Assembly (NCBI GenBank): GCA_023134145.1
Contig: JAGLUW010000013.1
Span: 1-64,000 of the forward strand
Reading direction: 5' to 3'
Length of the DNA: 64,000 nt
From: Sulfuriflexus sp.
GTDB taxonomy: Bacteria; Pseudomonadota; Gammaproteobacteria; AKS1
Shown here: in pieces, positions 1 through 64,000 of the stretch
Numbering within the stretch: position 1 is the stretch's first letter
How the letters are laid out: each line of letters begins with the position of its first letter
Program-made: the position numbers and the translations under genes
Notes under the pieces: generated by a model
Database searches by the model: none
What the model saw: the letters and a program-made list of their open reading frames with translations, nothing else
What the model was told of the DNA's origin: nothing

Positions 1-22
1 CAAGTCCACCCATGACCACCAT
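1..22 (-). CDS. possible 5' end of a leftward gene (partial)
   Basis: On the minus strand a purine-rich AGGAAAGAAGAG stretch sits just before an ATG at 22-20, followed by an open frame (MVVMGGL) that leaves the window. Only seven codons are visible, so the product cannot be named. The ribosome-binding-site-like sequence and the gap to the next gene on the same strand are the only support. A second ATG lies three codons later. Confidence 0.3.
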
Positions 23-55
23 TTTCTCTTCTTTCCTATCTCTATGTTATTAGTC

Positions 56-1039
56 TTACGTTGTTGGTGTTTCGGTTGTCACGTTATTACCTAACCAGAA
101 AGCAAGATCGCGTTCAAGGAACTCATCATAAGGCATGTAGTGCGAGCCATCGCATGAGAAGGTTAAGCCAAGAATGCCATTCATTAAATTGATCGAACTA
201 GACCGCAAATAGATTGTTTCATCGGCGAATCTTAATTCGCGGAATTGCTCAAGCGTTTCTTTAATTTTAGCAGCAGGTATTTTCGCATCTTCTCGGTAAG
301 GATATTGCGGAAAAGCTAAACAGATGTCGGGGTTAATTAGTTCATCGGTTGTATAAATTCGATAACTGAAAGGGTCGTCTAATAACCACATTGAAATACG
401 ACCACTCGAGAAATGGATCTTGGTATGAAAAACACCATGCTCGACCATGAGTATTTCAATAAGATCTAAAACCTCATCGATGTGTTCATCTAACAAACTA
501 TGAACCCTTTTCTGCATAAACACAGTACTACGTACAGCCGGATCGCCTTTGAACTGAGTCCAATGGAAATCTTGTTTGGTCTGTTGAGCGGGTGCCGGTA
601 AATCCGCAATTGAAAAATCAGCACAAATAAATCCAAGTAACTGTTCGTCAATATTAATCGAGTGCAAAACAGTAATACATTGCTTATGGGTACGCAGGCT
701 CATATAAAGTGATGACAACATCACACCTCGATATGGCAGGTTTTTCATAAGGTAGGGACGCTTGGATTGATCTAATCCACGCCAAGTTAAATCGGCATTG
801 TTTTTTTCTACATTTGAACTTATTTGAATACCATCAATATTCAGTACAAAGAGTAGGTGAGCATAAGGGATCTCGGTGTACGCTTCTTGTAGTAGTTTAT
901 CGATAGCGTCGGCGTCGGGCCATGCCTCAGCACAACGATCTGCGAGGGCGGCAAGCGGCTGCTCAACATGATCGGCTAAGGCCTCTTTTTTGGAAGAGAT
1001 CGCCTGTTGTAATTGTGATAATTCGCGTGAATCTTTCAT
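56..1039 (-). CDS. PDC/Cache-like sensor domain protein, cytoplasmic
   Basis: A 327-residue protein with no signal peptide and no membrane helix. The N-terminal ~40 residues are helical; residues ~40-150 resemble a PDC/Cache sensory fold, with the segment SKRPYLMKNLPYRG typical of proteins annotated as PDC sensor domain proteins in gammaproteobacteria. The C-terminal half (~190-325) has no domain I recognise. The ATG at 1039 is preferred over the TTG two codons upstream. No output domain is visible, so it may act as a ligand-binding partner of another signalling protein. An orphan response regulator is divergently transcribed 240 nt away. The family assignment is from memory of motif patterns; the ligand is unknown. 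Confidence 0.6.
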   Translation of the reverse strand: MKDSRELSQLQQAISSKKEALADHVEQPLAALADRCAEAWPDADAIDKLLQEAYTEIPYAHLLFVLNIDGIQISSNVEKNNADLTWRGLDQSKRPYLMKNLPYRGVMLSSLYMSLRTHKQCITVLHSINIDEQLLGFICADFSIADLPAPAQQTKQDFHWTQFKGDPAVRSTVFMQKRVHSLLDEHIDEVLDLIEILMVEHGVFHTKIHFSSGRISMWLLDDPFSYRIYTTDELINPDICLAFPQYPYREDAKIPAAKIKETLEQFRELRFADETIYLRSSSINLMNGILGLTFSCDGSHYMPYDEFLERDLAFWLGNNVTTETPTT

Positions 1040-1279
1040 AAGCAATAGCTAATGTATCTTAAGTTACGACTAAGTCATAGTAAAGAAGTTAATGCCAAAG
1101 GGCTATACATCTTATCTTACAATAGCTTGCACTTGATTCTTAAGACGCAACAAATAATGATAAAACAGGGTATAATAAGGACTTATACGTAAGTATTTGA
1201 AAGTATGTCTTGTCAGCTACGCGCATGGAATGGCAGATAATAATATAAACAAAATACGTTCCTGAAAGTTACGAAGGCT

Positions 1280-1660
1280 ATGACGAATAAATACCAAGTT
1301 TTATATGTCGAAGACAATCCGGCGAACATGCGCTTAGTTGAGCAGTTACTCAAAACTTTTCCTGATATTGTTTTGGTTGGTGCAGAGACGGCTGAAGAAG
1401 GCCTGGAGATTGCTCAGCAGCAAACTCCCGATCTTATTCTAATGGATATTAATTTACCGGGCATGAGTGGTTACGATGCGCTAGTGGAATTGAAGAAACT
1501 AGATACAACTAAAGATGTTACGGTTGTTGCTATTAGTGCTAATGCATTGGCATCTGATATAGAAAAGGGTCTTGATGCGGGGTTTGCTGATTACATCACG
1601 AAGCCTATTAATCTGCAGAGTTTCTTCTCAACAATTAAGAAGCACTTAAATATAACTTAG
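1280..1660 (+). CDS. CheY-like single-domain response regulator
   Basis: A 126-residue stand-alone receiver domain. The acidic pair E11/D12 (YVEDNPANMRLVE), the phosphoacceptor D56 (LILMDINLPGMSG), the switch residue S86 and the conserved K108 (ITKPI) are all present, so it should be phosphorylated. There is no output domain; such proteins act by protein-protein contact or in phosphorelays. The VEDNPANMRLVEQLL start is common among receivers partnered with hybrid kinases. No kinase lies next to it; the only one in the window is 17 kb away. A TATAAT at 1171-1176 could be its -10 box, leaving a leader of about 100 nt. It converges with the next gene with a 3-nt gap. Confidence 0.88.
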   Translation: MTNKYQVLYVEDNPANMRLVEQLLKTFPDIVLVGAETAEEGLEIAQQQTPDLILMDINLPGMSGYDALVELKKLDTTKDVTVVAISANALASDIEKGLDAGFADYITKPINLQSFFSTIKKHLNIT

Positions 1661-1663
1661 TTT

Positions 1664-2728
1664 TTATTTAGTGCGACGTAAATATTCGCGTGGCACGCTA
1701 TTTAAACCACCTTCTAGAATACCGGTAGAAAATCCTTGTTGCTTCGCGAGGAATGCGGCTGTGCGTGAAAGTTTTCCATCATTGCAGCAAAAAATATACT
1801 CACGGCCTTTACTTAGTTTTTCTAAGCGTAGTCTCAGCATAGGTAAAGGAATATGTAAGCCATGTCCATCTCGTTTATATTCATCTGAACCGCGCACATC
1901 GATCAATTTTGCACCATTACGCAGTTTTGAAATTAATGCTGAATAGTTATGCTGAGTAATGAGCGCATCGACGACATAGCTGAGAAAATATTTTTTATCC
2001 AAACGCATTAGGCTGCCATCGGTAATCATTTGAATATTGGCATTTCTTGGTGTGTCGGCAATTAAGGCCTCTTCACCAAAACTGGCACCGGCACCTAATT
2101 CGGCAAGTAATATTTCTTGAGCAAGATCATGAGGGCGACGTGTTACTTTGCAGCGGCCATGGAGAATGGTGTAGTAACTATCATCTTGTTCACCTTGGCG
2201 AATGACATATTCACCAGCAGAAAACTCAACGGTTTCCATTAGCGCCATTACCGTCTCGATATTTTCAGGAGGTAATGCGAGTAGGCAACGGTTTTGTAAT
2301 AATGTCGACATTGAATGCATGTCACCTTCAATGTGTAACTCTTCACATTCAAAGATTTGATCCCAATGAACTTGCAGGGTTGATTCCAGTGAGCTTTTTT
2401 CAATTCTTAAAATCGCGCTACTGGTGTGAGCCAAAGCAGATGTGAAATTAGACATTATTTCATGTAAAGGCTTCCGTGCTTGCTGGCTACCTGAATTAAC
2501 TTGAGTGCGTTGACGATTGTGGCGTAATTCAACATCACCAACAATAAGGTAATCAATGTATCGTCCGGTTTGACTGTCGGCGGTAGAGATAGTGAGTTCT
2601 TCTCCCGGTTGGAACCGGTGTATAACAGCACAGCGGGTAATTTGCATGATTTCACGTTCATTAAGAGAATCGAATGGTTTTAGATTTTTTAATGTCGGTA
2701 TATCAAGCTGGCTAGCAAGGTTGGTCAT
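1664..2728 (-). CDS. double cyclic-nucleotide-binding domain / rhodanese fusion
   Basis: A 354-residue soluble protein. Residues ~15-125 form a degenerate cNMP-binding-like domain, residues ~145-265 a second one with a canonical phosphate-binding cassette (FGEEALIADTPRNA, R228), and residues ~265-350 a rhodanese domain (LIDVRGSDEY) with candidate catalytic Cys315 in CCNDGKLSR. This suggests a cAMP or other nucleotide signal gates a sulfurtransferase or persulfide-handling domain. There is no DNA-binding helix-turn-helix, so it is not a CRP-type transcription factor. It is divergent from rlmL and convergent with the response regulator. Domain calls are firm; ligand and substrate are inferred. 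Confidence 0.8.
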   Translation of the reverse strand: MTNLASQLDIPTLKNLKPFDSLNEREIMQITRCAVIHRFQPGEELTISTADSQTGRYIDYLIVGDVELRHNRQRTQVNSGSQQARKPLHEIMSNFTSALAHTSSAILRIEKSSLESTLQVHWDQIFECEELHIEGDMHSMSTLLQNRCLLALPPENIETVMALMETVEFSAGEYVIRQGEQDDSYYTILHGRCKVTRRPHDLAQEILLAELGAGASFGEEALIADTPRNANIQMITDGSLMRLDKKYFLSYVVDALITQHNYSALISKLRNGAKLIDVRGSDEYKRDGHGLHIPLPMLRLRLEKLSKGREYIFCCNDGKLSRTAAFLAKQQGFSTGILEGGLNSVPREYLRRTK

Positions 2729-2865
2729 AAGTATTTCTCCATAACCGTATTCTAGAGAACTGGTTGAAAGGGACGTTGACGAAGGTCACATTTAGACTGT
2801 TAAGCAGTCGACATTTTTGGACATTAATAGCCAGAAATACGTGTTTATGACAGGGTTTCTCGAGG

Positions 2866-2871
2866 TATAAT
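2866..2871 (+). promoter_or_regulatory. candidate -10 box for rlmL
   Basis: A perfect TATAAT lies 41 nt before the rlmL start codon in the divergent cNMP-rhodanese/rlmL gap. No convincing -35 hexamer at 16-18 nt was found, so this is a tentative sigma-70 promoter. Confidence 0.35.
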
Positions 2872-2912
2872 AGCGGCCAATTTGAGATTAGCTTCTGTAA
2901 CGAAACCACACT

Positions 2913-5024
2913 ATGAAATTATTTGTTAGCGCCCCTCGCGGCACGACCGACTTACTAGGCAAGGAATTACAAGATCTTGGTGCAACAGCGCTTAAAGTTG
3001 TTGCGGCGGGAGCCCATTGTGAGGCGGATACAGAAACGCTTTATCGCATTTGCCTGTGGTCGCGTATTGCGAATAGAGTGCTGTTACCCATTGCGACCTT
3101 CAAAGCGGGTGACACCGATGCGCTTTATGATGGCGCACAAACGGTTAATTGGCAGGAAGTCTTTCCTGTTACGGCGACTTTTTCGGTGCACTGTACGTTG
3201 ACGCAGTCGGTCATTGACCATAGCCATTATGCATCTTTGAAAGTGAAGGACGCGATTGTTGATCAGTTTAGAGATGAAACCGGTGAACGACCTTCGGTTG
3301 ATACAGATAATCCTGATATTCGTATTAACCTGCATATTCGTCGCCGTGAAGCACAAATTGCCTTAGACCTTTCCGGTGGTAGTTTGCATCGACGTGGTTA
3401 TCGTGAAGCCGGTGGTGAAGCACCGTTGAAAGAAAATCTCGCAGCTTCTTTGCTGATGTTTGCAGGCTGGCCATCACAGCAAGCCTTGTTCGATCCGATG
3501 TGTGGTAGTGGCACTTTGCTGATTGAGGGCGCGATGATGGCGGCTGATATTGCGCCGGGTTTATTACGTGAAGGTTTTGGTTTTGAACATTGGTCGGATC
3601 ATGATGAAACGTTGTGGCAACAGATAGTCACGGAAGCAGAACAGCGTCGCGAGAAGGGGCTGGAAAAAATGCAGCCGATTCGTGGTCAGGATGCCGATAA
3701 GAATGCAATTCGTAAGAGCATCGCCAATATTACGCGTGCTGGTTTGCAGGCTCATATCCATGTTGAAACTTGTGTGTTAAATGAAACGGGCGCCTTGCCT
3801 GCGGCACTCATGGATGTGGAACAAGGCCTGCTTATCTGTAATCCGCCTTATGGAGAGCGTGTTGCGGCGATGGGTGGTTTACGGTTGTTGTATGCGGCGC
3901 TTGGCAAGCTTAAGCAACGGCAGTTAGAAAATTGGCACGAAGCCATTTTTACGGGGAGTCCCGAGCTTGCGCTTTATCATGGTCAAGTGGCTGACGAAGT
4001 CGTTGAACTTAATAATGGGCCAATTGATTGTGAGTTATTAATTTACAATAAGCCAGATACTTTAGAAAAAACGGGTGGCGAGATGTTTGCTAACCGCTTG
4101 CGTAAGAATATGAAAAAGTTCTCTCGTTGGGCAAAGCGCGAGCAAATCAATTGTTACCGCGTTTATGATGCCGATCTTCCTGAGTTTGCAGTGGCGGTGG
4201 ATCTTTATTACAGCGATCGACTTTATGTGCATGTACAGGAATACACTGCCCCTAAAACAGTTGATGCAACAAAAGCATTAAGAAGACTACAGGCAGCGTT
4301 TACCATGTTGCCTGAGGTGTTTGATGTGAGCGCAGAGCAAATTAGTTTTCGCCAACGTCGCCGTCAATCGGGTAAAGGACAATACAATCGTCTGGCCGGT
4401 ACGGATGAGTTCCACAAGGTCGAAGAAGGTCATTGCCAAATGTGGGTGAACTTTGCTGATTATCTCGATACCGGTTTATTCTTAGATCATCGTATTACGC
4501 GCAAAATATTTGGTGAGTTATCCGCAGGTAAGCGAGTATTAAATCTATATTGCTACACGGCAACGGCATCGTTGCAGGCGATTGCCTATGGCGCGACTGA
4601 ATCGGTTAGTGTCGATATGTCGAGAACCTATCTTGATTGGGCGCAGAAAAATTACAGTCTCAATAATGTTGATATTGGCCAGCATCGATTGATCCGTGAC
4701 GATTGTATCGAGTGGCTTGAAACTGCTAAGCAAGACAAGAAAAGTTTTGATGTTATTTTTATTGATCCACCGACATTTTCAAATTCTAAACGACTTGATA
4801 AGGAGTTTGATATACAACGAGATCATGTGCGTTTGATCAACTTGGCTTCAAAACTTCTCACTAAGGGTGGGGTTATTCTTTTCTCAAATAATTTCCGTCG
4901 TTTTAAGCTAGAAGAGTCGCGTTTTCTTAATTTAAAGGCCGAAGATATTAGTCTAAAAACGATCCCGGAAGATTTTGCACGACGTAAAAATATTCATCGT
5001 TGTTGGAAGATCACACAAGCTTAG
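2913..5024 (+). CDS. rlmL: 23S rRNA G2445 N2- / G2069 N7-methyltransferase RlmL(K)
   Basis: A 703-residue bifunctional rRNA methyltransferase, essentially the length of E. coli RlmKL (702). The N-terminus is a THUMP-type RNA-binding region (MKLFVSAPRGTTDLL). The first SAM-dependent domain has DPMCGSG at 194-200 and the catalytic NPPY at 310-313 (RlmL, m2G2445). The C-terminal RlmK domain has VLNLYCYTATASL and the DPPTFSNS motif, and makes m7G2069. It acts on 23S rRNA during 50S assembly. The stop codon lies inside a small perfect inverted repeat (5014-5030: CACAAGC, 3-nt loop, GCTTGTG) that could act as a weak terminator or processing stem before the ABC genes. Confidence 0.96.
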   Translation: MKLFVSAPRGTTDLLGKELQDLGATALKVVAAGAHCEADTETLYRICLWSRIANRVLLPIATFKAGDTDALYDGAQTVNWQEVFPVTATFSVHCTLTQSVIDHSHYASLKVKDAIVDQFRDETGERPSVDTDNPDIRINLHIRRREAQIALDLSGGSLHRRGYREAGGEAPLKENLAASLLMFAGWPSQQALFDPMCGSGTLLIEGAMMAADIAPGLLREGFGFEHWSDHDETLWQQIVTEAEQRREKGLEKMQPIRGQDADKNAIRKSIANITRAGLQAHIHVETCVLNETGALPAALMDVEQGLLICNPPYGERVAAMGGLRLLYAALGKLKQRQLENWHEAIFTGSPELALYHGQVADEVVELNNGPIDCELLIYNKPDTLEKTGGEMFANRLRKNMKKFSRWAKREQINCYRVYDADLPEFAVAVDLYYSDRLYVHVQEYTAPKTVDATKALRRLQAAFTMLPEVFDVSAEQISFRQRRRQSGKGQYNRLAGTDEFHKVEEGHCQMWVNFADYLDTGLFLDHRITRKIFGELSAGKRVLNLYCYTATASLQAIAYGATESVSVDMSRTYLDWAQKNYSLNNVDIGQHRLIRDDCIEWLETAKQDKKSFDVIFIDPPTFSNSKRLDKEFDIQRDHVRLINLASKLLTKGGVILFSNNFRRFKLEESRFLNLKAEDISLKTIPEDFARRKNIHRCWKITQA

Positions 5025-5054
5025 CTTGTGCGAAGCATGTGATAGACTTCGCTC

Positions 5055-5987
5055 ATGACTAAAGCACTGCAAATTAATAATTTACAAAAGACTTACAAAA
5101 ATGGTTTTACAGCGCTGAAGGGCGTTAGCTTAGACGTGGAGGAAGGTGATTTTTATGCCTTGCTTGGGCCAAACGGTGCAGGTAAATCAACCATCATTGG
5201 TATTATTTCATCACTCGTAAATAAAACTGCGGGCAAGGTTTCTATTTTTGGCAAGGATACCGACGATGATTTTGCTTTAGCCCGAACCCACCTAGGCCTA
5301 GTGCCACAAGAATTTAATTTCAATATATTTGAACCTCTGGGTGAAATTCTCATAAATCAAGCTGGTTATTACGGTATACCACGAGACAAGGCGGTTACTC
5401 GCGCAGATGAGCTTTTGCATAAGCTGGGCCTTTGGGAAAAACGTTTTGATATGGGACGTCAGTTATCCGGTGGTATGAAACGACGTTTGATGATTGCACG
5501 AGCCTTAATGCATAAACCGCATTTATTGATTCTTGATGAACCTACTGCCGGTGTTGATATTGAAATTCGCCATACCATGTGGGAATTTCTAAAAGAAATT
5601 AACGCACAGGGTACGACGATTATTCTTACTACGCATTATCTTGAAGAAGCTGAAAGCCTCTGCCGTAATATTGGCATCATCGATCATGGTCAGTTAATTG
5701 AAAATACCAGCATGCGTGAATTACTCTCGCGTTTACAGCAAGAAACATTCGTTCTTGATCTTGGTGATACCTTAACCGAGCTACCAAAAGTCTCTGGTTG
5801 TCAGTTGACCTTGTTAGACGATCGTACTCTTGAGGTGGTACTGCCAAAGGAGAGAGCCGTTAATGATCTATTTAGTTATTTGACTGAGAACGGCATTAAA
5901 GTATTGAGTATGCGAAATAAGACTAATCGTTTAGAGCAGCTATTTATGGACATGCTCGGTAATAAGGATGCCGGAGGTCAGTCATAA
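5055..5987 (+). CDS. ABC-2 type transporter ATP-binding protein (YadG-like)
   Basis: A 310-residue ABC ATPase with Walker A GPNGAGKST (38-46), signature LSGGMKRR, Walker B LLILDEPTAGVD and switch H in TTHYLEEAE. The C-terminal ~80 residues after the nucleotide-binding fold are the extension typical of YadG/DrrA-type exporter ATPases. It overlaps the permease gene by one base, so the two are translationally coupled and form one exporter. The substrate is unknown; E. coli yadGH has the same two-gene layout. Confidence 0.9.
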   Translation: MTKALQINNLQKTYKNGFTALKGVSLDVEEGDFYALLGPNGAGKSTIIGIISSLVNKTAGKVSIFGKDTDDDFALARTHLGLVPQEFNFNIFEPLGEILINQAGYYGIPRDKAVTRADELLHKLGLWEKRFDMGRQLSGGMKRRLMIARALMHKPHLLILDEPTAGVDIEIRHTMWEFLKEINAQGTTIILTTHYLEEAESLCRNIGIIDHGQLIENTSMRELLSRLQQETFVLDLGDTLTELPKVSGCQLTLLDDRTLEVVLPKERAVNDLFSYLTENGIKVLSMRNKTNRLEQLFMDMLGNKDAGGQS

Positions 5988-6760
5988 TGACTAATGCAGA
6001 GAAAATAACGGCCTTTCGTACCATTGTTGTAAAAGAGTTTTTACGTTTTATGCGTATTTGGGTGCAAACCATTCTGCCACCAGTTATTACGACGGCGTTG
6101 TATTTTATTATTTTTGGTAATTTGATTGGCGCACAAATAGGCGACATGGAAGGCTTTCGGTACATGGATTATATTGTGCCCGGTTTAATCATGATGGCGG
6201 TGATTACAAATTCTTACGGTAATGTAGTCTCATCATTTTATGGCTCTAAGTTTCAGCGTAACGTTGAAGAGATGCTGGTTTCGCCGATGCCGAATTATAT
6301 TATTCTTTGTGGTTACGTTTCTGGTGGTGTTGCTCGGGGTATTATTGTTGGTATTGCAGTGACGGTTGTATCGATGTTTTTTAGCGATCTGCAGTTTTAT
6401 AATGTGTGGGTGATTTTGAGTGTATTTATATTGACGGCGATTCTTTTTTCTTTGGCCGGTTTTATTAATGCCGTTTACGCAAATAGCTTTGACGATATAT
6501 CGATTGTACCAACCTTTATTTTAACGCCACTCACCTATCTTGGTGGTATTTTCTATTCGATTAGCTTGTTACCAGAGTTTTGGCAGAAAGCATCCTTAGC
6601 TAATCCTATTTTATACATGGTTAATGCTTTTCGTTATGGTTTTTTAGGCATTACAGATATTAATTTAGCTGTTTCATACGTGATTATTTTTGTTTTTATT
6701 TTTGTATTATATTTTTATTCATTAAGACTGCTAAACAAAGGACAAGGCATTCGTACCTGA
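5987..6760 (+). CDS. ABC-2 type transporter permease (YadH-like)
   Basis: A 257-residue integral membrane protein with about six hydrophobic segments and the ABC-2 family features EMLVSPMP near residue 95 and PLTYLGGIFYSI near residue 183. It partners the ATPase encoded immediately upstream (one-base overlap) to form an inner-membrane exporter. The N-terminal FRTIVVKEFLRFMRIW amphipathic start is usual for YadH proteins. No substrate can be read from the sequence. Confidence 0.9.
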   Translation: MTNAEKITAFRTIVVKEFLRFMRIWVQTILPPVITTALYFIIFGNLIGAQIGDMEGFRYMDYIVPGLIMMAVITNSYGNVVSSFYGSKFQRNVEEMLVSPMPNYIILCGYVSGGVARGIIVGIAVTVVSMFFSDLQFYNVWVILSVFILTAILFSLAGFINAVYANSFDDISIVPTFILTPLTYLGGIFYSISLLPEFWQKASLANPILYMVNAFRYGFLGITDINLAVSYVIIFVFIFVLYFYSLRLLNKGQGIRT

Positions 6761-6774
6761 GTGCAAGAATTACT

Positions 6775-7161
6775 ATGAGACTATTACATACCATGTTACG
6801 TGTTGGTGATTTACAAAAGTCGATAAAATTTTATACAGAAATTCTTGGCATGACACTGTTACGTCAAAAAGATTATCCTGATGGCAAGTTTACACTCGCT
6901 TTTGTTGGTTATGGCGATGAAAGTAATAATACAGCGATTGAATTAACTCATAATTGGGATACGGATAGTTATGATGTGGGTAACGGTTTTGGTCATTTGG
7001 CGATTGAAGTTGACGATGTTTATATAGCTACCGACTCAATTAAGAAAAATGGCGGTAAGATATTACGTGAGGCGGGCCCGATGAATGCGGGTAAAACGAT
7101 TATTGCCTTTGTTGAAGATCCTGATGGCTATCAAATCGAATTATTAGGACCCAAAAACTAA
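6775..7161 (+). CDS. gloA: lactoylglutathione lyase (glyoxalase I)
   Basis: A 128-residue VOC-fold enzyme that turns the methylglyoxal-glutathione hemithioacetal into S-lactoylglutathione. The four metal ligands of the Ni-type bacterial enzyme are all in place: H5, E56 (TAIELTHN), H74 (FGHLAIEV) and E122 (YQIELL), matching E. coli GloA numbering. It starts 14 nt after the ABC permease and may be read through from that operon. Confidence 0.95.
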   Translation: MRLLHTMLRVGDLQKSIKFYTEILGMTLLRQKDYPDGKFTLAFVGYGDESNNTAIELTHNWDTDSYDVGNGFGHLAIEVDDVYIATDSIKKNGGKILREAGPMNAGKTIIAFVEDPDGYQIELLGPKN

Positions 7162-7180
7162 AAAGTGTCTAATACTTTTT

Positions 7181-7651
7181 CTAAGGATATCGTGCAATAA
7201 GGATAGGTTGGTGGATGGTATTATAAACTGGTTTGTAAAGAGTCACTGCATCAGTATCAAGATTGGTTAGTTCATTTTCAATTTGAGTTAGTTCTGTTTT
7301 TGCGTTCTCGAATTTGCCTTTTTTGTAAGCAAGATAAAGAAGCCCGCCAGGCATGATTGCTGCAACAATCATATCTTTTCCCGCATCGTGTTCGTCAACA
7401 ATGGCCTTTGCCATAACCTCTTGAGCGGTAAGTAAACGATGAGCTTGAGTTAGCGTGTCGAGTATTTCTGTTTGCGAAATGCTTGGCTGTAGAATGGCAA
7501 GGCCATCACTACCGATATGTATTTGCGTACTGTAAATATTGTCAGATTGCCCAGCAATAGTGTGAGTCGACACTAACAATCCAAGTAGCCCGATGAATAA
7601 ATGAATGATCATTCGGTAACTTAAATTAGTTTGTCGGTATGTTTGTCTCAT
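7181..7651 (-). CDS. hypothetical exported or membrane protein
   Basis: 156 residues. A hydrophobic stretch at ~15-34 ends in TIAGQ and looks like a signal peptide; a start at M14 would give a more usual signal length. A second hydrophobic patch (IVAAIMPGGLLYLAYKKG, ~95-112) could be one membrane helix, followed by a charged, probably helical region. I recognise no family. It is flanked by gloA (convergent) and the GIY-YIG gene on the same strand. Confidence 0.55.
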   Translation of the reverse strand: MRQTYRQTNLSYRMIIHLFIGLLGLLVSTHTIAGQSDNIYSTQIHIGSDGLAILQPSISQTEILDTLTQAHRLLTAQEVMAKAIVDEHDAGKDMIVAAIMPGGLLYLAYKKGKFENAKTELTQIENELTNLDTDAVTLYKPVYNTIHQPILIARYP

Positions 7652-7771
7652 GATTTAAGTATCGACCAGATCTGGTGATTGTGTAGTATTAAACATCAGG
7701 ATTGAGACAAAGGTCACATAATTAGCACAATTTTATTCGTTTTAGATAGATTTTCAGTAACTTAGGGAAAG

Positions 7772-8044
7772 CTATTTTCTTCCAGTTACTTGTTGAACCA
7801 GCCGGCGTTTCTTATCAATGGGTAGTGATTTTAGCTCTAATTCGCGGCGTGTCGCTGAGGAACGGTCTATGGCTGATTCGGAATAAACCAATTTTACAGG
7901 GCGTCGGGCGCGGGTGTATTTTGCACCTTTGCTACCTTGATTATGTTCTTCGACACGTCGTTCTAGATCGGTGGTAATACCTGTGTAAAGACTTTTGTCA
8001 TTGCAGGAAAGAATATAGACGAACCAATTACTGGAGGAGCTCAT
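7772..8044 (-). CDS. GIY-YIG nuclease-fold protein (UPF0213/YhbQ type)
   Basis: A 90-residue single-domain GIY-YIG protein: [16 protein letters not shown] carries the Tyr-Ile and Tyr-Thr-Gly-Ile motifs, R28/R29 follows in [10 protein letters not shown], and the C-terminal [12 protein letters not shown] segment is typical of UPF0213. E. coli YhbQ is the nearest well-known relative. The family is thought to cleave DNA, but the physiological role is not clear. Confidence 0.9.
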
Positions 8045-8091
8045 TCACACAGTGTAACGGATTGTGTGAAACAGGTCTTTGTCTGACATAT

Positions 8092-9747
8092 TTAATTCAG
8101 CGAATTAAACCCCGGTAGGTTTTCTGTATCAAAGTCATCTATTTGTTCATAAGAAAGAAAATTACGCGCATAATCTTCATAAACTTTCTCATGTAAGAAT
8201 ACGTCAAATAGATCAGGATCAATATGCGAATCCAATTTCATCTTGCCAAGAATATTCAGTGCTTGCGATACTGGCATGGCTTTTTTGTATGGTCGATCGG
8301 CCGCAGTTAGTGCTTCAAATATATCAGCGATTCCCATAATACGAGCTTGTACGGACATTTGATCTTTAGTTAGCCCGAGCGGATAACCTTTGCCATCCAT
8401 TCTTTCGTGATGCCCACCTGCAATCTCTGGAACATTTTTTAGTTGCTTAGGGAAGGGAAGTTTCTCCAGCATATTGATGGTCGATTGCATATGGTAATTA
8501 ATGGTGTGACGTTCTTCTTTGGTTAATGTACCTTTGGCAATAGTTAGGTTATAGGTCTCTTCAACAGTGAGTAGAGGTTGCCACTCGCCATTTATATCTC
8601 GGTAGCGTCGTTTAGCTATTTCTTTAACGTGTAGTTGTTTTTCCTCAGACATGAATTCGCTACCAATGTTGGCCGTACGAAGAAATTCTAATTCTTCATC
8701 AAGGGCATGGAGGTGCTTTTCATAGTTAAGGCGAAGTACTTTTTGTTGATCATCATTACTACTCATATTTTCTTGCAAGAAAACAATTTCAGCATCGCGT
8801 TTTAATAAAGCGAAGCGGGTTTCAATCAGTTTTATGCGATCGTAGATAGTTTCAAGCTTAGTGGCTTTGTCGACTACGTGAATTGGCGTAGTGATTTTGC
8901 CACAGTCATGCATGAGCGCGGCAATTTTTAGTTCATATAATTCTTGATCTGAAAAACGTAAATCAGCAAATTCACCTTTGTCGACATTGTGCACGGCTTT
9001 AGCAAGCAACATGGCAATTTCAGGTACACGACGACAGTGGCCGCCCGTGTAAGGCGACTTTTCATCAATCGCACCGGCAATCACTTCGATGAAGCGTTCT
9101 AACAATACCCGTAGATCACTAATCAGTTGATGATTTGTTAAAGCAACCGCAGCTTGTGATGCAAGTGATTCCGCAAGGCGTTGGCTCTCGGCAGAAAATG
9201 CGATGACGTCGCCAGTTTGCATATCAATGGCATTGATTAATTGTAAGACACCAATAATTTGGTTTTCGTGGTTTTTCATAGGCAGAGTTAGAAAGGACTT
9301 GGAATGGTACCCTGTTTTTTTGTCATAATCTTTGGTGCCTTGAATGTTAAAATTACTCGCGCTATAGGCATTCTTTATATTGATGACTTCGCCCGTTAAA
9401 GCAGCATAAGCGGCAATTGTTTTGTTATTGGGGTTACCCTGGTCGTCGTATAGTGAAATGGGCGCGAGCTGAACTGCACTTTGAGTTGAGCCACCCAAGG
9501 CAATTCCTAAAGAACGAGTACGCATAATTTCAAAGGTCAGTTTATCTTCAGCATTAAGAAGATAGAGTGTGCCACCATCTGAATGGGTTAGATTTTGTGC
9601 GCTAATGAGAATTTTTTCGAGTAAACGATCAGTATTTTTCTCAGCAGACAGAGAGATACCAATACCCGTCAATTGCTTGATATTTTCAAGCAAATTGTCC
9701 TGAACATGATTGTCAGAATCGGGCATAAGTTTTCTTAGCGTTTCCAT
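8092..9747 (-). CDS. GAF / HD-GYP domain cyclic-di-GMP phosphodiesterase candidate
   Basis: 551 residues from the ATG at 9747, which has GGGG upstream at usable spacing; the ORF-track ATG six codons earlier lacks a site. Residues ~20-205 are a GAF sensor domain. The HD-GYP domain follows, with H-D in ALMHDCGKITTP (~280) and HHERMDGKGYP (~446-456), both needed for hydrolysis of c-di-GMP. About 165 residues lie between the HD and GYP signatures, far more than in a minimal domain. The extra part is helical (KLIETRFALLKRDAEI). It is cytosolic. Upstream, 9748-9968 holds nothing recognisable. Confidence 0.88.
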   Translation of the reverse strand: METLRKLMPDSDNHVQDNLLENIKQLTGIGISLSAEKNTDRLLEKILISAQNLTHSDGGTLYLLNAEDKLTFEIMRTRSLGIALGGSTQSAVQLAPISLYDDQGNPNNKTIAAYAALTGEVINIKNAYSASNFNIQGTKDYDKKTGYHSKSFLTLPMKNHENQIIGVLQLINAIDMQTGDVIAFSAESQRLAESLASQAAVALTNHQLISDLRVLLERFIEVIAGAIDEKSPYTGGHCRRVPEIAMLLAKAVHNVDKGEFADLRFSDQELYELKIAALMHDCGKITTPIHVVDKATKLETIYDRIKLIETRFALLKRDAEIVFLQENMSSNDDQQKVLRLNYEKHLHALDEELEFLRTANIGSEFMSEEKQLHVKEIAKRRYRDINGEWQPLLTVEETYNLTIAKGTLTKEERHTINYHMQSTINMLEKLPFPKQLKNVPEIAGGHHERMDGKGYPLGLTKDQMSVQARIMGIADIFEALTAADRPYKKAMPVSQALNILGKMKLDSHIDPDLFDVFLHEKVYEDYARNFLSYEQIDDFDTENLPGFNSLN

Positions 9748-9968
9748 ATCGATACCCCAAGGCATTTTCGATACGGCAACTATAGTCCTTCCTTTTGCTA
9801 TAGGCTGTCAGCTTCTACGGTCTGTCTATGTAAGTGAATGTTCACGGTGAGCTTAATATTAATCCCCGTAGTCTTTTGTTTATAAAACACATTTTCACTA
9901 ATGAATTTACTGTGTAGGCACCGGAGTTTCAAGCATTATGGGATTATAATTTGCTACATTACGACCGG

Positions 9969-10448
9969 TTATAGGCAGCAACGTTTGTATTTTTTGCCAC
10001 TACCGCAAGGGCAGGGCTCATTTCGGCCAATTTTGTTAACAGAGACGGGCGCACCTTTTTTCAGTTTGCCATCAATGTAACGCCACTGACCATTTTCGCG
10101 CGCGAATTGGCTGCGCTCATGTAGCTTACCCTCGTTACCATTAAGAGAATAAGAGGCAATGAATTCAACCTCGGCCTCATTATCGTCGGCGCTACTAGTC
10201 GTATCCGTAATCTCCAGGTTGAGCCACTGGAAACCATCTTCGTTAGCTTCAACATCTGAGGGGCAAGTTGTTGAATGCCAGCTTTGACGAATGAAATCGA
10301 GATTGTCGATACTGTAAGCACTGAAACGAGCGCGCATTAGCGATTCGGCTGTATCAGCAAGCGCAATGTCGTCATGGATGCGTCCACAGCAGGCATCAAA
10401 AGGGGTGTCTTTGCCGCAGTAACATGCGGAGGTATTTGATTTACTCAT
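9969..10448 (-). CDS. ychJ: YchJ-family SEC-C motif protein
   Basis: 159 residues from the ATG at 10448, which gives [12 protein letters not shown], the usual family start; the upstream ATG in the ORF track would add 15 unlikely residues. An N-terminal Cys cluster ([13 protein letters not shown]), a central NTF2-like YchJ domain (~30-120: [14 protein letters not shown]) and a C-terminal SEC-C zinc motif ([17 protein letters not shown]) match E. coli YchJ. The role is unknown; the zinc motif suggests protein or RNA contact. The NtrC-like operator for amt lies about 40 nt upstream of this start. Confidence 0.85.
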
Positions 10449-10486
10449 GTGGTGATTATATCGGATGAATCGAGGAGGCGACAGTA

Positions 10487-10503
10487 TGCACAATATTAGT
10501 GCA
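10487..10503. promoter_or_regulatory. NtrC-like operator upstream of amt
   Basis: The 17-mer TGCACAATATTAGTGCA fits the enteric NtrC (NRI) pattern TGCAC-N7-GTGCA exactly at both arms, and the palindrome extends to TATGCAC/GTGCATA. Isolated half sites TGGTGCA (10550) and TGGTGCC (10569) follow. It lies about 140 nt before the amt start, a usual enhancer distance. I found no GG-N10-GC sigma-54 core in the gap, so the promoter itself is not identified. Confidence 0.5.
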
Positions 10504-10641
10504 TACGTAGGTTAATTAGCGCTTTAAGTCACCATGATGTGGTAGAACGTGGTGCAAAATGCTAATGTTGGTGCCGCTTTTTATCGATGAATAATAAATT
10601 ATAAGTTGTGTCATATGGTGCGACGTAGGTAGGGGAAATTA

Positions 10642-11826
10642 ATGGAAACGCTTCAATCTGGTAGTAATACTCTCTTCATTCTTTTGGGTGCCATTATGGT
10701 ATTGGCAATGCATTCTGGTTTTGCCTTTCTTGAGGTTGGTACGGTACGCAAAAAGAATCAGGTTAATGCCTTGGTGAAGATTATTGCGGATTTTGCAGTT
10801 TCGACGATAGCGTATTTTTTCATTGGTTATTATGTGGCCTACGGGCTCGGTTTTTTTGAAAGCGCGCAGATTCTTGCGGAAAAGAATGGTTATGAACTGG
10901 TTAAATTCTTCTTCTTACTAACCTTTGCGGCAGCGATACCGGCGATTATTTCAGGTGGTATTGCTGAGCGAGCACGTTTCTACCCACAACTCATTGCCAG
11001 CTTATTAATTGTTGCGGTTCTATATCCTTTCTTTGAAGGTATTGTTTGGAACGGTAATTACGGTGTTCAGGATTGGCTTGAAGCAACCTACGGCGCGCCG
11101 TTCCAAGATTTCGCTGGCTCAGTCGTGGTGCATGCGGTTGGCGGTTGGATAGCCTTGGCTGCCGTATTACTGCTCGGTCCACGTCATGGCCGCTATGGTA
11201 AAGACGGTCAAATGTCGGCTCATCCTCCTTCAAGTATTCCATTTTTAGCACTGGGTGCTTGGATACTGACAGTCGGTTGGTTCGGTTTTAATGTGATGTC
11301 AGCACAAACAATCGATGCTATTAGTGGCCTAGTTGCGGTTAACTCCTTGATGGCCATGGTGGGCGGTATTCTCGGCGCATTAGTAGTTGGTAAGAATGAT
11401 CCTGGCTTTATTCATAATGGCCCATTAGCAGGGCTTGTTGCCGTGTGTGCAGGTTCAAGTTTAATGCACCCACTTGGCGCGCTTGTTACGGGATTGATAG
11501 CCGGCGGCTTATTCGTATGGATGTTCACTCTTACGCAAAATCGTTGGAAGATTGATGACGTGCTCGGCGTGTGGCCTTTGCATGGACTGTGTGGTGCATG
11601 GGGTGGCATTGCTGCGGGTATCTTTGGCCAACAAGCACTCGGTGGTTTGGGTGGCGTGGCTTTCATGTCGCAACTGATTGGAACGCTGATGGGTATTGGT
11701 ATCGCCTTTATTGGTGGTTTGATTGTTTATGGTTTGATTCGTCAGCTAGTCGGTATTCGTCTTAGCCAAGAAGAAGAGTATCAGGGCGCTGATCTGAGTA
11801 TTCATAAGATCAGCTCTGAGCCTTAG
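10642..11826 (+). CDS. amt: ammonium transporter Amt
   Basis: A 394-residue polytopic Amt/Rh channel, about 11 membrane helices. The pore twin histidines are H164 (VVVHAVGG) and H314 (WPLHGLCGAW), and the family signature stretches FNVMSAQ and AAAIPAIISGGIAERARF are intact. It moves ammonium into the cell. There is no glnK next to it, so PII control would have to come from elsewhere. A good site (GTAGGGGAAATTA) precedes the ATG, and an NtrC-like operator lies upstream, which predicts induction in nitrogen limitation. Confidence 0.95.
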   Translation: METLQSGSNTLFILLGAIMVLAMHSGFAFLEVGTVRKKNQVNALVKIIADFAVSTIAYFFIGYYVAYGLGFFESAQILAEKNGYELVKFFFLLTFAAAIPAIISGGIAERARFYPQLIASLLIVAVLYPFFEGIVWNGNYGVQDWLEATYGAPFQDFAGSVVVHAVGGWIALAAVLLLGPRHGRYGKDGQMSAHPPSSIPFLALGAWILTVGWFGFNVMSAQTIDAISGLVAVNSLMAMVGGILGALVVGKNDPGFIHNGPLAGLVAVCAGSSLMHPLGALVTGLIAGGLFVWMFTLTQNRWKIDDVLGVWPLHGLCGAWGGIAAGIFGQQALGGLGGVAFMSQLIGTLMGIGIAFIGGLIVYGLIRQLVGIRLSQEEEYQGADLSIHKISSEP

Positions 11827-11899
11827 ATACGACAGGCTTCTAGCTAAAATCAGCCTAAAATGCTAAGTTTGGCGCCCTTTTTTGCAGGTATTAACTGAA

Positions 11900-13225
11900 A
11901 TGGCGCGCAAACTTTTTATCAAGACCTTCGGTTGTCAGATGAATGAATATGATTCGTCGCGCATGGCCGATGCCCTGAATGAATCTCATGGTCTAGAACG
12001 TACCGACGATCTTGCTGAAGCCGATGTCTTATTACTCAATACCTGCTCGGTGCGCGATAAAGCACAGGAAAAAGTTTTTTCTGAATTGGGTCGCTGGCGA
12101 AAAATAAAACAACGACGTCCAGATCTTGTCATCGGTGTGGGTGGTTGTGTCGCGAGTCAAGAAGGTGAAGCCATTCTTGAGCGAGCCCCTTATGTTGATA
12201 TGATTTTTGGTCCACAGACCCTACACCGTGTCCCCGACATGTTGCGCGATACCGAAAAATTAAGAAAACCCAGTGTCGATGTAAGTTTCCCCGAAATAGA
12301 AAAATTTGATCGTTTGCCAGAACAAAAGGTCGATGGTCCTATGGCCTACGTTTCAATCATGGAAGGCTGTAGTAAGTATTGTACTTTCTGTGTTGTACCC
12401 TTTACACGTGGTGAAGAAGTTAACCGTCCCTTTGATGATGTGATTGCCGAGATTGCAGGCTTGGCCGCTCAAGGTGTGCGTGAAGTAAACCTATTAGGCC
12501 AAAACGTGAATGCCTATCGCGGTGCGATGCATGATGGTGACGTTGCTGACCTAGCCTTACTGATTACTTATGTTGCCGCGATTGATGGCATTGATCGTAT
12601 TCGTTACACCACTTCTCATCCAATGGAAATGAACGACAGTTTAATTAATGTTTATGCTGAAGTGCCTGAGTTAGTCAGCCATTTACACCTGCCTATACAA
12701 AGTGGTTCGGACAGTATTCTTGCTGCAATGAAGCGTAACCATACCGCTAAAGACTATATGGATATTATTGAGCGTGTGCGTGCGATACGCCCTGATTTAA
12801 GCATGTCGTCTGATTTTATTATTGGCTTCCCCGGTGAAACCGACGAAGAGTTTGAAGCGACTATGAATTTGATTGAACAGATTGGTTTTGATCAATCATA
12901 TAGTTTTATTTACAGCCCACGTCCCGGTACCTTAGCAGCCGACATGGATGACGCAGTTCCGTTTGATGTTAAGCAAGCGCGTTTAAAAAGATTGCAGGCG
13001 TGTATTAACGATATGACGGCGGCGATAAGTAACTCGATGGTGGGTACAGTACAACGCGTTTTAGTCACACGGGCTTCACGTAAAGATGCAAGTGAAATGA
13101 GTGGCCGTACTGAGAACAATCGCGTGGTCAATTTCCCCGGTGATGCTAGTTTAATAGGTCAGTTTGTTGATTTAAAAATAACTGAAGCACGGCCTAATTC
13201 ATTGCGCGGTGAGATAAATAATTAG
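11900..13225 (+). CDS. miaB: tRNA-2-methylthio-N6-dimethylallyladenosine synthase MiaB
   Basis: 441 residues from the ATG at 11900 ([19 protein letters not shown]), matching the E. coli N-terminus; the track TTG six codons earlier is less likely. N-terminal UPF0004 cysteines C12, C49 and C83 hold one Fe-S cluster. The radical-SAM triad is C157/C161/C164 (CSKYCTFC), and a TRAM domain ends the protein. It methylthiolates A37 of tRNAs reading UNN codons. It opens the conserved miaB-ybeZ-ybeY-ybeX-lnt block. Confidence 0.97.
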
Positions 13226-13301
13226 CATGAGTTGCATTAACAAACACCATTCATTATCTTCTAGTTAATGACCATTACAGCGAGAGCGACGCCAGACTAT
13301 T

Positions 13302-14285
13302 TTGAGCGATACTAATCAATCCAGCCAGTTCACACTGGAACCAGCAGACAATCAACGCCTCGCAAATCTGTGTGGCCAATTCGATGAACACCTTCGTCAG
13401 ATAGAGCGATCCCTCGGTGTCGAAATTAATAACCGTGGTAATCAATTTGAAGTGCTTGGGGAGTCTAGAGCTGTGCAGGTTGCCGGTGAATTGTTATCAG
13501 GGCTTTATGATGAGGCCGATGAGATTGTTTTAAATCCTGAAAGCGTGCATTTATTTCTTCGTCAAGCCGGTGTAGATGGAATAGAAGAACCCTCATCACG
13601 CAGTAAAGTCGTTAGTATTCGCACGCGTCGCGGTATTATTAAATCACGCACACCTAATCAGCACGTCTATTTACAAAATATCGCCCGTCATGATATTAAT
13701 TTTGGTGTCGGCCCTGCAGGTACGGGTAAAACCTATCTTGCTGTAGCTTGTGCGGTAAAAGCACTTGAGCAAGAAGATGTGCGGCGTATTTTATTAGTTC
13801 GTCCGGCAGTTGAGGCAGGGGAAAAGCTAGGCTTCTTGCCAGGTGATCTTGCACAAAAGATCGATCCTTATTTACGTCCGCTTTATGATGCCTTGTATGA
13901 AATGTTGGGTTTCGAGCGTGTTACAAAATTAATGGAACGTAATGTCATTGAAGTTGCGCCGCTTGCTTATATGCGTGGGCGTACATTGAATGAATCTTTT
14001 GTGATTCTCGATGAAGCGCAAAATACCACCGTCGAACAAATGAAAATGTTTCTGACGCGAATTGGTTTCGGTAGTAAAGCCGTGATCACCGGTGACATCA
14101 CACAGATAGATTTACCTAAACATACATTATCTGGATTACGACATGTGATAGACGTGCTTGATGATGTGAAAGGTATTAGTTTTAGTTTCTTCAAGTCAAA
14201 AGATGTGGTCAGGCATCCACTCGTCGCGCGTATTGTTAATGCTTATGCCGACTATGAATCTGCGGAAGAACAGAACAACAAATGA
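13302..14285 (+). CDS. ybeZ: PhoH-like ATPase YbeZ
   Basis: 327 residues. The best start is a TTG at 13302 giving MSDTNQSSQFTLEP; an ATG 34 nt upstream is out of frame. An N-terminal KH-like RNA-binding part precedes the PhoH ATPase with Walker A GPAGTGKT (137-144) and Walker B SFVILDEAQNTT. E. coli YbeZ works with the endoribonuclease YbeY, and the ybeY gene here overlaps its stop by 4 nt (ATGA). It is expected to help ribosome and RNA quality control in the cytosol. Confidence 0.95.
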   Translation: MSDTNQSSQFTLEPADNQRLANLCGQFDEHLRQIERSLGVEINNRGNQFEVLGESRAVQVAGELLSGLYDEADEIVLNPESVHLFLRQAGVDGIEEPSSRSKVVSIRTRRGIIKSRTPNQHVYLQNIARHDINFGVGPAGTGKTYLAVACAVKALEQEDVRRILLVRPAVEAGEKLGFLPGDLAQKIDPYLRPLYDALYEMLGFERVTKLMERNVIEVAPLAYMRGRTLNESFVILDEAQNTTVEQMKMFLTRIGFGSKAVITGDITQIDLPKHTLSGLRHVIDVLDDVKGISFSFFKSKDVVRHPLVARIVNAYADYESAEEQNNK

Positions 14286-14758
14286 TTGAGCTGCAGTTAC
14301 AAGTAGCGAGCCAGTCAGCACAACTTCCTGATGAAGAAACCATGCAAGCATGGTTGAACCAAATCGGTGTAGATATTGGTGATGCGAGTGTCGGTATAAG
14401 AATTGTCGATCTTGATGAAAGTGCCGAGTTAAACAATCAGTATCGGCATAAGCAGGGCGCAACTAATGTATTGTCATTTCCATTTGAGTTACCAACATTA
14501 CCGGATGATCTTGGTGAAGCAGAAGTCTCACTAGAGCATTTTCTGGGTGATCTGGTGATTTGCGCGCCCATTGTTGAGGATGAAGCCAAGGCTCAGGATA
14601 AGGCTCTAAACGCACATTGGGCGCACATGATTGTGCATGGTGTGTTGCATCTACAAGGTCACGATCATATTGAACAGGCCGAGGCTGAACAGATGGAAAC
14701 GCTAGAGCGTACTATCTTGGCCAATTTAGGCTTTCCAGACCCCTATTTAGAGACTTAA
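14282..14758 (+). CDS. ybeY: endoribonuclease YbeY (16S rRNA maturation)
   Basis: 158 residues with the UPF0054 zinc signature: H119, H123 and H129 in HGVLHLQGHDH. YbeY is a metal-dependent RNase for 16S rRNA 3'-end maturation and 70S quality control. It is translationally coupled to ybeZ through a 4-nt overlap. The length is the same as for E. coli YbeY (155). Confidence 0.95.
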   Translation: MIELQLQVASQSAQLPDEETMQAWLNQIGVDIGDASVGIRIVDLDESAELNNQYRHKQGATNVLSFPFELPTLPDDLGEAEVSLEHFLGDLVICAPIVEDEAKAQDKALNAHWAHMIVHGVLHLQGHDHIEQAEAEQMETLERTILANLGFPDPYLET

Positions 14759-14855
14759 TAGCTTCTATTTTATAGAGTATTTCCATAGTAAAGCACCCCC
14801 AAAAAGACGTATACTGCGCGTCCTTTTTGTAACAGGGAGTGGGATTGCGCATCTC

Positions 14856-15719
14856 ATGAACGAAGACCGACATAGTACCGAGCCCATGCAACGCTCATGG
14901 TTTGAACGATTAAGCCAAGTGTTGATGGGCGAACCGAAAGATCGCGACGAATTGGTTGAACTCCTCCGCGATGCCGAACAACGCAATCTGCTTAAACCAG
15001 ATGCGCTCGCCATGATTGAAGGCGTGCTGCAGGTTTCTGAAATGCAGGTGCGTGACATCATGATTCCACGCTCCCAAATAGTCGTTATTGATCGCGATGC
15101 GGAACTCGATGAGTTCTTGCCAATGGTGATCGAGGCTTCACATTCTCGTTATCCCGTCATCGGTGAAAACAAAGACGAAGTTGTTGGCATGTTGTTAGCA
15201 AAAGATTTATTGCCATTTACCGCTGGCGGAAAAGCCAAAGAATTTATCCTGCGTGAAATCTTACGTCCGGCTGTATTTGTTCCCGAAAGTAAACGACTTG
15301 ATGTATTACTAAAAGAATTCCGTTCTAGCCGTAATCACATGGCCATTGTTGTTGACGAATATGGTGGAGTAGCTGGTGTTGTGACCATTGAAGACGTATT
15401 GGAACAAATCGTCGGTGAAATTGAAGACGAATATGATTTTGATGAAGGTACATCAATACTGCAACTTAATGAGAATGAATATACAGTTAAAGCATTAACC
15501 TCGGTTGAAGATTTTAATGAATATTTTCATACTAAATTCAGTGATGAAGAATTTGATACTGTTGGCGGTTTAGTTATTAATAGCTTTGGTCATGTGCCGA
15601 AACGTGGTGAAATTACTTTGATGGGTGATATTCGATTTAAAATTTTAAGATCAGATAATCGTCGCGTGCATTTATTAAAGGTTTCTCGTCAGGAAGAGGC
15701 TGAGAGCGCAACAGATTAA
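14856..15719 (+). CDS. ybeX: CorC/YbeX CBS-domain protein (Mg/Co homeostasis)
   Basis: 287 residues: an N-terminal helical part, a CBS pair (~70-190, opening with VRDIMIPRSQIVVID) and the C-terminal CorC_HlyC domain (~205-280, VGGLVINSFGHVPKRGE). There are no membrane helices, as in E. coli YbeX. Long called a magnesium/cobalt efflux helper; the link to ybeY/ybeZ suggests a role around ribosome stability. Its start lies about 100 nt after ybeY. Confidence 0.93.
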   Translation: MNEDRHSTEPMQRSWFERLSQVLMGEPKDRDELVELLRDAEQRNLLKPDALAMIEGVLQVSEMQVRDIMIPRSQIVVIDRDAELDEFLPMVIEASHSRYPVIGENKDEVVGMLLAKDLLPFTAGGKAKEFILREILRPAVFVPESKRLDVLLKEFRSSRNHMAIVVDEYGGVAGVVTIEDVLEQIVGEIEDEYDFDEGTSILQLNENEYTVKALTSVEDFNEYFHTKFSDEEFDTVGGLVINSFGHVPKRGEITLMGDIRFKILRSDNRRVHLLKVSRQEEAESATD

Positions 15720-15774
15720 AGATTCGCGACTAGCGAAAAAATGATAATTATTTCATAAAAACAATAATGACAAC

Positions 15775-17280
15775 GTGATTGAAATTAATAAACAAGCAAG
15801 AATAAAAGATGGCCTAGTTATATTGGCTGGCGTGTTGATGGTGACGGGTTATGCACCATTTTCCTTTTTGCCGTCAAGCATCTTCGCGTTATTCGCACTG
15901 CTATGGTTGTTGCAAAACATCGGGGCACGACGTGCTGCATGGCGTGGTTTTTTATTCGGCCTAGGTTTGTTCGGTGCAGGTACCTCTTGGGTTGTTATTA
16001 GTATTCATGAATTTGGTCACACACCATTACCCCTCGCATTATTCCTAACCATATTGTTGGTTGCCTACTTATCTCTTTTTCCGGCTTTGTTTGCATGGCT
16101 GGTGGTACGTTTCCGTGTAGCTGAACAGCCTTTGGTATTTTTGTTCATGACGCCTGCATTATGGGCTGGTACGGAATGGTTGCGCGGTACTTTGTTCACA
16201 GGGTTCCCATGGTTAAATATTGGTTATAGCCAAGTTGATACATGGTTGGTTGGTTATGCACCTGTTATCGGTGTTTATGGCTTAGGTTTTTTGTTGATGT
16301 TGTCGGTCACAGCAACATTATTGATTTTGCGCCGTAAACAAAGTGCTGTAGTTTTGTTAGCTATTATTTGGTTTGGCGGTTGGTCATTGCAAAGTATTGA
16401 ATGGGCAACCCCTGCAGGCAAATCGCTTCAAGTTAGTTTGATGCAAGGTAATGTTTCGCAGCTGGATAAATTTCGTCCGGAAAAACGCGCTAATACCATG
16501 AGTCTTTATGAAGAACTGACACTCGATAATCTAGACAGTGATTTGATTGTTTGGCCTGAAACAGCGGTACCTGCTTTTTATCATCAGGTTGCTGAAAATT
16601 ATATTAGTGATATTTTACAACAGACCCGAGAGCAAGGTGTTGATCTGTTAATAGGCGCACCGGTTAAACAAGTAACCGCAGACAGTGAACGTCCTAATTA
16701 TTACAACAGTGCGATTGCGCTGGGTAAGGAGTTTGGTGTTTACCATAAGCGTCATTTAGTACCGTTTGGCGAGGTAGTACCTTTTGGTGATCTACTTCGC
16801 AAGATTGGCGGTATCTTTAATGTGCCGTTGTCAGATTTTAGTACCGGTGGTCTGCAAGCACCACTTAACTTGGCAGGGCAGAAAGCGGCCGTTTCTATTT
16901 GCTATGAAATCGTTTTTGGCGAGGAGCTGGCACAAACAGCCGGTGATGCGACTATGTTGATTAACATCAGCAACGATGCCTGGTTTGGTGATTCATTGGC
17001 ACCACCACAACATTTCTCAATGGCGCGGATGCGGGTAAAAGAAACTGCCCGCCCCTTACTGAGAGCAACCAATACAGGTATTACCGCCTTTGTTGACCAC
17101 CGCGGTGTGGTGACCCATCAAGCGCCTTCTTTCTCCGTACAGGTCTTACGGGGAAGCATCCAACCTATGCAGGGTAAGACGCCATATGTTCGTTTTGGTA
17201 ATACACCAATCCTCTGGTTGATTGGAATGCTTATATTAGTAGGCGGATTCATTTTACGGCGTCGTCAACAAGGTGTATAA
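15775..17280 (+). CDS. lnt: apolipoprotein N-acyltransferase Lnt
   Basis: 501 residues beginning with GTG. About seven membrane helices (1-200) precede a periplasmic nitrilase-fold domain with catalytic triad E262 (VWPETAVP), K325 (YHKRHLVPFGE) and C376 (SICYEI). One last helix (~478-495) anchors the C-terminus. It adds the third acyl chain to lipoproteins in the inner membrane, which MlaA, LptE and the small lipoprotein in this window would need. It ends the ybeX-lnt pair as in enterobacteria. Confidence 0.95.
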   Translation: MIEINKQARIKDGLVILAGVLMVTGYAPFSFLPSSIFALFALLWLLQNIGARRAAWRGFLFGLGLFGAGTSWVVISIHEFGHTPLPLALFLTILLVAYLSLFPALFAWLVVRFRVAEQPLVFLFMTPALWAGTEWLRGTLFTGFPWLNIGYSQVDTWLVGYAPVIGVYGLGFLLMLSVTATLLILRRKQSAVVLLAIIWFGGWSLQSIEWATPAGKSLQVSLMQGNVSQLDKFRPEKRANTMSLYEELTLDNLDSDLIVWPETAVPAFYHQVAENYISDILQQTREQGVDLLIGAPVKQVTADSERPNYYNSAIALGKEFGVYHKRHLVPFGEVVPFGDLLRKIGGIFNVPLSDFSTGGLQAPLNLAGQKAAVSICYEIVFGEELAQTAGDATMLINISNDAWFGDSLAPPQHFSMARMRVKETARPLLRATNTGITAFVDHRGVVTHQAPSFSVQVLRGSIQPMQGKTPYVRFGNTPILWLIGMLILVGGFILRRRQQGV

Positions 17281-17325
17281 AAACACCTATACTTGAATAA
17301 ATAAAAATATCGAGGAAGTCCCATT

Positions 17326-18051
17326 ATGCTTATTGCTGCGTTAGTGCTTGTGGTTATCGTTATGGTCAGTTCTATCTGGCTAACGGTTGAAGGTTTTAAA
17401 AAGCATATTCTTTGGGGCATTGGTATGTTGTTTGTCCCCTTTGTTGTATTGATTTTTACCGCAATGAACTGGAGTAAAGCCAAGAAACCTTTTCTTACTT
17501 ATTTAATATCCTCCGTATTACTGGCAGCGGTGATCTTTGAGCCTATGACGGTGGTTATTAATGAATCTGTACAATTATCGGAGCAAGTTGAACGGGGTGA
17601 GATAACTCAACAGCAAGCACAGGAAATAATACAAAAACGAATGGTGCAACTGTTTTCAGGTGATCCAGTTACTGCGAACAATGATTATGATTTATTAACA
17701 CCAGAAGAACAGCGCATCGAAACGTTGCGTGAAGAATTACGAATCAAGAATGAAGCGGCAATTGCATCACAAGAATATGCCGAAGAGCAGGCTAAAAAAA
17801 TAGAAGAAATTGAAGAAGTACGACGTAAGGTTAAGGTCTTTACCGCAATTGAAATATCAGAAGCCAATAAATACATTGGTAAAATCGTGCGTATTGTTAG
17901 CTTTGAAGGTGTTGAGCGTCAAGGTACATTGATTAATGCTGGTTACGACCGTTTGAATTTAGATCGAAAATTGGCTGGTGGCCGATTCAAGTTTGATGTC
18001 TTAACCAAAGACATTGAAGTATTGGAAGTGCAACAGTTCGAATTGCGTTAG
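17326..18051 (+). CDS. unknown inner-membrane protein with coiled coil and Sm-like C-terminus
   Basis: 241 residues, no family I can name with certainty. Three hydrophobic segments (~2-22, 28-46, 56-76) are followed by a charged, probably coiled-coil stretch (~80-175, with repeated E/Q/K such as EEQAKKIEEIEEVRRKVK). The last ~60 residues (IGKIVRIVSFEGVERQGTL...) look like a small beta-barrel of Sm/SH3 type. A clear GAGGAAG site precedes the ATG. It may be co-transcribed with lnt and with the next gene. An anchored adaptor is a guess. Confidence 0.7.
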   Translation: MLIAALVLVVIVMVSSIWLTVEGFKKHILWGIGMLFVPFVVLIFTAMNWSKAKKPFLTYLISSVLLAAVIFEPMTVVINESVQLSEQVERGEITQQQAQEIIQKRMVQLFSGDPVTANNDYDLLTPEEQRIETLREELRIKNEAAIASQEYAEEQAKKIEEIEEVRRKVKVFTAIEISEANKYIGKIVRIVSFEGVERQGTLINAGYDRLNLDRKLAGGRFKFDVLTKDIEVLEVQQFELR

Positions 18052-18080
18052 TCGTAAGTATTACGGACTATTTACTTTAG

Positions 18081-18848
18081 ATGCTAAAAACTCATGTACC
18101 AGTATTTGTTCTTGGCACTATCTGCATCGTGATGTTGTCGCTAATAAGTTTTGATGCGGTTGCACGAGTTTACAAATGCAAAGATACGGATGGGAATATT
18201 TCTTATTCTCAATCACCATGTGTCGCGAGTAGTGAACAAACACAATTATCACATTCCGTAAAAACAAGTTCGGTCGATGCGGTTACCTGTAGCATGGTTG
18301 CTAAAGCAGCTCGTGAGGTCTTTTCTAGCGTAAAAAGAGGTAAAGATGCACAGGCAGTTTTTCAGGTATATGGTGGCTTGAATGGCATCAACCCGCGCAT
18401 GCTCAATCTTATTAACTACGTTGGTAGTTTTCGCTTGCATGACAAGATCAGTGGCGAGCGTGTCGCTCAATTGAGTGGGGGGAAATGTCGTAGTGGTGGT
18501 TTCGGGCCTATTACTGTCGAAGATCTGCAATTTCAGGATCCAATGTTGGCACACCAAGCCAGTATAGCGAGTCAACGCCAGCAAGTTGTGAAACAGTATC
18601 AACAACTAGCCGTGCCAGCAGTAATCTCCGTGAATTTTCAGGAAACGCCATTGGCTGAAGCATTGCGCATCATTGGAGCGAAAGCTGGCGTAGCTTTAGA
18701 TATCGATCCATCGGTGACGGGTACGGTAAATCTACGAATGGATAATGTACCTTGGTTGCAGGTAGTTGGAAGACTTTCCATTGAACACAAATTACTAACA
18801 GGGCAGGGGCCGAAAGGAATTATGATTTCGACTATGCCTAATCGTTAA
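18081..18848 (+). CDS. exported DUF4124 / STN-like fusion protein
   Basis: 255 residues with an N-terminal hydrophobic signal (~8-29, cleaved near DAVA). Residues ~30-50 (RVYKCKDTDGNISYSQSPC) are a DUF4124 motif with two Cys. The middle part (~65-150) with further Cys is unassigned. The C-terminal ~75 residues (ISVNFQETPLAEALRIIGAKAGVALDIDPSVTG) have the pattern of the secretin/TonB short N-terminal (STN) domain, as found in PilQ and GspD. No secretin pore or TonB-receptor barrel follows, so it is a periplasmic protein with a docking-type module. The pairing of the two domains is unusual to me. Confidence 0.72.
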   Translation: MLKTHVPVFVLGTICIVMLSLISFDAVARVYKCKDTDGNISYSQSPCVASSEQTQLSHSVKTSSVDAVTCSMVAKAAREVFSSVKRGKDAQAVFQVYGGLNGINPRMLNLINYVGSFRLHDKISGERVAQLSGGKCRSGGFGPITVEDLQFQDPMLAHQASIASQRQQVVKQYQQLAVPAVISVNFQETPLAEALRIIGAKAGVALDIDPSVTGTVNLRMDNVPWLQVVGRLSIEHKLLTGQGPKGIMISTMPNR

Positions 18849-19031
18849 TAAACATTATCGGATTCTTTGAAAAAATATTCGCTTCCGATTGAAGCCGTAA
18901 CCCAAAGCAGGTAGATATTCAGTAGATTGATAATATTTATTAATGTGAGTAATCCAAGAATATCAATATCGTGAATAGTAGAAGTATGATAATTAATAAT
19001 AAAAAAGATAAAAATAAGTTGAATCCCCATT

Positions 19032-20405
19032 ATGTTTAAACCTAATATAAAACGTAAAATCTATATCTCGATTGCTGCCGGTATGCTAATGATAATACTG
19101 GTATTACTGCTTTCCGATAGGATATATACGCTAGTTCAACAGTCTCATGAACGGATGAAGGAATACACTCAACGAGAAGTTGCTATCAGTAAATCACTGA
19201 CAATATTGTACAGAAACATAGGTTATGGTGGTTTTATTCATAACCTCAAAAACCTTGTAATACGTCGTGATCTCAATCGTTATGAAGATGTCATTGAATA
19301 TAATATTTTTGAATTAACTGAACAGCTTGGAATACTTGAGGGTTTAGTCAATACAGAAAAAGATCTGGCTGCTCTTCAAGAATTACATTTAACGTTTGAT
19401 GACTACACGGAGAAGTATGGGCTTGCTAAAGAGATGGTGCTTGCAAACAAGACCACAAGCGAGATTGATGCAATGATAAAGGTGTCTGACTTGAAGGCAC
19501 TAGCATCATTGGATGCCCTTTCTTCTAGTATCAGGAAAAGGGCCGATCGTGTTGAGAAAGAGATACTAATTAATAATATAGGCACGTTGAATGTTATACA
19601 GTTAGCTAGTTTGATAATGTGTATTTTTATTATTATTCTAATCTCATTAATAATACTATATTTAAAACGAGAGTTTAAAAATAATATACAGTTATACAGA
19701 GAAAAAGAAAAAGCAGAAGCATCCAATGATGCAAAATCACAATTTTTATCTTCAATGAGTCACGAATTACGCACACCATTGAATGCGATTCTTGGTTTTT
19801 CTCAACTGATTAAAATGGATGCGAAAGATGATGTAACCGAAGGCAATAGTGAGGAAATCATTAATGCTGGAAAACATTTATTAGAATTAATCGATCAAAT
19901 ATTAGATTTATCTAAAATTGAGTCTGGAGCAATACCTCTTTCAATTGATAGTTATCGCATAATTGATTTGCTTAATGATTGTTTAATGACGATCATGCCG
20001 ATTGCTGATAAGCACGAAATTAAAATAGATAAAAAATTTGACCCATTATTAACACATATAATCGATGTTGATATAGTACGATTTCGACAAATAGTTTTTA
20101 ATTTATTATCTAATGCTATTAAGTACAATAATAAAAATGGAAAAGTGATAATTGAATGCCAACCTGTTGATGAAAACATACTTTGTGTTTCTATTACTGA
20201 TACGGGCAAAGGATTAACACCCGAACAGCAATCTCATCTTTTTAAACCTTTTGATCGTGCTGGAGCTGAAAATTTAGATGTTGCTGGTACTGGTCTAGGA
20301 TTAGTTATTTGTAAGAATTTAATTGAGGAAATGAACGGTACAATAGGATTTGAAAGTGATAAAGGTAAAGGAAGCCGTTTTTGGATTCAGATTCCTTTTT
20401 CGTAA
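19032..20405 (+). CDS. membrane histidine kinase with periplasmic sensor
   Basis: 457 residues: TM1 ~9-28, a helical periplasmic sensor (~30-188, with YRNIGYGGFIHNLKN, a segment I recall from sensor regions of chemoreceptors and cyclases), TM2 ~190-212, then HisKA with H244 (SMSHELRTPLNAILGF) and a full HATPase domain (N box NLLSNAIKYN, GTGLGLVI). No HAMP or PAS lies between TM2 and HisKA, and no receiver follows. No response regulator gene is adjacent. Codon use is visibly AT-richer than that of the flanking housekeeping genes, suggesting later arrival. Confidence 0.9.
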   Translation: MFKPNIKRKIYISIAAGMLMIILVLLLSDRIYTLVQQSHERMKEYTQREVAISKSLTILYRNIGYGGFIHNLKNLVIRRDLNRYEDVIEYNIFELTEQLGILEGLVNTEKDLAALQELHLTFDDYTEKYGLAKEMVLANKTTSEIDAMIKVSDLKALASLDALSSSIRKRADRVEKEILINNIGTLNVIQLASLIMCIFIIILISLIILYLKREFKNNIQLYREKEKAEASNDAKSQFLSSMSHELRTPLNAILGFSQLIKMDAKDDVTEGNSEEIINAGKHLLELIDQILDLSKIESGAIPLSIDSYRIIDLLNDCLMTIMPIADKHEIKIDKKFDPLLTHIIDVDIVRFRQIVFNLLSNAIKYNNKNGKVIIECQPVDENILCVSITDTGKGLTPEQQSHLFKPFDRAGAENLDVAGTGLGLVICKNLIEEMNGTIGFESDKGKGSRFWIQIPFS

Positions 20406-20582
20406 CGGTCCGCTAATGGCTGCGGATTCAATTTGTTCGCCAGATGGGGTTTCGATTAATAGTGCTTCGCCTATTCAGTGTGTGAATATGAGCATGATGG
20501 TCTTCTTACTAGTTAATGTATGCTCGGTATCAGCTGTTATCTACACATTTTGTGAGTCGTTGCTTACAAAAGTGAGAGTAGC

Positions 20583-21023
20583 TTATTTTGCGTTAGGTGA
20601 TTTTATTCTTAATGCCCAAGCAGTTACTCGTGTAAATTTATTAATAATACTTTCATTGTTCCCCGTTGCTTCTAATGACATGGAATCACCATTGATAACC
20701 AATTTTTGACTTTCCCATATCTTATTATCTAGACTTATTTCTAAGGTATCATCTTCAACTTTATACATACCCAATAGCTGATTAATTTCTCCTAGTTTAA
20801 AGTTCACCGGATCAATTATTCTTATTTCAAGCACGCCATTTTTATTAAATTTTATTTCAGTTGCTGACGTTTCAATATCTTCTTTTTTCATGCCAAATTC
20901 TAATAGTTGTTTCTTATCTATGGTTGCTCTCCATAGACCAACAATCTCATGATCTATTGAGGTTTCATTAGAACAGCCCGTTAAATTAAATATGAATATT
21001 AGAATTAGTAGTTTTGTTTTCAT
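20583..21023 (-). CDS. small lipoprotein of unknown function
   Basis: 146 residues from the ATG at 21023; the ORF-track start adds 13 residues ahead of the signal peptide. The signal MKTKLLILIFIFNLTGCSN ends with lipobox LTGC. The rest (~25-125) looks like a small all-beta fold with alternating hydrophobic residues (IVGLWRATIDKKQLLEF, LEISLDNKIW), reminiscent of lipocalin-like domains in which W-R/K opens the barrel, but no family is certain. It is AT-rich like the kinase gene with which it converges. The gap 20406-20582 holds no gene I can support. Confidence 0.65.
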   Translation of the reverse strand: MKTKLLILIFIFNLTGCSNETSIDHEIVGLWRATIDKKQLLEFGMKKEDIETSATEIKFNKNGVLEIRIIDPVNFKLGEINQLLGMYKVEDDTLEISLDNKIWESQKLVINGDSMSLEATGNNESIINKFTRVTAWALRIKSPNAK

Positions 21024-21068
21024 TTTAATGCCCGTTAGAGTGTTGCAATGTCTTGGCGCCATTGTATC

Positions 21069-21575
21069 TTAGTTATGATTATGCCGTTGAAAGACACTGC
21101 CATGACATTTAGGGCAAGGAGGGATGTGTCCTGTTTTATGGAAATGCAATTCTCCACCACATTCCTTGCAAACCAATGTGCCGATCCCAACAATTTCGCC
21201 AGTATGCCATTCACCAACGGCGGTGGCTTGGCGTTCGAGTTGTTTTAGTTCTACGGTAGTTTGATCGGCAAGTTGGGTAAATGCTTCTAGTGCTCGTGCC
21301 TCAACTTGTTCAACATCAAAGTGGAACCAGTCTTTGATTTCATCACCATTATCGGCCATCCACTGTGCGGCTGCTTCAATATCACGGCGTAAGTAGCCAC
21401 TGATGGTGTCGATTTCTTCACGTCCTAGTTCTTCTAGTTCAGCAACTTGTTCGAGTCGTTTTTTCAGGTTTGGCTTGAGTTTATCGCCCGTTTCACTGAG
21501 TGAGTCGTACACACGATGCAGTAGTGTGTTGTAAGCCTCAACCAGCTTCATGCTTAATTTCAGTTTGTCAGTCAT
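21069..21575 (-). CDS. ybeL: zinc-ribbon protein YbeL (DUF1451)
   Basis: 168 residues from ATG 21575, preceded by AGGAG; the ORF-track start 23 codons upstream lacks support. A long helical N-terminus (~1-110) leads to a C-terminal zinc ribbon with CKECGGELHF and CPKCHGSVF. It is homologous in pattern to E. coli YbeL, which is likewise next to leuS. Its function is unknown. It is divergent from leuS, sharing a 156-nt promoter gap. Confidence 0.85.
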   Translation of the reverse strand: MTDKLKLSMKLVEAYNTLLHRVYDSLSETGDKLKPNLKKRLEQVAELEELGREEIDTISGYLRRDIEAAAQWMADNGDEIKDWFHFDVEQVEARALEAFTQLADQTTVELKQLERQATAVGEWHTGEIVGIGTLVCKECGGELHFHKTGHIPPCPKCHGSVFQRHNHN

Positions 21576-21653
21576 TGGTGGTTCTCCTATGAAATGTCTA
21601 AATGTGTATACCTCCAGCATGCTCCAGCTAGCTAATGGGGTCAATTATGATGA

Positions 21654-24263
<2,610 letters not shown>

Positions 24264-24288
24264 TAACTTGGCAGCAATAGGAGAGATT

Positions 24289-24786
24289 ATGAATGCTTTG
24301 CGATTAATACTGGTTTCAGCACTGTTACTACTGAGCGGCTGTGGTTTTCACCTGCGTGGCAATATTGATTTGCCTGCCGGTTTGCAACAGATGCACATAG
24401 ATGGTGCGGCGAAACATTCGGCGCTTGGTTTAGAGTTGCGTCGTAGTTTAAAAACCAGTGGTGTTAATATCGTCAATGATGCAAGTTCGGCTCAGGTCAT
24501 ACTCAAAGTGTCGTCACCTTCTTTTAAACGTCGTCTACTTTCTGTCTCGGGTACTTCCGGTAAAACAACGGAATATGAATTAACTTATACCCTCAACGTG
24601 AGCTTGGTTGATCGTAAAGGCAATGTGTTACTCGCGCCACAAACGCTGCGCCAGTTACGTGATTACACCTACGATCAAAATAATGTATTAGGTAAGGGTG
24701 ATGAACAATCTCGCTTACAAGCAGACATGCAACGTGATTTGGTTCGCCAAGTATTAAATCGTCTGCAAGCTTATAATCGCGGCTAA
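24289..24786 (+). CDS. lptE: LPS-assembly lipoprotein LptE
   Basis: 165 residues from ATG 24289, preceded by AGGAGAG. Signal peptide MNALRLILVSALLLLSGC with a lipobox and lipidated Cys18, then GFHLRGNIDLPAGLQQMHIDG, the usual LptE opening. LptE plugs the LptD barrel and helps LPS reach the outer leaflet. It shares a path with lptA, lptB and lptC at 52-54 kb. Short gap to leuS, so probably one transcript. Confidence 0.94.
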   Translation: MNALRLILVSALLLLSGCGFHLRGNIDLPAGLQQMHIDGAAKHSALGLELRRSLKTSGVNIVNDASSAQVILKVSSPSFKRRLLSVSGTSGKTTEYELTYTLNVSLVDRKGNVLLAPQTLRQLRDYTYDQNNVLGKGDEQSRLQADMQRDLVRQVLNRLQAYNRG

Positions 24787-24812
24787 AAAGCTTGGCTAAT
24801 GAAGCTTAGCTT

Positions 24813-25883
24813 ATGAAACTGGATGCTGCACAATTAGACTCCCATCTGCAGGGAGATCTTTCCCCCGTTTATATTCTTAGTGGTGATGAAATCTTGCTCG
24901 TGCAAGAAGCCGCTGATGCTATTCGCCAAGCCGCACAACAAAAAGGTTTTACGGAACGCGTGGTAATGCATGTCGATCGTAGTTTTGATTGGAATGCTTT
25001 ATATGATGCTGCCAGTGCCATGTCTTTGTTTGCCGAACAACGCCTGATTGAATTACGCCTACCGACAGGCAAGCCCGGTGATGCCGGTCGTAAGGCATTA
25101 CAAGCTTGGGCAGATCAGCCTCCGCAAGATACCGTGTTACTTATTATCACTGGTAAACTTGAAGCCAGTATCGCCAAAACCAAATGGCATAAGGCGATGG
25201 ATAAGCTGGGTAAAAATATTGTTATCTGGCCGCTGGATGCGAACCGTTTAACCTCTTGGGTAGGTGGACGGATGCGCGATAAAGGTTTGCAACCCGATAC
25301 GGCCGCAGTGGAACTGCTTGCTCAACGCATCGAAGGTAACCTGCTTGCCGCCGCACAAGAAATTGAAAAGTTAGTTCTATTGCATGGTTCGGGGCCGATT
25401 AGTATTGATGACATTGATGATGCCGTTGCCGATAATGCGCGCTTTGATATTTATAAATTAGTCGACACCGCCTTGTCTGGAGATGTCGCTTATACCCAAC
25501 GAATGTTCAATCGCCTGCGTGACGAAGGGGCTGAACCAGTATTGATGTTGTGGGTTTTATCCCGTGAATTGCGCTCATTGGCGAAAATGGCTAGGGAATC
25601 GGTCACTTCAGGTGGTCGCCCTGATGCTTCAAAGGTAGACCAAGTCATGACCAGTTACAGAGTCTGGCAGAAGCGTAAACCATTGATAAAGAAAGCCTTA
25701 ATGATGTATGGGCCACGTCGTTGGCAAGGTCTTTTGATAGCAGCCGCGCGTATTGATCGGGTGATTAAAGGTCAATCAACGGGCAATGTTTGGGATGAAT
25801 TGTTACAATTATGCTTATCTTTAGCTGGCCTCAAGGCGGCGACGGTTTTGCAGCGTAGTACGGCGCAAAGCCTGTCACGGTAA
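24813..25883 (+). CDS. holA: DNA polymerase III delta subunit
   Basis: 356 residues. The N-terminal part (LQGDLSPVYILSGDEILLVQEAADAIR) and the central RFDIYKLVDTALSGD motif are typical of HolA. Delta opens the beta sliding clamp within the clamp loader. The place between lptE and nadD is conserved in gammaproteobacteria. Confidence 0.95.
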   Translation: MKLDAAQLDSHLQGDLSPVYILSGDEILLVQEAADAIRQAAQQKGFTERVVMHVDRSFDWNALYDAASAMSLFAEQRLIELRLPTGKPGDAGRKALQAWADQPPQDTVLLIITGKLEASIAKTKWHKAMDKLGKNIVIWPLDANRLTSWVGGRMRDKGLQPDTAAVELLAQRIEGNLLAAAQEIEKLVLLHGSGPISIDDIDDAVADNARFDIYKLVDTALSGDVAYTQRMFNRLRDEGAEPVLMLWVLSRELRSLAKMARESVTSGGRPDASKVDQVMTSYRVWQKRKPLIKKALMMYGPRRWQGLLIAAARIDRVIKGQSTGNVWDELLQLCLSLAGLKAATVLQRSTAQSLSR

Positions 25884-25938
25884 GTACCCCTAGGATACTT
25901 AGGTATCGGCACACAACTTCTTTCGAGATAGTACGATT

Positions 25939-27222
25939 ATGCAAACAAAGTTAAAAACCACGCAGACTGATATTGCCGCTTACATGCGGGAATTAGGCAT
26001 GCGTGCGCGTAAGGCATCACGCGTTATGGCGAGTGCCAATACAGGGCAAAAGAATGCCGCCTTGGCAGCAATTGCCGACGCGTTATTAGAATCACGTGCA
26101 AGTTTACTCGCGGCCAATAAGCAAGACATGGATGCGGGGCGCAAGAGCGGTCTTGATGCCGCGTTATTGGATCGACTTGAATTAAATGACGAGCGTATTG
26201 ATGGCATGGCCGAAGGTCTACGCCAAGTTGCCGCGTTGCCAGATCCTATCGGCGAAATTGAAGGTATGAAGTATCAACCTAGTGGTTTGCAAATAGGTAA
26301 AATGCGAGTGCCTCTTGGTGTGATTGGTATTATTTATGAATCGCGTCCTAATGTGACCGCCGATGCTGCTGCGTTGTGCTTGAAATCAGGTAATGCCGCT
26401 ATTTTACGTGGTGGTTCTGAAGCCTTGCATTCGAATCAAGCGATTGTCAGTTGCGTTAGCTCAGGATTAGCCAAAGCAGGCCTACCTGCCGAAGCGGTGC
26501 AAGTTATCGAAACAACGGATCGCGCTGCAGTAGGTGAGTTAATCACCATGAGCGAGTTCGTTGATGTGATTGTGCCACGCGGTGGCAAGGGTCTGATTGA
26601 GCGTGTTTCAGAAGATGCGCGTGTACCTGTCATTAAACATTTGCATGGTGTGTGTCATGTTTATATTGATGACAAGGCGGACTTTGATAAAGCCGTTGCC
26701 GTAGCGATTAATTCTAAAACACAACGTTATGGTACCTGTAATACGATGGAAACATTGTTGGTTGCCGAAGGTATCGCGAAACAGATTCTACCTGTGCTTG
26801 CTGAGCAATATGCCGCGGCAGGTGTAGAGCTTCGTGGTTGTGAAAAAACCTGCGCAATAGTTGATGCAGCGATTGCCGCAACCGATGCCGATTGGGATGA
26901 GGAATATCTCGCACCTATTTTATCTATTCGCGTAGTCGCGGATATAGATGCAGCGATTGATCACATTCATGCACATAGCTCAGGTCACACTGAATCGATA
27001 ATGAGTGAAGACATTACTCGGGCAAGACGCTTTATTGCCGAAGTCGATTCGAGCTCGGTGATGATTAATGCTTCAACGCGTTTCGCTGATGGTTTTGAGT
27101 ATGGGCTCGGTGCAGAAATCGGTATTAGTACTGATAAGATTCATGCCCGTGGTCCAGTTGGTTTGGAAGGCCTTACCTCGCAGAAATATATCGTCATTGG
27201 TGATGGTCATATTCGCGGTTGA
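25939..27222 (+). CDS. proA: gamma-glutamyl phosphate reductase
   Basis: 427 residues of the aldehyde dehydrogenase fold. The catalytic cysteine is in [16 protein letters not shown], and the nucleotide and substrate motifs [22 protein letters not shown] and [20 protein letters not shown] are intact. It reduces gamma-glutamyl phosphate to the semialdehyde, the second step of proline synthesis. proB is not next to it. proA between holA and nadD occurs in many pseudomonad-type genomes. Confidence 0.97.
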
Positions 27223-27252
27223 TTCTGATTTTGATTCAGTGGCGCTGCTTTA

Positions 27253-27876
27253 ATGGCTGCAATTGGTATTTTGGGCGGTACCTTTGATCCGGTACATCGA
27301 GCCCACATTCAGGTAGCGTTAACGGCGTTAAATAATCTTCAGCTTGATGAAGTTCGTTTAATACCTTGTCGTCAATCGCCGACCCGAATTGCACCATTGG
27401 CTAGTACAGAACACCGGCTTGCGATGCTGAATTTAGCCGTCGCCAATGAAGCAAATTTGCTTGTTGATGACCGAGAATGTCAGCGCCAAGGTGTGTCATT
27501 TAGTGTTGATACACTGAGTGAATTGCGCAGTGAATATCCCGACGATGCACTGTTTTTTATTGTTGGTGTTGATGCCTTTAATGGCTTGTTAGCGTGGCAT
27601 AAATGGTCTGAGATATTTGAGTTGGCACACATTGTTGTCGTAAGTCGACCAGGTGAAGAGCTGGTTACTGAGGGTGAGTTAGCCAAGGTATTGGCTGAAC
27701 GTAGTTGTCACGCTAAGCCAAACACTCAGGCTGGAAATATTATTACAGGTTTGAATTGTGAATTGCCTCAGGCTGCGAGCCAAATCCGCGCAGCATTAAA
27801 AGCAGGTGAATCGATAGAAGAGTTCGTGGACAAAGCAGTCCATGATTACATACAGGAAAATAGGTTGTATCAATGA
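27253..27876 (+). CDS. nadD: nicotinate-nucleotide adenylyltransferase
   Basis: 207 residues, nucleotidyltransferase fold with GGTFDPVHRAHIQ (the HxxH element) and the FIVGVDAFNGLLAWHKW segment. It makes deamido-NAD from nicotinate mononucleotide. The C-terminal ISxTxxR-type motif, which binds ATP phosphates, appears only as LPQAASQIRAAL: the Arg is kept, but the usual Ile-Ser-Ser/Thr residues are changed. The gene overlaps rsfS by 4 nt. Confidence 0.94.
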   Translation: MAAIGILGGTFDPVHRAHIQVALTALNNLQLDEVRLIPCRQSPTRIAPLASTEHRLAMLNLAVANEANLLVDDRECQRQGVSFSVDTLSELRSEYPDDALFFIVGVDAFNGLLAWHKWSEIFELAHIVVVSRPGEELVTEGELAKVLAERSCHAKPNTQAGNIITGLNCELPQAASQIRAALKAGESIEEFVDKAVHDYIQENRLYQ

Positions 27877-28247
27877 ATAAAGCAGTTGAATCGAAAGTAG
27901 AAGAGTTAAGCGCATTAGTGGTTGAAGCACTCGAAGATGTGAAAGCATTGGATATTCGTGTATTGGATGTGCAGACAATTAGTAACTTTACCGATCATAT
28001 GATCATTGCCACTGGTAGTACGGTTCGACAGGTTAAGGCCTTAGCGAACAGTGTTGCTGTGAGTGTTAAAGAAGCCGGTGGCGCTGTCTTAGGTCAAGAA
28101 GGTGAGAATCCCGGTGAGTGGATTTTGCTCGATCTTGGTGATGTTGTGGTTCACATCATGGTGCCGCAGGTACGTGATTTTTATAATCTCGAAAAACTCT
28201 GGGCGATTGATGGTGAAATGTCCAAGCCCGACGATACTCGTTTATAA
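27873..28247 (+). CDS. rsfS: ribosomal silencing factor RsfS
   Basis: 124 residues with the RsfS/Iojap core DVQTISNFTDHMIIATGSTVRQVKALANSV and WILLDLGDVVVHIMVPQVRDFYNLEKLW. It binds uL14 on the 50S subunit and blocks subunit joining when nutrients are low. It overlaps nadD and is followed by rlmH, both acting on the 50S subunit. Confidence 0.96.
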   Translation: MNKAVESKVEELSALVVEALEDVKALDIRVLDVQTISNFTDHMIIATGSTVRQVKALANSVAVSVKEAGGAVLGQEGENPGEWILLDLGDVVVHIMVPQVRDFYNLEKLWAIDGEMSKPDDTRL

Positions 28248-28265
28248 GGGCTTTGAGCGACACAC

Positions 28266-28736
28266 ATGCATATCCATATTCTTGCAGTGGGTCAAAAAAT
28301 GCCTGCGTGGGTAAGCACCGGTTATGATGAATTTATTAAACGCCTGCCGAAAGAATTTACTCCTCTACTAAAAGAAATCCCACCCGGACGACGCAGTAAA
28401 AACAGCGATTTGAAACGTGCAATCGCTGAAGAATCTGAACGCATCTTGCAGGCCATACCAAAGGATTGTTTAGTCGTAGCCCTTGATGAAAAGGGTAAGT
28501 CGTGGACGACACGACAGCTTGCGGAACAAATGTCTGATTGGACAAGTTCAGGTCGTGATATTGCTTTGATTGTGGGTGGTCCCGATGGACTGAGTACTGA
28601 AATAAAGCAACGTGCGGATATGAAGTGGTCGCTTTCAGCATTAACCTTACCGCATGCCTTAGTTCGAGTTTTATTGGCCGAGCAGTTGTACCGCGCTTGG
28701 TCTTTAATCACTAATCACCCTTATCATCGAGACTAA
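28266..28736 (+). CDS. rlmH: 23S rRNA pseudouridine1915 N3-methyltransferase
   Basis: 156 residues, SPOUT fold. VALDEKGKSWTTRQLAEQM and the knot motifs VGGPDGLS and HALVRVLLAEQLYRAWSLI...NHPYHRD are nearly identical to the RlmH consensus. It modifies m3Psi1915 in helix 69 of 23S rRNA. It starts 18 nt after rsfS. Confidence 0.97.
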   Translation: MHIHILAVGQKMPAWVSTGYDEFIKRLPKEFTPLLKEIPPGRRSKNSDLKRAIAEESERILQAIPKDCLVVALDEKGKSWTTRQLAEQMSDWTSSGRDIALIVGGPDGLSTEIKQRADMKWSLSALTLPHALVRVLLAEQLYRAWSLITNHPYHRD

Positions 28737-28798
28737 ATTTAAAAAAATCATTTAGACAAGATTTACATCATATCGAGATAGTTTCTTAGGTTTTTAAT

Positions 28799-29377
28799 AT
28801 GAATGTTCCACAAATTTTACTTGCTTCACAATCCCCTCGTCGTGCCGAGTTATTGGATCAGATTGGTATCCAATTTGAGGTGATCAGTGTCGACGTTCCT
28901 GAGTTGTTAAAAGCAGGGGAATCGCCCACTGAATTTGTACAACGCTTGGCCTTGGATAAGGCGCGAGCTGGTTGGTTGGCCAGCGACAGGCATTTGCCTG
29001 CGCTGGGCTCAGACACGATCGTCGTGCTAGATGATGAGATTTTAGGTAAACCTGTTTCGACGGATGATGCCGAAGTGATGCTAAAAAGATTATCAGGACG
29101 TACCCATCGTGTGATGACAGCCGTGGCAGTTGTGAAGGCCGAGCAGGAAGCTATACGCCTGAGCATCAGTGAAGTGAGCTTTCGAGAAATCGCCGAGGCT
29201 GAGCGAAAGGCCTATATTTTGACGGGAGAATCGTCAGATAAGGCCGGTGGCTATGCAGTTCAGGGTCAAGCTGCTGTATTTATTGAGAAATTACAAGGCA
29301 GCTACAGCGGGGTGATGGGATTACCCTTATTCGAAACCGCTGAATTATTTAAAGAATTTGCGATTGATGTCATCTGA
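28799..29377 (+). CDS. Maf-family nucleoside triphosphate pyrophosphatase (YhdE type)
   Basis: 192 residues. The family opening ILLASQSPRRAELLDQIG and the catalytic SDTIVVLDDEILGKP are present. GYAVQGQAAVFIEKLQGSYSGVMGLPL is the ending of dTTP/UTP-specific YhdE-type Maf rather than the YceF type. It hydrolyses non-canonical or excess pyrimidine triphosphates. Its place before rng matches E. coli yhdE-rng. Confidence 0.93.
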   Translation: MNVPQILLASQSPRRAELLDQIGIQFEVISVDVPELLKAGESPTEFVQRLALDKARAGWLASDRHLPALGSDTIVVLDDEILGKPVSTDDAEVMLKRLSGRTHRVMTAVAVVKAEQEAIRLSISEVSFREIAEAERKAYILTGESSDKAGGYAVQGQAAVFIEKLQGSYSGVMGLPLFETAELFKEFAIDVI

Positions 29378-29442
29378 GGCCTGCTTTGATGATGCTATGA
29401 TGGAACATAATAATAAGGAATAACAGTTAGGACGTTTTTGTA

Positions 29443-30903
29443 ATGAGCAGTGAAATTCTAATTAATATGACCCCCAATGAATCTCGGGTTGCGCTAGTCG
29501 AGAATGGGGTGCTTCAAGAAGTTTATATCGAACGTACGGCCAAGCGCGGTCTGGTTGGTAATGTTTATAAGGGCAAGGTCTCCCGCGTGTTACCCGGTAT
29601 GCAGGCTGCCTTTATTGAAATGGGCCTAGAGCGTGCCGCTTTCCTGCATGCCTCTGATATTAAGATTGATAGCGATGATGCTGATAACAAGAAGCCAGAC
29701 TCGATTAATAGCCTTGTTAGCGAAGGCCAAGAGATCTGTGTGCAGGTTGTCAAAGATCCGCTCGGTACCAAAGGTGCTCGCTTAACGACTCAAGTCTCGA
29801 TTCCTTCGCGCTTCTTGGTTTTTATGCCCGGTGTTGAACACATAGGCATTTCGCAAAAAATAGAATCCCCGGAAGAACGAGATCGCTTGCGCTCGAAACT
29901 TGAAGAGCTTGCCGTTGGTGATTATGCGGGGGGCTATATTGTACGAACTGCTGCAGAAGGTATTACTGACGATGAAATCGAGGCCGATGTCGAATATCTA
30001 CATCGTATGTGGACGGCGATTATAGATAAGATGAAGACAGAAAAGGCTCCGAATCTTATTCATGAAGACTTGCCCTTGGCAATGCGCATGATGCGTGACT
30101 TGGTTAGCCCAGAAATAGAAAAAATTCGTATTGATTCTAAAGAAACTTATGAACGTGCGGCGAAGTTTGCACGTAAATTTATTCCTGAGGTTGCCGATCG
30201 TGTGGAATACTATCCAGGTGAACGGCCTATTTTTGATCTTTACTCGGTCGAAGATGAAATTCATAAAGCGCTGGGTAAACGTGCTGATCTTAAATCAGGT
30301 GGTTATTTGATAATTGATCAAACCGAAGCGATGACCACCATTGATGTAAATACCGGTGGTTTTGTTGGCCACCGTAATCTTGATGAAACTATTTTTAAAA
30401 CCAATCTTGAAGCGGGTGTCGCGATTGCAAGGCAGCTGCGTCTAAGAAATTTGGGTGGCATTATTATTCTCGACTTCATTGATATGCAAGATGAAGAACA
30501 TAAGCGGCAGGTGCTTCGCTCCTTAGAAAAGAATCTCGAAAAGGATCATGCTAAATGCCACATCAGCCAAGTCTCTGCACTTGGCTTAGTGGAAATGACG
30601 CGTAAACGAACTCGTGAATCATTGGAACATATCCTCTGTGAAGGCTGTCCTACTTGTAATGGGCGGGGTTCACTGCGAACAGCAGAAACTGTTTGTTATG
30701 AGATTTTTCGCGAGATTATTCGCGAAGCAAGGCAATACGATGCACAAACTTTTCTCATATTAGCCTCACAGGCTGTTGTCGATAGGTTGTTGGATGAAGA
30801 ATCGACCAGCGTTGCTGAGTTAGAAGACTTCATTGGTAAGCCTATTAAGCTGCAGGTTGAATCCTTGTATACCCAAGAACATTACGATGTGGTGTTGATG
30901 TAA
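29443..30903 (+). CDS. rng: ribonuclease G
   Basis: 486 residues (E. coli 489). The S1 RNA-binding domain (RGLVGNVYKGKVSRVLPGMQAAFIEMG) is followed by the RNase E/G catalytic core with TTIDVNTGGFVGHRNLDETI, whose Asp binds Mg. CPTCNGRGS is the zinc-link region. It has no C-terminal degradosome scaffold, so it is RNase G and not RNase E. It matures 16S rRNA 5' ends and decays mRNA. Confidence 0.97.
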   Translation: MSSEILINMTPNESRVALVENGVLQEVYIERTAKRGLVGNVYKGKVSRVLPGMQAAFIEMGLERAAFLHASDIKIDSDDADNKKPDSINSLVSEGQEICVQVVKDPLGTKGARLTTQVSIPSRFLVFMPGVEHIGISQKIESPEERDRLRSKLEELAVGDYAGGYIVRTAAEGITDDEIEADVEYLHRMWTAIIDKMKTEKAPNLIHEDLPLAMRMMRDLVSPEIEKIRIDSKETYERAAKFARKFIPEVADRVEYYPGERPIFDLYSVEDEIHKALGKRADLKSGGYLIIDQTEAMTTIDVNTGGFVGHRNLDETIFKTNLEAGVAIARQLRLRNLGGIIILDFIDMQDEEHKRQVLRSLEKNLEKDHAKCHISQVSALGLVEMTRKRTRESLEHILCEGCPTCNGRGSLRTAETVCYEIFREIIREARQYDAQTFLILASQAVVDRLLDEESTSVAELEDFIGKPIKLQVESLYTQEHYDVVLM

Positions 30904-30954
30904 TCGTAATGAGCGGCCTTAACTTATTGAAAGTATGGAAGTGGATCTGAATTC

Positions 30955-33900
30955 GTGACACCTAAAAAAGTCATTCATTGTTTAGCCGGTATGTTCTGGT
31001 ATGGTTTTGCCGGAATCGCAGTTGTTGCCGCTGTATTGCTTACAGTCGCACGTTTGTTATTGCCGTTGGCAGAAAACTATCGCGCTGAAGCAGAACAGGC
31101 GTTGAGTGAATATGCTGGCCAGCCGATTCGAGTTGCGGAACTTAAAGCCAAGTGGGCAGGTTTTGAACCACAATTACATTTTTCTGATGTGCGGTTATAC
31201 GACAAAAACAATAAAGTTGTTCTATTCGAGTTTAAAGATGCACGAATGGGAATTGATTTATTCTCATCGATCCGTAATCGTGATTTTGTTCCTTCGAGTT
31301 TTACTATCAGTGGTGTTGCTCTCTCAGTAACGCGACATGCTGATAAAAGCTTGAGTGTTGCCGGGTTATTAGATAATAAAAAAGAATCCAAACAAGATTA
31401 TTCCAAATTAGTGTTTGAATGGTTATTGCGCCAACCAGATATTGGCATTGAATCCAGCAGTGTCACATGGACAGATATTCCGCTGAATGAAAAAGAGCTT
31501 TTATTTAGCGATGTTAATTTCAGACTGCGTAATTATGCAGATGTTCATCAAATTGATGCGAATGTTAATTTACCGGAACGCCTAGGCAAGACAATTAAAA
31601 TTGCTGCTGAAATGCAAGGTACGGCTGCAGACATATCTGCATGGCATGGTGATGTTTATGTGAATGCCAAGCAATTGGTTTTACCTGCGTGGTGGCGGAA
31701 GCCAGTAGTAGAAGATGTGAATTTGGCTGAAGGTCATTCGAACCTTGAGTTGTGGGGGAAATGGAAAAACAATTCATTAGGAAGTTTGGAAGGTAGTCTC
31801 TCGCTTTCTAATTTGGTTTTTTCTGGTGAGCATGCGGCTGCTATTAAGTTTATTGGTTTAAATAGCGCCTTATCATGGCATCAAAATGAAACGGATTGGA
31901 GCTTACATCTTGGCGGGTTCTCACCGATAACAAAAGAGGGTGCATGGCCTGCATCGCAATTTAGTTTTCTTTCGAATCGTCCAATGCAGCGTTTTGTTGC
32001 GGTATTGGGTTATGTGAAATTATCTGATGTATTGCCAGTGGTTAATGATTTTGAGTTGCTTGATAAAGAAGATGCCAAGACGCTCAATGCAATACAGCCT
32101 ACAGCAAACTTGCATGATCTATCATTTGTAAAGTCGAAGGATGAAACATCAAATCAATGGCATGTTGATAGTCGATTTTCTGGTCTAACAACCCAAGCTT
32201 GGAATGGCATGCCTGGTGTAAAGGATCTCGCGGGTAATTTCGCATTAGATAATAATAAAGGCAGCCTACATCTAGACAGTAATAATATTGTTCTTGATAT
32301 GAAGGGCCTGCTGCGTAAGCCCATAGATATAACGAGATTGGTAGGCAATATACAATGGCAGAAGGATGAATCGGGCCTATCATTACAGGCTACCGAGCTG
32401 GATGTTAGTAATGCCGATATTACGATTCGTGCACAAATGGATTTATCGCTACCCAATAAAGGTTCACCTGTTATTGAGCTATTAGCCGATATTGAGAATG
32501 CCGATGGCAGTCAGGTCTATAAATATTTACCACTGCCAGTTCTTTCCGATAAAACCATTGCATGGTTAGACAAATCAATTGTTCAGGGTTTTGTTCCTAG
32601 CGGTAAGGTCGTGTTACGCGGTCCATTGGATAAATTTCCTTTTGATCATGGTGAAGGAAGGTTCGAAACGCGTTTTGATGTGGTTAATGCCAAGCTTGAT
32701 TATGAACCGGGTTGGCCTGCTATTTCTGAAATGCAGGGCGAAGTAATATTCAAGGGGCGTGGCTTAGATATTATTGGTCATACAGGTCGAATTCTAGATG
32801 CCAAGGTTCATAATGTAACAGCGCATATTACCGATCTAGAAATTGATGATCCACTTTTAGAACTACGCGGTGATGTTGAATCGTCAACACAAGATATTAT
32901 TGAATATGTGGTTGCCTCTAATCTTGCCGAAGGTTATGGCAAGGAATTACGCAGACTAGAAAGTAGTGGTGATATTAACCTGAAGCTTGAAATTGATATC
33001 CCGATGGTTAGCGGCAAGGGAACGGTTCTTGGTAAGGCTACGTTAAAAGATGCCAAGTTAGGTATTAAGGGTAATGATATTCAGCTGACAAAAATCAATG
33101 GCAAGGTTTTAGTTAGCAATGAAGGTTTGCAAGGTGATGGAATTGACGGCAACTTATTTGAAACGCCTGTTAAAATTAAATTATCTCACAGTGATGATGC
33201 TTCAACAGCACTGTCAATAAAAGCTAAAGGTCAATTTGATCTTAATAAATTGATTAAAGATAAATTTGCCAAACAAATCCCACTTATCAGTAAAGGTGAA
33301 ACGGAGTGGTTAGCTAATTTATCTTTCCGTAATCCTGATGGTGATACACATCCCGTGGTTCTTGAATTAAGTTCAGAATTAAAAGGAGTGAGTGTTAACT
33401 TACCTACGCCCTTGGCCAAGGAAGCAGATGCCATTATACCACTAAGATTTACGACATCGATTCAGGATGATAGTGAGCTTCAATTGGAAGTGGATTTTGG
33501 CGATGACGTAAGTTCGATTATTCGTCTGAGAAATACTGACAAAGGTATGGAGTATGCGGGTTCATCAATTGCCTTTGGTGATGCGTTACCAATCCCACCA
33601 GAAAATGATCGGCTTTCTATTGTCGGGCAATTGGATGTTTTATCCATTGATGAATGGATGGCTTATGCCAATAAAGCACCGTGGACAAATCAAATTAAAG
33701 AGTCAGGTGATTCTTTAGATTGGCTTGAAGGGGTAAACATCGAAGTAGCTGTCTTTACCGCGATGGGTTCTAACTTTAGTTTAAAACGATTAAGACTAGA
33801 ACGAGAAGATGAAAGTTGGCACACGGTTATTGATGCGGATCGCGTTAAAGGTGAAATTCATATTCCCTATGAGTTTTCGACAGGGACGGTAAAAGCGAAT

Positions 33901-34791
33901 TTTGGATTATTAAAAGTAGATCGTACTGAAGATGAAAGTGCAGAAGTTGATTTTGATCCACGAGAATTACCAAGCCTAGCCTTATCAATTGATCAGTTGA
34001 TTTTTGATGGAGTTAAACTGGGTACATTGAATATGACAACATCACAAATTGAAAATGGTGTGGTGATGGATAGATTGGTGATAGATGGTTTCAACACGAT
34101 GTTTATCGCGAATGGTAGTTGGACTATTGAAAATGATGAACAACTTACACGCTTGTCGGCAAAACTAAAGACTGAACGGTTTAGTGCCTTGTTAGCGGAT
34201 CTAGGTTATTCAACAGGTTTCGAGGCGGGTAAAAGTAGTAATAAAGCACAATTAGAATGGGCTGGTAGTCCGCTACAATTTTCGGTCGCGAAACTAAATG
34301 GCTCAATGAAAATAAAAATTAATAAAGGTCAATTGCTTGATATTAGTCCGGGTGCAGGTCGGATATTTGGTTTGTTAAGTTTGCAGGCATTACCACGACG
34401 TCTAACATTAGACTTTAGTGATTTATTCAAGAAAGGATTTAGCTTTGATCGCATCAAAGGTAATTTCCAATTATCACAAGGTGATGCCTATACAACCGAT
34501 TTGTACCTTGATGGTCCCGCTGCACGAATTGATGTTTTGGGTCGTGCGGGTCTAGTGGTACATGATTACGACCAACTTATTACCGTAACGCCGGATGTAA
34601 CTGGCGGCTTACCACTTGCTGGAGCTTTATTAGGTGGGCCAATAGCAGGGGGCGTTGTATTTGCATTGGATAAAATATTACGCTCAACAATTGATGATAT
34701 TACCCGCTACCAATATACGGTAACCGGTAGTTGGGATGACCCTAAGGTCGAAAAATTAGAGAATGTTGCGCTTGATAAGGCAGCAGAATAA
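30955..34791 (+). CDS. yhdP: AsmA-like envelope phospholipid-transport protein YhdP
   Basis: 1278 residues (E. coli YhdP 1266), GTG start. One N-terminal membrane helix (~11-33), then a very long periplasmic beta-rich body with repeated short blocks as in AsmA/TamB-type bridge proteins. The C-terminal region (RIFGLLSLQALPRRLTLDFSDLFKKGFSFDRIKGNF) is the family's best-conserved stretch. YhdP spans the periplasm and moves phospholipids to the outer membrane, opposing the Mla system encoded at 56-61 kb. It follows rng, as in E. coli. Confidence 0.93.
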   Translation: MTPKKVIHCLAGMFWYGFAGIAVVAAVLLTVARLLLPLAENYRAEAEQALSEYAGQPIRVAELKAKWAGFEPQLHFSDVRLYDKNNKVVLFEFKDARMGIDLFSSIRNRDFVPSSFTISGVALSVTRHADKSLSVAGLLDNKKESKQDYSKLVFEWLLRQPDIGIESSSVTWTDIPLNEKELLFSDVNFRLRNYADVHQIDANVNLPERLGKTIKIAAEMQGTAADISAWHGDVYVNAKQLVLPAWWRKPVVEDVNLAEGHSNLELWGKWKNNSLGSLEGSLSLSNLVFSGEHAAAIKFIGLNSALSWHQNETDWSLHLGGFSPITKEGAWPASQFSFLSNRPMQRFVAVLGYVKLSDVLPVVNDFELLDKEDAKTLNAIQPTANLHDLSFVKSKDETSNQWHVDSRFSGLTTQAWNGMPGVKDLAGNFALDNNKGSLHLDSNNIVLDMKGLLRKPIDITRLVGNIQWQKDESGLSLQATELDVSNADITIRAQMDLSLPNKGSPVIELLADIENADGSQVYKYLPLPVLSDKTIAWLDKSIVQGFVPSGKVVLRGPLDKFPFDHGEGRFETRFDVVNAKLDYEPGWPAISEMQGEVIFKGRGLDIIGHTGRILDAKVHNVTAHITDLEIDDPLLELRGDVESSTQDIIEYVVASNLAEGYGKELRRLESSGDINLKLEIDIPMVSGKGTVLGKATLKDAKLGIKGNDIQLTKINGKVLVSNEGLQGDGIDGNLFETPVKIKLSHSDDASTALSIKAKGQFDLNKLIKDKFAKQIPLISKGETEWLANLSFRNPDGDTHPVVLELSSELKGVSVNLPTPLAKEADAIIPLRFTTSIQDDSELQLEVDFGDDVSSIIRLRNTDKGMEYAGSSIAFGDALPIPPENDRLSIVGQLDVLSIDEWMAYANKAPWTNQIKESGDSLDWLEGVNIEVAVFTAMGSNFSLKRLRLEREDESWHTVIDADRVKGEIHIPYEFSTGTVKANFGLLKVDRTEDESAEVDFDPRELPSLALSIDQLIFDGVKLGTLNMTTSQIENGVVMDRLVIDGFNTMFIANGSWTIENDEQLTRLSAKLKTERFSALLADLGYSTGFEAGKSSNKAQLEWAGSPLQFSVAKLNGSMKIKINKGQLLDISPGAGRIFGLLSLQALPRRLTLDFSDLFKKGFSFDRIKGNFQLSQGDAYTTDLYLDGPAARIDVLGRAGLVVHDYDQLITVTPDVTGGLPLAGALLGGPIAGGVVFALDKILRSTIDDITRYQYTVTGSWDDPKVEKLENVALDKAAE

Positions 34792-34792
34792 G

Positions 34793-34856
34793 TCTTATTT
34801 AGAATAAGAAAACCGTCTTAATTTGTTTGAATATTAAAATAAATTTAGCCGGTTTT
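34793..34856 (+). other. two inverted repeats between yhdP and the next gene
   Basis: Just after the yhdP stop, TCTTATT-tag-AATAAGA forms a perfect 7-bp stem with a 3-nt loop (34793-34809). A wider pair, AAAACCG (34809) and CGGTTTT (34850), encloses an AT-rich stretch. No long U-run follows, so a terminator is only possible. Confidence 0.35.
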
Positions 34857-34871
34857 CCTATGATATGATGG

Positions 34872-35249
34872 ATGCGAATGAGAACTTTTTGGTCAATATT
34901 ATTGCTGTTTATTGCGGCATCGTCTCAGGCTGTTGAGCCTGCACCGACAGCTACATTTATCGAGTCTAGCCCTGCATCATCACAGCAATTACTCAGTGCT
35001 GAGTTGTGGGCGAGGCCTCGTAGTGGTGCAAGTGTCGCGGCAATGCCAGCAGTACGAGAATCGGTGCGAACATTATTAGCCGCACCTGCCGGTAGTAAAT
35101 TGGTTATTCGTTATCCGGGTGGTGAAGAAGGAAGCCTCTGGGCTGAAGAACTTCATGTTTGGTTAATTTCTTTAGGTATTGATACTGAATTAATGGATCT
35201 TAGGCCCGGTAGCGCCGAGCCAGATCAAATTGAACTATATATAGAATAA
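34872..35249 (+). CDS. small exported protein of unknown function
   Basis: 125 residues. The signal peptide MRMRTFWSILLLFIAASSQA is cleaved near AVEP. The mature part holds LVIRYPGGEEGSLWAEELHVWLISLGI, an alpha/beta stretch reminiscent of small periplasmic domains of the OmpA/BON size class, but I know no named family. It sits between yhdP and the nitrilase gene and is probably co-transcribed with the latter (17-nt gap). Confidence 0.65.
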   Translation: MRMRTFWSILLLFIAASSQAVEPAPTATFIESSPASSQQLLSAELWARPRSGASVAAMPAVRESVRTLLAAPAGSKLVIRYPGGEEGSLWAEELHVWLISLGIDTELMDLRPGSAEPDQIELYIE

Positions 35250-35266
35250 TTGTCGAGAAAGTAATA

Positions 35267-36091
35267 ATGAGTCAAGTCGCAGCAATACAAATGGCATCTG
35301 GGCCAAATGTTAATTCTAATCTTATTGAAGCAGAACGTTTAATTAAGGATGCCGTTGCCGCAGGTGCGCAGTTGGTCGTCTTGCCTGAAAATTTTGCATT
35401 TATGGGACATGATGAAGCCGACATATTGGCACTTGCTGAAGTCGATAATGAAGGCCCTATTCAAAAGTTTCTTGCCCAACAAGCTGAAACACATGGTATC
35501 TGGCTTGTTGGTGGCACTCTGCCTATGCAAGGTAAAGACGATAAGCATATTCGTTCAGCCTGTTTAGTTTTTAATGACCAAGGTGAACGTGTTGCGCGTT
35601 ACGATAAGATTCATCTTTTTGATGTTCATATTGACGCGAGTAACGAAAGTTACAATGAATCAGAAACAACCGAAGCCGGTGATGAAGTTGTAGTCATCGA
35701 TACGCCATTTGGTCGTATGGGAATCGCTATTTGCTATGATCTGCGTTTCCCTGAATTATTCCGCCACATGTTAGATGCTGATATGCAATTTATTGCTATG
35801 CCTGCAGCATTCACCGCGATTACAGGTAAGGCGCACTGGGAAATATTGACACGTGCCCGTGCAATTGAAAATCTTTGTTTTGTGATTGCCGCTGAACAAG
35901 GTGGTTTCCATATTAATGGACGAGAAACACATGGCGATTCAATGATTGTTGATCCATGGGGGCAGATCTTAGAGCGTATTCCGAGTGGTGCTGGTTTTAT
36001 TATTGCCGAAATGGATCAAGAACAAGTTAATAAAGTACGAAAAAACTTCCCTGCCACAGACCATCGAAGGATGCCTTGTAAACTACCATGA
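35267..36091 (+). CDS. carbon-nitrogen hydrolase of the Nit/omega-amidase type
   Basis: 274 residues of the nitrilase superfamily, branch 10 (Nit1-like). The catalytic triad is Glu in [11 protein letters not shown], Lys in YDKIHLFDV and Cys in [13 protein letters not shown]. The best known activity in this group is repair of deaminated glutathione and omega-amidase activity. It overlaps tldD by 4 nt, an arrangement common in gammaproteobacteria. Confidence 0.93.
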
Positions 36092-37530
36092 GTACATCAC
36101 TTGAATTAGCGCAAAACCAATTGCTCGCACCTGCGGGGTTGGATGAGAATGACCTGCAAAAGGTACTCGATCAACTTATGCAAAATAATGTTGATGCAGC
36201 CGACCTTTATTTCCAAATGAGTCGCCATGAATCATGGTCGTTAGAAGATGGCATTGTTAAAGATGGTCGTTACAATATTGATCAAGGTGTCGGTGTTCGT
36301 GCAATCAGTGGCGAGAAAACAGGTTTCGCTTATTCCGATGCGATTGTACTACCGGCATTAACCCAAGCGGCAGATGCTGCTCGTGCGATTGCGCGAACCG
36401 GTGGTGAAGGGCAAATACGCACCTTTAGTAAAACGGCTGGTCACGACCTTTATACTCCAGATGATCCGCTTGCGAGTATGACCGCAGATGAAAAGGTTGC
36501 CTTATTACATGCTGCTGATACGGCTGCACGCGCAGCTGATCCTCGTGTTAAGGAAGTAACCGTTAGTTTAGCGGCGACACATGACACTATTCTAGTAGCT
36601 GCTGCCGACGGTACGTTAGCCGGTGATATTCGCCCATTGATTCGTCTCAACGTCAGCGTGATTGTTGAGAAAGATGGCAAACGTGAACAAGGTGGTCATG
36701 GTGGCGGTGGTCGGCGTGGCTATAGTTATTTTATTGACCAATCAGCAGCTGAAGAATTTGCTCGTGAGGCAGTACGACAAGCATTAGTAAATCTCGAAGC
36801 CATACCTGCGCCGGCAGGTAGTATGGACGTGGTATTGGGTCCTGGTTGGCCAGGTGTTTTATTGCATGAAGCGGTAGGTCATGGCCTAGAAGGCGATTTT
36901 AATCGTAAAGGTAGTTCTGCATTCAGCGGGCGCGTTGGCGAACAAGTGGCTGCAAAGGGCGTTACCGTGGTTGATAATGGCACTCTGCCAGATCGTCGTG
37001 GTTCTTTGAATATAGATGACGAAGGTACGCCAACACAGGAAACCGTGTTGATTGAAGATGGCATATTAAAAGGTTATATGCAGGACAAAATGAACGCGCG
37101 TTTAATGGGCGTTGAATCTACCGGTAATGGTCGTCGCGAATCATACGGACATTTACCAATGCCTCGCATGACCAACACTTACATGCTTGCAGGTGATCGT
37201 GAGCCAGAAGAAATTATTGCCTCAATTAAGAATGGACTTTATGCGGTGAACTTTGCCGGTGGCCAAGTTGATATCACCTCGGGTAAGTTTGTATTTTCAG
37301 CAAGTGAGGCTTACTTGATTGAAGATGGAAAGGTTACTGCACCCGTTAAAGGTGCAACATTGATTGGTAATGGTCCTGATGTAATGAATCGCATTAGTAT
37401 GATTGGTAATGATCTTGAATTGGATGCAGGTGTAGGTACTTGTGGCAAAGAAGGCCAAAGTGTCCCTGTTGGAGTGGGTCAACCAACCTTACGAATTGAT
37501 AACATCACGGTCGGTGGTACAGGCGGTTAA
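36088..37530 (+). CDS. tldD: metalloprotease TldD
   Basis: 480 residues with the zinc motif [11 protein letters not shown] (HExxxH) and [27 protein letters not shown] at the N-terminus. TldD pairs with PmbA/TldE (encoded at 38.4 kb) to form a peptidase that degrades unfolded peptides and, in some bacteria, matures microcins and helps remove CcdA. The translation start lies inside the upstream nit stop codon (ATGA). Confidence 0.96.
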
Positions 37531-37531
37531 G

Positions 37532-37792
37532 ATGGCCAAGATGGCTAAGTATCCAGGACTCAAACAAGGGCATGTCATTCGCTCGGTTGAAAAAGATGGC
37601 TCAATAGTTTGTTTAGAGGATGGAGCTTGCTTTAAAGTTTATAGTGGTTTTTACCCTTTAAGCAGTCTCTGGGAGGCTGGGCATAAGCTCTTTATGAAGG
37701 ACAATCCTAGAAATCCTGAACACCCTTATAAGCTGATTAATGTGCATTTTAATAAGCAAGTTGAAGCGAGTTGGATTGAAGAAGCTAGTTAG
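37532..37792 (+). CDS. small conserved-looking protein of unknown function
   Basis: 86 residues from the ATG at 37532, which directly follows the tldD stop; the ORF-track start 30 codons upstream lies inside tldD and is rejected. An alternative ATG lies three codons in (MAKYPGLKQG). The sequence (GHVIRSVEKDGSIVCLEDGACFKVYSGF...) suggests a small beta-rich domain. A GGCGG inside the tldD end may serve as its ribosome site. It converges with darP, overlapping it by 8 nt. I cannot assign a role. Confidence 0.7.
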   Translation: MAKMAKYPGLKQGHVIRSVEKDGSIVCLEDGACFKVYSGFYPLSSLWEAGHKLFMKDNPRNPEHPYKLINVHFNKQVEASWIEEAS

Positions 37793-38294
37793 CTTCAACC
37801 AAGTCACGTATAAGTTGAAAGAGTTCACGTTTAGCGCGTTTATTACGATCAGGTGATTTGGTTTGTTTAGCATTACGCAAGATCTGACGAAGTTGTTGTC
37901 GATCTGCAGCGGGAAAGTTACTGATAAATTCAGTGAGAGCGATATGGTCTTCGGTAATGAGACGATCACGCCAGTCTTCAATAGCATGAAGTTCGGCAAC
38001 CGCTTCACGTTGTGGTGCTTTGAAACCATCAATCGCATCCTGAATGATCACGGTATCGGCCTCACTGAGTAATTTACTAATGAGTTTATGTTGACGTTTT
38101 CGAGCACCATGTTGACGAATATTTCTACAGGTATCAATGGCATCGTATAAAGATTCATCAAGCGATAGCTTTTTGAGTTGGCTGATAGGTAATTCAACCA
38201 GCACCTTGCCTAGATCAAACTGCGCATGCATATCACGTTTGCGTTGTGATTTACTGGGGGGGCGATTATCTATTAGTTCGTCATCATCAGGCAT
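37785..38294 (-). CDS. darP: dual-action 50S assembly factor DarP (YjgA, DUF615)
   Basis: 169 residues. PPSKSQRKRDMHAQFDLGKVLVELP and DTCRNIRQHGARKRQHKLISKLL are the DUF615 signatures. DarP binds late 50S precursors and supports peptidyl-transferase centre maturation. It is divergent from pmbA (84-nt gap) as in E. coli yjgA/pmbA. Confidence 0.95.
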   Translation of the reverse strand: MPDDDELIDNRPPSKSQRKRDMHAQFDLGKVLVELPISQLKKLSLDESLYDAIDTCRNIRQHGARKRQHKLISKLLSEADTVIIQDAIDGFKAPQREAVAELHAIEDWRDRLITEDHIALTEFISNFPAADRQQLRQILRNAKQTKSPDRNKRAKRELFQLIRDLVEAN

Positions 38295-38378
38295 GGTGTG
38301 TTAATCGTGTTAGTTTTAGCAAGCTCTATTATACGCAATTCGTAATGAGTATGTAGGCAAGTAAATGGGAAAAATGAG

Positions 38379-39737
38379 ATGAATCAAGTTGCTGTAAAAC
38401 CTGCTGCCGAAGGGCTGCCAGCTCAAATTGAACTGGAAAAGACCATTGCGAATGCCATTGAGATAGCGACGGCCTCTGGTGCCAGCGCTGTAGAGGCTGC
38501 TATTAGCGCCGAAACAGGTTTTTGCGTTACCGCCCGAATGGGTGAGGTTGAAACAGTCGAGCATAACCGCGACAACGGCTTGGGCATTACCGTTTATTTT
38601 GGACATCGCAAAGGCTCCGCAAGTACCACCGATACCTCCGAAAAGGGCATACGCAGCACAGTGCAAGCCGCCTGTGATATTGCGCGTTACACCGCTGAAG
38701 ACAAATGTGCTGGACCGGCTGATAAAGAAGATTTGGCGACAGAGTTTCTTGATTTAGAAATGAATCACCCCTGGGAAATTGATACTAGTGCAGCGATTGA
38801 GTTAGCTATTGAATGTGAAGCGGCAGCTTTAGAATACGATAAACGCATTAACAACTCGGAAGGTGGCTCGATCTCAAGCCATACTGGCCTGCGTGTTTAT
38901 GGTAGTAGCAATGGTTTCCTTAATGGTTATGCGAGTAGTTACCACAGCGCGAGCTGTGCAGTCATTGCAGAAGATGAAAGCGGTATGGAGCGTGACTACT
39001 GGTATAGTTCGGCACGTCAATCGAAAGCACTTGAAGACATGGCAAGTATTGGACATAAAGCCGCTGAACGAACCCTATCAAGGTTAGGTGGGCAACGACT
39101 CAGTACCCGCACAGCGCCAATTTTATTCTCTGCTGATGTGGCGGCAAGCTTATTAGGCCACTTCATTTCGGCAATCCGTGGCAGCAGTTTGTATCGCAAG
39201 GCTTCCTTTATGTTGGATCGTGTAGACGAGCAAATATTTGCTGAACACATTCGTATCCATGAACAGCCACATCTTCTCGGCGCATTAGGTAGCGCACCTT
39301 TTGATAATGAAGGTGTAACAACACGACCTCGTGATTTGGTAACCGATGGTGTGTTGAATGGTTATGTTCTCGATAGTTATTCCGCACGTCGGTTGGGTTT
39401 AAAAACCACAGGTAATGCCGGTGGCGTACACAACCTAACAATTGAGCCGGGCAAGCTAGATGCGCAAGGCCTGCTTAAAGAAATGGATACGGGTTTATTA
39501 GTAACAGAATTGATGGGCTCAGCTGTTAATGGTGTTACCGGTGATTACTCGCGTGGTGCGTCTGGTTTCTGGGTTGAAGGTGGCAAGATTCAATATCCGG
39601 TTTCTGAAATCACTATCGCTGGTCACCTTAATGATATGTATAAAAATATCGTTGCTGTTGGTAATGATGTTGATCTACGTCGCAACACGCGTACCGGTTC
39701 TATCCTCTTGGAAGAAATGACCATCGCTGGCGAGTAG
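38379..39737 (+). CDS. pmbA: metalloprotease subunit PmbA/TldE
   Basis: 452 residues of the PmbA/TldD superfamily, without the HExxxH zinc motif, as expected for the non-catalytic TldE partner. The conserved C-terminal stretch VTGDYSRGASGFWVEGGKIQYPVSEITIAG and RNTRTGSILLEEMTIAG are clear. It forms the heterodimer with TldD. The next gene on this strand starts 348 nt later. Confidence 0.96.
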   Translation: MNQVAVKPAAEGLPAQIELEKTIANAIEIATASGASAVEAAISAETGFCVTARMGEVETVEHNRDNGLGITVYFGHRKGSASTTDTSEKGIRSTVQAACDIARYTAEDKCAGPADKEDLATEFLDLEMNHPWEIDTSAAIELAIECEAAALEYDKRINNSEGGSISSHTGLRVYGSSNGFLNGYASSYHSASCAVIAEDESGMERDYWYSSARQSKALEDMASIGHKAAERTLSRLGGQRLSTRTAPILFSADVAASLLGHFISAIRGSSLYRKASFMLDRVDEQIFAEHIRIHEQPHLLGALGSAPFDNEGVTTRPRDLVTDGVLNGYVLDSYSARRLGLKTTGNAGGVHNLTIEPGKLDAQGLLKEMDTGLLVTELMGSAVNGVTGDYSRGASGFWVEGGKIQYPVSEITIAGHLNDMYKNIVAVGNDVDLRRNTRTGSILLEEMTIAGE

Positions 39738-39791
39738 GAATTACTGCCCATTTTTTGCACGTCACCTAATCACTGATATCTGCTTTTTGCC

Positions 39792-39825
39792 CGTCATTGC
39801 GAGGAGCGCAGCGACGTGGCAATCC
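39792..39825 (+). repeat. GC-rich palindromic interspersed repeat, copy 1
   Basis: A 34-nt element beginning CGTCATTGCGAGGAGCGCAG and ending in GGCAATCC. Its outer ATTGC/GCAAT arms are inverted. The same sequence type is a widely seen dispersed intergenic repeat in many proteobacteria. A diverged copy in the same orientation lies at 42712-42745, on the other side of the FNT-kinase pair; 29 of 34 positions match. Confidence 0.75.
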
Positions 39826-39881
39826 AATCAATCTATAAAGCTTTTTAATAGAAATAGCTGCCGCACCAATCTGAAAATACA

Positions 39882-39898
39882 CGCACCATAATAGTGCA
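39882..39898. promoter_or_regulatory. NtrC-like operator upstream of FNT
   Basis: CGCACCATAATAGTGCA matches the NtrC consensus TGCACC-N5-GGTGCA at all but the first base and the inner right base. Another GCACCA half site lies 20 nt upstream (39863), about two helical turns away, so two dimers could bind side by side. The operator centre is about 100 nt upstream of the -24 element, a normal enhancer distance. Confidence 0.6.
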
Positions 39899-39982
39899 AT
39901 ATGCCTAGCGTAGATTTCATAAAGTAGTTATCTAGTAAAATAATTTCATATATAACAATAAGATATAAAACCTCACCTGTTC

Positions 39983-39998
39983 TGGCACTACTATTGCA
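39983..39998 (+). promoter_or_regulatory. sigma-54 (RpoN) core promoter of the FNT gene
   Basis: TGGCAC-TACTA-TTGCA is a full match to the -24/-12 consensus, with the invariant GG (39984-39985) and GC (39996-39997) separated by exactly 10 nt. Transcription would start near 40008 and leave a ~77-nt leader. The rpoN gene is at 50.4-51.8 kb. Confidence 0.85.
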
Positions 39999-40085
39999 AT
40001 CGTTCTGGTAGCAATCAACATACTTATAGAAATGGCTCTTAAATGATCCACGAATATTAATTTAGATTTCAAAGAGGAAGTCACG

Positions 40086-40895
40086 ATGTCGTACTTAGAA
40101 CCAACAGAGTTTGTTACAAAAATGGTGGATGCGGGAGAATCCAAGGTTTACATGTCCACAAAGGACACACTGATTCGTTCCTTTATGGCGGGTGCAATTT
40201 TAGGACTTGCTGCGATATTTGCTATCACTGTTGCTGTTAAAACAGGCTCGCCTCTAACAGGTGCAATCCTTTTCCCTGTTGGCTTCATTATGTTGTATTT
40301 AATGAAATTTGATCTCCTAACTGGCGTGTTTACCTTAGTACCACTTGCTCTCTTTGACAAAAGAGCGGGCGTCACTGTAAACCAAGTATTACGAAATTGG
40401 GGACTGGTATTTCTAGGCAACTTTGCAGGCGCACTCACGGTCGCTTTTATGATGTCATTTGTTCTGACCTATGGATATAGCGCTGATGGTGGTGCGCTGG
40501 CGGCAAAAGTAGCAAGTATTGGTGAATCGAGAACGTTGGGTTATAAATCACATGGTGTTGATGGTTGGTTTACGATTTTCATTCGCGGCATGTTATGTAA
40601 CTGGATGGTTTCAATGGGTGTTGTAGGCGCAATGATCTCAACATCGGCAAGTGGCAAGATGATGGCGATGTGGATGCCGGTTATGCTGTTCTTCTTTATG
40701 GGTTTTGAGCACTCAATTGTTAATATGTTTTTGTTCCCTTTCTCTATGATCATGGGTGGTGAATTCACTATCTTTGATTACTTTGTATGGAACGAGATCC
40801 CGACTGTTTTGGGTAACTTGGCAGGTGGTCTACTCTTAGTGGGTCTTCCGTTGTATTACACCCACGTAAGAACAAGCCCAACCCGTAGTATATAA
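40086..40895 (+). CDS. formate/nitrite transporter family (FNT) channel
   Basis: 269 residues, six to seven membrane helices. Family motifs include LLTGVFTLVPLALFDKR near residue 77, RGMLCNWMVSMG near residue 169 and the pore-helix GFEHSIVNMFLFP with the central histidine near residue 207. FNT channels pass formate, nitrite or hydrosulfide across the inner membrane. Its NtrC/sigma-54 control region argues for nitrite uptake for assimilation rather than formate export. It is followed by a kinase/phosphatase gene on the same strand. Confidence 0.93.
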   Translation: MSYLEPTEFVTKMVDAGESKVYMSTKDTLIRSFMAGAILGLAAIFAITVAVKTGSPLTGAILFPVGFIMLYLMKFDLLTGVFTLVPLALFDKRAGVTVNQVLRNWGLVFLGNFAGALTVAFMMSFVLTYGYSADGGALAAKVASIGESRTLGYKSHGVDGWFTIFIRGMLCNWMVSMGVVGAMISTSASGKMMAMWMPVMLFFFMGFEHSIVNMFLFPFSMIMGGEFTIFDYFVWNEIPTVLGNLAGGLLLVGLPLYYTHVRTSPTRSI

Positions 40896-40913
40896 AATAT
40901 AAGATGTACGTAA

Positions 40914-40945
40914 AAACTTCAGTCACCTGTTAGTGGCTGAAGTTT
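40914..40945 (+). terminator. stem-loop between FNT and kinase genes
   Basis: AAACTTCAGTCAC, loop CTGTTA, GTGGCTGAAGTTT: a 13-bp stem with one T-G pair, starting 18 nt after the FNT stop. No U-run longer than three follows, so it may be a leaky terminator or an RNA-stability stem that lowers kinase output relative to the channel. Confidence 0.5.
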
Positions 40946-40986
40946 CTTACATACAAAAGTTATTAAAATTCTTGTAAGCTGAGCGA

Positions 40987-42708
40987 ATGTCTAAGCAATT
41001 AAAAATATCTGTTGGACAGCATTCCGATAAAGGCCGCAAGGAAGTCAATCAAGACTTCCATGGTGTTTCAATACCTAAGGAACCGGCCTTAACCTCGAAA
41101 GGTATTGCTGTTGCGTTGGCAGATGGGATCAGCAGCAGCAATGTAAGTGACATTGCTAGTAAAGCCGCTGTTAAAGGATTCTTGGAAGATTATTTTTGTA
41201 CCTCAGAAACATGGTCAGTAAAGAAATCTGCAGAACGCGTATTAATGGCAACCAACTCCTGGTTGCATTCACAGACTCAACAGAGCCAACATCGTTTCGA
41301 TAAAAATAAAGGTTATGTCTGTACCTTAAGTGCAGTAGTGATTAAATCAACAACCGCACATATTCTCCACATTGGTGATTCACGTGTTTATCGTTTGCGT
41401 GATAATAAATTAGAACAATTAACTGAAGATCACCGCCACTGGATCTCATCAGAGAAGAGTTATCTAGGCCGTGCTATGGGCATGAACCTGCAGTTGGATA
41501 TTGATTACAAGGCCTTATCGGTAGAGAAGGGCGATATATTCGTTTTGGCAACCGATGGTGTTTATGAATTCGCCGATGCTGATTTTATTATTTCTAAAAT
41601 AAATGAATGTGCTGATGACCTCGAAAAAGCAGCAATGGATATTGTTGGTGAAGCCTACGAGAAGGGAAGTACGGATAATCTTACCGTGCAGATTGTTAAG
41701 GTTGATGAATTACCGAATCAAGCTGCCAACGAGATTTTTCAGAAACTAACCAAGCTGCCGTTTCCTCCAATACTGGAACCACGAGAAACATTTGACGGAT
41801 ATAAAATTATTCGTGAAGTGCATGCTAGTAGTCGAAGCCATGTTTATCTTGCGGTTGATATTGAAACAGACATGCAGGTTATTATAAAAACACCTTCTGT
41901 AGATCTTCGTGATGATCCTGCTTATCTTGAACAGTTTCTCATGGAAGAATGGATTGCGCGGCGCATAAACAGCGCCCACGTATTAAAACCTTGTACACAG
42001 AAGCGTAAACGTAACTTCTTTTACATTGTGACTGAGTACATCGATGGTCAGACCTTAGCGCAATGGATGATCGACAATCCCAAGCCAGACGTAGAAACAG
42101 TACGCGGTATTGTTGAACAAATTGCTAAGGGTTTAATGGCATTTCATAGAATGGAAATGTTGCATCAAGATTTGCGGCCAGCAAATGTCATGATTGATAA
42201 TACGGGTACGGTGAAGATTATTGATTTTGGTTCTACTCGCGTTGCCGGTATTCAGGAGATAACCACAGAAATCGAACAAAGTAATATACTCGGTACAGCA
42301 CAATATACGGCGCCGGAATATTTTTTGGGTGAACGAGGTACTTCTCGTTCAGATTTATTTTCCTTAGCGGTTATTACTTATCAAATGTTATCAGGACGAC
42401 TTCCTTATGGCACAGAAGTGCCAAAATCTCGTACAAAATCTGCACAACGAAAATTGAATTATCAGTCGGTATTAGATGATGATCGTGAAATTCCTGTTTG
42501 GTTTGATGAAGCGCTGAGAAAGGGCCTTCATCCAAACCCTTATAAACGCTATGAAGAGTTGTCTGAGTTCTTATTTGATCTTCGTCATCCGAATAAAGAA
42601 TTTATTAGTAAAACCCGTCCACCATTAATGGAACGGAATCCGATACTCTTTTGGAAAAGTGTTTCGTTTATATTGGCTGTAACGGTTGCGGTGTTGTTGG
42701 TTAAGTAA
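40987..42708 (+). CDS. PP2C phosphatase / Ser-Thr protein kinase fusion, membrane anchored
   Basis: 573 residues. N-terminal PP2C domain (~5-240) with metal-binding aspartates D23 (NQDF), D46 (LADGIS), D190 (LATDGV) and D230 (STDNLT). Then a Hanks-type kinase (~270-540) with Lys301 (VIIK), the catalytic loop HQDLRPAN (Asp395, Asn400) and DFG at 413-415. The arginine of HRD is replaced by Gln. A C-terminal helix (~552-572) anchors it, catalytic parts in the cytosol. Such fusions occur near nitrate/nitrite assimilation genes in other gammaproteobacteria. The partner FNT gene 91 nt upstream is the obvious candidate target or partner; this is an inference. Confidence 0.92.
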   Translation: MSKQLKISVGQHSDKGRKEVNQDFHGVSIPKEPALTSKGIAVALADGISSSNVSDIASKAAVKGFLEDYFCTSETWSVKKSAERVLMATNSWLHSQTQQSQHRFDKNKGYVCTLSAVVIKSTTAHILHIGDSRVYRLRDNKLEQLTEDHRHWISSEKSYLGRAMGMNLQLDIDYKALSVEKGDIFVLATDGVYEFADADFIISKINECADDLEKAAMDIVGEAYEKGSTDNLTVQIVKVDELPNQAANEIFQKLTKLPFPPILEPRETFDGYKIIREVHASSRSHVYLAVDIETDMQVIIKTPSVDLRDDPAYLEQFLMEEWIARRINSAHVLKPCTQKRKRNFFYIVTEYIDGQTLAQWMIDNPKPDVETVRGIVEQIAKGLMAFHRMEMLHQDLRPANVMIDNTGTVKIIDFGSTRVAGIQEITTEIEQSNILGTAQYTAPEYFLGERGTSRSDLFSLAVITYQMLSGRLPYGTEVPKSRTKSAQRKLNYQSVLDDDREIPVWFDEALRKGLHPNPYKRYEELSEFLFDLRHPNKEFISKTRPPLMERNPILFWKSVSFILAVTVAVLLVK

Positions 42709-42711
42709 TGC

Positions 42712-42745
42712 CGTTATTGCAATGAGCGCAACGACGAGGCAATCC
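42712..42745 (+). repeat. GC-rich palindromic interspersed repeat, copy 2
   Basis: Begins CGTTATTGCAATGAGCGCAA and ends GGCAATCC; 29 of 34 bases equal copy 1 at 39792. It starts 4 nt after the kinase stop codon. The remaining gap to 42897 has short stems (for example CGAGT/ACTCG near 42830) but no gene. Confidence 0.7.
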
Positions 42746-42897
42746 ATTCAGAAATGATTTTTTGAGAGGATTTGCAAGATGAACATGATTTTTTTAGTGG
42801 TCGGATTTTAAACCCCTGTCGAAAAGACGAGTATTTTAAGACTCGCTGATAAAAGGTCTGCTTCCGGCCGTGACTTCAATCCAGTCTATCCTCTTGA

Positions 42898-43485
42898 TTA
42901 CTTACCTAAAAAATCAATATTTATAAATGTAAACACAACAACCAAAATGGTCCCTGTAATAAATGAATATGTCTTGGCTTTATTTAATAATGAAACATTG
43001 TTATTAATTTTATTTTGTTTCTTCAAATCAGCATCAAGGTCTGTTTCTTCACCTATAGTATCAAGCTGTGCTGAACATTGTGTTTTTGCAGCATCATAGG
43101 CCGTATTATCGCCCCTTGCCTCGGCATCAATAAGGCTCGTCTTTAATTCGCTGAAGCAGCTTTTTATTTTTAAAGCATGCTTCCTGCGAAGTATTAACGA
43201 TTCAAAGGCGACATCAAAACCTCTGTCCGCAACAATGAAATTTGCAGTGGCAAAACAGATAGAAAGAATAAAAGAGACAACACCTATTGCCGCAACGATA
43301 AAGCATGTTCCTGAACCTATCGGTAAAAAAGCAAAGGTAAACCCAAGCGATGCGGTCGATAGAGTTATAATGTGGTTATCCCAATCTGTGTGGTGCTGCC
43401 TTTTGGAAGAGTTGAGCTCTTCCTGCTCAACATCAAGTATCTTCTCTAGCCTATTAGGAAAGTCGTCTATATCATCCGTACCCAT
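42898..43485 (-). CDS. unknown three-helix membrane protein
   Basis: 195 residues, AGGATAGG ribosome site just upstream of the ATG. A charged N-terminus (~1-36) precedes two adjacent helices (~38-56 and ~62-84), a polar, charged middle part (~90-170) and a final helix (~172-191). The two-helix, soluble, one-helix layout is a little like SLATT-type effectors, but no motif is strong enough to assign it. It lies in the loosely packed stretch between the kinase and the peptidase gene. Confidence 0.65.
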   Translation of the reverse strand: MGTDDIDDFPNRLEKILDVEQEELNSSKRQHHTDWDNHIITLSTASLGFTFAFLPIGSGTCFIVAAIGVVSFILSICFATANFIVADRGFDVAFESLILRRKHALKIKSCFSELKTSLIDAEARGDNTAYDAAKTQCSAQLDTIGEETDLDADLKKQNKINNNVSLLNKAKTYSFITGTILVVVFTFINIDFLGK

Positions 43486-43637
43486 AACCTATCCTCAATA
43501 AAGTGGTCAGTACCCTTTTATAATGTCCGCTTTCACCTAGAATCCCTTCGGGCTTCATTAGACATTCCCCTAACTTACGTTGTTCGTTCTGGTCGGGTCG
43601 ATAGCGGTCATTTGATATATACAATATCATAGCCTAT

Positions 43638-44576
43638 TTAATAACGATGGGTTGTTTTCTTACCAAACACCCAGTTTTCCCAATATATTTGTAATTGAGT
43701 AATACCTTTGGGGTAGTGTTTTTTAATTATGTCGCTCATTTTAATGTCTGGGTTCTCATTTCTTTCTCTGAATAATTCAACGATTAATTTTCTACTTTCT
43801 TTACTCGACATGAGGTAATAAACGAATGTCCAGCCCATGGCATAGCTAAGGTGTGATTCCTTGTTTAGTTCTGCCCATTGCGTTCTATCCATGTTGATAA
43901 AGTATTTTAAGGATGGTGCTGCATCTTGATGGATCGCTGCTTTTACTATGCGTATCCAATAGTCATCAAGTTCAATAACAGCGGTTGTGCCAAAAACATT
44001 AATGAGTTCAAAATATTCGGCAAAGCCTTCATTTAACCAAGTAGGTATATGTTTATAGTTTGTCCAAAGAATGGTGTGGAATGCTTCATGGGTAATGACG
44101 CTCAACATACTTTTGACGTTACGGTTTTTCCATACGACAGCTTGATTATCTTTTCGTGAGTAATAACCTGTTTTAGATATGACTTTGGATATATGTTTTT
44201 TCTGGTAAGCGAGAAATTCTTTTTGGTTACCAAAGACTTTAATACTGATATTAGTCGATTCTTTAAATGGGATATTGCTGTATTCGTTGAGTATGAGAAA
44301 TGTTTTTGTAACGGCAGTAATGATTTTCCGTTCTGTATCTAGTGGTAGATCATAATTGACCGAGGTGACGGTTACGCTGAAATTTCGAGTTGGTTGAGCA
44401 TATTGTTTGGAGAGGTTCTTTGTTTTATCACCGACTTTTTCATGCGGGCTATCACCAAAATGAACGCGTCCATTTTTATCGGTCCATTTATAAATTTCTG
44501 CAGAGGCTGGATTGCAGAAGAAAGTGAGTAAAAGTAGGAATATGTATGCTTTTAAGTTGATTTGCGAACACTCCAT
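43638..44576 (-). CDS. exported DUF4124 / zinc metallopeptidase-like protein
   Basis: 312 residues. The signal peptide (~8-26) ends in PASA, and EIYKWTDKNGRVHFGDSP (~27-44) is a DUF4124 domain. The main body (~65-305) is a gluzincin-type peptidase domain: HEAFH (H163, E164, H167) followed by TWLNEGFAEYFE, with E183 as the likely third zinc ligand, as in peptidase-MA/DUF1570 proteins. It should act in the periplasm, perhaps on peptidoglycan or envelope proteins; the substrate is unknown. It shares its N-terminal module with the STN-fusion protein at 18.1 kb. The upstream 152-nt gap has no gene. Confidence 0.82.
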   Translation of the reverse strand: MECSQINLKAYIFLLLLTFFCNPASAEIYKWTDKNGRVHFGDSPHEKVGDKTKNLSKQYAQPTRNFSVTVTSVNYDLPLDTERKIITAVTKTFLILNEYSNIPFKESTNISIKVFGNQKEFLAYQKKHISKVISKTGYYSRKDNQAVVWKNRNVKSMLSVITHEAFHTILWTNYKHIPTWLNEGFAEYFELINVFGTTAVIELDDYWIRIVKAAIHQDAAPSLKYFINMDRTQWAELNKESHLSYAMGWTFVYYLMSSKESRKLIVELFRERNENPDIKMSDIIKKHYPKGITQLQIYWENWVFGKKTTHRY

Positions 44577-44602
44577 GCTTTTAATAGCTATTTAGGTTTC
44601 AA

Positions 44603-45964
44603 TCAGATAAGAAACAAGGCGGCAAGTCCAAGGAAAGAGAGGAAGCCAACGACATCGGTAATAGTTGTGAGTACTACACCTCCGCCAAGTGCTGGGTCGG
44701 CACCGACCTTCTTCAAGAATAGCGGTACGGTTGCACCAGCGAGGGCACCTGTAACTAAATTGACAATAATCGCAGCACCAATAATAAAACCAAGTTGAAC
44801 ATCGTCGAACCACAATATAGTGACAAGACTAATGATTAAGGCCCAGACCAAACCATTAAGTATGCCGACCGAAAGTTCTTTAACAATAAGTCGACCAGCA
44901 TTACTGGTATCGATTTGTCCAAGTGCCATGGCACGAATAACCAGAGTCAGTGTTTGGCTACCGGCAACGCCACCCATGCTGGCAACAATGGGCATGAGAA
45001 TCGCGAGGGCAACCAGTTTTTCGATAGTGGCACCAAACTGGCCAATCACCCAGGAAGCAAGTAGAGCAGTAATGAGGTTGGTACCGAGCCAGATTGAACG
45101 ACGGCGAGTACTGGTGATAACTGGCGCGAACATATCATCTTCTTCACTCAAACCAGCCATACTCATAAGAGAGTGTTCTGCGTCTTCACGGATCACGTCG
45201 ATGACATCATCGATGGTGATACGACCAAGTAGCTCGTTGTTCTCATTTATCACGGGGGCAGATACGAGTTCGCGATGTTCAAACATGGTGGCAACATCAT
45301 TATCAGGCATATCAGCTGAGATACCTGGGTGTTCTGTGTTCATTAATTCACCGATAGACATGCTAGGTTCGCGGGTGAGCAGATCGGTAAGCGGCACTTG
45401 GCCAAGATATTTATTATCACGATCGACTACATAGAGATTATCGGTCATGGCGGGTATTTTGCCGCGACTACGACGCAGATAACGCAGTACGACATCAATG
45501 GTATTATTTGGCCGTACCGTAATGGTATCGGTATTCATTAAACCGCCGGCGGTATCTTCTGGATAAGAAAGAATGCTTTCAAGGCGGTGGCGATCTTGGC
45601 TGCCCATGGATTGCAGCACCAGTTGCATGACGGTATCGGGTAGGTCTTGAATAAAGTCGGCGAGATCATCGACCTCAAGACCTTCGGATGCCGCAACCAG
45701 TTCGGAGGTTTCCATTTGGCGGATAAGGTGTTCACGAATATCGTCATTAACATCGAGTAGCACATCACCTTGTAGGTCAGGCTCGACGAGTTCCCAGACG
45801 AATTCACGTTTTTCACGTGGTAGAGATTCAAGTAGGTGAGCAATCTCAGCAGCAAACAGGCCGTTCAACATGAGTTGCAGCTGTTGGAGAGTACCGCTTT
45901 GCAGTACCTTGCTGAATTGCTGAAGGCGAGTCAGCGTTCTGGGTTCTTGTATGTTCTCAGCCAT
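44603..45964 (-). CDS. mgtE: magnesium channel MgtE
   Basis: 453 residues: N-terminal superhelical domain (~25-130), CBS pair (~135-255, GGLMNTDTITVRPNNTIDVVLRYLRR), then five membrane helices with the Mg-selective motif GVAGSQTLTLVIRA and GALAGATVPLF. The cytosolic parts gate the channel by sensing Mg. It follows ptsI, a placement seen in other gammaproteobacteria with the hprK-type PTS block. Confidence 0.95.
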   Translation of the reverse strand: MAENIQEPRTLTRLQQFSKVLQSGTLQQLQLMLNGLFAAEIAHLLESLPREKREFVWELVEPDLQGDVLLDVNDDIREHLIRQMETSELVAASEGLEVDDLADFIQDLPDTVMQLVLQSMGSQDRHRLESILSYPEDTAGGLMNTDTITVRPNNTIDVVLRYLRRSRGKIPAMTDNLYVVDRDNKYLGQVPLTDLLTREPSMSIGELMNTEHPGISADMPDNDVATMFEHRELVSAPVINENNELLGRITIDDVIDVIREDAEHSLMSMAGLSEEDDMFAPVITSTRRRSIWLGTNLITALLASWVIGQFGATIEKLVALAILMPIVASMGGVAGSQTLTLVIRAMALGQIDTSNAGRLIVKELSVGILNGLVWALIISLVTILWFDDVQLGFIIGAAIIVNLVTGALAGATVPLFLKKVGADPALGGGVVLTTITDVVGFLSFLGLAALFLI

Positions 45965-46101
45965 GCCTGGATTTTCCAGTTTGTGGGATAAACCCAGCTT
46001 ATATATTTATTTTCTATATATTAGCCTTCAACGGCGGGGCTTGCACGTGATGTAGGTCGTGAAATGCAGATAAACCGGAAATAAAAGCAATTTTTCTTTA
46101 A

Positions 46102-47847
46102 TTAGGTATCAATACCGATATTCATGGCGTTAACAATCTTCTCAACATCACTTTGGCGGGCGCTATTAAGTGTTCTGCGAGCAGGTTTTTCATATTCGCG
46201 TGTGTCGCTGCTATTAATAATACGCTTCACTTCGAGCAGGGCAGAAGGATGCATACTGAATTCGCGTAAACCCAGTCCGAGCAGTAGGCGTGTAAAATCG
46301 GGATCACCTGCCATCTCACCACACATGGAGATAGGTATCTTGGCCTTGTTCGCAGCGCGAATAGACATATGAATAAGTTGCAAGACAGCTGGGTGTAATG
46401 GTTCGTAGAGGTAGCTCACCTCATCATCGATCCGGTCGATCGCCAAGGTGTATTGGATAAGATCGTTAGTACCAATGGAAAGGAAATCGAGTTGTTTAGC
46501 AAACTGGTTGGCCGAAAGTGCTGCCGCAGGAATTTCGATCATGCCACCGAGTGGAATGACATCGGCGTAGGTTTTACCTTCACGATCGAGTTCGAGTTTG
46601 GCATCATCAATAAGTTGTTTGACCTGATGGAGTTCAGTCAGGTTAGACAACATCGGGATCATGATGCGCACAGGGCCATGTGCCGATGCGCGTAAGATGG
46701 CGCGAAGTTGTGGCATGAACATTTCAGTGTCACGTAAGCAAAGCCGAACAGCACGTAGCCCAAGTGCGGGGTTAGTACCGGCTTGTTTGCTGGAGGCAGC
46801 GCCATCAACTTGTTTGTCGGCACCAAGATCAAAGGTACGAATTGTCACTGGCGCACCCTTGAGTGACTTAATTACTTTTTTGTAGACGGAGAACTGCTCG
46901 TCTTCAGAAGGGAAGTCATCACGGTTCATGTATAAGAACTCAGTACGGTAAAGACCAATACCTTCGGCGGCGACTTTACGCACGGCAGGAATATCTTCGG
47001 GCAGTTCTATATTGGCATGTAGACGAATTGTTTGATTGTCGAGGGTAATAGCCGGTTTGCCCTTAAGCTCTTTGAGTTCATTGAGGCGTTTCTTTTCTTG
47101 GCGTTGGCGACGGCGATAATATTTGGCGGTATTTTCACCGGCATCGGCGAGCACTGTGCCGGTTCTGCCATCAATAATAATATCTTCATTTTCTTTTAGG
47201 AAACTACGCGCATTATGCAGGCCAACAATGGCGGGTACGCCAAGGCCACGAGCAAGAATTGAGGTATGTGATGTTGGCCCACCAAATTCGGTAATGAAAC
47301 CGGCGATACCAAAATGTTGCATTAGTACGGTATCGGCAGGGCTTAGATCATCGGCAATCAGAATGGCGCCTTTCAAACGACTATCAACGTCACTGGCACG
47401 TGCTGATTCATCTAATAACAAACCGAGAACACGATTTACCACATGATCGATATCATCTTTACGCGTGCGTAGATAAGGATCGTCCATTTCGTCAAAGACT
47501 TTTACCAGCATATCGCGTTGTTGCTTAAGCGCCCATTCCGCATTGCATTGCTGCTGTTTAATCATGTTGATGGGCTCGTCACTGAGCATCGAGTCCTGAA
47601 TCATCAGTAAGTGTGCATCAATGAATGAGCCAATATCGGCAGGGGTGTTTTCAGGGATGTGCTTACGAATGGCTTTCAGTTGTGTACTGGCAGTTAGCAA
47701 CGCTTTTTTAAGGCGAGCAATTTCATCATTAACAAATTTCTTTGGTACGACGTATTCAGGGATCTCGATTTGCCCACGGCGTAATATATGCGCTTTACCT
47801 AGCGCAATACCGCGTGATACACCTGTTCCTGAAAGTGCGAGGCTCAT
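46102..47847 (-). CDS. ptsI: PTS enzyme I
   Basis: 581 residues with the phospho-histidine H194 (FGGPTSHTSILARGLGVPAIVG) and the PEP-binding C-terminal domain (RTEFLYMNRDDFPSEDEQ, FLSIGTNDLIQYTLAIDR, SMCGEMAGD). It lacks the N-terminal GAF domain of PtsP, so it is EI-type. It passes phosphate from PEP to HPr, encoded just upstream. No sugar-specific EIIB or EIIC lies nearby, so the chain is probably regulatory. A GGATT site precedes the ATG. Confidence 0.96.
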   Translation of the reverse strand: MSLALSGTGVSRGIALGKAHILRRGQIEIPEYVVPKKFVNDEIARLKKALLTASTQLKAIRKHIPENTPADIGSFIDAHLLMIQDSMLSDEPINMIKQQQCNAEWALKQQRDMLVKVFDEMDDPYLRTRKDDIDHVVNRVLGLLLDESARASDVDSRLKGAILIADDLSPADTVLMQHFGIAGFITEFGGPTSHTSILARGLGVPAIVGLHNARSFLKENEDIIIDGRTGTVLADAGENTAKYYRRRQRQEKKRLNELKELKGKPAITLDNQTIRLHANIELPEDIPAVRKVAAEGIGLYRTEFLYMNRDDFPSEDEQFSVYKKVIKSLKGAPVTIRTFDLGADKQVDGAASSKQAGTNPALGLRAVRLCLRDTEMFMPQLRAILRASAHGPVRIMIPMLSNLTELHQVKQLIDDAKLELDREGKTYADVIPLGGMIEIPAAALSANQFAKQLDFLSIGTNDLIQYTLAIDRIDDEVSYLYEPLHPAVLQLIHMSIRAANKAKIPISMCGEMAGDPDFTRLLLGLGLREFSMHPSALLEVKRIINSSDTREYEKPARRTLNSARQSDVEKIVNAMNIGIDT

Positions 47848-47856
47848 TGAGAATCC

Positions 47857-48126
47857 TTATTCATTTTCGCCAAATTTATTATTAACCAGTTCATTCAACT
47901 GATTCAATGCCGCTTCTTCATCTTGTCCACTTATATGTAGAGTAAGTTGAGTGCCTTTTGCCGCAGCGAGCATCATGACGCCCATAATACTTTTTCCGTT
48001 AACGGTGCGGCCTTCACGAGAAATTTGAATGTCACTATTAAATGAAGATGCGAGGGTGACAAACTTGGCCGCAGCACGCGCATGCAAGCCTAATTTATTT
48101 ACGATGGTAATATCCATATCAGTCAT
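47857..48126 (-). CDS. ptsH: phosphocarrier protein HPr
   Basis: 89 residues from the ATG at 48126; this start puts the active histidine at H15 (NKLGLHARAAAKF) and the HprK target serine at S46 (GKSIMGVMML), both the canonical positions. The ORF-track start lies 16 codons upstream inside the EIIA gene. It carries phosphate between EI and EIIA proteins and can be Ser-phosphorylated by HprK. It overlaps the EIIA gene by 8 nt. Confidence 0.95.
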   Translation of the reverse strand: MTDMDITIVNKLGLHARAAAKFVTLASSFNSDIQISREGRTVNGKSIMGVMMLAAAKGTQLTLHISGQDEEAALNQLNELVNNKFGENE

Positions 48127-48517
48127 TGTGCGGATGCTCCATTTTGCATGTGAGTACACCGTCTTTGCCACCACTTAATGCTTTATTTATAAGACCATCT
48201 AGCTCAAGCCGTGGGTAATTGAGTACGCGCACCAACATAGGAAGATTGATGCCACTAATTATTTGCGTAATACCTTGCTCATGTAAATGACAAGCGATAT
48301 TGCTTGGTGTTGAACCATACATATCAGTGAGTACCAATGTACTGGTGTTCTTTTTAATTAAAGATCTTGCATTTTCGAGAATGTCATCAGGGTTAGCATT
48401 TTTTTCTACACTGATGGTATCTATCTGCAACGGTGTGACACCCAGCATCGACGTCGCGGTATCAACTAATGATGCCCCGATATTATCATGGGTGATAATG
48501 AGTAAACTGACAGCCAT
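48119..48517 (-). CDS. PTS EIIA component, mannose family
   Basis: 132 residues. The mannose-type EIIA has its phospho-histidine at H10 (LLIITHDNIG) and the LTDMYGSTPSNIA segment. In the hprK-type PTS block of proteobacteria this protein is a regulatory phosphoacceptor without a matching permease. It starts 27 nt after hprK, and here directly follows it, with no rapZ between. Confidence 0.93.
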   Translation of the reverse strand: MAVSLLIITHDNIGASLVDTATSMLGVTPLQIDTISVEKNANPDDILENARSLIKKNTSTLVLTDMYGSTPSNIACHLHEQGITQIISGINLPMLVRVLNYPRLELDGLINKALSGGKDGVLTCKMEHPHND

Positions 48518-48544
48518 TATTAAATTTAAATCCTACGTGGTTAT

Positions 48545-49504
48545 TTAATTATTTTTATTTATAAAATCTTGTTGGCGTTGAATGAAACTTTCGGCTGCAT
48601 TATAACCCTTATATAAGAGGCTATGGTTTCGTACCGCAATTTCAACTAAAACTGCCAAATTTCGCCCTGGTGCAACGGGAATCGTGATTTGTTCAACGTC
48701 GACACCGAGTATGTTTTGTAATTGGTGGCTGCCACGTAGGCGATCAATCTGTTGCAGTTGCTTCTCACTCATTTCTTCTAAATGCATGATGAGGCGCAGG
48801 TATTTATTATCTTTAATGGTGTTGTCACCAAACATAGCGCGGATATTAAGAATACCGAGACCACGCACTTCAAGAAAATCTTTTAGTTGCGGAGGACATT
48901 CGCCGCTTAATGTGTCTGGAGCTACCCTTGAAAATTCAGGGGCATCATCGGCGATGAGCCGGTGGCCTCGGCTAATTAACTCTAAGGCTAATTCGCTTTT
49001 ACCAACACCACTCTCACCTGTTAGCAAAATACCGATGCCATTAACCTCAAGGAACACGCCATGCAAAGTTAATCTGTTGGCGAGAGTATGAGATAGATAA
49101 TACTGTAAATGATTAACAATGAACTGACTATTTTGCAGAGATGAAAATAAGGGAATACCACTGTTATTAGAATGCGTTATTAACTCGTCTGACGCTTGAA
49201 TACTATTGGCAACAATAATACACAGCGGTTCGCCATCGTAGAGACCTTGAATAGCATTGTCTCGCTCAACCGTTGTTAAACTTTCAAGATAGGCTGTTTC
49301 ACGATAGCCAATTACTTGAATTCGGTGAGGATGAATAAAATTCATATGGCCGACAAAAGAAACGTCGGGCACATCTTCTACAGAGAGTTGCTTGTCTTCA
49401 AATTGAATAAAGCGGTCTTTACCATCATTGCCAGCAATGTGTTCGAGAGTGAGTTTGTCTCGATGTGTCTCAAATAATTCACTGACAGCAATGGATGTAA
49501 TCAT
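48545..49504 (-). CDS. hprK: HPr kinase/phosphorylase
   Basis: 319 residues. Walker A GESGVGKS (163-170), the preceding HGVFLEVNGIG and the C-terminal signature EVRGLGILNIRAMFG are all canonical. It phosphorylates and dephosphorylates HPr at Ser46. In this gammaproteobacterial context it links metabolic state to the regulatory PTS. One nucleotide separates it from ptsN. Confidence 0.95.
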   Translation of the reverse strand: MITSIAVSELFETHRDKLTLEHIAGNDGKDRFIQFEDKQLSVEDVPDVSFVGHMNFIHPHRIQVIGYRETAYLESLTTVERDNAIQGLYDGEPLCIIVANSIQASDELITHSNNSGIPLFSSLQNSQFIVNHLQYYLSHTLANRLTLHGVFLEVNGIGILLTGESGVGKSELALELISRGHRLIADDAPEFSRVAPDTLSGECPPQLKDFLEVRGLGILNIRAMFGDNTIKDNKYLRLIMHLEEMSEKQLQQIDRLRGSHQLQNILGVDVEQITIPVAPGRNLAVLVEIAVRNHSLLYKGYNAAESFIQRQQDFINKNN

Positions 49505-49505
49505 G

Positions 49506-49970
49506 TCATTCTACTGTTGCTTGCCAATCAGTTATTAAGGCATGAATTTCAGCCGGTGTTTTAGCTTGACGAATTTTATCGCAAATCATTTCATCGCTGA
49601 AAAGAGTCGCTAATTTCGCCAATATTTCTAAATGTTCATCGGTTGAATCTTTAGGTACGAGTAAGCCAAAAACGAGATCAACGGGTTTACCATCAATGGC
49701 ATCAAAATCGATGGCGCTTTGCAATTGCAAAAAGACGCCGATCGATTTTCCGCCAGTTTGTACACGTCCATGTGGGATTGCGACACCATGACCAATTCCT
49801 GTACTACCGAGACGTTCTCGGGAGACAAGGCTTTCAAAGATCTCTTCCTCAATGAGGTCGGGATTTTTTTTTGTCGTAAGTTCAACCAGTTTTTCAAGCA
49901 CGCGTTTCTTACTGGAAACATTAACAGTATTCGCTATGCAGTCTGGCGATAAGATGTCGATTATGTTCAT
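49506..49970 (-). CDS. ptsN: PTS IIA-Ntr regulatory protein
   Basis: 154 residues of the fructose-type EIIA fold; the phospho-histidine is H67 in GHGVAIPHGRV. It controls potassium uptake and other targets according to its phosphorylation state and is classically encoded after rpoN and hpf, as here. Confidence 0.96.
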   Translation of the reverse strand: MNIIDILSPDCIANTVNVSSKKRVLEKLVELTTKKNPDLIEEEIFESLVSRERLGSTGIGHGVAIPHGRVQTGGKSIGVFLQLQSAIDFDAIDGKPVDLVFGLLVPKDSTDEHLEILAKLATLFSDEMICDKIRQAKTPAEIHALITDWQATVE

Positions 49971-49993
49971 AAAACGTATTCAGTCCTAATTTC

Positions 49994-50332
49994 TTATTCT
50001 TCAATATCTTGAAGAGGTTGGTTTTTCAAACCACCATCTGCACGATGATGGTCAGAATCTTTTTCTTTGTGTTTCTTGATTTGCCGATCAAGTTTATCCG
50101 TTAAGCTATCAATTGCCGCATACATATCTTCGTCTGTAGAATCAGCAAAAATATCATGTCCTTTAATGTGAATTGTCGCTTCGGCTTTTTGGCGAAGTTT
50201 TTCCACACTGAGAATAACGTGTATATTTGTTACGTTATCAAAGTGTCTTTTTAGGCGTTCAAGCTTTGTATTGACGTAATCGCGCATAGAATCAGTGATG
50301 TCAACGTGATGTCCAGTAATGTCAATTTTCAT
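49994..50332 (-). CDS. hpf: ribosome hibernation promoting factor HPF
   Basis: 112 residues from the ATG at 50332, preceded by TAGGAG; the ORF-track frame opening at 50437 lies inside rpoN. MKIDITGHHVDITDSMRDYVNTKLERLKRHFD is the S30AE/YfiA family start. The short length fits the HPF class that helps form 100S dimers together with RMF. A polar tail of about 17 residues goes beyond E. coli HPF (95). Confidence 0.94.
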   Translation of the reverse strand: MKIDITGHHVDITDSMRDYVNTKLERLKRHFDNVTNIHVILSVEKLRQKAEATIHIKGHDIFADSTDEDMYAAIDSLTDKLDRQIKKHKEKDSDHHRADGGLKNQPLQDIEE

Positions 50333-50357
50333 AAAAATACTCCTAAGTAGAACCGGC

Positions 50358-51845
50358 CTACATAAGGCGCTTACGTTCATTGGAAGGTGGTATCGACATC
50401 GCTTCGCGGTACTTGGCAACGGTACGACGGGCGACATTGATACCCTGTTGAGCCAATATTGAAGCGATTTTATTATCGCTTAATGGCTTTTTCGGTTCTT
50501 CAGCAGCAATTAGCTTTTTAATTAAGGCACGTATCGCTGTTGATGAACATTCTCCACCACTTGCGGTACTAACGTGGCTAGAGAAAAAATACTTTAATTC
50601 AAAAATCCCTCTTGGGGTGTGTAAATATTTACGTGTGGTCACGCGTGAAATAGTCGACTCATGCATTTCTACCGTTTCAGCAACGTCATGAAGCACTAAG
50701 GCTTTCATTGCTTCTTCACCATGTTCGAGAAAACCACGTTGTCGTTCAACAATACAAGTGGTGACCTTGAGCAAGGTTTCGTTACGGCTTTGTAAGCTTT
50801 TAATGAGCCAACGTGCTTCCTGTAAATTATCTTTCAGGTAATTATTGTCTTTGCTGTTGTCAGCACGTTTAATCAGGTTGGCATAGGTGCTATTAATATT
50901 TAGCTTAGGCGCAACGTCTGGGTTGAGTTCGACTTTCCAGATCCCTTTTACTTTGCGCACATAAACATCAGGCACAATATATTCGGTTCTTTGGCTAGAT
51001 ATTTGGCTACCGGGTCGAGGGTTGAGTGAACGTATGAGAATGACGACATTTTGTAATTCATCTTCACTCAGCTTCATCTTGCGCATAAGTTGGTTGTAGT
51101 CATGCCCTGCTAATAGATCGAGATGATCATGAACCAGTTTCATGGCTAATTCGCGATGCGGCGTATCCGCGTCGAGTTGCCCGAGTTGTATGTACAGGCA
51201 ATCACCGAGGTCGCATGCGGCAACGCCAGTCGGTTCGAAATTTTGTATTTGTCTTAATACGGCTTGAATTTCGTCAATTTCAAGTTCAGGAATATCAGCA
51301 ATGAGACTTCCATGAATTTCATCGAGAGGTGTTGTGAAATAGCCATCTTCAGTAATGGCGTCGATAATAGCGACAGCAATTTGCACATCGGTATCACTGA
51401 ATGGCGTTAAGCTCATTTGCCAAGTGAGATGATCTTGTAGGTTCTCAGAATCATAACTACTGATATCGATTTCACGATCATTAAATGAACCACCTGATGC
51501 AGGACCTGATAGAGATTGGTAATTAGTCGGTTCGTAGATATCTTCCCATGAGGTATCAACCGGTAGCTCATCGGGCATTTCCGATTGTGCCATTGCCTTA
51601 TCGGTATCGGCAGCCGCGATCTCTTCGCTGGCACTGGCTTTTTCTTTAAGTGGGGAATTTTCTTCTGGTGAATTTACACTAGGTTCGTCAGGTTCGGTAA
51701 CCTCAAGCATGGGGTTACTTTCGAGTGCTTCTTGAATTTCACTCGTTAGCTCTAACGAAGACAACTGTAACAAGCGTATTGCCTGCTGCAGCTGCGGTGT
51801 CATGGTTAAGCTCTGGCCCAGCTTGAGCTGGATGGACTGTTTCAT
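50358..51845 (-). CDS. rpoN: RNA polymerase sigma-54 factor
   Basis: 495 residues. Region I is Gln/Leu-rich ([23 protein letters not shown]), region II acidic (~55-120), and region III carries the core-binding part, the helix-turn-helix and the RpoN box [10 protein letters not shown]. It directs transcription at -24/-12 promoters such as the one at 39983. The gene order lptA-lptB-rpoN-hpf-ptsN is the standard one. Confidence 0.97.
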
Positions 51846-51931
51846 GAATCGTTAAATCTTTCTCTAGAAACCATACAAGGTGTTACCTATATTCTAGCGC
51901 AAAATCTGTGCCAGTACAGGTTGAATATGTA

Positions 51932-52657
51932 TTAAAGCGTAAAATGATGACCAAGATAAACATCTTTAACTTGCTGGTTTTTGAGCAGATCGGCGGGTTT
52001 ACCTTCGGCGATAATGGCACCTTCGTTCATGATGTAGGCTCGCTCACAAACCTTGAGTGTTTCACTTACATTGTGATCGGTTATCAGTACGCCAATGCCA
52101 ATTTCACGCAAGTGTTTGATAATAGAATTAATATCGACCACCGAGAGAGGATCAACGCCAGCGAAGGGCTCATCGAGTAGTATGAAATGTGGTCGTGTAG
52201 CAAGTGCGCGGGCAATTTCAACACGGCGACGTTCACCACCAGATAGACTCATACCGATATTATTGCGGATATGCGTGATATGTAATTCCTGAAGTAATTC
52301 TTCAGTTTCTATATCGACTTGTTCAGCGGAAATACCCGGCAGGGTTTGCAGGATAGCCTTAATATTATCTTCAACGCTCAATTTACGAAAAATTGAAGCT
52401 TCTTGTGGCAAGTAACCAATGCCTTTGCGCGCACGTTCATGCATAGGTAGGCGGCTGATTTTTTCATCATTAAGCTCGATGCTACCGCTATCTGCCTGAA
52501 TGAGACCAACAATCATATAAAAGCAGGTTGTTTTACCTGCGCCATTAGGACCGAGTAGGCCAACCACTTCACCACTATTAACATAGAGTGATGCGTCATT
52601 GACGACGGTACGTGAGCGGTATTGTTTGCTTAGGTTATCTGCGCGCAGGGTGGTCAT
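51932..52657 (-). CDS. lptB: LPS export ABC transporter ATPase LptB
   Basis: 241 residues: Walker [14 protein letters not shown], signature [15 protein letters not shown], Walker [14 protein letters not shown], switch His in ITDHNVSET. It powers LPS extraction from the inner membrane with LptFG. It overlaps lptA by 4 nt. Confidence 0.97.
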
Positions 52658-53181
52658 TTTTTAGTCTTGTTCTTTGGTTGAATTGTAATATGCACGCGAC
52701 CTTTACCACTTTTAGAACCACCAGTAGATTTGCTTTGTTTCGCGGTGATTTTGTTACGTTTTGAATCGTAAATAATATGGTCGCCGGTAAATGTATCACC
52801 ACCTTGAATGATTTTGCCATTACGACGCATGATCAAAATTTCTTTTACCGCATCATAAAATAGTTCTTTTGCTTCAGAGATGACAGGCACATTTTTATTG
52901 TCGGGTGTTTGTTGGAAGTGTGCAGGATTACCTGTTGAATGAATTTTATCGAGATTTTTTTCTTTGTCGCGATAGACAACAACCTTATCACCACTAATAC
53001 GAATACTGCCGCGGGTAATGACAACATTGCCGGTAAATATATTTGTGCCTTTCTCGTCATCAATATCGACACGGTCGGCCTCAATATTCATAGGTTGGTC
53101 ACTGTCGGTATTTAATGCCATCGCCTGAAAAGGAAATAGCAGGGTGATGAGTAAAGCCAATAAAGTAGAATTATTTGTCAT
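52654..53181 (-). CDS. lptA: LPS periplasmic bridge protein LptA
   Basis: 175 residues from the ATG at 53181 ([22 protein letters not shown], a signal peptide). The OstA fold is shown by [32 protein letters not shown]. The C-terminus is Lys-rich. It forms the periplasmic LPS bridge between LptC and LptD. Its start lies within the end of lptC (11-nt overlap). Confidence 0.94.
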
Positions 53182-53740
53182 AACTAACACGCACATTATC
53201 TAATAGTTGCAGTTTACCCTCGCGGATGTAGGCTCGCATGCCAATCGCGGTGGTACGTCGTTTGTTACTTAGCATGGTAACAGGCCGATCGGTTTCGGCG
53301 AAATCGGATTCAGGATGAATACGTAATTTATCGGTAAATAATTTAACCGGACGATTGTTTGGACCACTGAGACGGTCAATACGAACATTGCCACTCAGCA
53401 GAACTAATTCATTATTGCTGGAAACCCAGCCACGATCGGCTTTTATTTTCCAAGGTTTACCTATTTCACCAATCATGGTCATGAAGGGTTTATCGAGTTC
53501 GGTGCTGTCGTCATCAGGGTAGTGAAGCATTTTAGCCGAGACAAGTATTGAGCGGGGCAGGCCTTTTTCGTTCATGCTGGTGATAGTAAAATCTTCCATG
53601 AAGTAATCGGGGCTGTGCTTTTTATTAGCTGCTTTCGCGGCGGTAGTTTCAGCTTGCGTGCCACTGCTTTTTTGCAGCCAAATGGCCAACCCAGAGAGGC
53701 TGATAAGAACAGCAATGACTCCGAGCATGCGCAGGTTCAT
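53171..53740 (-). CDS. lptC: LPS export protein LptC
   Basis: 189 residues with one N-terminal membrane helix (~5-23) and an OstA-like periplasmic domain (PDYFMEDFTITSMNEKGLPRSILVSAKMLHYPDDDSTELDKP). It hands LPS from LptBFG to LptA. It overlaps both neighbours, lptA and kdsC, so translation is coupled. Confidence 0.94.
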   Translation of the reverse strand: MNLRMLGVIAVLISLSGLAIWLQKSSGTQAETTAAKAANKKHSPDYFMEDFTITSMNEKGLPRSILVSAKMLHYPDDDSTELDKPFMTMIGEIGKPWKIKADRGWVSSNNELVLLSGNVRIDRLSGPNNRPVKLFTDKLRIHPESDFAETDRPVTMLSNKRRTTAIGMRAYIREGKLQLLDNVRVSYDK

Positions 53741-54261
53741 TGCAAATAACTGTCCAATTCTGCTTGTAAAACGCCACGTGCTTCCATGAGCATTTCACAG
53801 ACATCGCGTCCTGCACCTCGGCCACCACAGCTAGGGGTTTGCCAATGTGCATGTTTTAAAACCATTGAATGCGCATCTTGAACGGCAATCGCGAGGCCAA
53901 CTTTAGACATCACAGGTAGGTCAACAACATCATCACCAACATAGGCAACTTCATCTGAGCTGAGTTTTAATTTTTCGAGTAACTCAGCAAAGGCGATGCG
54001 TTTATCGTGTTGGCCTTGGTAAACATGTTCGATACCGAGGCTTTTCATGCGGTAGTCAACAACCTTAGATGTACGACCAGTAATGATGGCAACTATTACG
54101 CCTGATTTTTGGAGCATTTTCATGCCGTGGCCATCACGTGAATTAAAGGCTTTATATTCAAGACCGTCATCACCAAGGAATAGACTGCCATCGGTGAGCA
54201 CACCATCAACATCAAAAATAACCAGTTTGATTTGCGCGGCACGTTCTAGAATATCTTTCAT
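53737..54261 (-). CDS. kdsC: Kdo-8-phosphate phosphatase KdsC
   Basis: 174 residues of the HAD superfamily, cap-less C0 type. The nucleophile motif is IFDVDGVLTDG, and motifs II-IV are IITGR and VGDDVVDLPVM. It releases Kdo from Kdo-8-phosphate for LPS core synthesis. It starts 12 nt after kdsD. Confidence 0.95.
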   Translation of the reverse strand: MKDILERAAQIKLVIFDVDGVLTDGSLFLGDDGLEYKAFNSRDGHGMKMLQKSGVIVAIITGRTSKVVDYRMKSLGIEHVYQGQHDKRIAFAELLEKLKLSSDEVAYVGDDVVDLPVMSKVGLAIAVQDAHSMVLKHAHWQTPSCGGRGAGRDVCEMLMEARGVLQAELDSYLQ

Positions 54262-54273
54262 TGTAGCTTCCTT

Positions 54274-55245
54274 TTAGACAACGCCGGCGCGTAATAGATC
54301 GTGCATGTTAAGCACGCCAATCAGCGTGTTGTCTTCATCAACAACTAATAAACCATTGATCTTTTTTTCTTGCATGGTCAATAGAGCTTCTTCTGCGAGT
54401 ACGCCACCTTGAATGCAGGTGAATTTCGTACTCATGCAATCAGCGATGGAGGTACTGTGTACATCGGCGCCGTTGTCGAGTGTGCGACGTAGATCGCCAT
54501 CGGTATAAACACCACAAAGTTTTTGTTGGTCATCAACAATGGCAGTCATGCCTAAACCTTTACGCGTCATTTCAAGTAAGGCTTCACTGAGTGTGACGGA
54601 TTTTTTTACCACAGGCATTTTGTCGCCGGTGTTCATGACATCATTAATATGCAGTAATAAACGACGACCAAGACGACCGGCAGGATGAGAGCGTGCAAAA
54701 TCACGTTCACTAAAGCCACGTGCTTCAAGTAGGGCGATGGCGAGCGCATCACCCATGACTAGTGTTACGGTGGTACTTGATGTGGGTGCAAGATTGAGAG
54801 GGCAGGCCTCTTCATCAACACTGATATCAATGTAACAAGTTGAGGCATCACCAAGTGATGAATGTTGTTTGCCACACAATGCAATCAGCGGTACGCCAAG
54901 TCGTTTAATCAGTGGCAACAAGGTAATAATTTCATCGGTCTCGCCAGAATTAGACACGGCGATAATAACGTCTTCATCGGTAATCATACCGAAGTCGCCA
55001 TGAGCGGCTTCACCGGGGTGGATGAAAAAAGCAGGGCTACCGGTACTGGCGAGAGTTGATGCGATCTTGCCACCAATGTGACCAGATTTACCCATACCAA
55101 TAACGATGATGCGTCCCTTGCATTCGAGCATGGCATGGCAGGCGCGAGTAAAGTCGTCGTTTAGGCGTTCGCCAAGGGATTGAACAGCACGTGCTTCAGC
55201 CTCAATTACAGCCAAGCCCATTTTACGTAAAGTTTCGTCATTCAT
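54274..55245 (-). CDS. kdsD: D-arabinose-5-phosphate isomerase KdsD
   Basis: 323 residues: SIS domain (~35-175, VIGMGKSGHIGGKIASTLASTG) and a tandem CBS pair (~205-320). It makes arabinose-5-phosphate for Kdo. Order cax-kdsD-kdsC is the same as yrbG-kdsD-kdsC in E. coli. Confidence 0.95.
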   Translation of the reverse strand: MNDETLRKMGLAVIEAEARAVQSLGERLNDDFTRACHAMLECKGRIIVIGMGKSGHIGGKIASTLASTGSPAFFIHPGEAAHGDFGMITDEDVIIAVSNSGETDEIITLLPLIKRLGVPLIALCGKQHSSLGDASTCYIDISVDEEACPLNLAPTSSTTVTLVMGDALAIALLEARGFSERDFARSHPAGRLGRRLLLHINDVMNTGDKMPVVKKSVTLSEALLEMTRKGLGMTAIVDDQQKLCGVYTDGDLRRTLDNGADVHSTSIADCMSTKFTCIQGGVLAEEALLTMQEKKINGLLVVDEDNTLIGVLNMHDLLRAGVV

Positions 55246-55329
55246 GAGTTTTGATTCGGAGTGTCTTGTTGCTGAAAACGTTAATAATTATTTTAGTGAG
55301 TATAGCACTAGGACTGGTAGGGATGACAA

Positions 55330-56295
55330 TTAGACACTTGCCACATAGATCCAGCCCATATAGCCACACCAGCTAGCGAGGAGGATGCCGCCCTCGAATC
55401 GATTAATACGACCAGCCCCTTTGAAACCGTATGACATGATAAACAGTGCGACTGTAAGAGCCACCATTGCCCCGAAGTCGCGACTGAGAGTTTCAGCAGG
55501 AAGTGCGAATGGATGGATGAGACCGGGCAGGCCAAGTACGCCAAGCAGATTAAACATATTTGAACCGATGATGTTACCAATAGCGATATCGTGTTCATCT
55601 TTATATACACACATGATGGTAGCAGCGAGTTCGGGCAGGCTGGTGCCAATGGCGATGATGGTGAGGCCGATAACAAGATCGCTAATGCCTAGTGATACAG
55701 CGATTTCGGTTGCTCCCCAAACCACGGCACGTGAGCCAATGAGTAAGATGATGATGCCGACGATCAGCCAGAAGGTCGCTTTGCCGCTCGACATGGTATC
55801 GGAAAATTCTTCTTCAAATTCGACTTTCATGGGGTCAGTTTTGCGACTGCGCAGACCGATCATGACAACCCAAATAATCATCGCAAACATGCCACCGATA
55901 AGGATGAGACCATCCCACCAACCAAGGTAGTTATCGGATATAAGCCACAATGCCAACATCATAAATACGAACAATATTGGGAATTCGCGACGTAAGATGT
56001 CGGAATTAACGGTGACAGGAATCAGCAGGGCAGTGATACCAAGCACCAAGCCAATATTGGTAATATTGGAGCCAATGGCATTACCTACGGAGATACCGGG
56101 GTTGCCATACCAAGCTGCTAATCCTGAAACCAGCATTTCTGGTGCCGAGGTGCCAAAGCCGACAATGGTTAGGCCGATAATAAGCGGTGAGACACCTAAG
56201 TTGCGAGCAGTAGCAGATGCGCCCATGACAAAGCGGTCGGCACCCCAAATGAGTAAGCCAAAGCCGGCAAGTATGGCGAGAGTAGATAGAAGCAT
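55330..56295 (-). CDS. yrbG: calcium/sodium antiporter (YrbG/CaCA family)
   Basis: 321 residues, about ten membrane helices, with the two inverted alpha repeats GFGTSAPEM...GNAIGSNITNIGLVLG and AIGTSLPELAATI...GNIIGSNMFNLLGVLG that form the ion sites. It is the inner-membrane exchanger of the YrbG type and precedes kdsD. The gap 56296-56487 upstream holds no gene. Confidence 0.94.
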   Translation of the reverse strand: MLLSTLAILAGFGLLIWGADRFVMGASATARNLGVSPLIIGLTIVGFGTSAPEMLVSGLAAWYGNPGISVGNAIGSNITNIGLVLGITALLIPVTVNSDILRREFPILFVFMMLALWLISDNYLGWWDGLILIGGMFAMIIWVVMIGLRSRKTDPMKVEFEEEFSDTMSSGKATFWLIVGIIILLIGSRAVVWGATEIAVSLGISDLVIGLTIIAIGTSLPELAATIMCVYKDEHDIAIGNIIGSNMFNLLGVLGLPGLIHPFALPAETLSRDFGAMVALTVALFIMSYGFKGAGRINRFEGGILLASWCGYMGWIYVASV

Positions 56296-56487
56296 AGATT
56301 TCGTAGTTCTTTAAATTTGCGTAAGCAGTGATTGTTCGGCGCTATTGTCAGTGATTATGCGGCGTAGGCCAAGTAAAACTTTAATATAGGGCTTATTTGC
56401 GTCTAAAACTCACGAAAATCTTAAAAAATGTCGAATCCTGATGATTTTCGTATTGATTTGAGACTCGCATGGTAGTTCACCATAAAA

Positions 56488-56514
56488 AAAGCCCTGTTAC
56501 GAGAACAGGGCTTT
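56488..56514 (-). terminator. Rho-independent terminator of mlaA
   Basis: AAAGCCCTGTT, loop ACGAG, AACAGGGCTTT: an 11-bp perfect stem. Read leftwards, it is followed by a run of T residues, 8 nt past the mlaA stop. Confidence 0.9.
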
Positions 56515-56521
56515 GGATGAA

Positions 56522-57244
56522 CTATTCGTCAAATTTTATTTTTGGCGGGTTGCCGTCATAAACTAAACTCATGCGACGCTGCAAGTAGGCATCACGAACG
56601 AACAAGTAAGGGTCTAATGCCGCTTCTTCGAGGATCTTGCTGGCACTGAGTAAACCGGCACGGGTGTCGATAATATTGACTACGACCAAACCTGTTTGAG
56701 TATCTCTAGGCGTAATGTCGTAGAGAGGGTTTACATAGGCATCGCCGATAAAACCAACCGTGTCACGAACATTACTTGGCCCAAAGAAAGGCCAAACTAT
56801 ATAGGTACCTGTATCAACACCCCAATAACCGAGGGTCTGACCAAAGTCTTCATTGTGCTTAGGCATGTCCATACCACTGGCAACATCGAATAAACCAAGC
56901 ACACCGAGAGTCGAGTTGAAGAACACACGAGCTGTGTCGCTTAGTGCTTGCTCAATTTTGAATTGCAGCAAGTCATTAAAGATGACAACGACATCTTCAA
57001 GGTTACTAAAGAAGTTGCTAACACTTTTATTAACCGGAGCAGGCACTGCCGCGTTATAACCCTGTGCAACTGGCTTTAAAATGGCACGGTCGAGTGTGTC
57101 ATTGAAGCTGTACATAGAGCGGTTAAATGACTCGAGTGGATCGTCCGGATCAGCTTCACCATCAATAGTTGCACAACCACTGAGTAAAGAAAGACTGATA
57201 ATTAAACTGGCGATCAATGAGCGTTTTTGGGAAAGTGTTTTCAT
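56522..57244 (-). CDS. mlaA: outer-membrane lipoprotein MlaA (VacJ)
   Basis: 240 residues. The signal ends in lipobox LLSGC, and DPLESFNRSMYSFNDTLDRAILKPVAQGY is the MlaA signature, followed by NFFSNLEDVVVIFNDLLQ. MlaA removes stray phospholipids from the outer leaflet and passes them to MlaC and the MlaFEDB transporter. The transporter genes begin 1.3 kb away on the other strand. Confidence 0.95.
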   Translation of the reverse strand: MKTLSQKRSLIASLIISLSLLSGCATIDGEADPDDPLESFNRSMYSFNDTLDRAILKPVAQGYNAAVPAPVNKSVSNFFSNLEDVVVIFNDLLQFKIEQALSDTARVFFNSTLGVLGLFDVASGMDMPKHNEDFGQTLGYWGVDTGTYIVWPFFGPSNVRDTVGFIGDAYVNPLYDITPRDTQTGLVVVNIIDTRAGLLSASKILEEAALDPYLFVRDAYLQRRMSLVYDGNPPKIKFDE

Positions 57245-57510
57245 TATTTTTTGTTACCACTATGGCCTTAAGCTAGTTAAGGATTCATCCTTGTTTAAAG
57301 TTTGTTGTGTTAACACAACAAATTACGGGGATGTAAATCCGTTTATCCCTAAATGTAATCGGGATAATGTCATTTTCGACTCGTCAAATCAAGCTGTTAG
57401 CTTGAAAAAGGCATTTAATTCCTATCATTTGTTCAGTGTAGTATATAACCGACAAAATACATGAGGTTCGTCCTACATCCTATCGACAGAAGAGGTGATA
57501 CCTTTAGAAA
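57245..57510. other. 266-nt gene-free stretch rich in inverted repeats
   Basis: Holds at least four stem-forming pairs: CCTTAA/TTAAGG (57266-57282), a perfect 22-nt palindrome centred on GTTAAC (57301-57322), TTATCCC/GGGATAA (57343-57367) and CAAGCT/AGCTTG (57390-57404). The last is followed by five A. No reading frame of merit. Confidence 0.6.
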
Positions 57511-57696
57511 TCAGATGGTTTTAGTGCGCGTTTTACCGCAGCGACTGCATTTAAATTCGGTGACTAGTTGGCCTTGTTTGGTATCAAAGCGGCGCTCATT
57601 AACGATGATCCATTTATGCAGGTTATTACGGCACAACGTGTTACCACGATGTTTTTCTTTTAGAGAAGGCTTACGAAAAGGGATTACATTACTCAT
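57511..57696 (-). CDS. small zinc-ribbon-like protein
   Basis: 61 residues from ATG 57696 (MSNVIPFRKPSLKEKHRG); a start seven codons earlier at 57717 is possible. NTLCRNNLHKW and FKCSRCGKTRTK supply Cys/His pairs for a small zinc site, with VNERRFDTKQGQLVTEF between. I recall similar short proteins in other gammaproteobacteria, all without a known role. Confidence 0.6.
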   Translation of the reverse strand: MSNVIPFRKPSLKEKHRGNTLCRNNLHKWIIVNERRFDTKQGQLVTEFKCSRCGKTRTKTI

Positions 57697-57781
57697 ACCG
57701 TTGCGAGCTAACTTCATTTGCCTGACGAGCTTGAATAATGGATAGTCCGGTTCAAACTGTCAAAAGATTTAGGTGACGAAT

Positions 57782-58393
57782 GTGAGTGCGAGTAATGCAA
57801 AGCAGCGATTAGCGGACGTGGTGGTTGGTTCGCGAGGCTGGTTACATGAGCAATGGAGTGAGTCTTATTATCCTGAAGATATACCGGATGAGTGGCGGCT
57901 GGGCTTTTATGCTAATGAATTTAATACTTTATTAGTACCGTGGGCGCAATGGAATGAGTCGATTGAGGCGTTGGAAGAAGGTTTGGAAGATGCAGATGAT
58001 GACTTTCATCTCTATTTAGAATTACCGGATACACAACAGTCCTTGCCCAAGCATTGGCATGTGATTGCTGATCAAGTTAAAGGTTTGGTCTGTACGCAGG
58101 GTGATGCGAGCCAGTGGGTCGAAATTGCCGAAAATATTGGCGTACCTTTATTGGTAGAAATGCAAAATGAATCTGTATTTATAGGCTATGCACCTTATGG
58201 AGAGGCTTCGGCTTCGATTGAATTGGCGATGATTGATGGTACAAAGATTGATGATCTAGTATTGATGCGTGAACAAATAGAGCAGGCTTTACAGCTTGCC
58301 GATTCACGACTCGATTTTATTTTTACTGATACTGCGCCAGCGCTAGATGCGATGAGAAATACGGTGATGATTGCGGAACTGCTGGGTGCATAA
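57782..58393 (+). CDS. DUF72-like (YecE-type) TIM-barrel protein, divergent
   Basis: 203 residues if read from the GTG at 57782, which has AGGTGA five nt upstream; the track GTG at 57773 lies on top of that site. VVGSRGWLHEQWSESYYPEDIPDEWRLGFYANEFNTLLVP follows the DUF72 opening (G-x-x-G-W...YP...YA..F), but the protein is shorter than YecE (272) and lacks its later motifs. The function of the family is unclear. It lies about 130 nt upstream of mlaF on the same strand. Confidence 0.65.
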   Translation: MSASNAKQRLADVVVGSRGWLHEQWSESYYPEDIPDEWRLGFYANEFNTLLVPWAQWNESIEALEEGLEDADDDFHLYLELPDTQQSLPKHWHVIADQVKGLVCTQGDASQWVEIAENIGVPLLVEMQNESVFIGYAPYGEASASIELAMIDGTKIDDLVLMREQIEQALQLADSRLDFIFTDTAPALDAMRNTVMIAELLGA

Positions 58394-58528
58394 TAGGTCG
58401 TATTAAAAAGGTTGTGAACAACAACACATGCAAGCAGCAGCTTAACCCTTTATAATGGACAGAATAAACAGCCGGTAGATTGAATATTTACTCGCTAACA
58501 ACAAAAATGGATATTTTGCTTGGCAACT

Positions 58529-59359
58529 ATGAACGATAATTCAGACGACGTATTGGTGCGAATAAGAGATTTGCACTTCTCGCGTGGTAATCGAAAAATC
58601 TTTAACGGTGTTGATCTCGATATTCGTCGAGGCAAGGTCACCGCGATCATGGGTCCCAGTGGCACAGGTAAAACGACCTTACTCAAGCTAATTGGTGGGC
58701 AGTTAAAGCCTGATCAGGGCAGCATTCAGGTTGATGGCCTTGAAGTACCGAAGTTAAAACTCTCCAAACTTTATGAATTGCGTAAACGTATTGGCATGCT
58801 ATTTCAAAGTGGCGCCTTACTGACGGATATCAATGTGTTTGATAACGTCGCCTTTCCTATTCGTGAACACACCAACATGCCGCCTTCTATGATCCGCGAT
58901 ATGGTGTTGATGAAATTAGAATCGGTCGGTTTACGTAATGCGCGAGATATGATGCCAAGTGAATTATCAGGCGGTATGGCAAGACGTGTTGCTTTAGCTC
59001 GTGCTATGGCACTTGATCCAATGATGATTCTTTATGATGAGCCTTTTACCGGACAAGATCCTATTTCAATGGGCGTGATCGTGCAGTTGATTCGTTTACT
59101 CAATGATGCTTTAGGATTAACCAGTATTGTGGTGTCACATGACGTGCAAGAAACCGCGACAATTGCCGATGATATTTATGTGTTGTCTGAAGGTAAAGTC
59201 GTTGGGCACGGTACACCGCAGCAGCTTGCAGAAACAGATTCTGATTGGGTGAAACAATTTATGCAGGGCTTACCCGATGGCCCTGTGCCATTTCATTATC
59301 TTGGTATGCAGTATGTTGATGACCTTTTGGCAGGCACTGATCCTGAGCGAGGTGTTTGA
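58529..59359 (+). CDS. mlaF: phospholipid ABC transporter ATPase MlaF
   Basis: 276 residues from ATG 58529; a TTG three codons earlier is less likely. Walker [10 protein letters not shown], signature [16 protein letters not shown], Walker [14 protein letters not shown]. It drives lipid movement through MlaE/MlaD. A TATAAT at 58451-58456 may be the operon's -10 box. Its stop overlaps mlaE by one base. Confidence 0.95.
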
Positions 59360-60135
59360 TGATTGGCAGCATCCGCAAATTAGGTCGTTGGGGTTTGGGT
59401 GCTTTTGAACGCCTTGGTCGCGCACATATTTTCCTTTATTACATATTGATGGGTGTTCCTCCTGTATTGCTACGGTTTAGTTTGCTGGTACAGCAAATGC
59501 TTTCAGTCGGTGTGTTATCACTACTGATTATTGTGGTTTCCGGATTCTTTGTCGGTATGGTGCTTGGTTTACAAGGTTATAACACCTTGGTTGATTTTGG
59601 TGCCGAGCAATCGCTTGGTGTGGTGGTGGCGTTATCGCTGGTTCGAGAATTAGGCCCAGTGGTTGCCGGTTTGTTATTCGCAGGCCGTGCCGGTTCAGCA
59701 CTCACCGCAGAAATTGGTTTAATGAAAAGTACTGAACAACTTTCCGGTATGGAAATGATGGCAGTTGATCCTATTAAACGTGTGATTGCACCGCGTTTTT
59801 TAGCCGGTTTTATTTCGCTGCCAATATTAGCCACGATTTTTACTGCTGTTGGCATCGTTGGCGGTTATTTTGTTGGCGTTGGTTTATTGGGTGTTGATGA
59901 TGGTGCTTTTTGGTCGCAGATGCAGGCCAAAGTTGATTTTGGTGAAGACATCATGAACGGCGTCATCAAAAGTATTGTATTTGGTTTTGTCGTAACGTGG
60001 ATTGCGGTGTTTGAAGGTTATGATTGTGTGCCTACATCGGAAGGTGTGAGTCGCGCAACGACCAGAACGGTTGTACATAGCTCATTGGCGATACTCGGGT
60101 TGGATTTTGTATTAACGGCATTGATGTTTACATGA
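59359..60135 (+). CDS. mlaE: phospholipid ABC transporter permease MlaE
   Basis: 258 residues from ATG 59359 (TGATG overlap with mlaF). About five to six helices and the MlaE signatures [18 protein letters not shown] and [31 protein letters not shown]. It forms the membrane core of the MlaFEDB complex. Confidence 0.96.
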
Positions 60136-60169
60136 TATTTAAGGATTAAAAAGAAGGACGAGGTGTGTG

Positions 60170-60640
60170 ATGCACAATTCTAAAACGGTAGAAATTCTTG
60201 TTGGTCTGTTTGTCGCATTGGGTATAGCGGCATTGTTTATGTTGGCCATGAAGGTAAGTAACTTGAGTACATTTTCAAGCGAAGGTGGCTATGTTGTTAC
60301 TGCACGCTTTGAAAATATTGGCGGGCTTAAAGTACGTTCGCCTGTAACGGTTGCCGGTGTTCGGGTAGGACGTATTTCTGATATTAACTTCGATAATACA
60401 ACTTACGAGGCTGTAGTGAGTATGAGTATTGAAGCTGGTTACAACACATTGCCAACAGATACCTCGGCGAGTATTTTTACGGCGGGCTTATTGGGTGAGC
60501 AGTACGTTTCCCTTGAGCCAGGCGGTGATGAAAAATACCTGCAACAGGGTGGCGAGGTTCGTTTGACCCAATCGGCTATTGTACTTGAGCAGGTTATTGG
60601 TCAGTTCCTTTACAGCCAAGCTGAAGGCGGAGATAAATAA
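60170..60640 (+). CDS. mlaD: MCE-domain protein MlaD
   Basis: 156 residues from ATG 60170, preceded by AGGACGAGG; the track GTG one codon earlier is less likely. One membrane helix (~10-29) and an MCE domain (~40-118, YVVTARFENIGGLKVRSPVTVAGVRVGRI). It forms the hexameric ring on the periplasmic face of MlaE. No mlaC follows; the STAS gene begins 3 nt after the stop. Confidence 0.95.
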   Translation: MHNSKTVEILVGLFVALGIAALFMLAMKVSNLSTFSSEGGYVVTARFENIGGLKVRSPVTVAGVRVGRISDINFDNTTYEAVVSMSIEAGYNTLPTDTSASIFTAGLLGEQYVSLEPGGDEKYLQQGGEVRLTQSAIVLEQVIGQFLYSQAEGGDK

Positions 60641-60643
60641 GCG

Positions 60644-60958
60644 ATGGATGAACAATCCCGCATTCTCTTGAAGCGTCGCGAAGATGGTTGTTTCATCTTG
60701 TCGGGTACGCTTACCTTTAAAACAGTCCCTGTGATTTGGAAACAGGGTTTGGATCTGTTTAGCGAAGCACCTTCTTTACTGCTTGATCTGTCCGGGGTTA
60801 AGCGCAGTGACAGTGCTGGCGTGGCCCTATTAGTCGAGTGGATGCGCTTTGCCCGCAGCCACAATAAACCCATCAGTTACATCAATATGCCGACCCAAAT
60901 GCTGGCGATCGTCCGTGCCAGCAGTCTAGATGCCATTTTGCCCTTAGCAAGGGGCTGA
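60644..60958 (+). CDS. mlaB: STAS-domain protein MlaB
   Basis: 104 residues, one STAS domain: LLLDLSGVKRSDSAGVALLVEWMRFA carries the conserved Asp-Ser-Ala-Gly loop. MlaB binds MlaF and is needed for its activity. It follows mlaD directly, whereas mlaC separates the two in E. coli. Confidence 0.9.
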   Translation: MDEQSRILLKRREDGCFILSGTLTFKTVPVIWKQGLDLFSEAPSLLLDLSGVKRSDSAGVALLVEWMRFARSHNKPISYINMPTQMLAIVRASSLDAILPLARG

Positions 60959-61049
60959 AAGCCTTCCATTTTAGCGCTTGAGCCTTAGCCTTCTCGGCCT
61001 TTTTTCTATAGAATAGGCCGCCTTTGAACGATCCAATGGCAGAGTGAGT

Positions 61050-61304
61050 ATGGAACCGAACGCAATTAAAGATCTTATTGAAGCTGGGCTAGATAATTGC
61101 CAAGCACAAGTTACTGGTGACGGTAGTCATTTTGATGCAGTTGTGGTGGGCGAAATCTTTGATGGTATGTCTCTGCTCAACAAGCAGCGTACTGTATACG
61201 GCACATTGGGAGACCGAATTACTTCTGGTGAGATTCATGCCCTGAGCATTAAGGCCTATACGCCGGCGGACTGGGAAAGAGCCAGTAAGCTGCAAGTTTC
61301 CTAA
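61050..61304 (+). CDS. ibaG: BolA-family protein IbaG
   Basis: 84 residues from ATG 61050 (MEPNAIKDLIEAGLDNCQAQVTGDGSHFDAVVVGEIFDGM); the track GTG two codons earlier is less likely. DGSHF and the C-terminal IHALSIKAYTPADWER match E. coli IbaG (YrbA). BolA proteins act with monothiol glutaredoxins in Fe-S handling. It is placed before murA, as in E. coli. Confidence 0.95.
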   Translation: MEPNAIKDLIEAGLDNCQAQVTGDGSHFDAVVVGEIFDGMSLLNKQRTVYGTLGDRITSGEIHALSIKAYTPADWERASKLQVS

Positions 61305-61327
61305 GCAATTCAGGATGCAGCGTTACT

Positions 61328-61358
61328 AGGCCACCGATTACGGTGGCTTTGTTTTTTT
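61328..61358 (+). terminator. Rho-independent terminator after ibaG
   Basis: GCCACCG, loop ATTA, CGGTGGC: a 7-bp stem (extendable by weak pairs) followed by TTTGTTTTTTT, 24 nt past the ibaG stop. It separates the mla-ibaG transcript from murA-his. Confidence 0.88.
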
Positions 61359-61385
61359 AAAGTGAATACGTAGGTAGCAGGATAG

Positions 61386-62651
<1,266 letters not shown>

Positions 62652-62678
62652 AAATAAAGAAGAGTAGGAAGACTCACC

Positions 62679-63320
62679 ATGAGTAACGACACAATAAGCA
62701 TTGCTGTATCGAAAGGCCGTATATATAAGGAAGCGCTGCCGTTGCTTGCGCATGCCGGTATTACGCCAACTGACGATCCTGATAAATGTCGTAAGCTGAT
62801 TTTGGATACCAATGATCCACAAGTGAAGTTGATTATTATTCGCGCGACCGATGTCCCCGTGTTTGTGAATTACGGTGCGGCAGATTTAGGTATCACCGGT
62901 AAAGACACGCTCATGGAATACGATGGCAGCGAACTTTACGAACCATTAGATTTAAAAATCAGCCCATGTAAGTTAATGGTTGCTGGTCCTAAGGGCGAGG
63001 ACTTTTTAAATACCAAAGGTCGCCTACGTGTTGCCACTAAATACGTGAATACGACGCGACGTTATTTTACTGAACGCGGTATTCAAGTTGATATTATTAA
63101 GCTTTATGGTTCGATGGAACTTGCGCCTATGGTCAGTCTATCTGATTGTATTGTTGATCTGGTTGATACAGGCAATACACTGAAAGCGAATGGTTTGGAA
63201 GCGACCGATCACGTTTGTGATATTAGTTCGCGTTTGATTGTGAATAAGGCTTCAATGAAAATGAAGCACGATCGTATTAAGCAAATCATTAGCCAAATTA
63301 GCGAAGCAGTAAATAAATAA
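62679..63320 (+). CDS. hisG: ATP phosphoribosyltransferase, short form
   Basis: 213 residues: the catalytic bilobed fold ([50 protein letters not shown]) but without the C-terminal ACT-like regulatory domain of long HisG (~300). Short forms need HisZ as an allosteric partner; no hisZ is in this window. First step of histidine synthesis. Confidence 0.95.
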
Positions 63321-63322
63321 AC

Positions 63323-64000
63323 ATGGATATCAAACGCCTTAATTCCACCGATGGCGACTTCCAGTCTAAACTGGATGCCTTGCTTGCGTGGGAATCGGTT
63401 TCCGATGATGCGGTGTTTAATACAGTAAAAAATATTCTCAGTGATGTGCGCCGTAATGGTGATGCAGCGGTACTCGAATACACTAAAAAGTTTGATCGTC
63501 TTGATGCCGCATCAATGGCTGAGCTGACGATTGGTGCAGATCGCTTAAAGCAAGCCTACGACAGTATTGAACCCGTACAACGCGAGGCATTAGAACGTGC
63601 GGCACAACGTGTACGCACTTATCACGATAGGCAAAAAACCGAATCGTGGTCGTACACCGAAGACGACGGCACACTATTGGGCCAACAAATCACAGCATTA
63701 GATCGAGTTGGTTTATATGTTCCTGGTGGTAAGGCTGCTTATCCTTCATCAGTATTGATGAATGCGATCCCAGCCAAGGTAGCAGGCGTTGCTGAATTGA
63801 TTATGGTTGTGCCAACACCCGATGGCGTGATTAACGAATTGGTTTTTGCCGCCGCACACATTGCCGGTGTTGATAAAGTGTTTTCTATTGGTGGCGCACA
63901 AGCGGTAGCGGCCTTGGCTTATGGTACAGACAGCGTGCCGCCGGTTGATAAGATTGTGGGTCCGGGAAATATCTTTGTCGCGACAGCGAAACGTATGGTT
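63323..64000 (+). CDS. hisD: histidinol dehydrogenase (partial, right edge)
   Basis: Open frame from ATG 63323, two nt after the hisG stop, to the window end; 226 codons are visible. It is absent from the ORF track because no stop lies inside the window. [24 protein letters not shown] and [15 protein letters not shown]...VDKIVGPGN are HisD signatures. The zinc-binding and catalytic His parts lie beyond the edge. It catalyses the last two oxidations of histidine synthesis. Confidence 0.95.

What the first reader, a model, noticed from the sequence alone, without database searches (positions are those of the whole stretch)
39738..42745. FNT channel plus PP2C/kinase fusion: a candidate nitrogen-regulated, phospho-controlled anion channel module
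Seen: an FNT channel gene followed after 91 nt by a membrane-anchored protein that carries both a PP2C phosphatase with all its metal aspartates and a Hanks-type kinase. Known: FNT channels pass nitrite, formate or hydrosulfide; phosphatase/kinase fusions of this kind occur near nitrate/nitrite assimilation genes in other gammaproteobacteria. Inferred: one protein holding opposite activities may set the channel's state, or that of a nitrite-assimilation enzyme, by reversible phosphorylation. The FNT N-terminus has Thr/Ser residues (YMSTKDT) that face the cytosol and could be targets.
Basis: partly seen in the sequence, partly recalled or inferred. Interest (0 to 1): 0.72.

Follow-up and report, generated by a model that had tools for sequence, protein, structure and literature searches.

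The report
Nitrogen-uptake channel with dedicated kinase/phosphatase
An anion-channel gene of the nitrite/formate family is followed by a gene for a membrane-tethered enzyme that looks able both to add and to remove phosphate, and the same transporter-plus-switch pairing recurs across many proteobacteria under nitrogen-starvation promoters, so these bacteria may turn nitrite, cyanate or nitrate uptake on and off by phosphorylation, which nobody seems to have tested.

Summary
An FNT channel gene (40086-40895) is followed after 91 nt by a 573-aa PP2C-phosphatase/protein-kinase fusion (KIN, 40987-42708) with a C-terminal membrane helix. The pair is not chance: FNT lies directly upstream of KIN in all 38 testable relatives, from alpha-, beta-, gamma- and zetaproteobacteria and Campylobacterota. 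In 369 genomes of the window's class, 105 of 134 KIN genes sit directly behind a transporter on the same strand: 27 behind FNT and 78 behind a NarK-type (NNP) nitrate transporter. The KIN tree follows partner type: all 61 FNT-linked KINs fall in one fully supported clade. This genome carries one of each kind. Both operons carry perfect sigma-54 promoters and NtrC boxes; sigma-54-type sites recur upstream in relatives, and ntrC and rpoN are present. Many FNT-KIN loci also hold cyanase or nirBD. Catalytic residues of both domains are invariant in 100 FNT-/NNP-linked members, but the kinase lacks the glycine-rich loop. A strong hairpin follows FNT in most loci. Most likely KIN is a transporter-dedicated, nitrogen-controlled phospho-switch. 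That the channel is its substrate is inference, and the proposed N-terminal target residues are not supported. Phosphorylation of anything remains undemonstrated.

The parts
39863..39874 (+). Conserved upstream half-site GCACCAAYNTGA, possibly a second NtrC contact
   Evidence: Kept in all 5 genus copies in the MAFFT footprint; role inferred
39883..39897 (+). NtrC-type enhancer box GCACCATAATAGTGC
   Evidence: Only zero-mismatch match in the window; GCAC-N7-GTGC kept in all 5 genus copies
39952..39965 (+). Conserved AT-rich block ATAACAATAAGATA between enhancer and promoter (IHF-like? not tested)
   Evidence: Conserved in 5 genus copies
39983..39998 (+). Sigma-54 (-24/-12) promoter TGGCACTACTATTGCA
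   Evidence: Only zero-mismatch match in the window; kept in all genus copies; same type of site upstream of 25/42 relatives without an adjacent nir gene against 0.35 in shuffles
40086..40895 (+). FNT anion channel, 269 aa
   Evidence: PF01226 221 bits; closest solved relative LCIA 9v2a
40914..40945 (+). 13-bp stem-loop between FNT and KIN (AAACTTCAGTCAC/GTGGCTGAAGTTT), probable 3'-end stabiliser or attenuator
   Evidence: z -4.74 for the 91-nt gap; hairpin in the same place but with different sequence in genus copies and in 41/59 loci with z<-2
40987..42708 (+). KIN, bifunctional PP2C-type phosphatase / protein kinase with C-terminal membrane helix, 573 aa
40987..41709 (+). PP2C domain (residues 1-241), metal ligands D23, D46, D131, D190, D230
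   Evidence: PF13672; closest solved chains by sequence are tPphA 5d2u/2j82; tPphA 2y09 by fold
41794..42591 (+). Kinase domain (residues 270-535): K301, E320, D395, N400, D413; glycine loop replaced by HASSRS
   Evidence: PF00069 126 bits; PknB 5u94 TM 0.86 by target length; conservation
42640..42702 (+). C-terminal transmembrane helix (residues 552-572)
   Evidence: Helix 552-572 in the model; hydrophobic sequence; W556 conserved

Best explanation
This is a two-gene, nitrogen-starvation module: a channel for small weak-acid anions (nitrite, in other lineages probably also cyanate) and a membrane-tethered regulator dedicated to that transporter. Shown by sequence: under nitrogen limitation NtrC and sigma-54 RNA polymerase should transcribe FNT and then KIN; a hairpin between them should favour more channel than regulator. 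KIN has a phosphatase domain and a kinase domain with complete catalytic residues and a C-terminal anchor that keeps it at the membrane. Inferred: the two opposing activities set the phosphorylation state of the co-encoded transporter (or of its complex), so uptake can be closed within minutes when ammonium or glutamine returns, before the proteins are diluted out. The sister module elsewhere in the same genome (NarK-type nitrate transporter + KIN-B, divergent nirB) would do the same for nitrate.
For: FNT directly upstream of KIN in 38/38 testable relatives across several proteobacterial classes and Campylobacterota. In 369 genomes of the class, 29 of 134 KINs have FNT and 79 have an NNP transporter beside them, 105 of these 108 upstream on the same strand, typically within 150 nt. 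KIN tree: 61 FNT-linked KINs in one 100* clade (63 rows, the other two without a transporter label); the FNT label needs 3 changes against 40.9 in shuffles, so kinase type follows transporter type, not the reductase. The window locus has no nir or cyn gene, yet the pair persists. Both own-genome operons carry perfect sigma-54 and NtrC sites; sigma-54-type sites in 25/42 FNT and 36/45 NNP loci against 0.35 and 0.20 in shuffles, and in only 1/14 where nir genes precede FNT. ntrC (740 bits, over cut-off) and rpoN (in this window) present. Catalytic residues invariant in 100 members. KIN-less FNT-cynS and nirBD-FNT loci show that the channel works without KIN, as expected of a regulator.
Against: No biochemical evidence of any phosphorylation. 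No transporter Ser/Thr is specific to KIN-linked FNTs: S24/T25/T28 also occur in KIN-less FNTs; T263 (67/67 linked, 7/9 close unlinked) is only a weak lead. The kinase lacks the glycine-rich loop (HAS-x-R-[ST]), so ATP use is not certain. Conserved neighbourhood shows shared function, not a substrate. Residues that separate FNT-type from NNP-type KINs lie in the PP2C and kinase domains, not in the membrane helix. A few KINs sit next to nirBD-nasA or an amtB-type gene rather than behind FNT/NNP.
Confidence: 0.45

Rival explanations
1. KIN acts on the assimilation enzyme or electron supply (NirBD, NasA, cyanase) rather than on the transporter; transporter linkage reflects operon structure only.
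For: NirBD, NasA or cyanase lie close by in many loci; a distant KIN branch sits directly before nirB-nirD-nasA without an adjacent transporter (L077, L079, L080).
Against: KIN clades follow transporter type, while nirB occurs with both types. The window pair has no reductase or cyanase beside it and the genome has no detectable cyanase. Cyanase and nirBD alternate as neighbours of the same KIN clade, so no single enzyme is common to all.
Confidence: 0.15
2. The transporter is the sensor and KIN the output: substrate flux through FNT/NNP alters KIN activity, which then modifies another nitrogen regulator (NtrB, NasT, PII or similar).
For: KIN has no recognised sensor domain besides its anchor, so a partner must supply the signal; one-to-one matching of transporter and kinase type fits a receptor-effector pair as well as an enzyme-substrate pair.
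Against: No conserved regulator gene was seen beside FNT-KIN in the clustering of neighbours.
Confidence: 0.2
3. KIN modifies PII (GlnB/GlnK) at the membrane; the transporter is controlled indirectly through PII.
For: The closest solved PP2C chains by sequence, and the best PP2C chains in the fold search, are Thermosynechococcus tPphA; the Synechocystis PphA dephosphorylates PII (PMC4285133), and PII controls the nitrate/nitrite ABC transporter in cyanobacteria (PMC6603209).
Against: The PP2C match is weak (51.6 bits) and tPphA is a generic small bacterial PP2C. Proteobacterial PII is known to be uridylylated, with phosphorylation described in some cyanobacteria only (PMC4285133). PII would not explain transporter-specific KIN clades.
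Confidence: 0.1
4. The kinase half is a pseudokinase or ATP sensor, and only the phosphatase acts (or KIN is a non-catalytic partner of the channel).
For: Glycine-rich loop replaced by HAS-x-R-[ST] in FNT- and NNP-linked members, HRD arginine mostly Q.
Against: VAIK Lys, alpha-C Glu, catalytic Asp, Asn and DFG Asp are invariant in 100/100 FNT-/NNP-linked members; a dead kinase would be expected to drift.
Confidence: 0.1

Closest known systems
'Bifunctional protein-serine/threonine kinase/phosphatase' annotated in GenBank/PLSDB records (e.g. Azospirillum, Methylobacterium, Cupriavidus, Acinetobacter plasmids; PA1782 of P. aeruginosa beside nirBD/nasA, from memory)
   Same: Same domain order and length; the annotated protein matches at 43-62% identity over nearly full length. 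KIN belongs to this family.
   Different: No functional study was found in the paper library; the FNT-paired clade, its partner specificity and its sigma-54/NtrC control are not described there.
FNT channels FocA, NirC and LCIA (PF01226)
   Same: Full-length FNT match with the conserved FEHS histidine and LCNW motif; LCIA (9v2a) is the closest solved relative.
   Different: A separate, tightly conserved clade; all NCBIfam FNT models, FocA and NirC included, score below their cut-offs.
FNT/NirC beside cyanase in Nitrospira, Nitrososphaera and Nitrobacter (PMC10753782, PMC12342949, PMC6311188)
   Same: FNT next to cynS, proposed there as a cyanate importer; the same linkage is frequent here.
   Different: The passages read do not mention a kinase/phosphatase partner.
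PknB/StkP-type kinases with separate Stp/PstP PP2C phosphatases
   Same: Kinase fold (PknB 5u94, TM 0.86 by target length) and opposing PP2C.
   Different: Here both are in one chain, PP2C first, no PASTA domains, tail anchor, no glycine loop.
Cyanobacterial PphA/PII control of nitrate uptake (PMC4285133, PMC6603209)
   Same: PP2C phosphatase in nitrogen control, transporter as the final target.
   Different: There PphA acts on PII and is a free protein; here phosphatase and kinase are fused and sit behind the transporter gene.

Membership tests
FNT channel family (PF01226) | Full-length profile match above the curated cut-off | tested here: met
   221 bits against 34.6, profile 1-240/240
FNT channel family (PF01226) | Central His and conserved pore motifs | tested here: met
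   FEHSIVNM with H208, aligned to the histidine of FocA/LCIA; invariant in the clade
FocA or NirC equivalogs (TIGR04060, NF008595) | Score above equivalog cut-off | tested here: not met
   128 against 290 and 57 against 293 bits
PP2C phosphatase (PPM) | Metal-binding aspartates including third-metal Asp | tested here: met
   D23, D46, D131, D190, D230 invariant in 100 members
PP2C phosphatase (PPM) | Phosphatase activity | not testable with these tools
   Needs protein
Hanks-type protein kinase (PF00069) | Profile and fold match | tested here: met
   126 bits against 31.7; PknB 5u94 TM 0.86 by target length
Hanks-type protein kinase (PF00069) | Lys/Glu pair, catalytic Asp, Asn, DFG Asp | tested here: met
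   K301, E320, D395, N400, D413 invariant in 100 members
Hanks-type protein kinase (PF00069) | Subdomain I glycine-rich loop GxGxxG | tested here: not met
   HASSRS in the window, HAS-x-R-[ST]-[HQ] typical of the family; so filed as a kinase-fold protein with atypical subdomain I
Bifunctional protein-serine/threonine kinase/phosphatase (public annotation) | PP2C-kinase order, about 570 aa, near full-length homology | tested here: met
   Matches of at least 80% coverage in 32 plasmid records, up to 62% identity; membrane helix not checked in those records
NtrC/sigma-54 regulon | -24/-12 promoter and upstream NtrC box | tested here: met
NtrC/sigma-54 regulon | NtrC and RpoN encoded in the genome | tested here: met
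   740 bits (cut-off 558.6) and 512 bits (cut-off 277)
NtrC/sigma-54 regulon | Induction by nitrogen limitation | not testable with these tools
   Needs expression data

The most novel reading that the evidence does not exclude
A general, unrecognised proteobacterial switch: each nitrogen-oxyanion or cyanate transporter (FNT or NarK-type) travels with its own membrane-tethered kinase/phosphatase, which gates it by reversible phosphorylation, with a cognate PP2C/kinase clade per transporter class. It would be the missing fast post-translational shut-off of nitrate/nitrite/cyanate uptake in these bacteria, using a kinase without a glycine-rich loop.
Probability: 0.3. Interest if true: 0.82.

Novelty: new variant of a known kind. 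Interest (0 to 1): 0.6.

Why it matters
Bacterial nitrate and nitrite uptake is known (from general knowledge) to stop quickly when ammonium appears, but a dedicated post-translational mechanism for FNT or NarK-type transporters in proteobacteria is, as far as I could find, not established. This gene pair is present in many proteobacteria, is kept with the transporter, and makes a clear prediction that a gene deletion and phosphoproteomics could test. It also links FNT channels to cyanate use outside nitrifiers.

Tried and rejected
N-terminal YMSTKDT as kinase target: S24/T25/T28 about equally kept in KIN-less FNTs of the clade, so not specific. A common enzyme substrate: nirBD and cyanase alternate, and the window has neither beside it. 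The membrane helix as partner-specificity element: residues separating the two KIN types lie in the PP2C and kinase domains, none of the top 40 in the helix. Mobile insertion: a 35-nt repeat brackets the pair (39792-39826, 42712-42746) but a copy within 3 mismatches occurs at only two other places in the genome; genus relatives hold the pair in other neighbourhoods, so relocation is possible but not shown. Literature: keyword searches returned no study of the FNT-kinase pair or of this kinase; the library lacks most subscription papers, so absence is weak evidence. NNP identity rests on TIGR00886 at 296 bits, slightly under its cut-off of 311.7, plus context.
Full report
Observation. FNT spans 40086-40895 and matches PF01226 over its full length (221 bits); KIN spans 40987-42708 and carries PP2C_2 and Pkinase matches. 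The gap is 91 nt. A model built from 22 related sequences has mean pLDDT 88.7 and ends in a helix at 552-572, the membrane anchor. The kinase half matches PknB (5u94, TM 0.86 by target length), and the PP2C half matches cyanobacterial tPphA, in the fold library and by sequence.

Conservation of the pair. A scan of 84,980 species genomes with KIN gave 39 loci; the query is of the FNT-linked type and the method finds close relatives, so these are mostly of that type. In every locus where the upstream DNA is present (38) an FNT gene lies upstream on the same strand, next to KIN or with only a small gene between. The hosts include alpha-, beta-, gamma- and zetaproteobacteria and Campylobacterota. 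To remove the bias I searched 369 genomes of the window's class for KIN, FNT and the NarK-type (NNP) transporter. KIN occurs in 113 genomes, 134 genes. Of these, 29 have FNT and 79 have NNP within 2.5 kb; 105 of the 108 transporters are upstream on the same strand. The remaining 26 include several at contig ends and some in other nitrogen contexts: nirB-nirD-nasA, an amtB-type gene plus an NNP-like gene, or a nitrate-type ABC transporter (gene names read from sequence by eye). Conversely, seven or so FNTs of the same clade have no KIN neighbour; they sit beside nirBD or cyanase, or near a nitrate-reductase-type gene. So the channel can work alone and KIN is an accessory.

Partner specificity. 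In a 122-row tree all 61 FNT-linked KINs fall in one clade with 100* support (63 rows, the other two without a transporter label). The FNT label needs 3 changes on the tree against 40.9 in shuffles. Its sister rows (G066, G302) include one with an NNP transporter and nirBD, and the NNP-linked KINs form the grade outside. The simplest history is that an NNP-linked KIN was recruited once to an FNT. The window's genome has one of each: the pair here and KIN-B at G000:C8:4431-6101, 49% identical, directly behind an NNP transporter with nirB divergent. Partner matching is the main reason to place the transporter, not the reductase, as the thing that KIN serves.

Nitrogen control. A perfect -24/-12 site (39983-39998) and a perfect NtrC box (39883-39897) precede FNT. 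Exact matches of this quality occur nowhere else in the window; with one mismatch allowed the counts equal chance, so the case rests on conservation. In five FNT copies of the genus the NtrC box, an upstream half-site, an AT-rich block and the -24/-12 site are all kept while the rest diverges. Sites with at most one mismatch occur upstream of 25 of 42 FNT genes that lack an adjacent nir gene (shuffled mean 0.35), in 1 of 14 that are linked to nir genes, and in 36 of 45 NNP genes (shuffled mean 0.20). The second own-genome operon has perfect sites of both kinds, with another sigma-54 site facing nirB. The genome encodes NtrC (740 bits) and RpoN, the latter in this window.

Inter-gene hairpin. 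The 91-nt gap folds at -26.5 kcal/mol, z -4.74. In 59 FNT loci the 75 nt after the FNT stop have mean z -3.0, 41 below -2, against 0.1 and none for a stretch inside the gene; after NNP stops the median is -0.5. The stem sequence changes between genus copies while the hairpin stays. I read it as a 3'-end stabiliser or partial terminator that gives more channel than regulator (inference).

Catalytic residues. In 61 FNT-linked and 39 NNP-linked KINs the PP2C metal ligands and kinase K301, E320, D395, N400, D413 never vary (the most divergent NNP rows were left out of that set). The glycine-rich loop is replaced by HAS-x-R-[ST]-[HQ], and HRD is mostly HQD. A catalytically complete but loop-atypical kinase is the reading I favour; ATP use should be checked.

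Which anion. FNT-linked loci split: 18 of 61 have cyanase, 13 have nirB/nirD, one has both, 29 neither within the sequence at hand. In one genome of the same genus cyanase lies between FNT and KIN (L173). The window's genome (89% complete) has no detectable cyanase but has nirB, so nitrite is the likelier cargo here. FNT beside cynS has been proposed as a cyanate importer in nitrifiers (PMC10753782, PMC12342949, PMC6311188).

Target residues. S24, T25 and T28 are frequent in KIN-linked FNTs (64, 53 and 61 of 67), but also in close KIN-less FNTs (8, 9 and 9 of 11). T263 on the C-terminal tail is 67/67 against 7/9, a weak lead only.

What is shown and what is not. Shown: the pair, its conservation, partner specificity, promoter elements, intact active sites. 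Inferred: that KIN acts on the transporter, by phosphorylation and dephosphorylation, to shut uptake quickly. Not tested: any activity.

Noticed in passing
G000:C8:2858-6104 (L046): Second transporter-kinase pair in the same genome: NarK-type transporter and KIN-B, with nirB divergent and perfect sigma-54 sites facing both ways around an NtrC box.
   Followed up: yes
39792-39826 and 42712-42746: A 35-nt repeat (5 mismatches between copies) brackets the FNT-KIN pair; two more distant copies elsewhere in the genome. Could be traces of relocation.
   Followed up: partly
L173:8579-11761; L148, L149, L150, L153, L154: Cyanase between FNT and KIN in a genus relative, and FNT-cynS pairs without an adjacent kinase in other genomes: FNT as a candidate cyanate channel outside nitrifiers.
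   Followed up: partly
40896-40986 and equivalent gaps: Strong hairpin after the FNT stop in most loci, conserved in place but not in sequence; suggests unequal expression of channel and kinase.
   Followed up: yes
KIN residues 279-285 (41821-41841): Family-wide replacement of the kinase glycine-rich loop by HAS-x-R-[ST]-[HQ]: a possible new way of holding ATP phosphates, or altered nucleotide use.
   Followed up: partly
L001:1384-5986: FNT-KIN followed directly by an NNP transporter and the start of a second KIN-like gene: both modules in tandem.
   Followed up: no
50370-51818: rpoN (sigma-54) lies about 8 kb from the pair, near hpf- and PTS-type genes; ordinary arrangement.
   Followed up: no

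Follow-up and report, generated by a model that had tools for sequence, protein, structure and literature searches.

A predicted NtrC-activated sigma-54 promoter ahead of an FNT channel gene paired with a PP2C/kinase gene in Sulfuriflexus sp.

The window analyzed here is a 64,000-nt stretch of DNA from Sulfuriflexus sp. (GCA_023134145.1, contig JAGLUW010000013.1, positions 1-64,000, forward strand). On the plus strand it encodes an FNT-family anion channel of 269 aa (40086-40895; Pfam PF01226, E = 2e-65), followed by a fusion of a PP2C phosphatase and a Ser/Thr kinase (40987-42708; 573 aa) that carries a C-terminal hydrophobic anchor and matches PF13672 (67 bits) and PF00069 (126 bits), both over cut-off; relatives of this protein are annotated under the same name. 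An inverted repeat between the two genes, AAACTTCAGTCAC/GTGGCTGAAGTTT (40914-40945, plus strand; 13-bp stem, fold z = -4.9), forms a hairpin that is predicted to act as an attenuator. Directly 3' of the kinase gene, the opposite strand encodes a 195-aa protein (42898-43485) with no Pfam match. On its 5' side, the FNT gene is separated by a gap of 348 bp from the preceding gene (452 aa), whose end is at 39737; this gap includes a palindrome-rich element, GTCATTGCGAGGAGCGCAGCGACGTGGCAATCC (39793-39825), present as a single copy in this genome and resembling repeats that are common in other proteobacteria.

The same gap contains an exact sigma-54 -24/-12 element, TGGCAC-TACTA-TTGCA (39983-39998, plus strand; 0 mismatches to TGGCAC-N5-TTGCW, with GG-N10-GC spacing), with 87 nt between its end and the start codon of FNT (ATG, 40086). 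Counting 12 nt from the C of the -12 GC, transcription would be expected to start at about 40009 (± 2 nt), near the 40008 given in an earlier sequence-only reading of this DNA. An NtrC-type palindrome, CGCACCATAATAGTGCA (39882-39898, plus strand; 2 mismatches to TGCACC-N5-GGTGCA), constitutes the predicted enhancer, 101 nt start-to-start from the sigma-54 element, and an NtrC-like half site, GCACCAA (39863-39869, plus strand), lies 20 nt above the left arm of the palindrome, i.e., about two helical turns. The sequence-only reading had described this layout (a near-perfect sigma-54 promoter before FNT, a palindrome about 100 nt above it, and a half site 20 nt further); its distances proved right, and both upstream sites are conserved among relatives. 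Relative to the expected start, the center of the palindrome falls near -119 and the half-site region near -139, positions that we take to resemble those of the enhancer of E. coli glnA. Between enhancer and promoter is an AT-rich block, ATAACAATAAGATA (39952-39965, plus strand), nearly invariant in five aligned close relatives; the glnA promoter of the same genome has a similar block, AACAATAA. IHF-type sites between enhancer and promoter showed no clear enrichment (11 of 36 regions vs 6.6 ± 2.2). A sigma-70 promoter for FNT was rejected, the count of such sites being no higher than in shuffles, and a search of the leader for known leader RNAs or antiterminators gave no credible Rfam match, with one weak miRNA match far below its gathering score.

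The 2.32-Mb genome was surveyed by pattern and family searches, on which all genome-wide statements are based. By itself, the palindrome has no value as evidence: at up to three mismatches, 21 sites occur in the window against 22.8 expected, which is not significant. The exact TGGCAC-N5-TTGCA element is rare, being found at 2 sites in the genome, and at 7 if TTGCW is allowed. Three of these seven lie near FNT, nirB, and nasA, which diverges from nirB; the others are near a type IV pilin gene, two clusters of flagellar genes, and a gene for a GGDEF regulator accompanied by a fructosamine-kinase-like gene. As sigma-54 classically acts on genes for pili, flagella, and nitrogen, an exact match seems to be a good marker in this genome. 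The sequence-only reading had proposed a whole-genome scan for NtrC and RpoN sites as a check; a composite pattern (GCAC-N7-GTGC, 60-90 nt, TGGCA-N7-TGC) matched two places only, FNT and glnA, and the reversed pattern used as control matched none. When the composite was searched in a 75-105 nt version across 232 gammaproteobacterial genomes, 63 matches were obtained vs 1 for the reversed pattern, including 15 directly before nirB, 2 divergent from nirB, and 3 before FNT, which ties the predicted architecture to nitrite assimilation without FNT having served as bait.

Conservation was assessed in FNT loci from 80 relatives with named hosts, an uneven sample comprising the best 80 of more than 590 candidates, of which 78 had usable upstream regions; shuffles and 148 other genes served as controls. 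A sigma-54 site with at most one mismatch is present in 37 of the 78 regions (shuffles 0.35, largest 2; control genes 5/148), an exact site in 12 (shuffles 0.02; control genes 0/148), and the joint architecture of palindrome plus sigma-54 site in 22 (shuffles 0; control genes 2/148), with start-to-start spacings that are mostly 100-126 nt. The 101-nt spacing of the window recurs identically in two genomes of the same genus (G115 and G216) and in locus L015. Across five aligned close relatives the half site, the palindrome, the AT-rich block, and the promoter element are all kept while much else varies; the letters of GCACCAA do not differ between the window and any of the four close relatives aligned with it, and in most they stand 20-21 nt from the palindrome. 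It is scarcely credible that the site matches are accidents without function: the palindrome alone is indeed no commoner than expected, but the uniqueness of the composite to FNT and glnA in this genome and the cross-genus footprint over 78 upstream regions led us to reject chance as an explanation.

The sigma-54 site goes with the leading gene of the operon, whether this is FNT or the cyanase gene cynS. It stands before FNT in 33 of 57 FNT-first loci (from the best 80 of more than 590), whereas in loci with cynS immediately ahead of FNT it was found before FNT in 2 of 14 and before the leading cynS in 10 of 14; convergent cynS genes have a sigma-54 site of their own in 4 of 6 cases. The FNT-first loci of Campylobacterota have none (0/5). 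At this threshold of at most one mismatch, almost half of the relatives with FNT first show no site, so that either sigma-54 control does not extend to all of them or the search was too strict.

Sigma-54 itself is encoded in the window by rpoN (50358-51845, minus strand; NF004595, 734.9 bits vs a cut-off of 513), near genes for HPr kinase, an EIIA-man-type PTS protein, and PTS enzyme I (46102-51845), a possible nitrogen-PTS region. One protein exceeds the NtrC cut-off (contig C38; 739.8 bits vs 558.6), and ntrC is thus present. Upstream of glnA are two palindromes, CGCACCATATTAGTGCG and AGCACCAGAATAGTGCA, followed by TGGCATAATTACTGCA, and a further palindrome with one mismatch, TGCACCATTATAGTGCA, is located at C30:226, past a 213-aa gene adjoining glnA and near the contig end; the FNT palindrome has nearly the same sequence as both the tandem sites linked to glnA and TGCACCATTATAGTGCA. 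Like FNT, glnA (with a glnAp2-type NtrC/sigma-54 promoter) has a palindrome plus a second upstream site, a -24/-12 element, and the same half-site letters. The two differ in that glnA has two palindromes where FNT combines a single complete one with a half site, in that the -24/-12 element of glnA has two mismatches while that of FNT is exact, and in that the FNT promoter would drive a channel gene. With the composite shared only with glnA, the footprints, rpoN in the window, and a true ntrC, control of FNT by NtrC and sigma-54 is very likely, and, as a prediction, its placement in the NtrC regulon by the sequence-only reading has strong support. The sites could also be real and serve another sigma-54 EBP, such as a cyanate- or nitrite-sensing protein like CynF, the dedicated sigma-54 activator that drives the cyn genes in Pseudomonas pseudoalcaligenes (PMC6627978); at least seven other NtrC-like activators are encoded in the genome. 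We consider this improbable, given that the FNT palindrome matches the NtrC-type sites before glnA and that no EBP-sized activator gene is found among the ORFs beside FNT. The promoter itself is of an ordinary, textbook kind, and the interesting part is the module of channel, kinase, and cyanase.

The channel protein scores 221 bits against the FNT profile PF01226 (curated cut-off 34.6) and falls below the cut-offs of both the FocA equivalog TIGR04060 (128.1 bits vs 290.1) and NF008595, the equivalog for the enterobacterial nitrite channel NirC (56.8 bits vs 293). Among solved structures, LCIA is the nearest to it and FocA the next. In alignment with FocA, both GFEHSIVNMF (the GFEHS motif, with the central His) and DLLTG (with the Omega-loop Thr) are present, and we assume that these His and Thr residues line the pore. 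Annotations often describe FNT channels as formate transporters, and those of the records here carry formate-transport terms; with FocA also among the best family and structure matches, the protein might be a FocA-like formate channel, whose nitrogen control would serve the export of formate from the breakdown of nitrogen compounds. This is very unlikely, however, as the FocA score is far under the equivalog cut-off and the recurrent partners of FNT are nirB, cynS, and the kinase gene, not formate enzymes. Most likely, the channel would serve not formate but the scavenging of nitrite or cyanate for their nitrogen.

Of the best 80 of more than 590 loci, 34 have cynS no more than 4 kb from FNT (30 of 61 if only loci with long enough flanks are considered), counts that include loci L024 and L029, found by tblastn. 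The gene orders are cynS-FNT-kinase, FNT-cynS-kinase, FNT-kinase-cynS, and FNT-kinase with convergent cynS. In 10 of the 80 loci, nirB was seen. Co-occurrence was assessed in 232 evenly drawn genomes of Gammaproteobacteria, 23 with FNT at 57% identity or more and 209 others, by Fisher tests that ignore phylogeny: cynS is present in 13/23 FNT genomes vs 19/209 others (p = 2.6e-7), nirB in 20/23 vs 91/209 (p = 5e-5), and one or both in 23/23 vs 99/209 (p = 1.3e-7). All 10 FNT genomes without cynS have nirB, and three have cynS without nirB. With respect to distance, 11 of 13 cynS genes are within 3 kb of FNT, and 4 of 20 nirB genes are within about 5 kb; across relatives, cyanase is the closer genomic neighbor of FNT than nitrite reductase. 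On a quick FNT tree, the cynS label requires 21-22 changes by parsimony, of which well-supported branches force only 5.

Annotated plasmids provided an independent source for partner genes. Those with cynS have FNT-kinase-cynS (Psychrobacter), cynS plus FNT-kinase (Acinetobacter), or FNT-cynS (Rhizobium); others have FNT-kinase with nirBD, a Moraxella plasmid has cynS with FNT-nirBD, and on three other annotated plasmids with FNT neither cynS nor nirB is nearby. The Psychrobacter example is a 17-kb mobilizable plasmid bearing FNT, the PP2C/kinase gene, and cynS (L174:4867-7947), and the FNT-kinase-cynS module therefore probably moves horizontally.

In the Sulfuriflexus genome itself, nirB (C8:16-2355) is on a different contig from FNT, which lies outside the nas cluster. 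An exact sigma-54 site (C8:2421-2436) belongs to nirB, the divergent nasA also has an exact site, and a single NtrC-like palindrome with two mismatches is between them. No PF02560 match, i.e., no cynS, was found in the 89%-complete assembly, and since the region beside FNT is intact, cynS is not adjacent to FNT in this genome. Within the genus, G115 has the order FNT-cynS-kinase, and G216 has FNT-kinase with no cynS found.

The channel could be primarily a cyanate channel throughout the family, the Sulfuriflexus genome being a recent loser of cynS or having cynS in the missing part of the assembly. The frequency of cynS near FNT in several gene orders, the arrangement in G115, the nesting of the window's FNT among cynS-bearing relatives on the quick tree, and the three FNT genomes with cynS and without nirB all speak for this reading. 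We nonetheless hold it to be rather unlikely, as every FNT genome without cynS has nirB, some FNT-kinase pairs are beside nirBD with no cynS, and neither this genome nor G216 yielded cynS. The sequence-only reading had favored nitrite assimilation over formate metabolism, which fits this genome (nirB and nasA with sigma-54 and NtrC-like sites, no cynS found) but missed cyanate. For Sulfuriflexus sp., our best guess is thus nitrite assimilation rather than cyanate; across the family we propose nitrite and cyanate together, a partly supported proposal for which the earlier nitrite reading is too narrow. Marine cyanobacteria take up nitrite through the FNT protein NitM, and according to excerpts of the report neither cyanate nor formate inhibited this uptake (PMC4390861); dual use of nitrite and cyanate therefore cannot be assumed.

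A relative of the PP2C/kinase gene is downstream of FNT in 73 of the 80 loci (best 80 of more than 590), and 43 of 55 FNT-kinase gaps have a fold z < -2, some with terminator-like T tracts. Because a hairpin separates the genes, here and in most relatives, the kinase gene is probably expressed less than FNT, by read-through transcription only. The suggestion in the sequence-only reading that the regulon perhaps extends to the kinase is accordingly upheld in part: the pair is conserved, but the intervening hairpin probably leaves the kinase to read-through. A second transporter-kinase pair is present on contig C8 (L125:2849-6125), where an MFS nasA-like gene is followed by a PP2C/kinase paralog, divergent from nirB; this paralog is 48% identical to the FNT-linked kinase, and both have a hydrophobic C-terminal segment. 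From the gene order and the anchor, our guess is that the PP2C/kinase acts on the channel.

Taking together the sites, their conservation, the gene pairing, and the co-occurrence, all read from sequence, we consider it highly probable that FNT is transcribed from an NtrC-activated sigma-54 promoter and that the channel imports small nitrogen anions when ammonium is scarce. Under ammonium scarcity, NtrC-P would occupy both the palindrome and the half site next to it, some 120-140 bp upstream, and would loop to sigma-54 polymerase at 39983-39998, with transcription starting near 40009. The channel would then admit nitrite (in relatives, cyanate), which in Sulfuriflexus sp. would be reduced by NirB, encoded on another contig behind what appears to be the same kind of promoter. 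The PP2C/kinase, expressed at a lower level via read-through past the hairpin, would probably tune the channel or a membrane partner. More tentatively, FNT and its kinase may represent a widespread, horizontally moving module for nitrogen scavenging, whose PP2C/kinase, anchored in the membrane, would gate an FNT channel admitting both nitrite and cyanate and whose NtrC/sigma-54 control would fall on the operon leader. The FNT-kinase pair, the predicted nitrogen control, and the repeated cynS and nirB partners, found in culturable genera and on plasmids, make the question of cyanate transport directly testable (Gilvimarinus, Colwellia, and Thalassolituus are examples of culturable relatives with this layout), and the pairing hints at a role for a family of kinase/phosphatases that has received little study.

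Among open-licence papers, we found none in which FNT, the kinase, cynS, and NtrC are brought together. In alpha- and betaproteobacteria, NtrC controls genes for nitrate and nitrite uptake and reduction, including nasAB, nasDE, nirA, narK, and nrtABC, as described in excerpts of a regulon survey (PMC5343134). The predicted FNT system shares NtrC control and nitrogen-oxide uptake with these nas/nir/narK genes, and nirB/nasA of Sulfuriflexus sp. carry exact sigma-54 sites and an NtrC-like site; FNT, the kinase, and cynS are absent from the NtrC-regulated genes described in those excerpts (PMC5343134). NitM is likewise an FNT protein serving nitrite assimilation, although the excerpted account describes no kinase partner for it, unlike the FNT protein here (PMC4390861); the likeness is one of described function. 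The focA/nirC genes adjacent to cynS in nitrifiers have been proposed to encode a cyanate transporter, a role called uncertain in the excerpted source (PMC10753782, citing Spang 2012 and Palatinszky 2015). They likewise place FNT beside cyanase and invite the same cyanate hypothesis, whereas, compared with that excerpted account, the FNT module here is found chiefly in Proteobacteria and includes a PP2C/kinase partner as well as a predicted sigma-54/NtrC promoter (PMC10753782). Finally, the CynFABDS system of P. pseudoalcaligenes assimilates cyanate under sigma-54 and ammonium control; it has sigma-54 control in common with the predicted FNT system but has an ABC transporter in place of FNT and a dedicated activator, CynF, in place of NtrC (PMC6627978).
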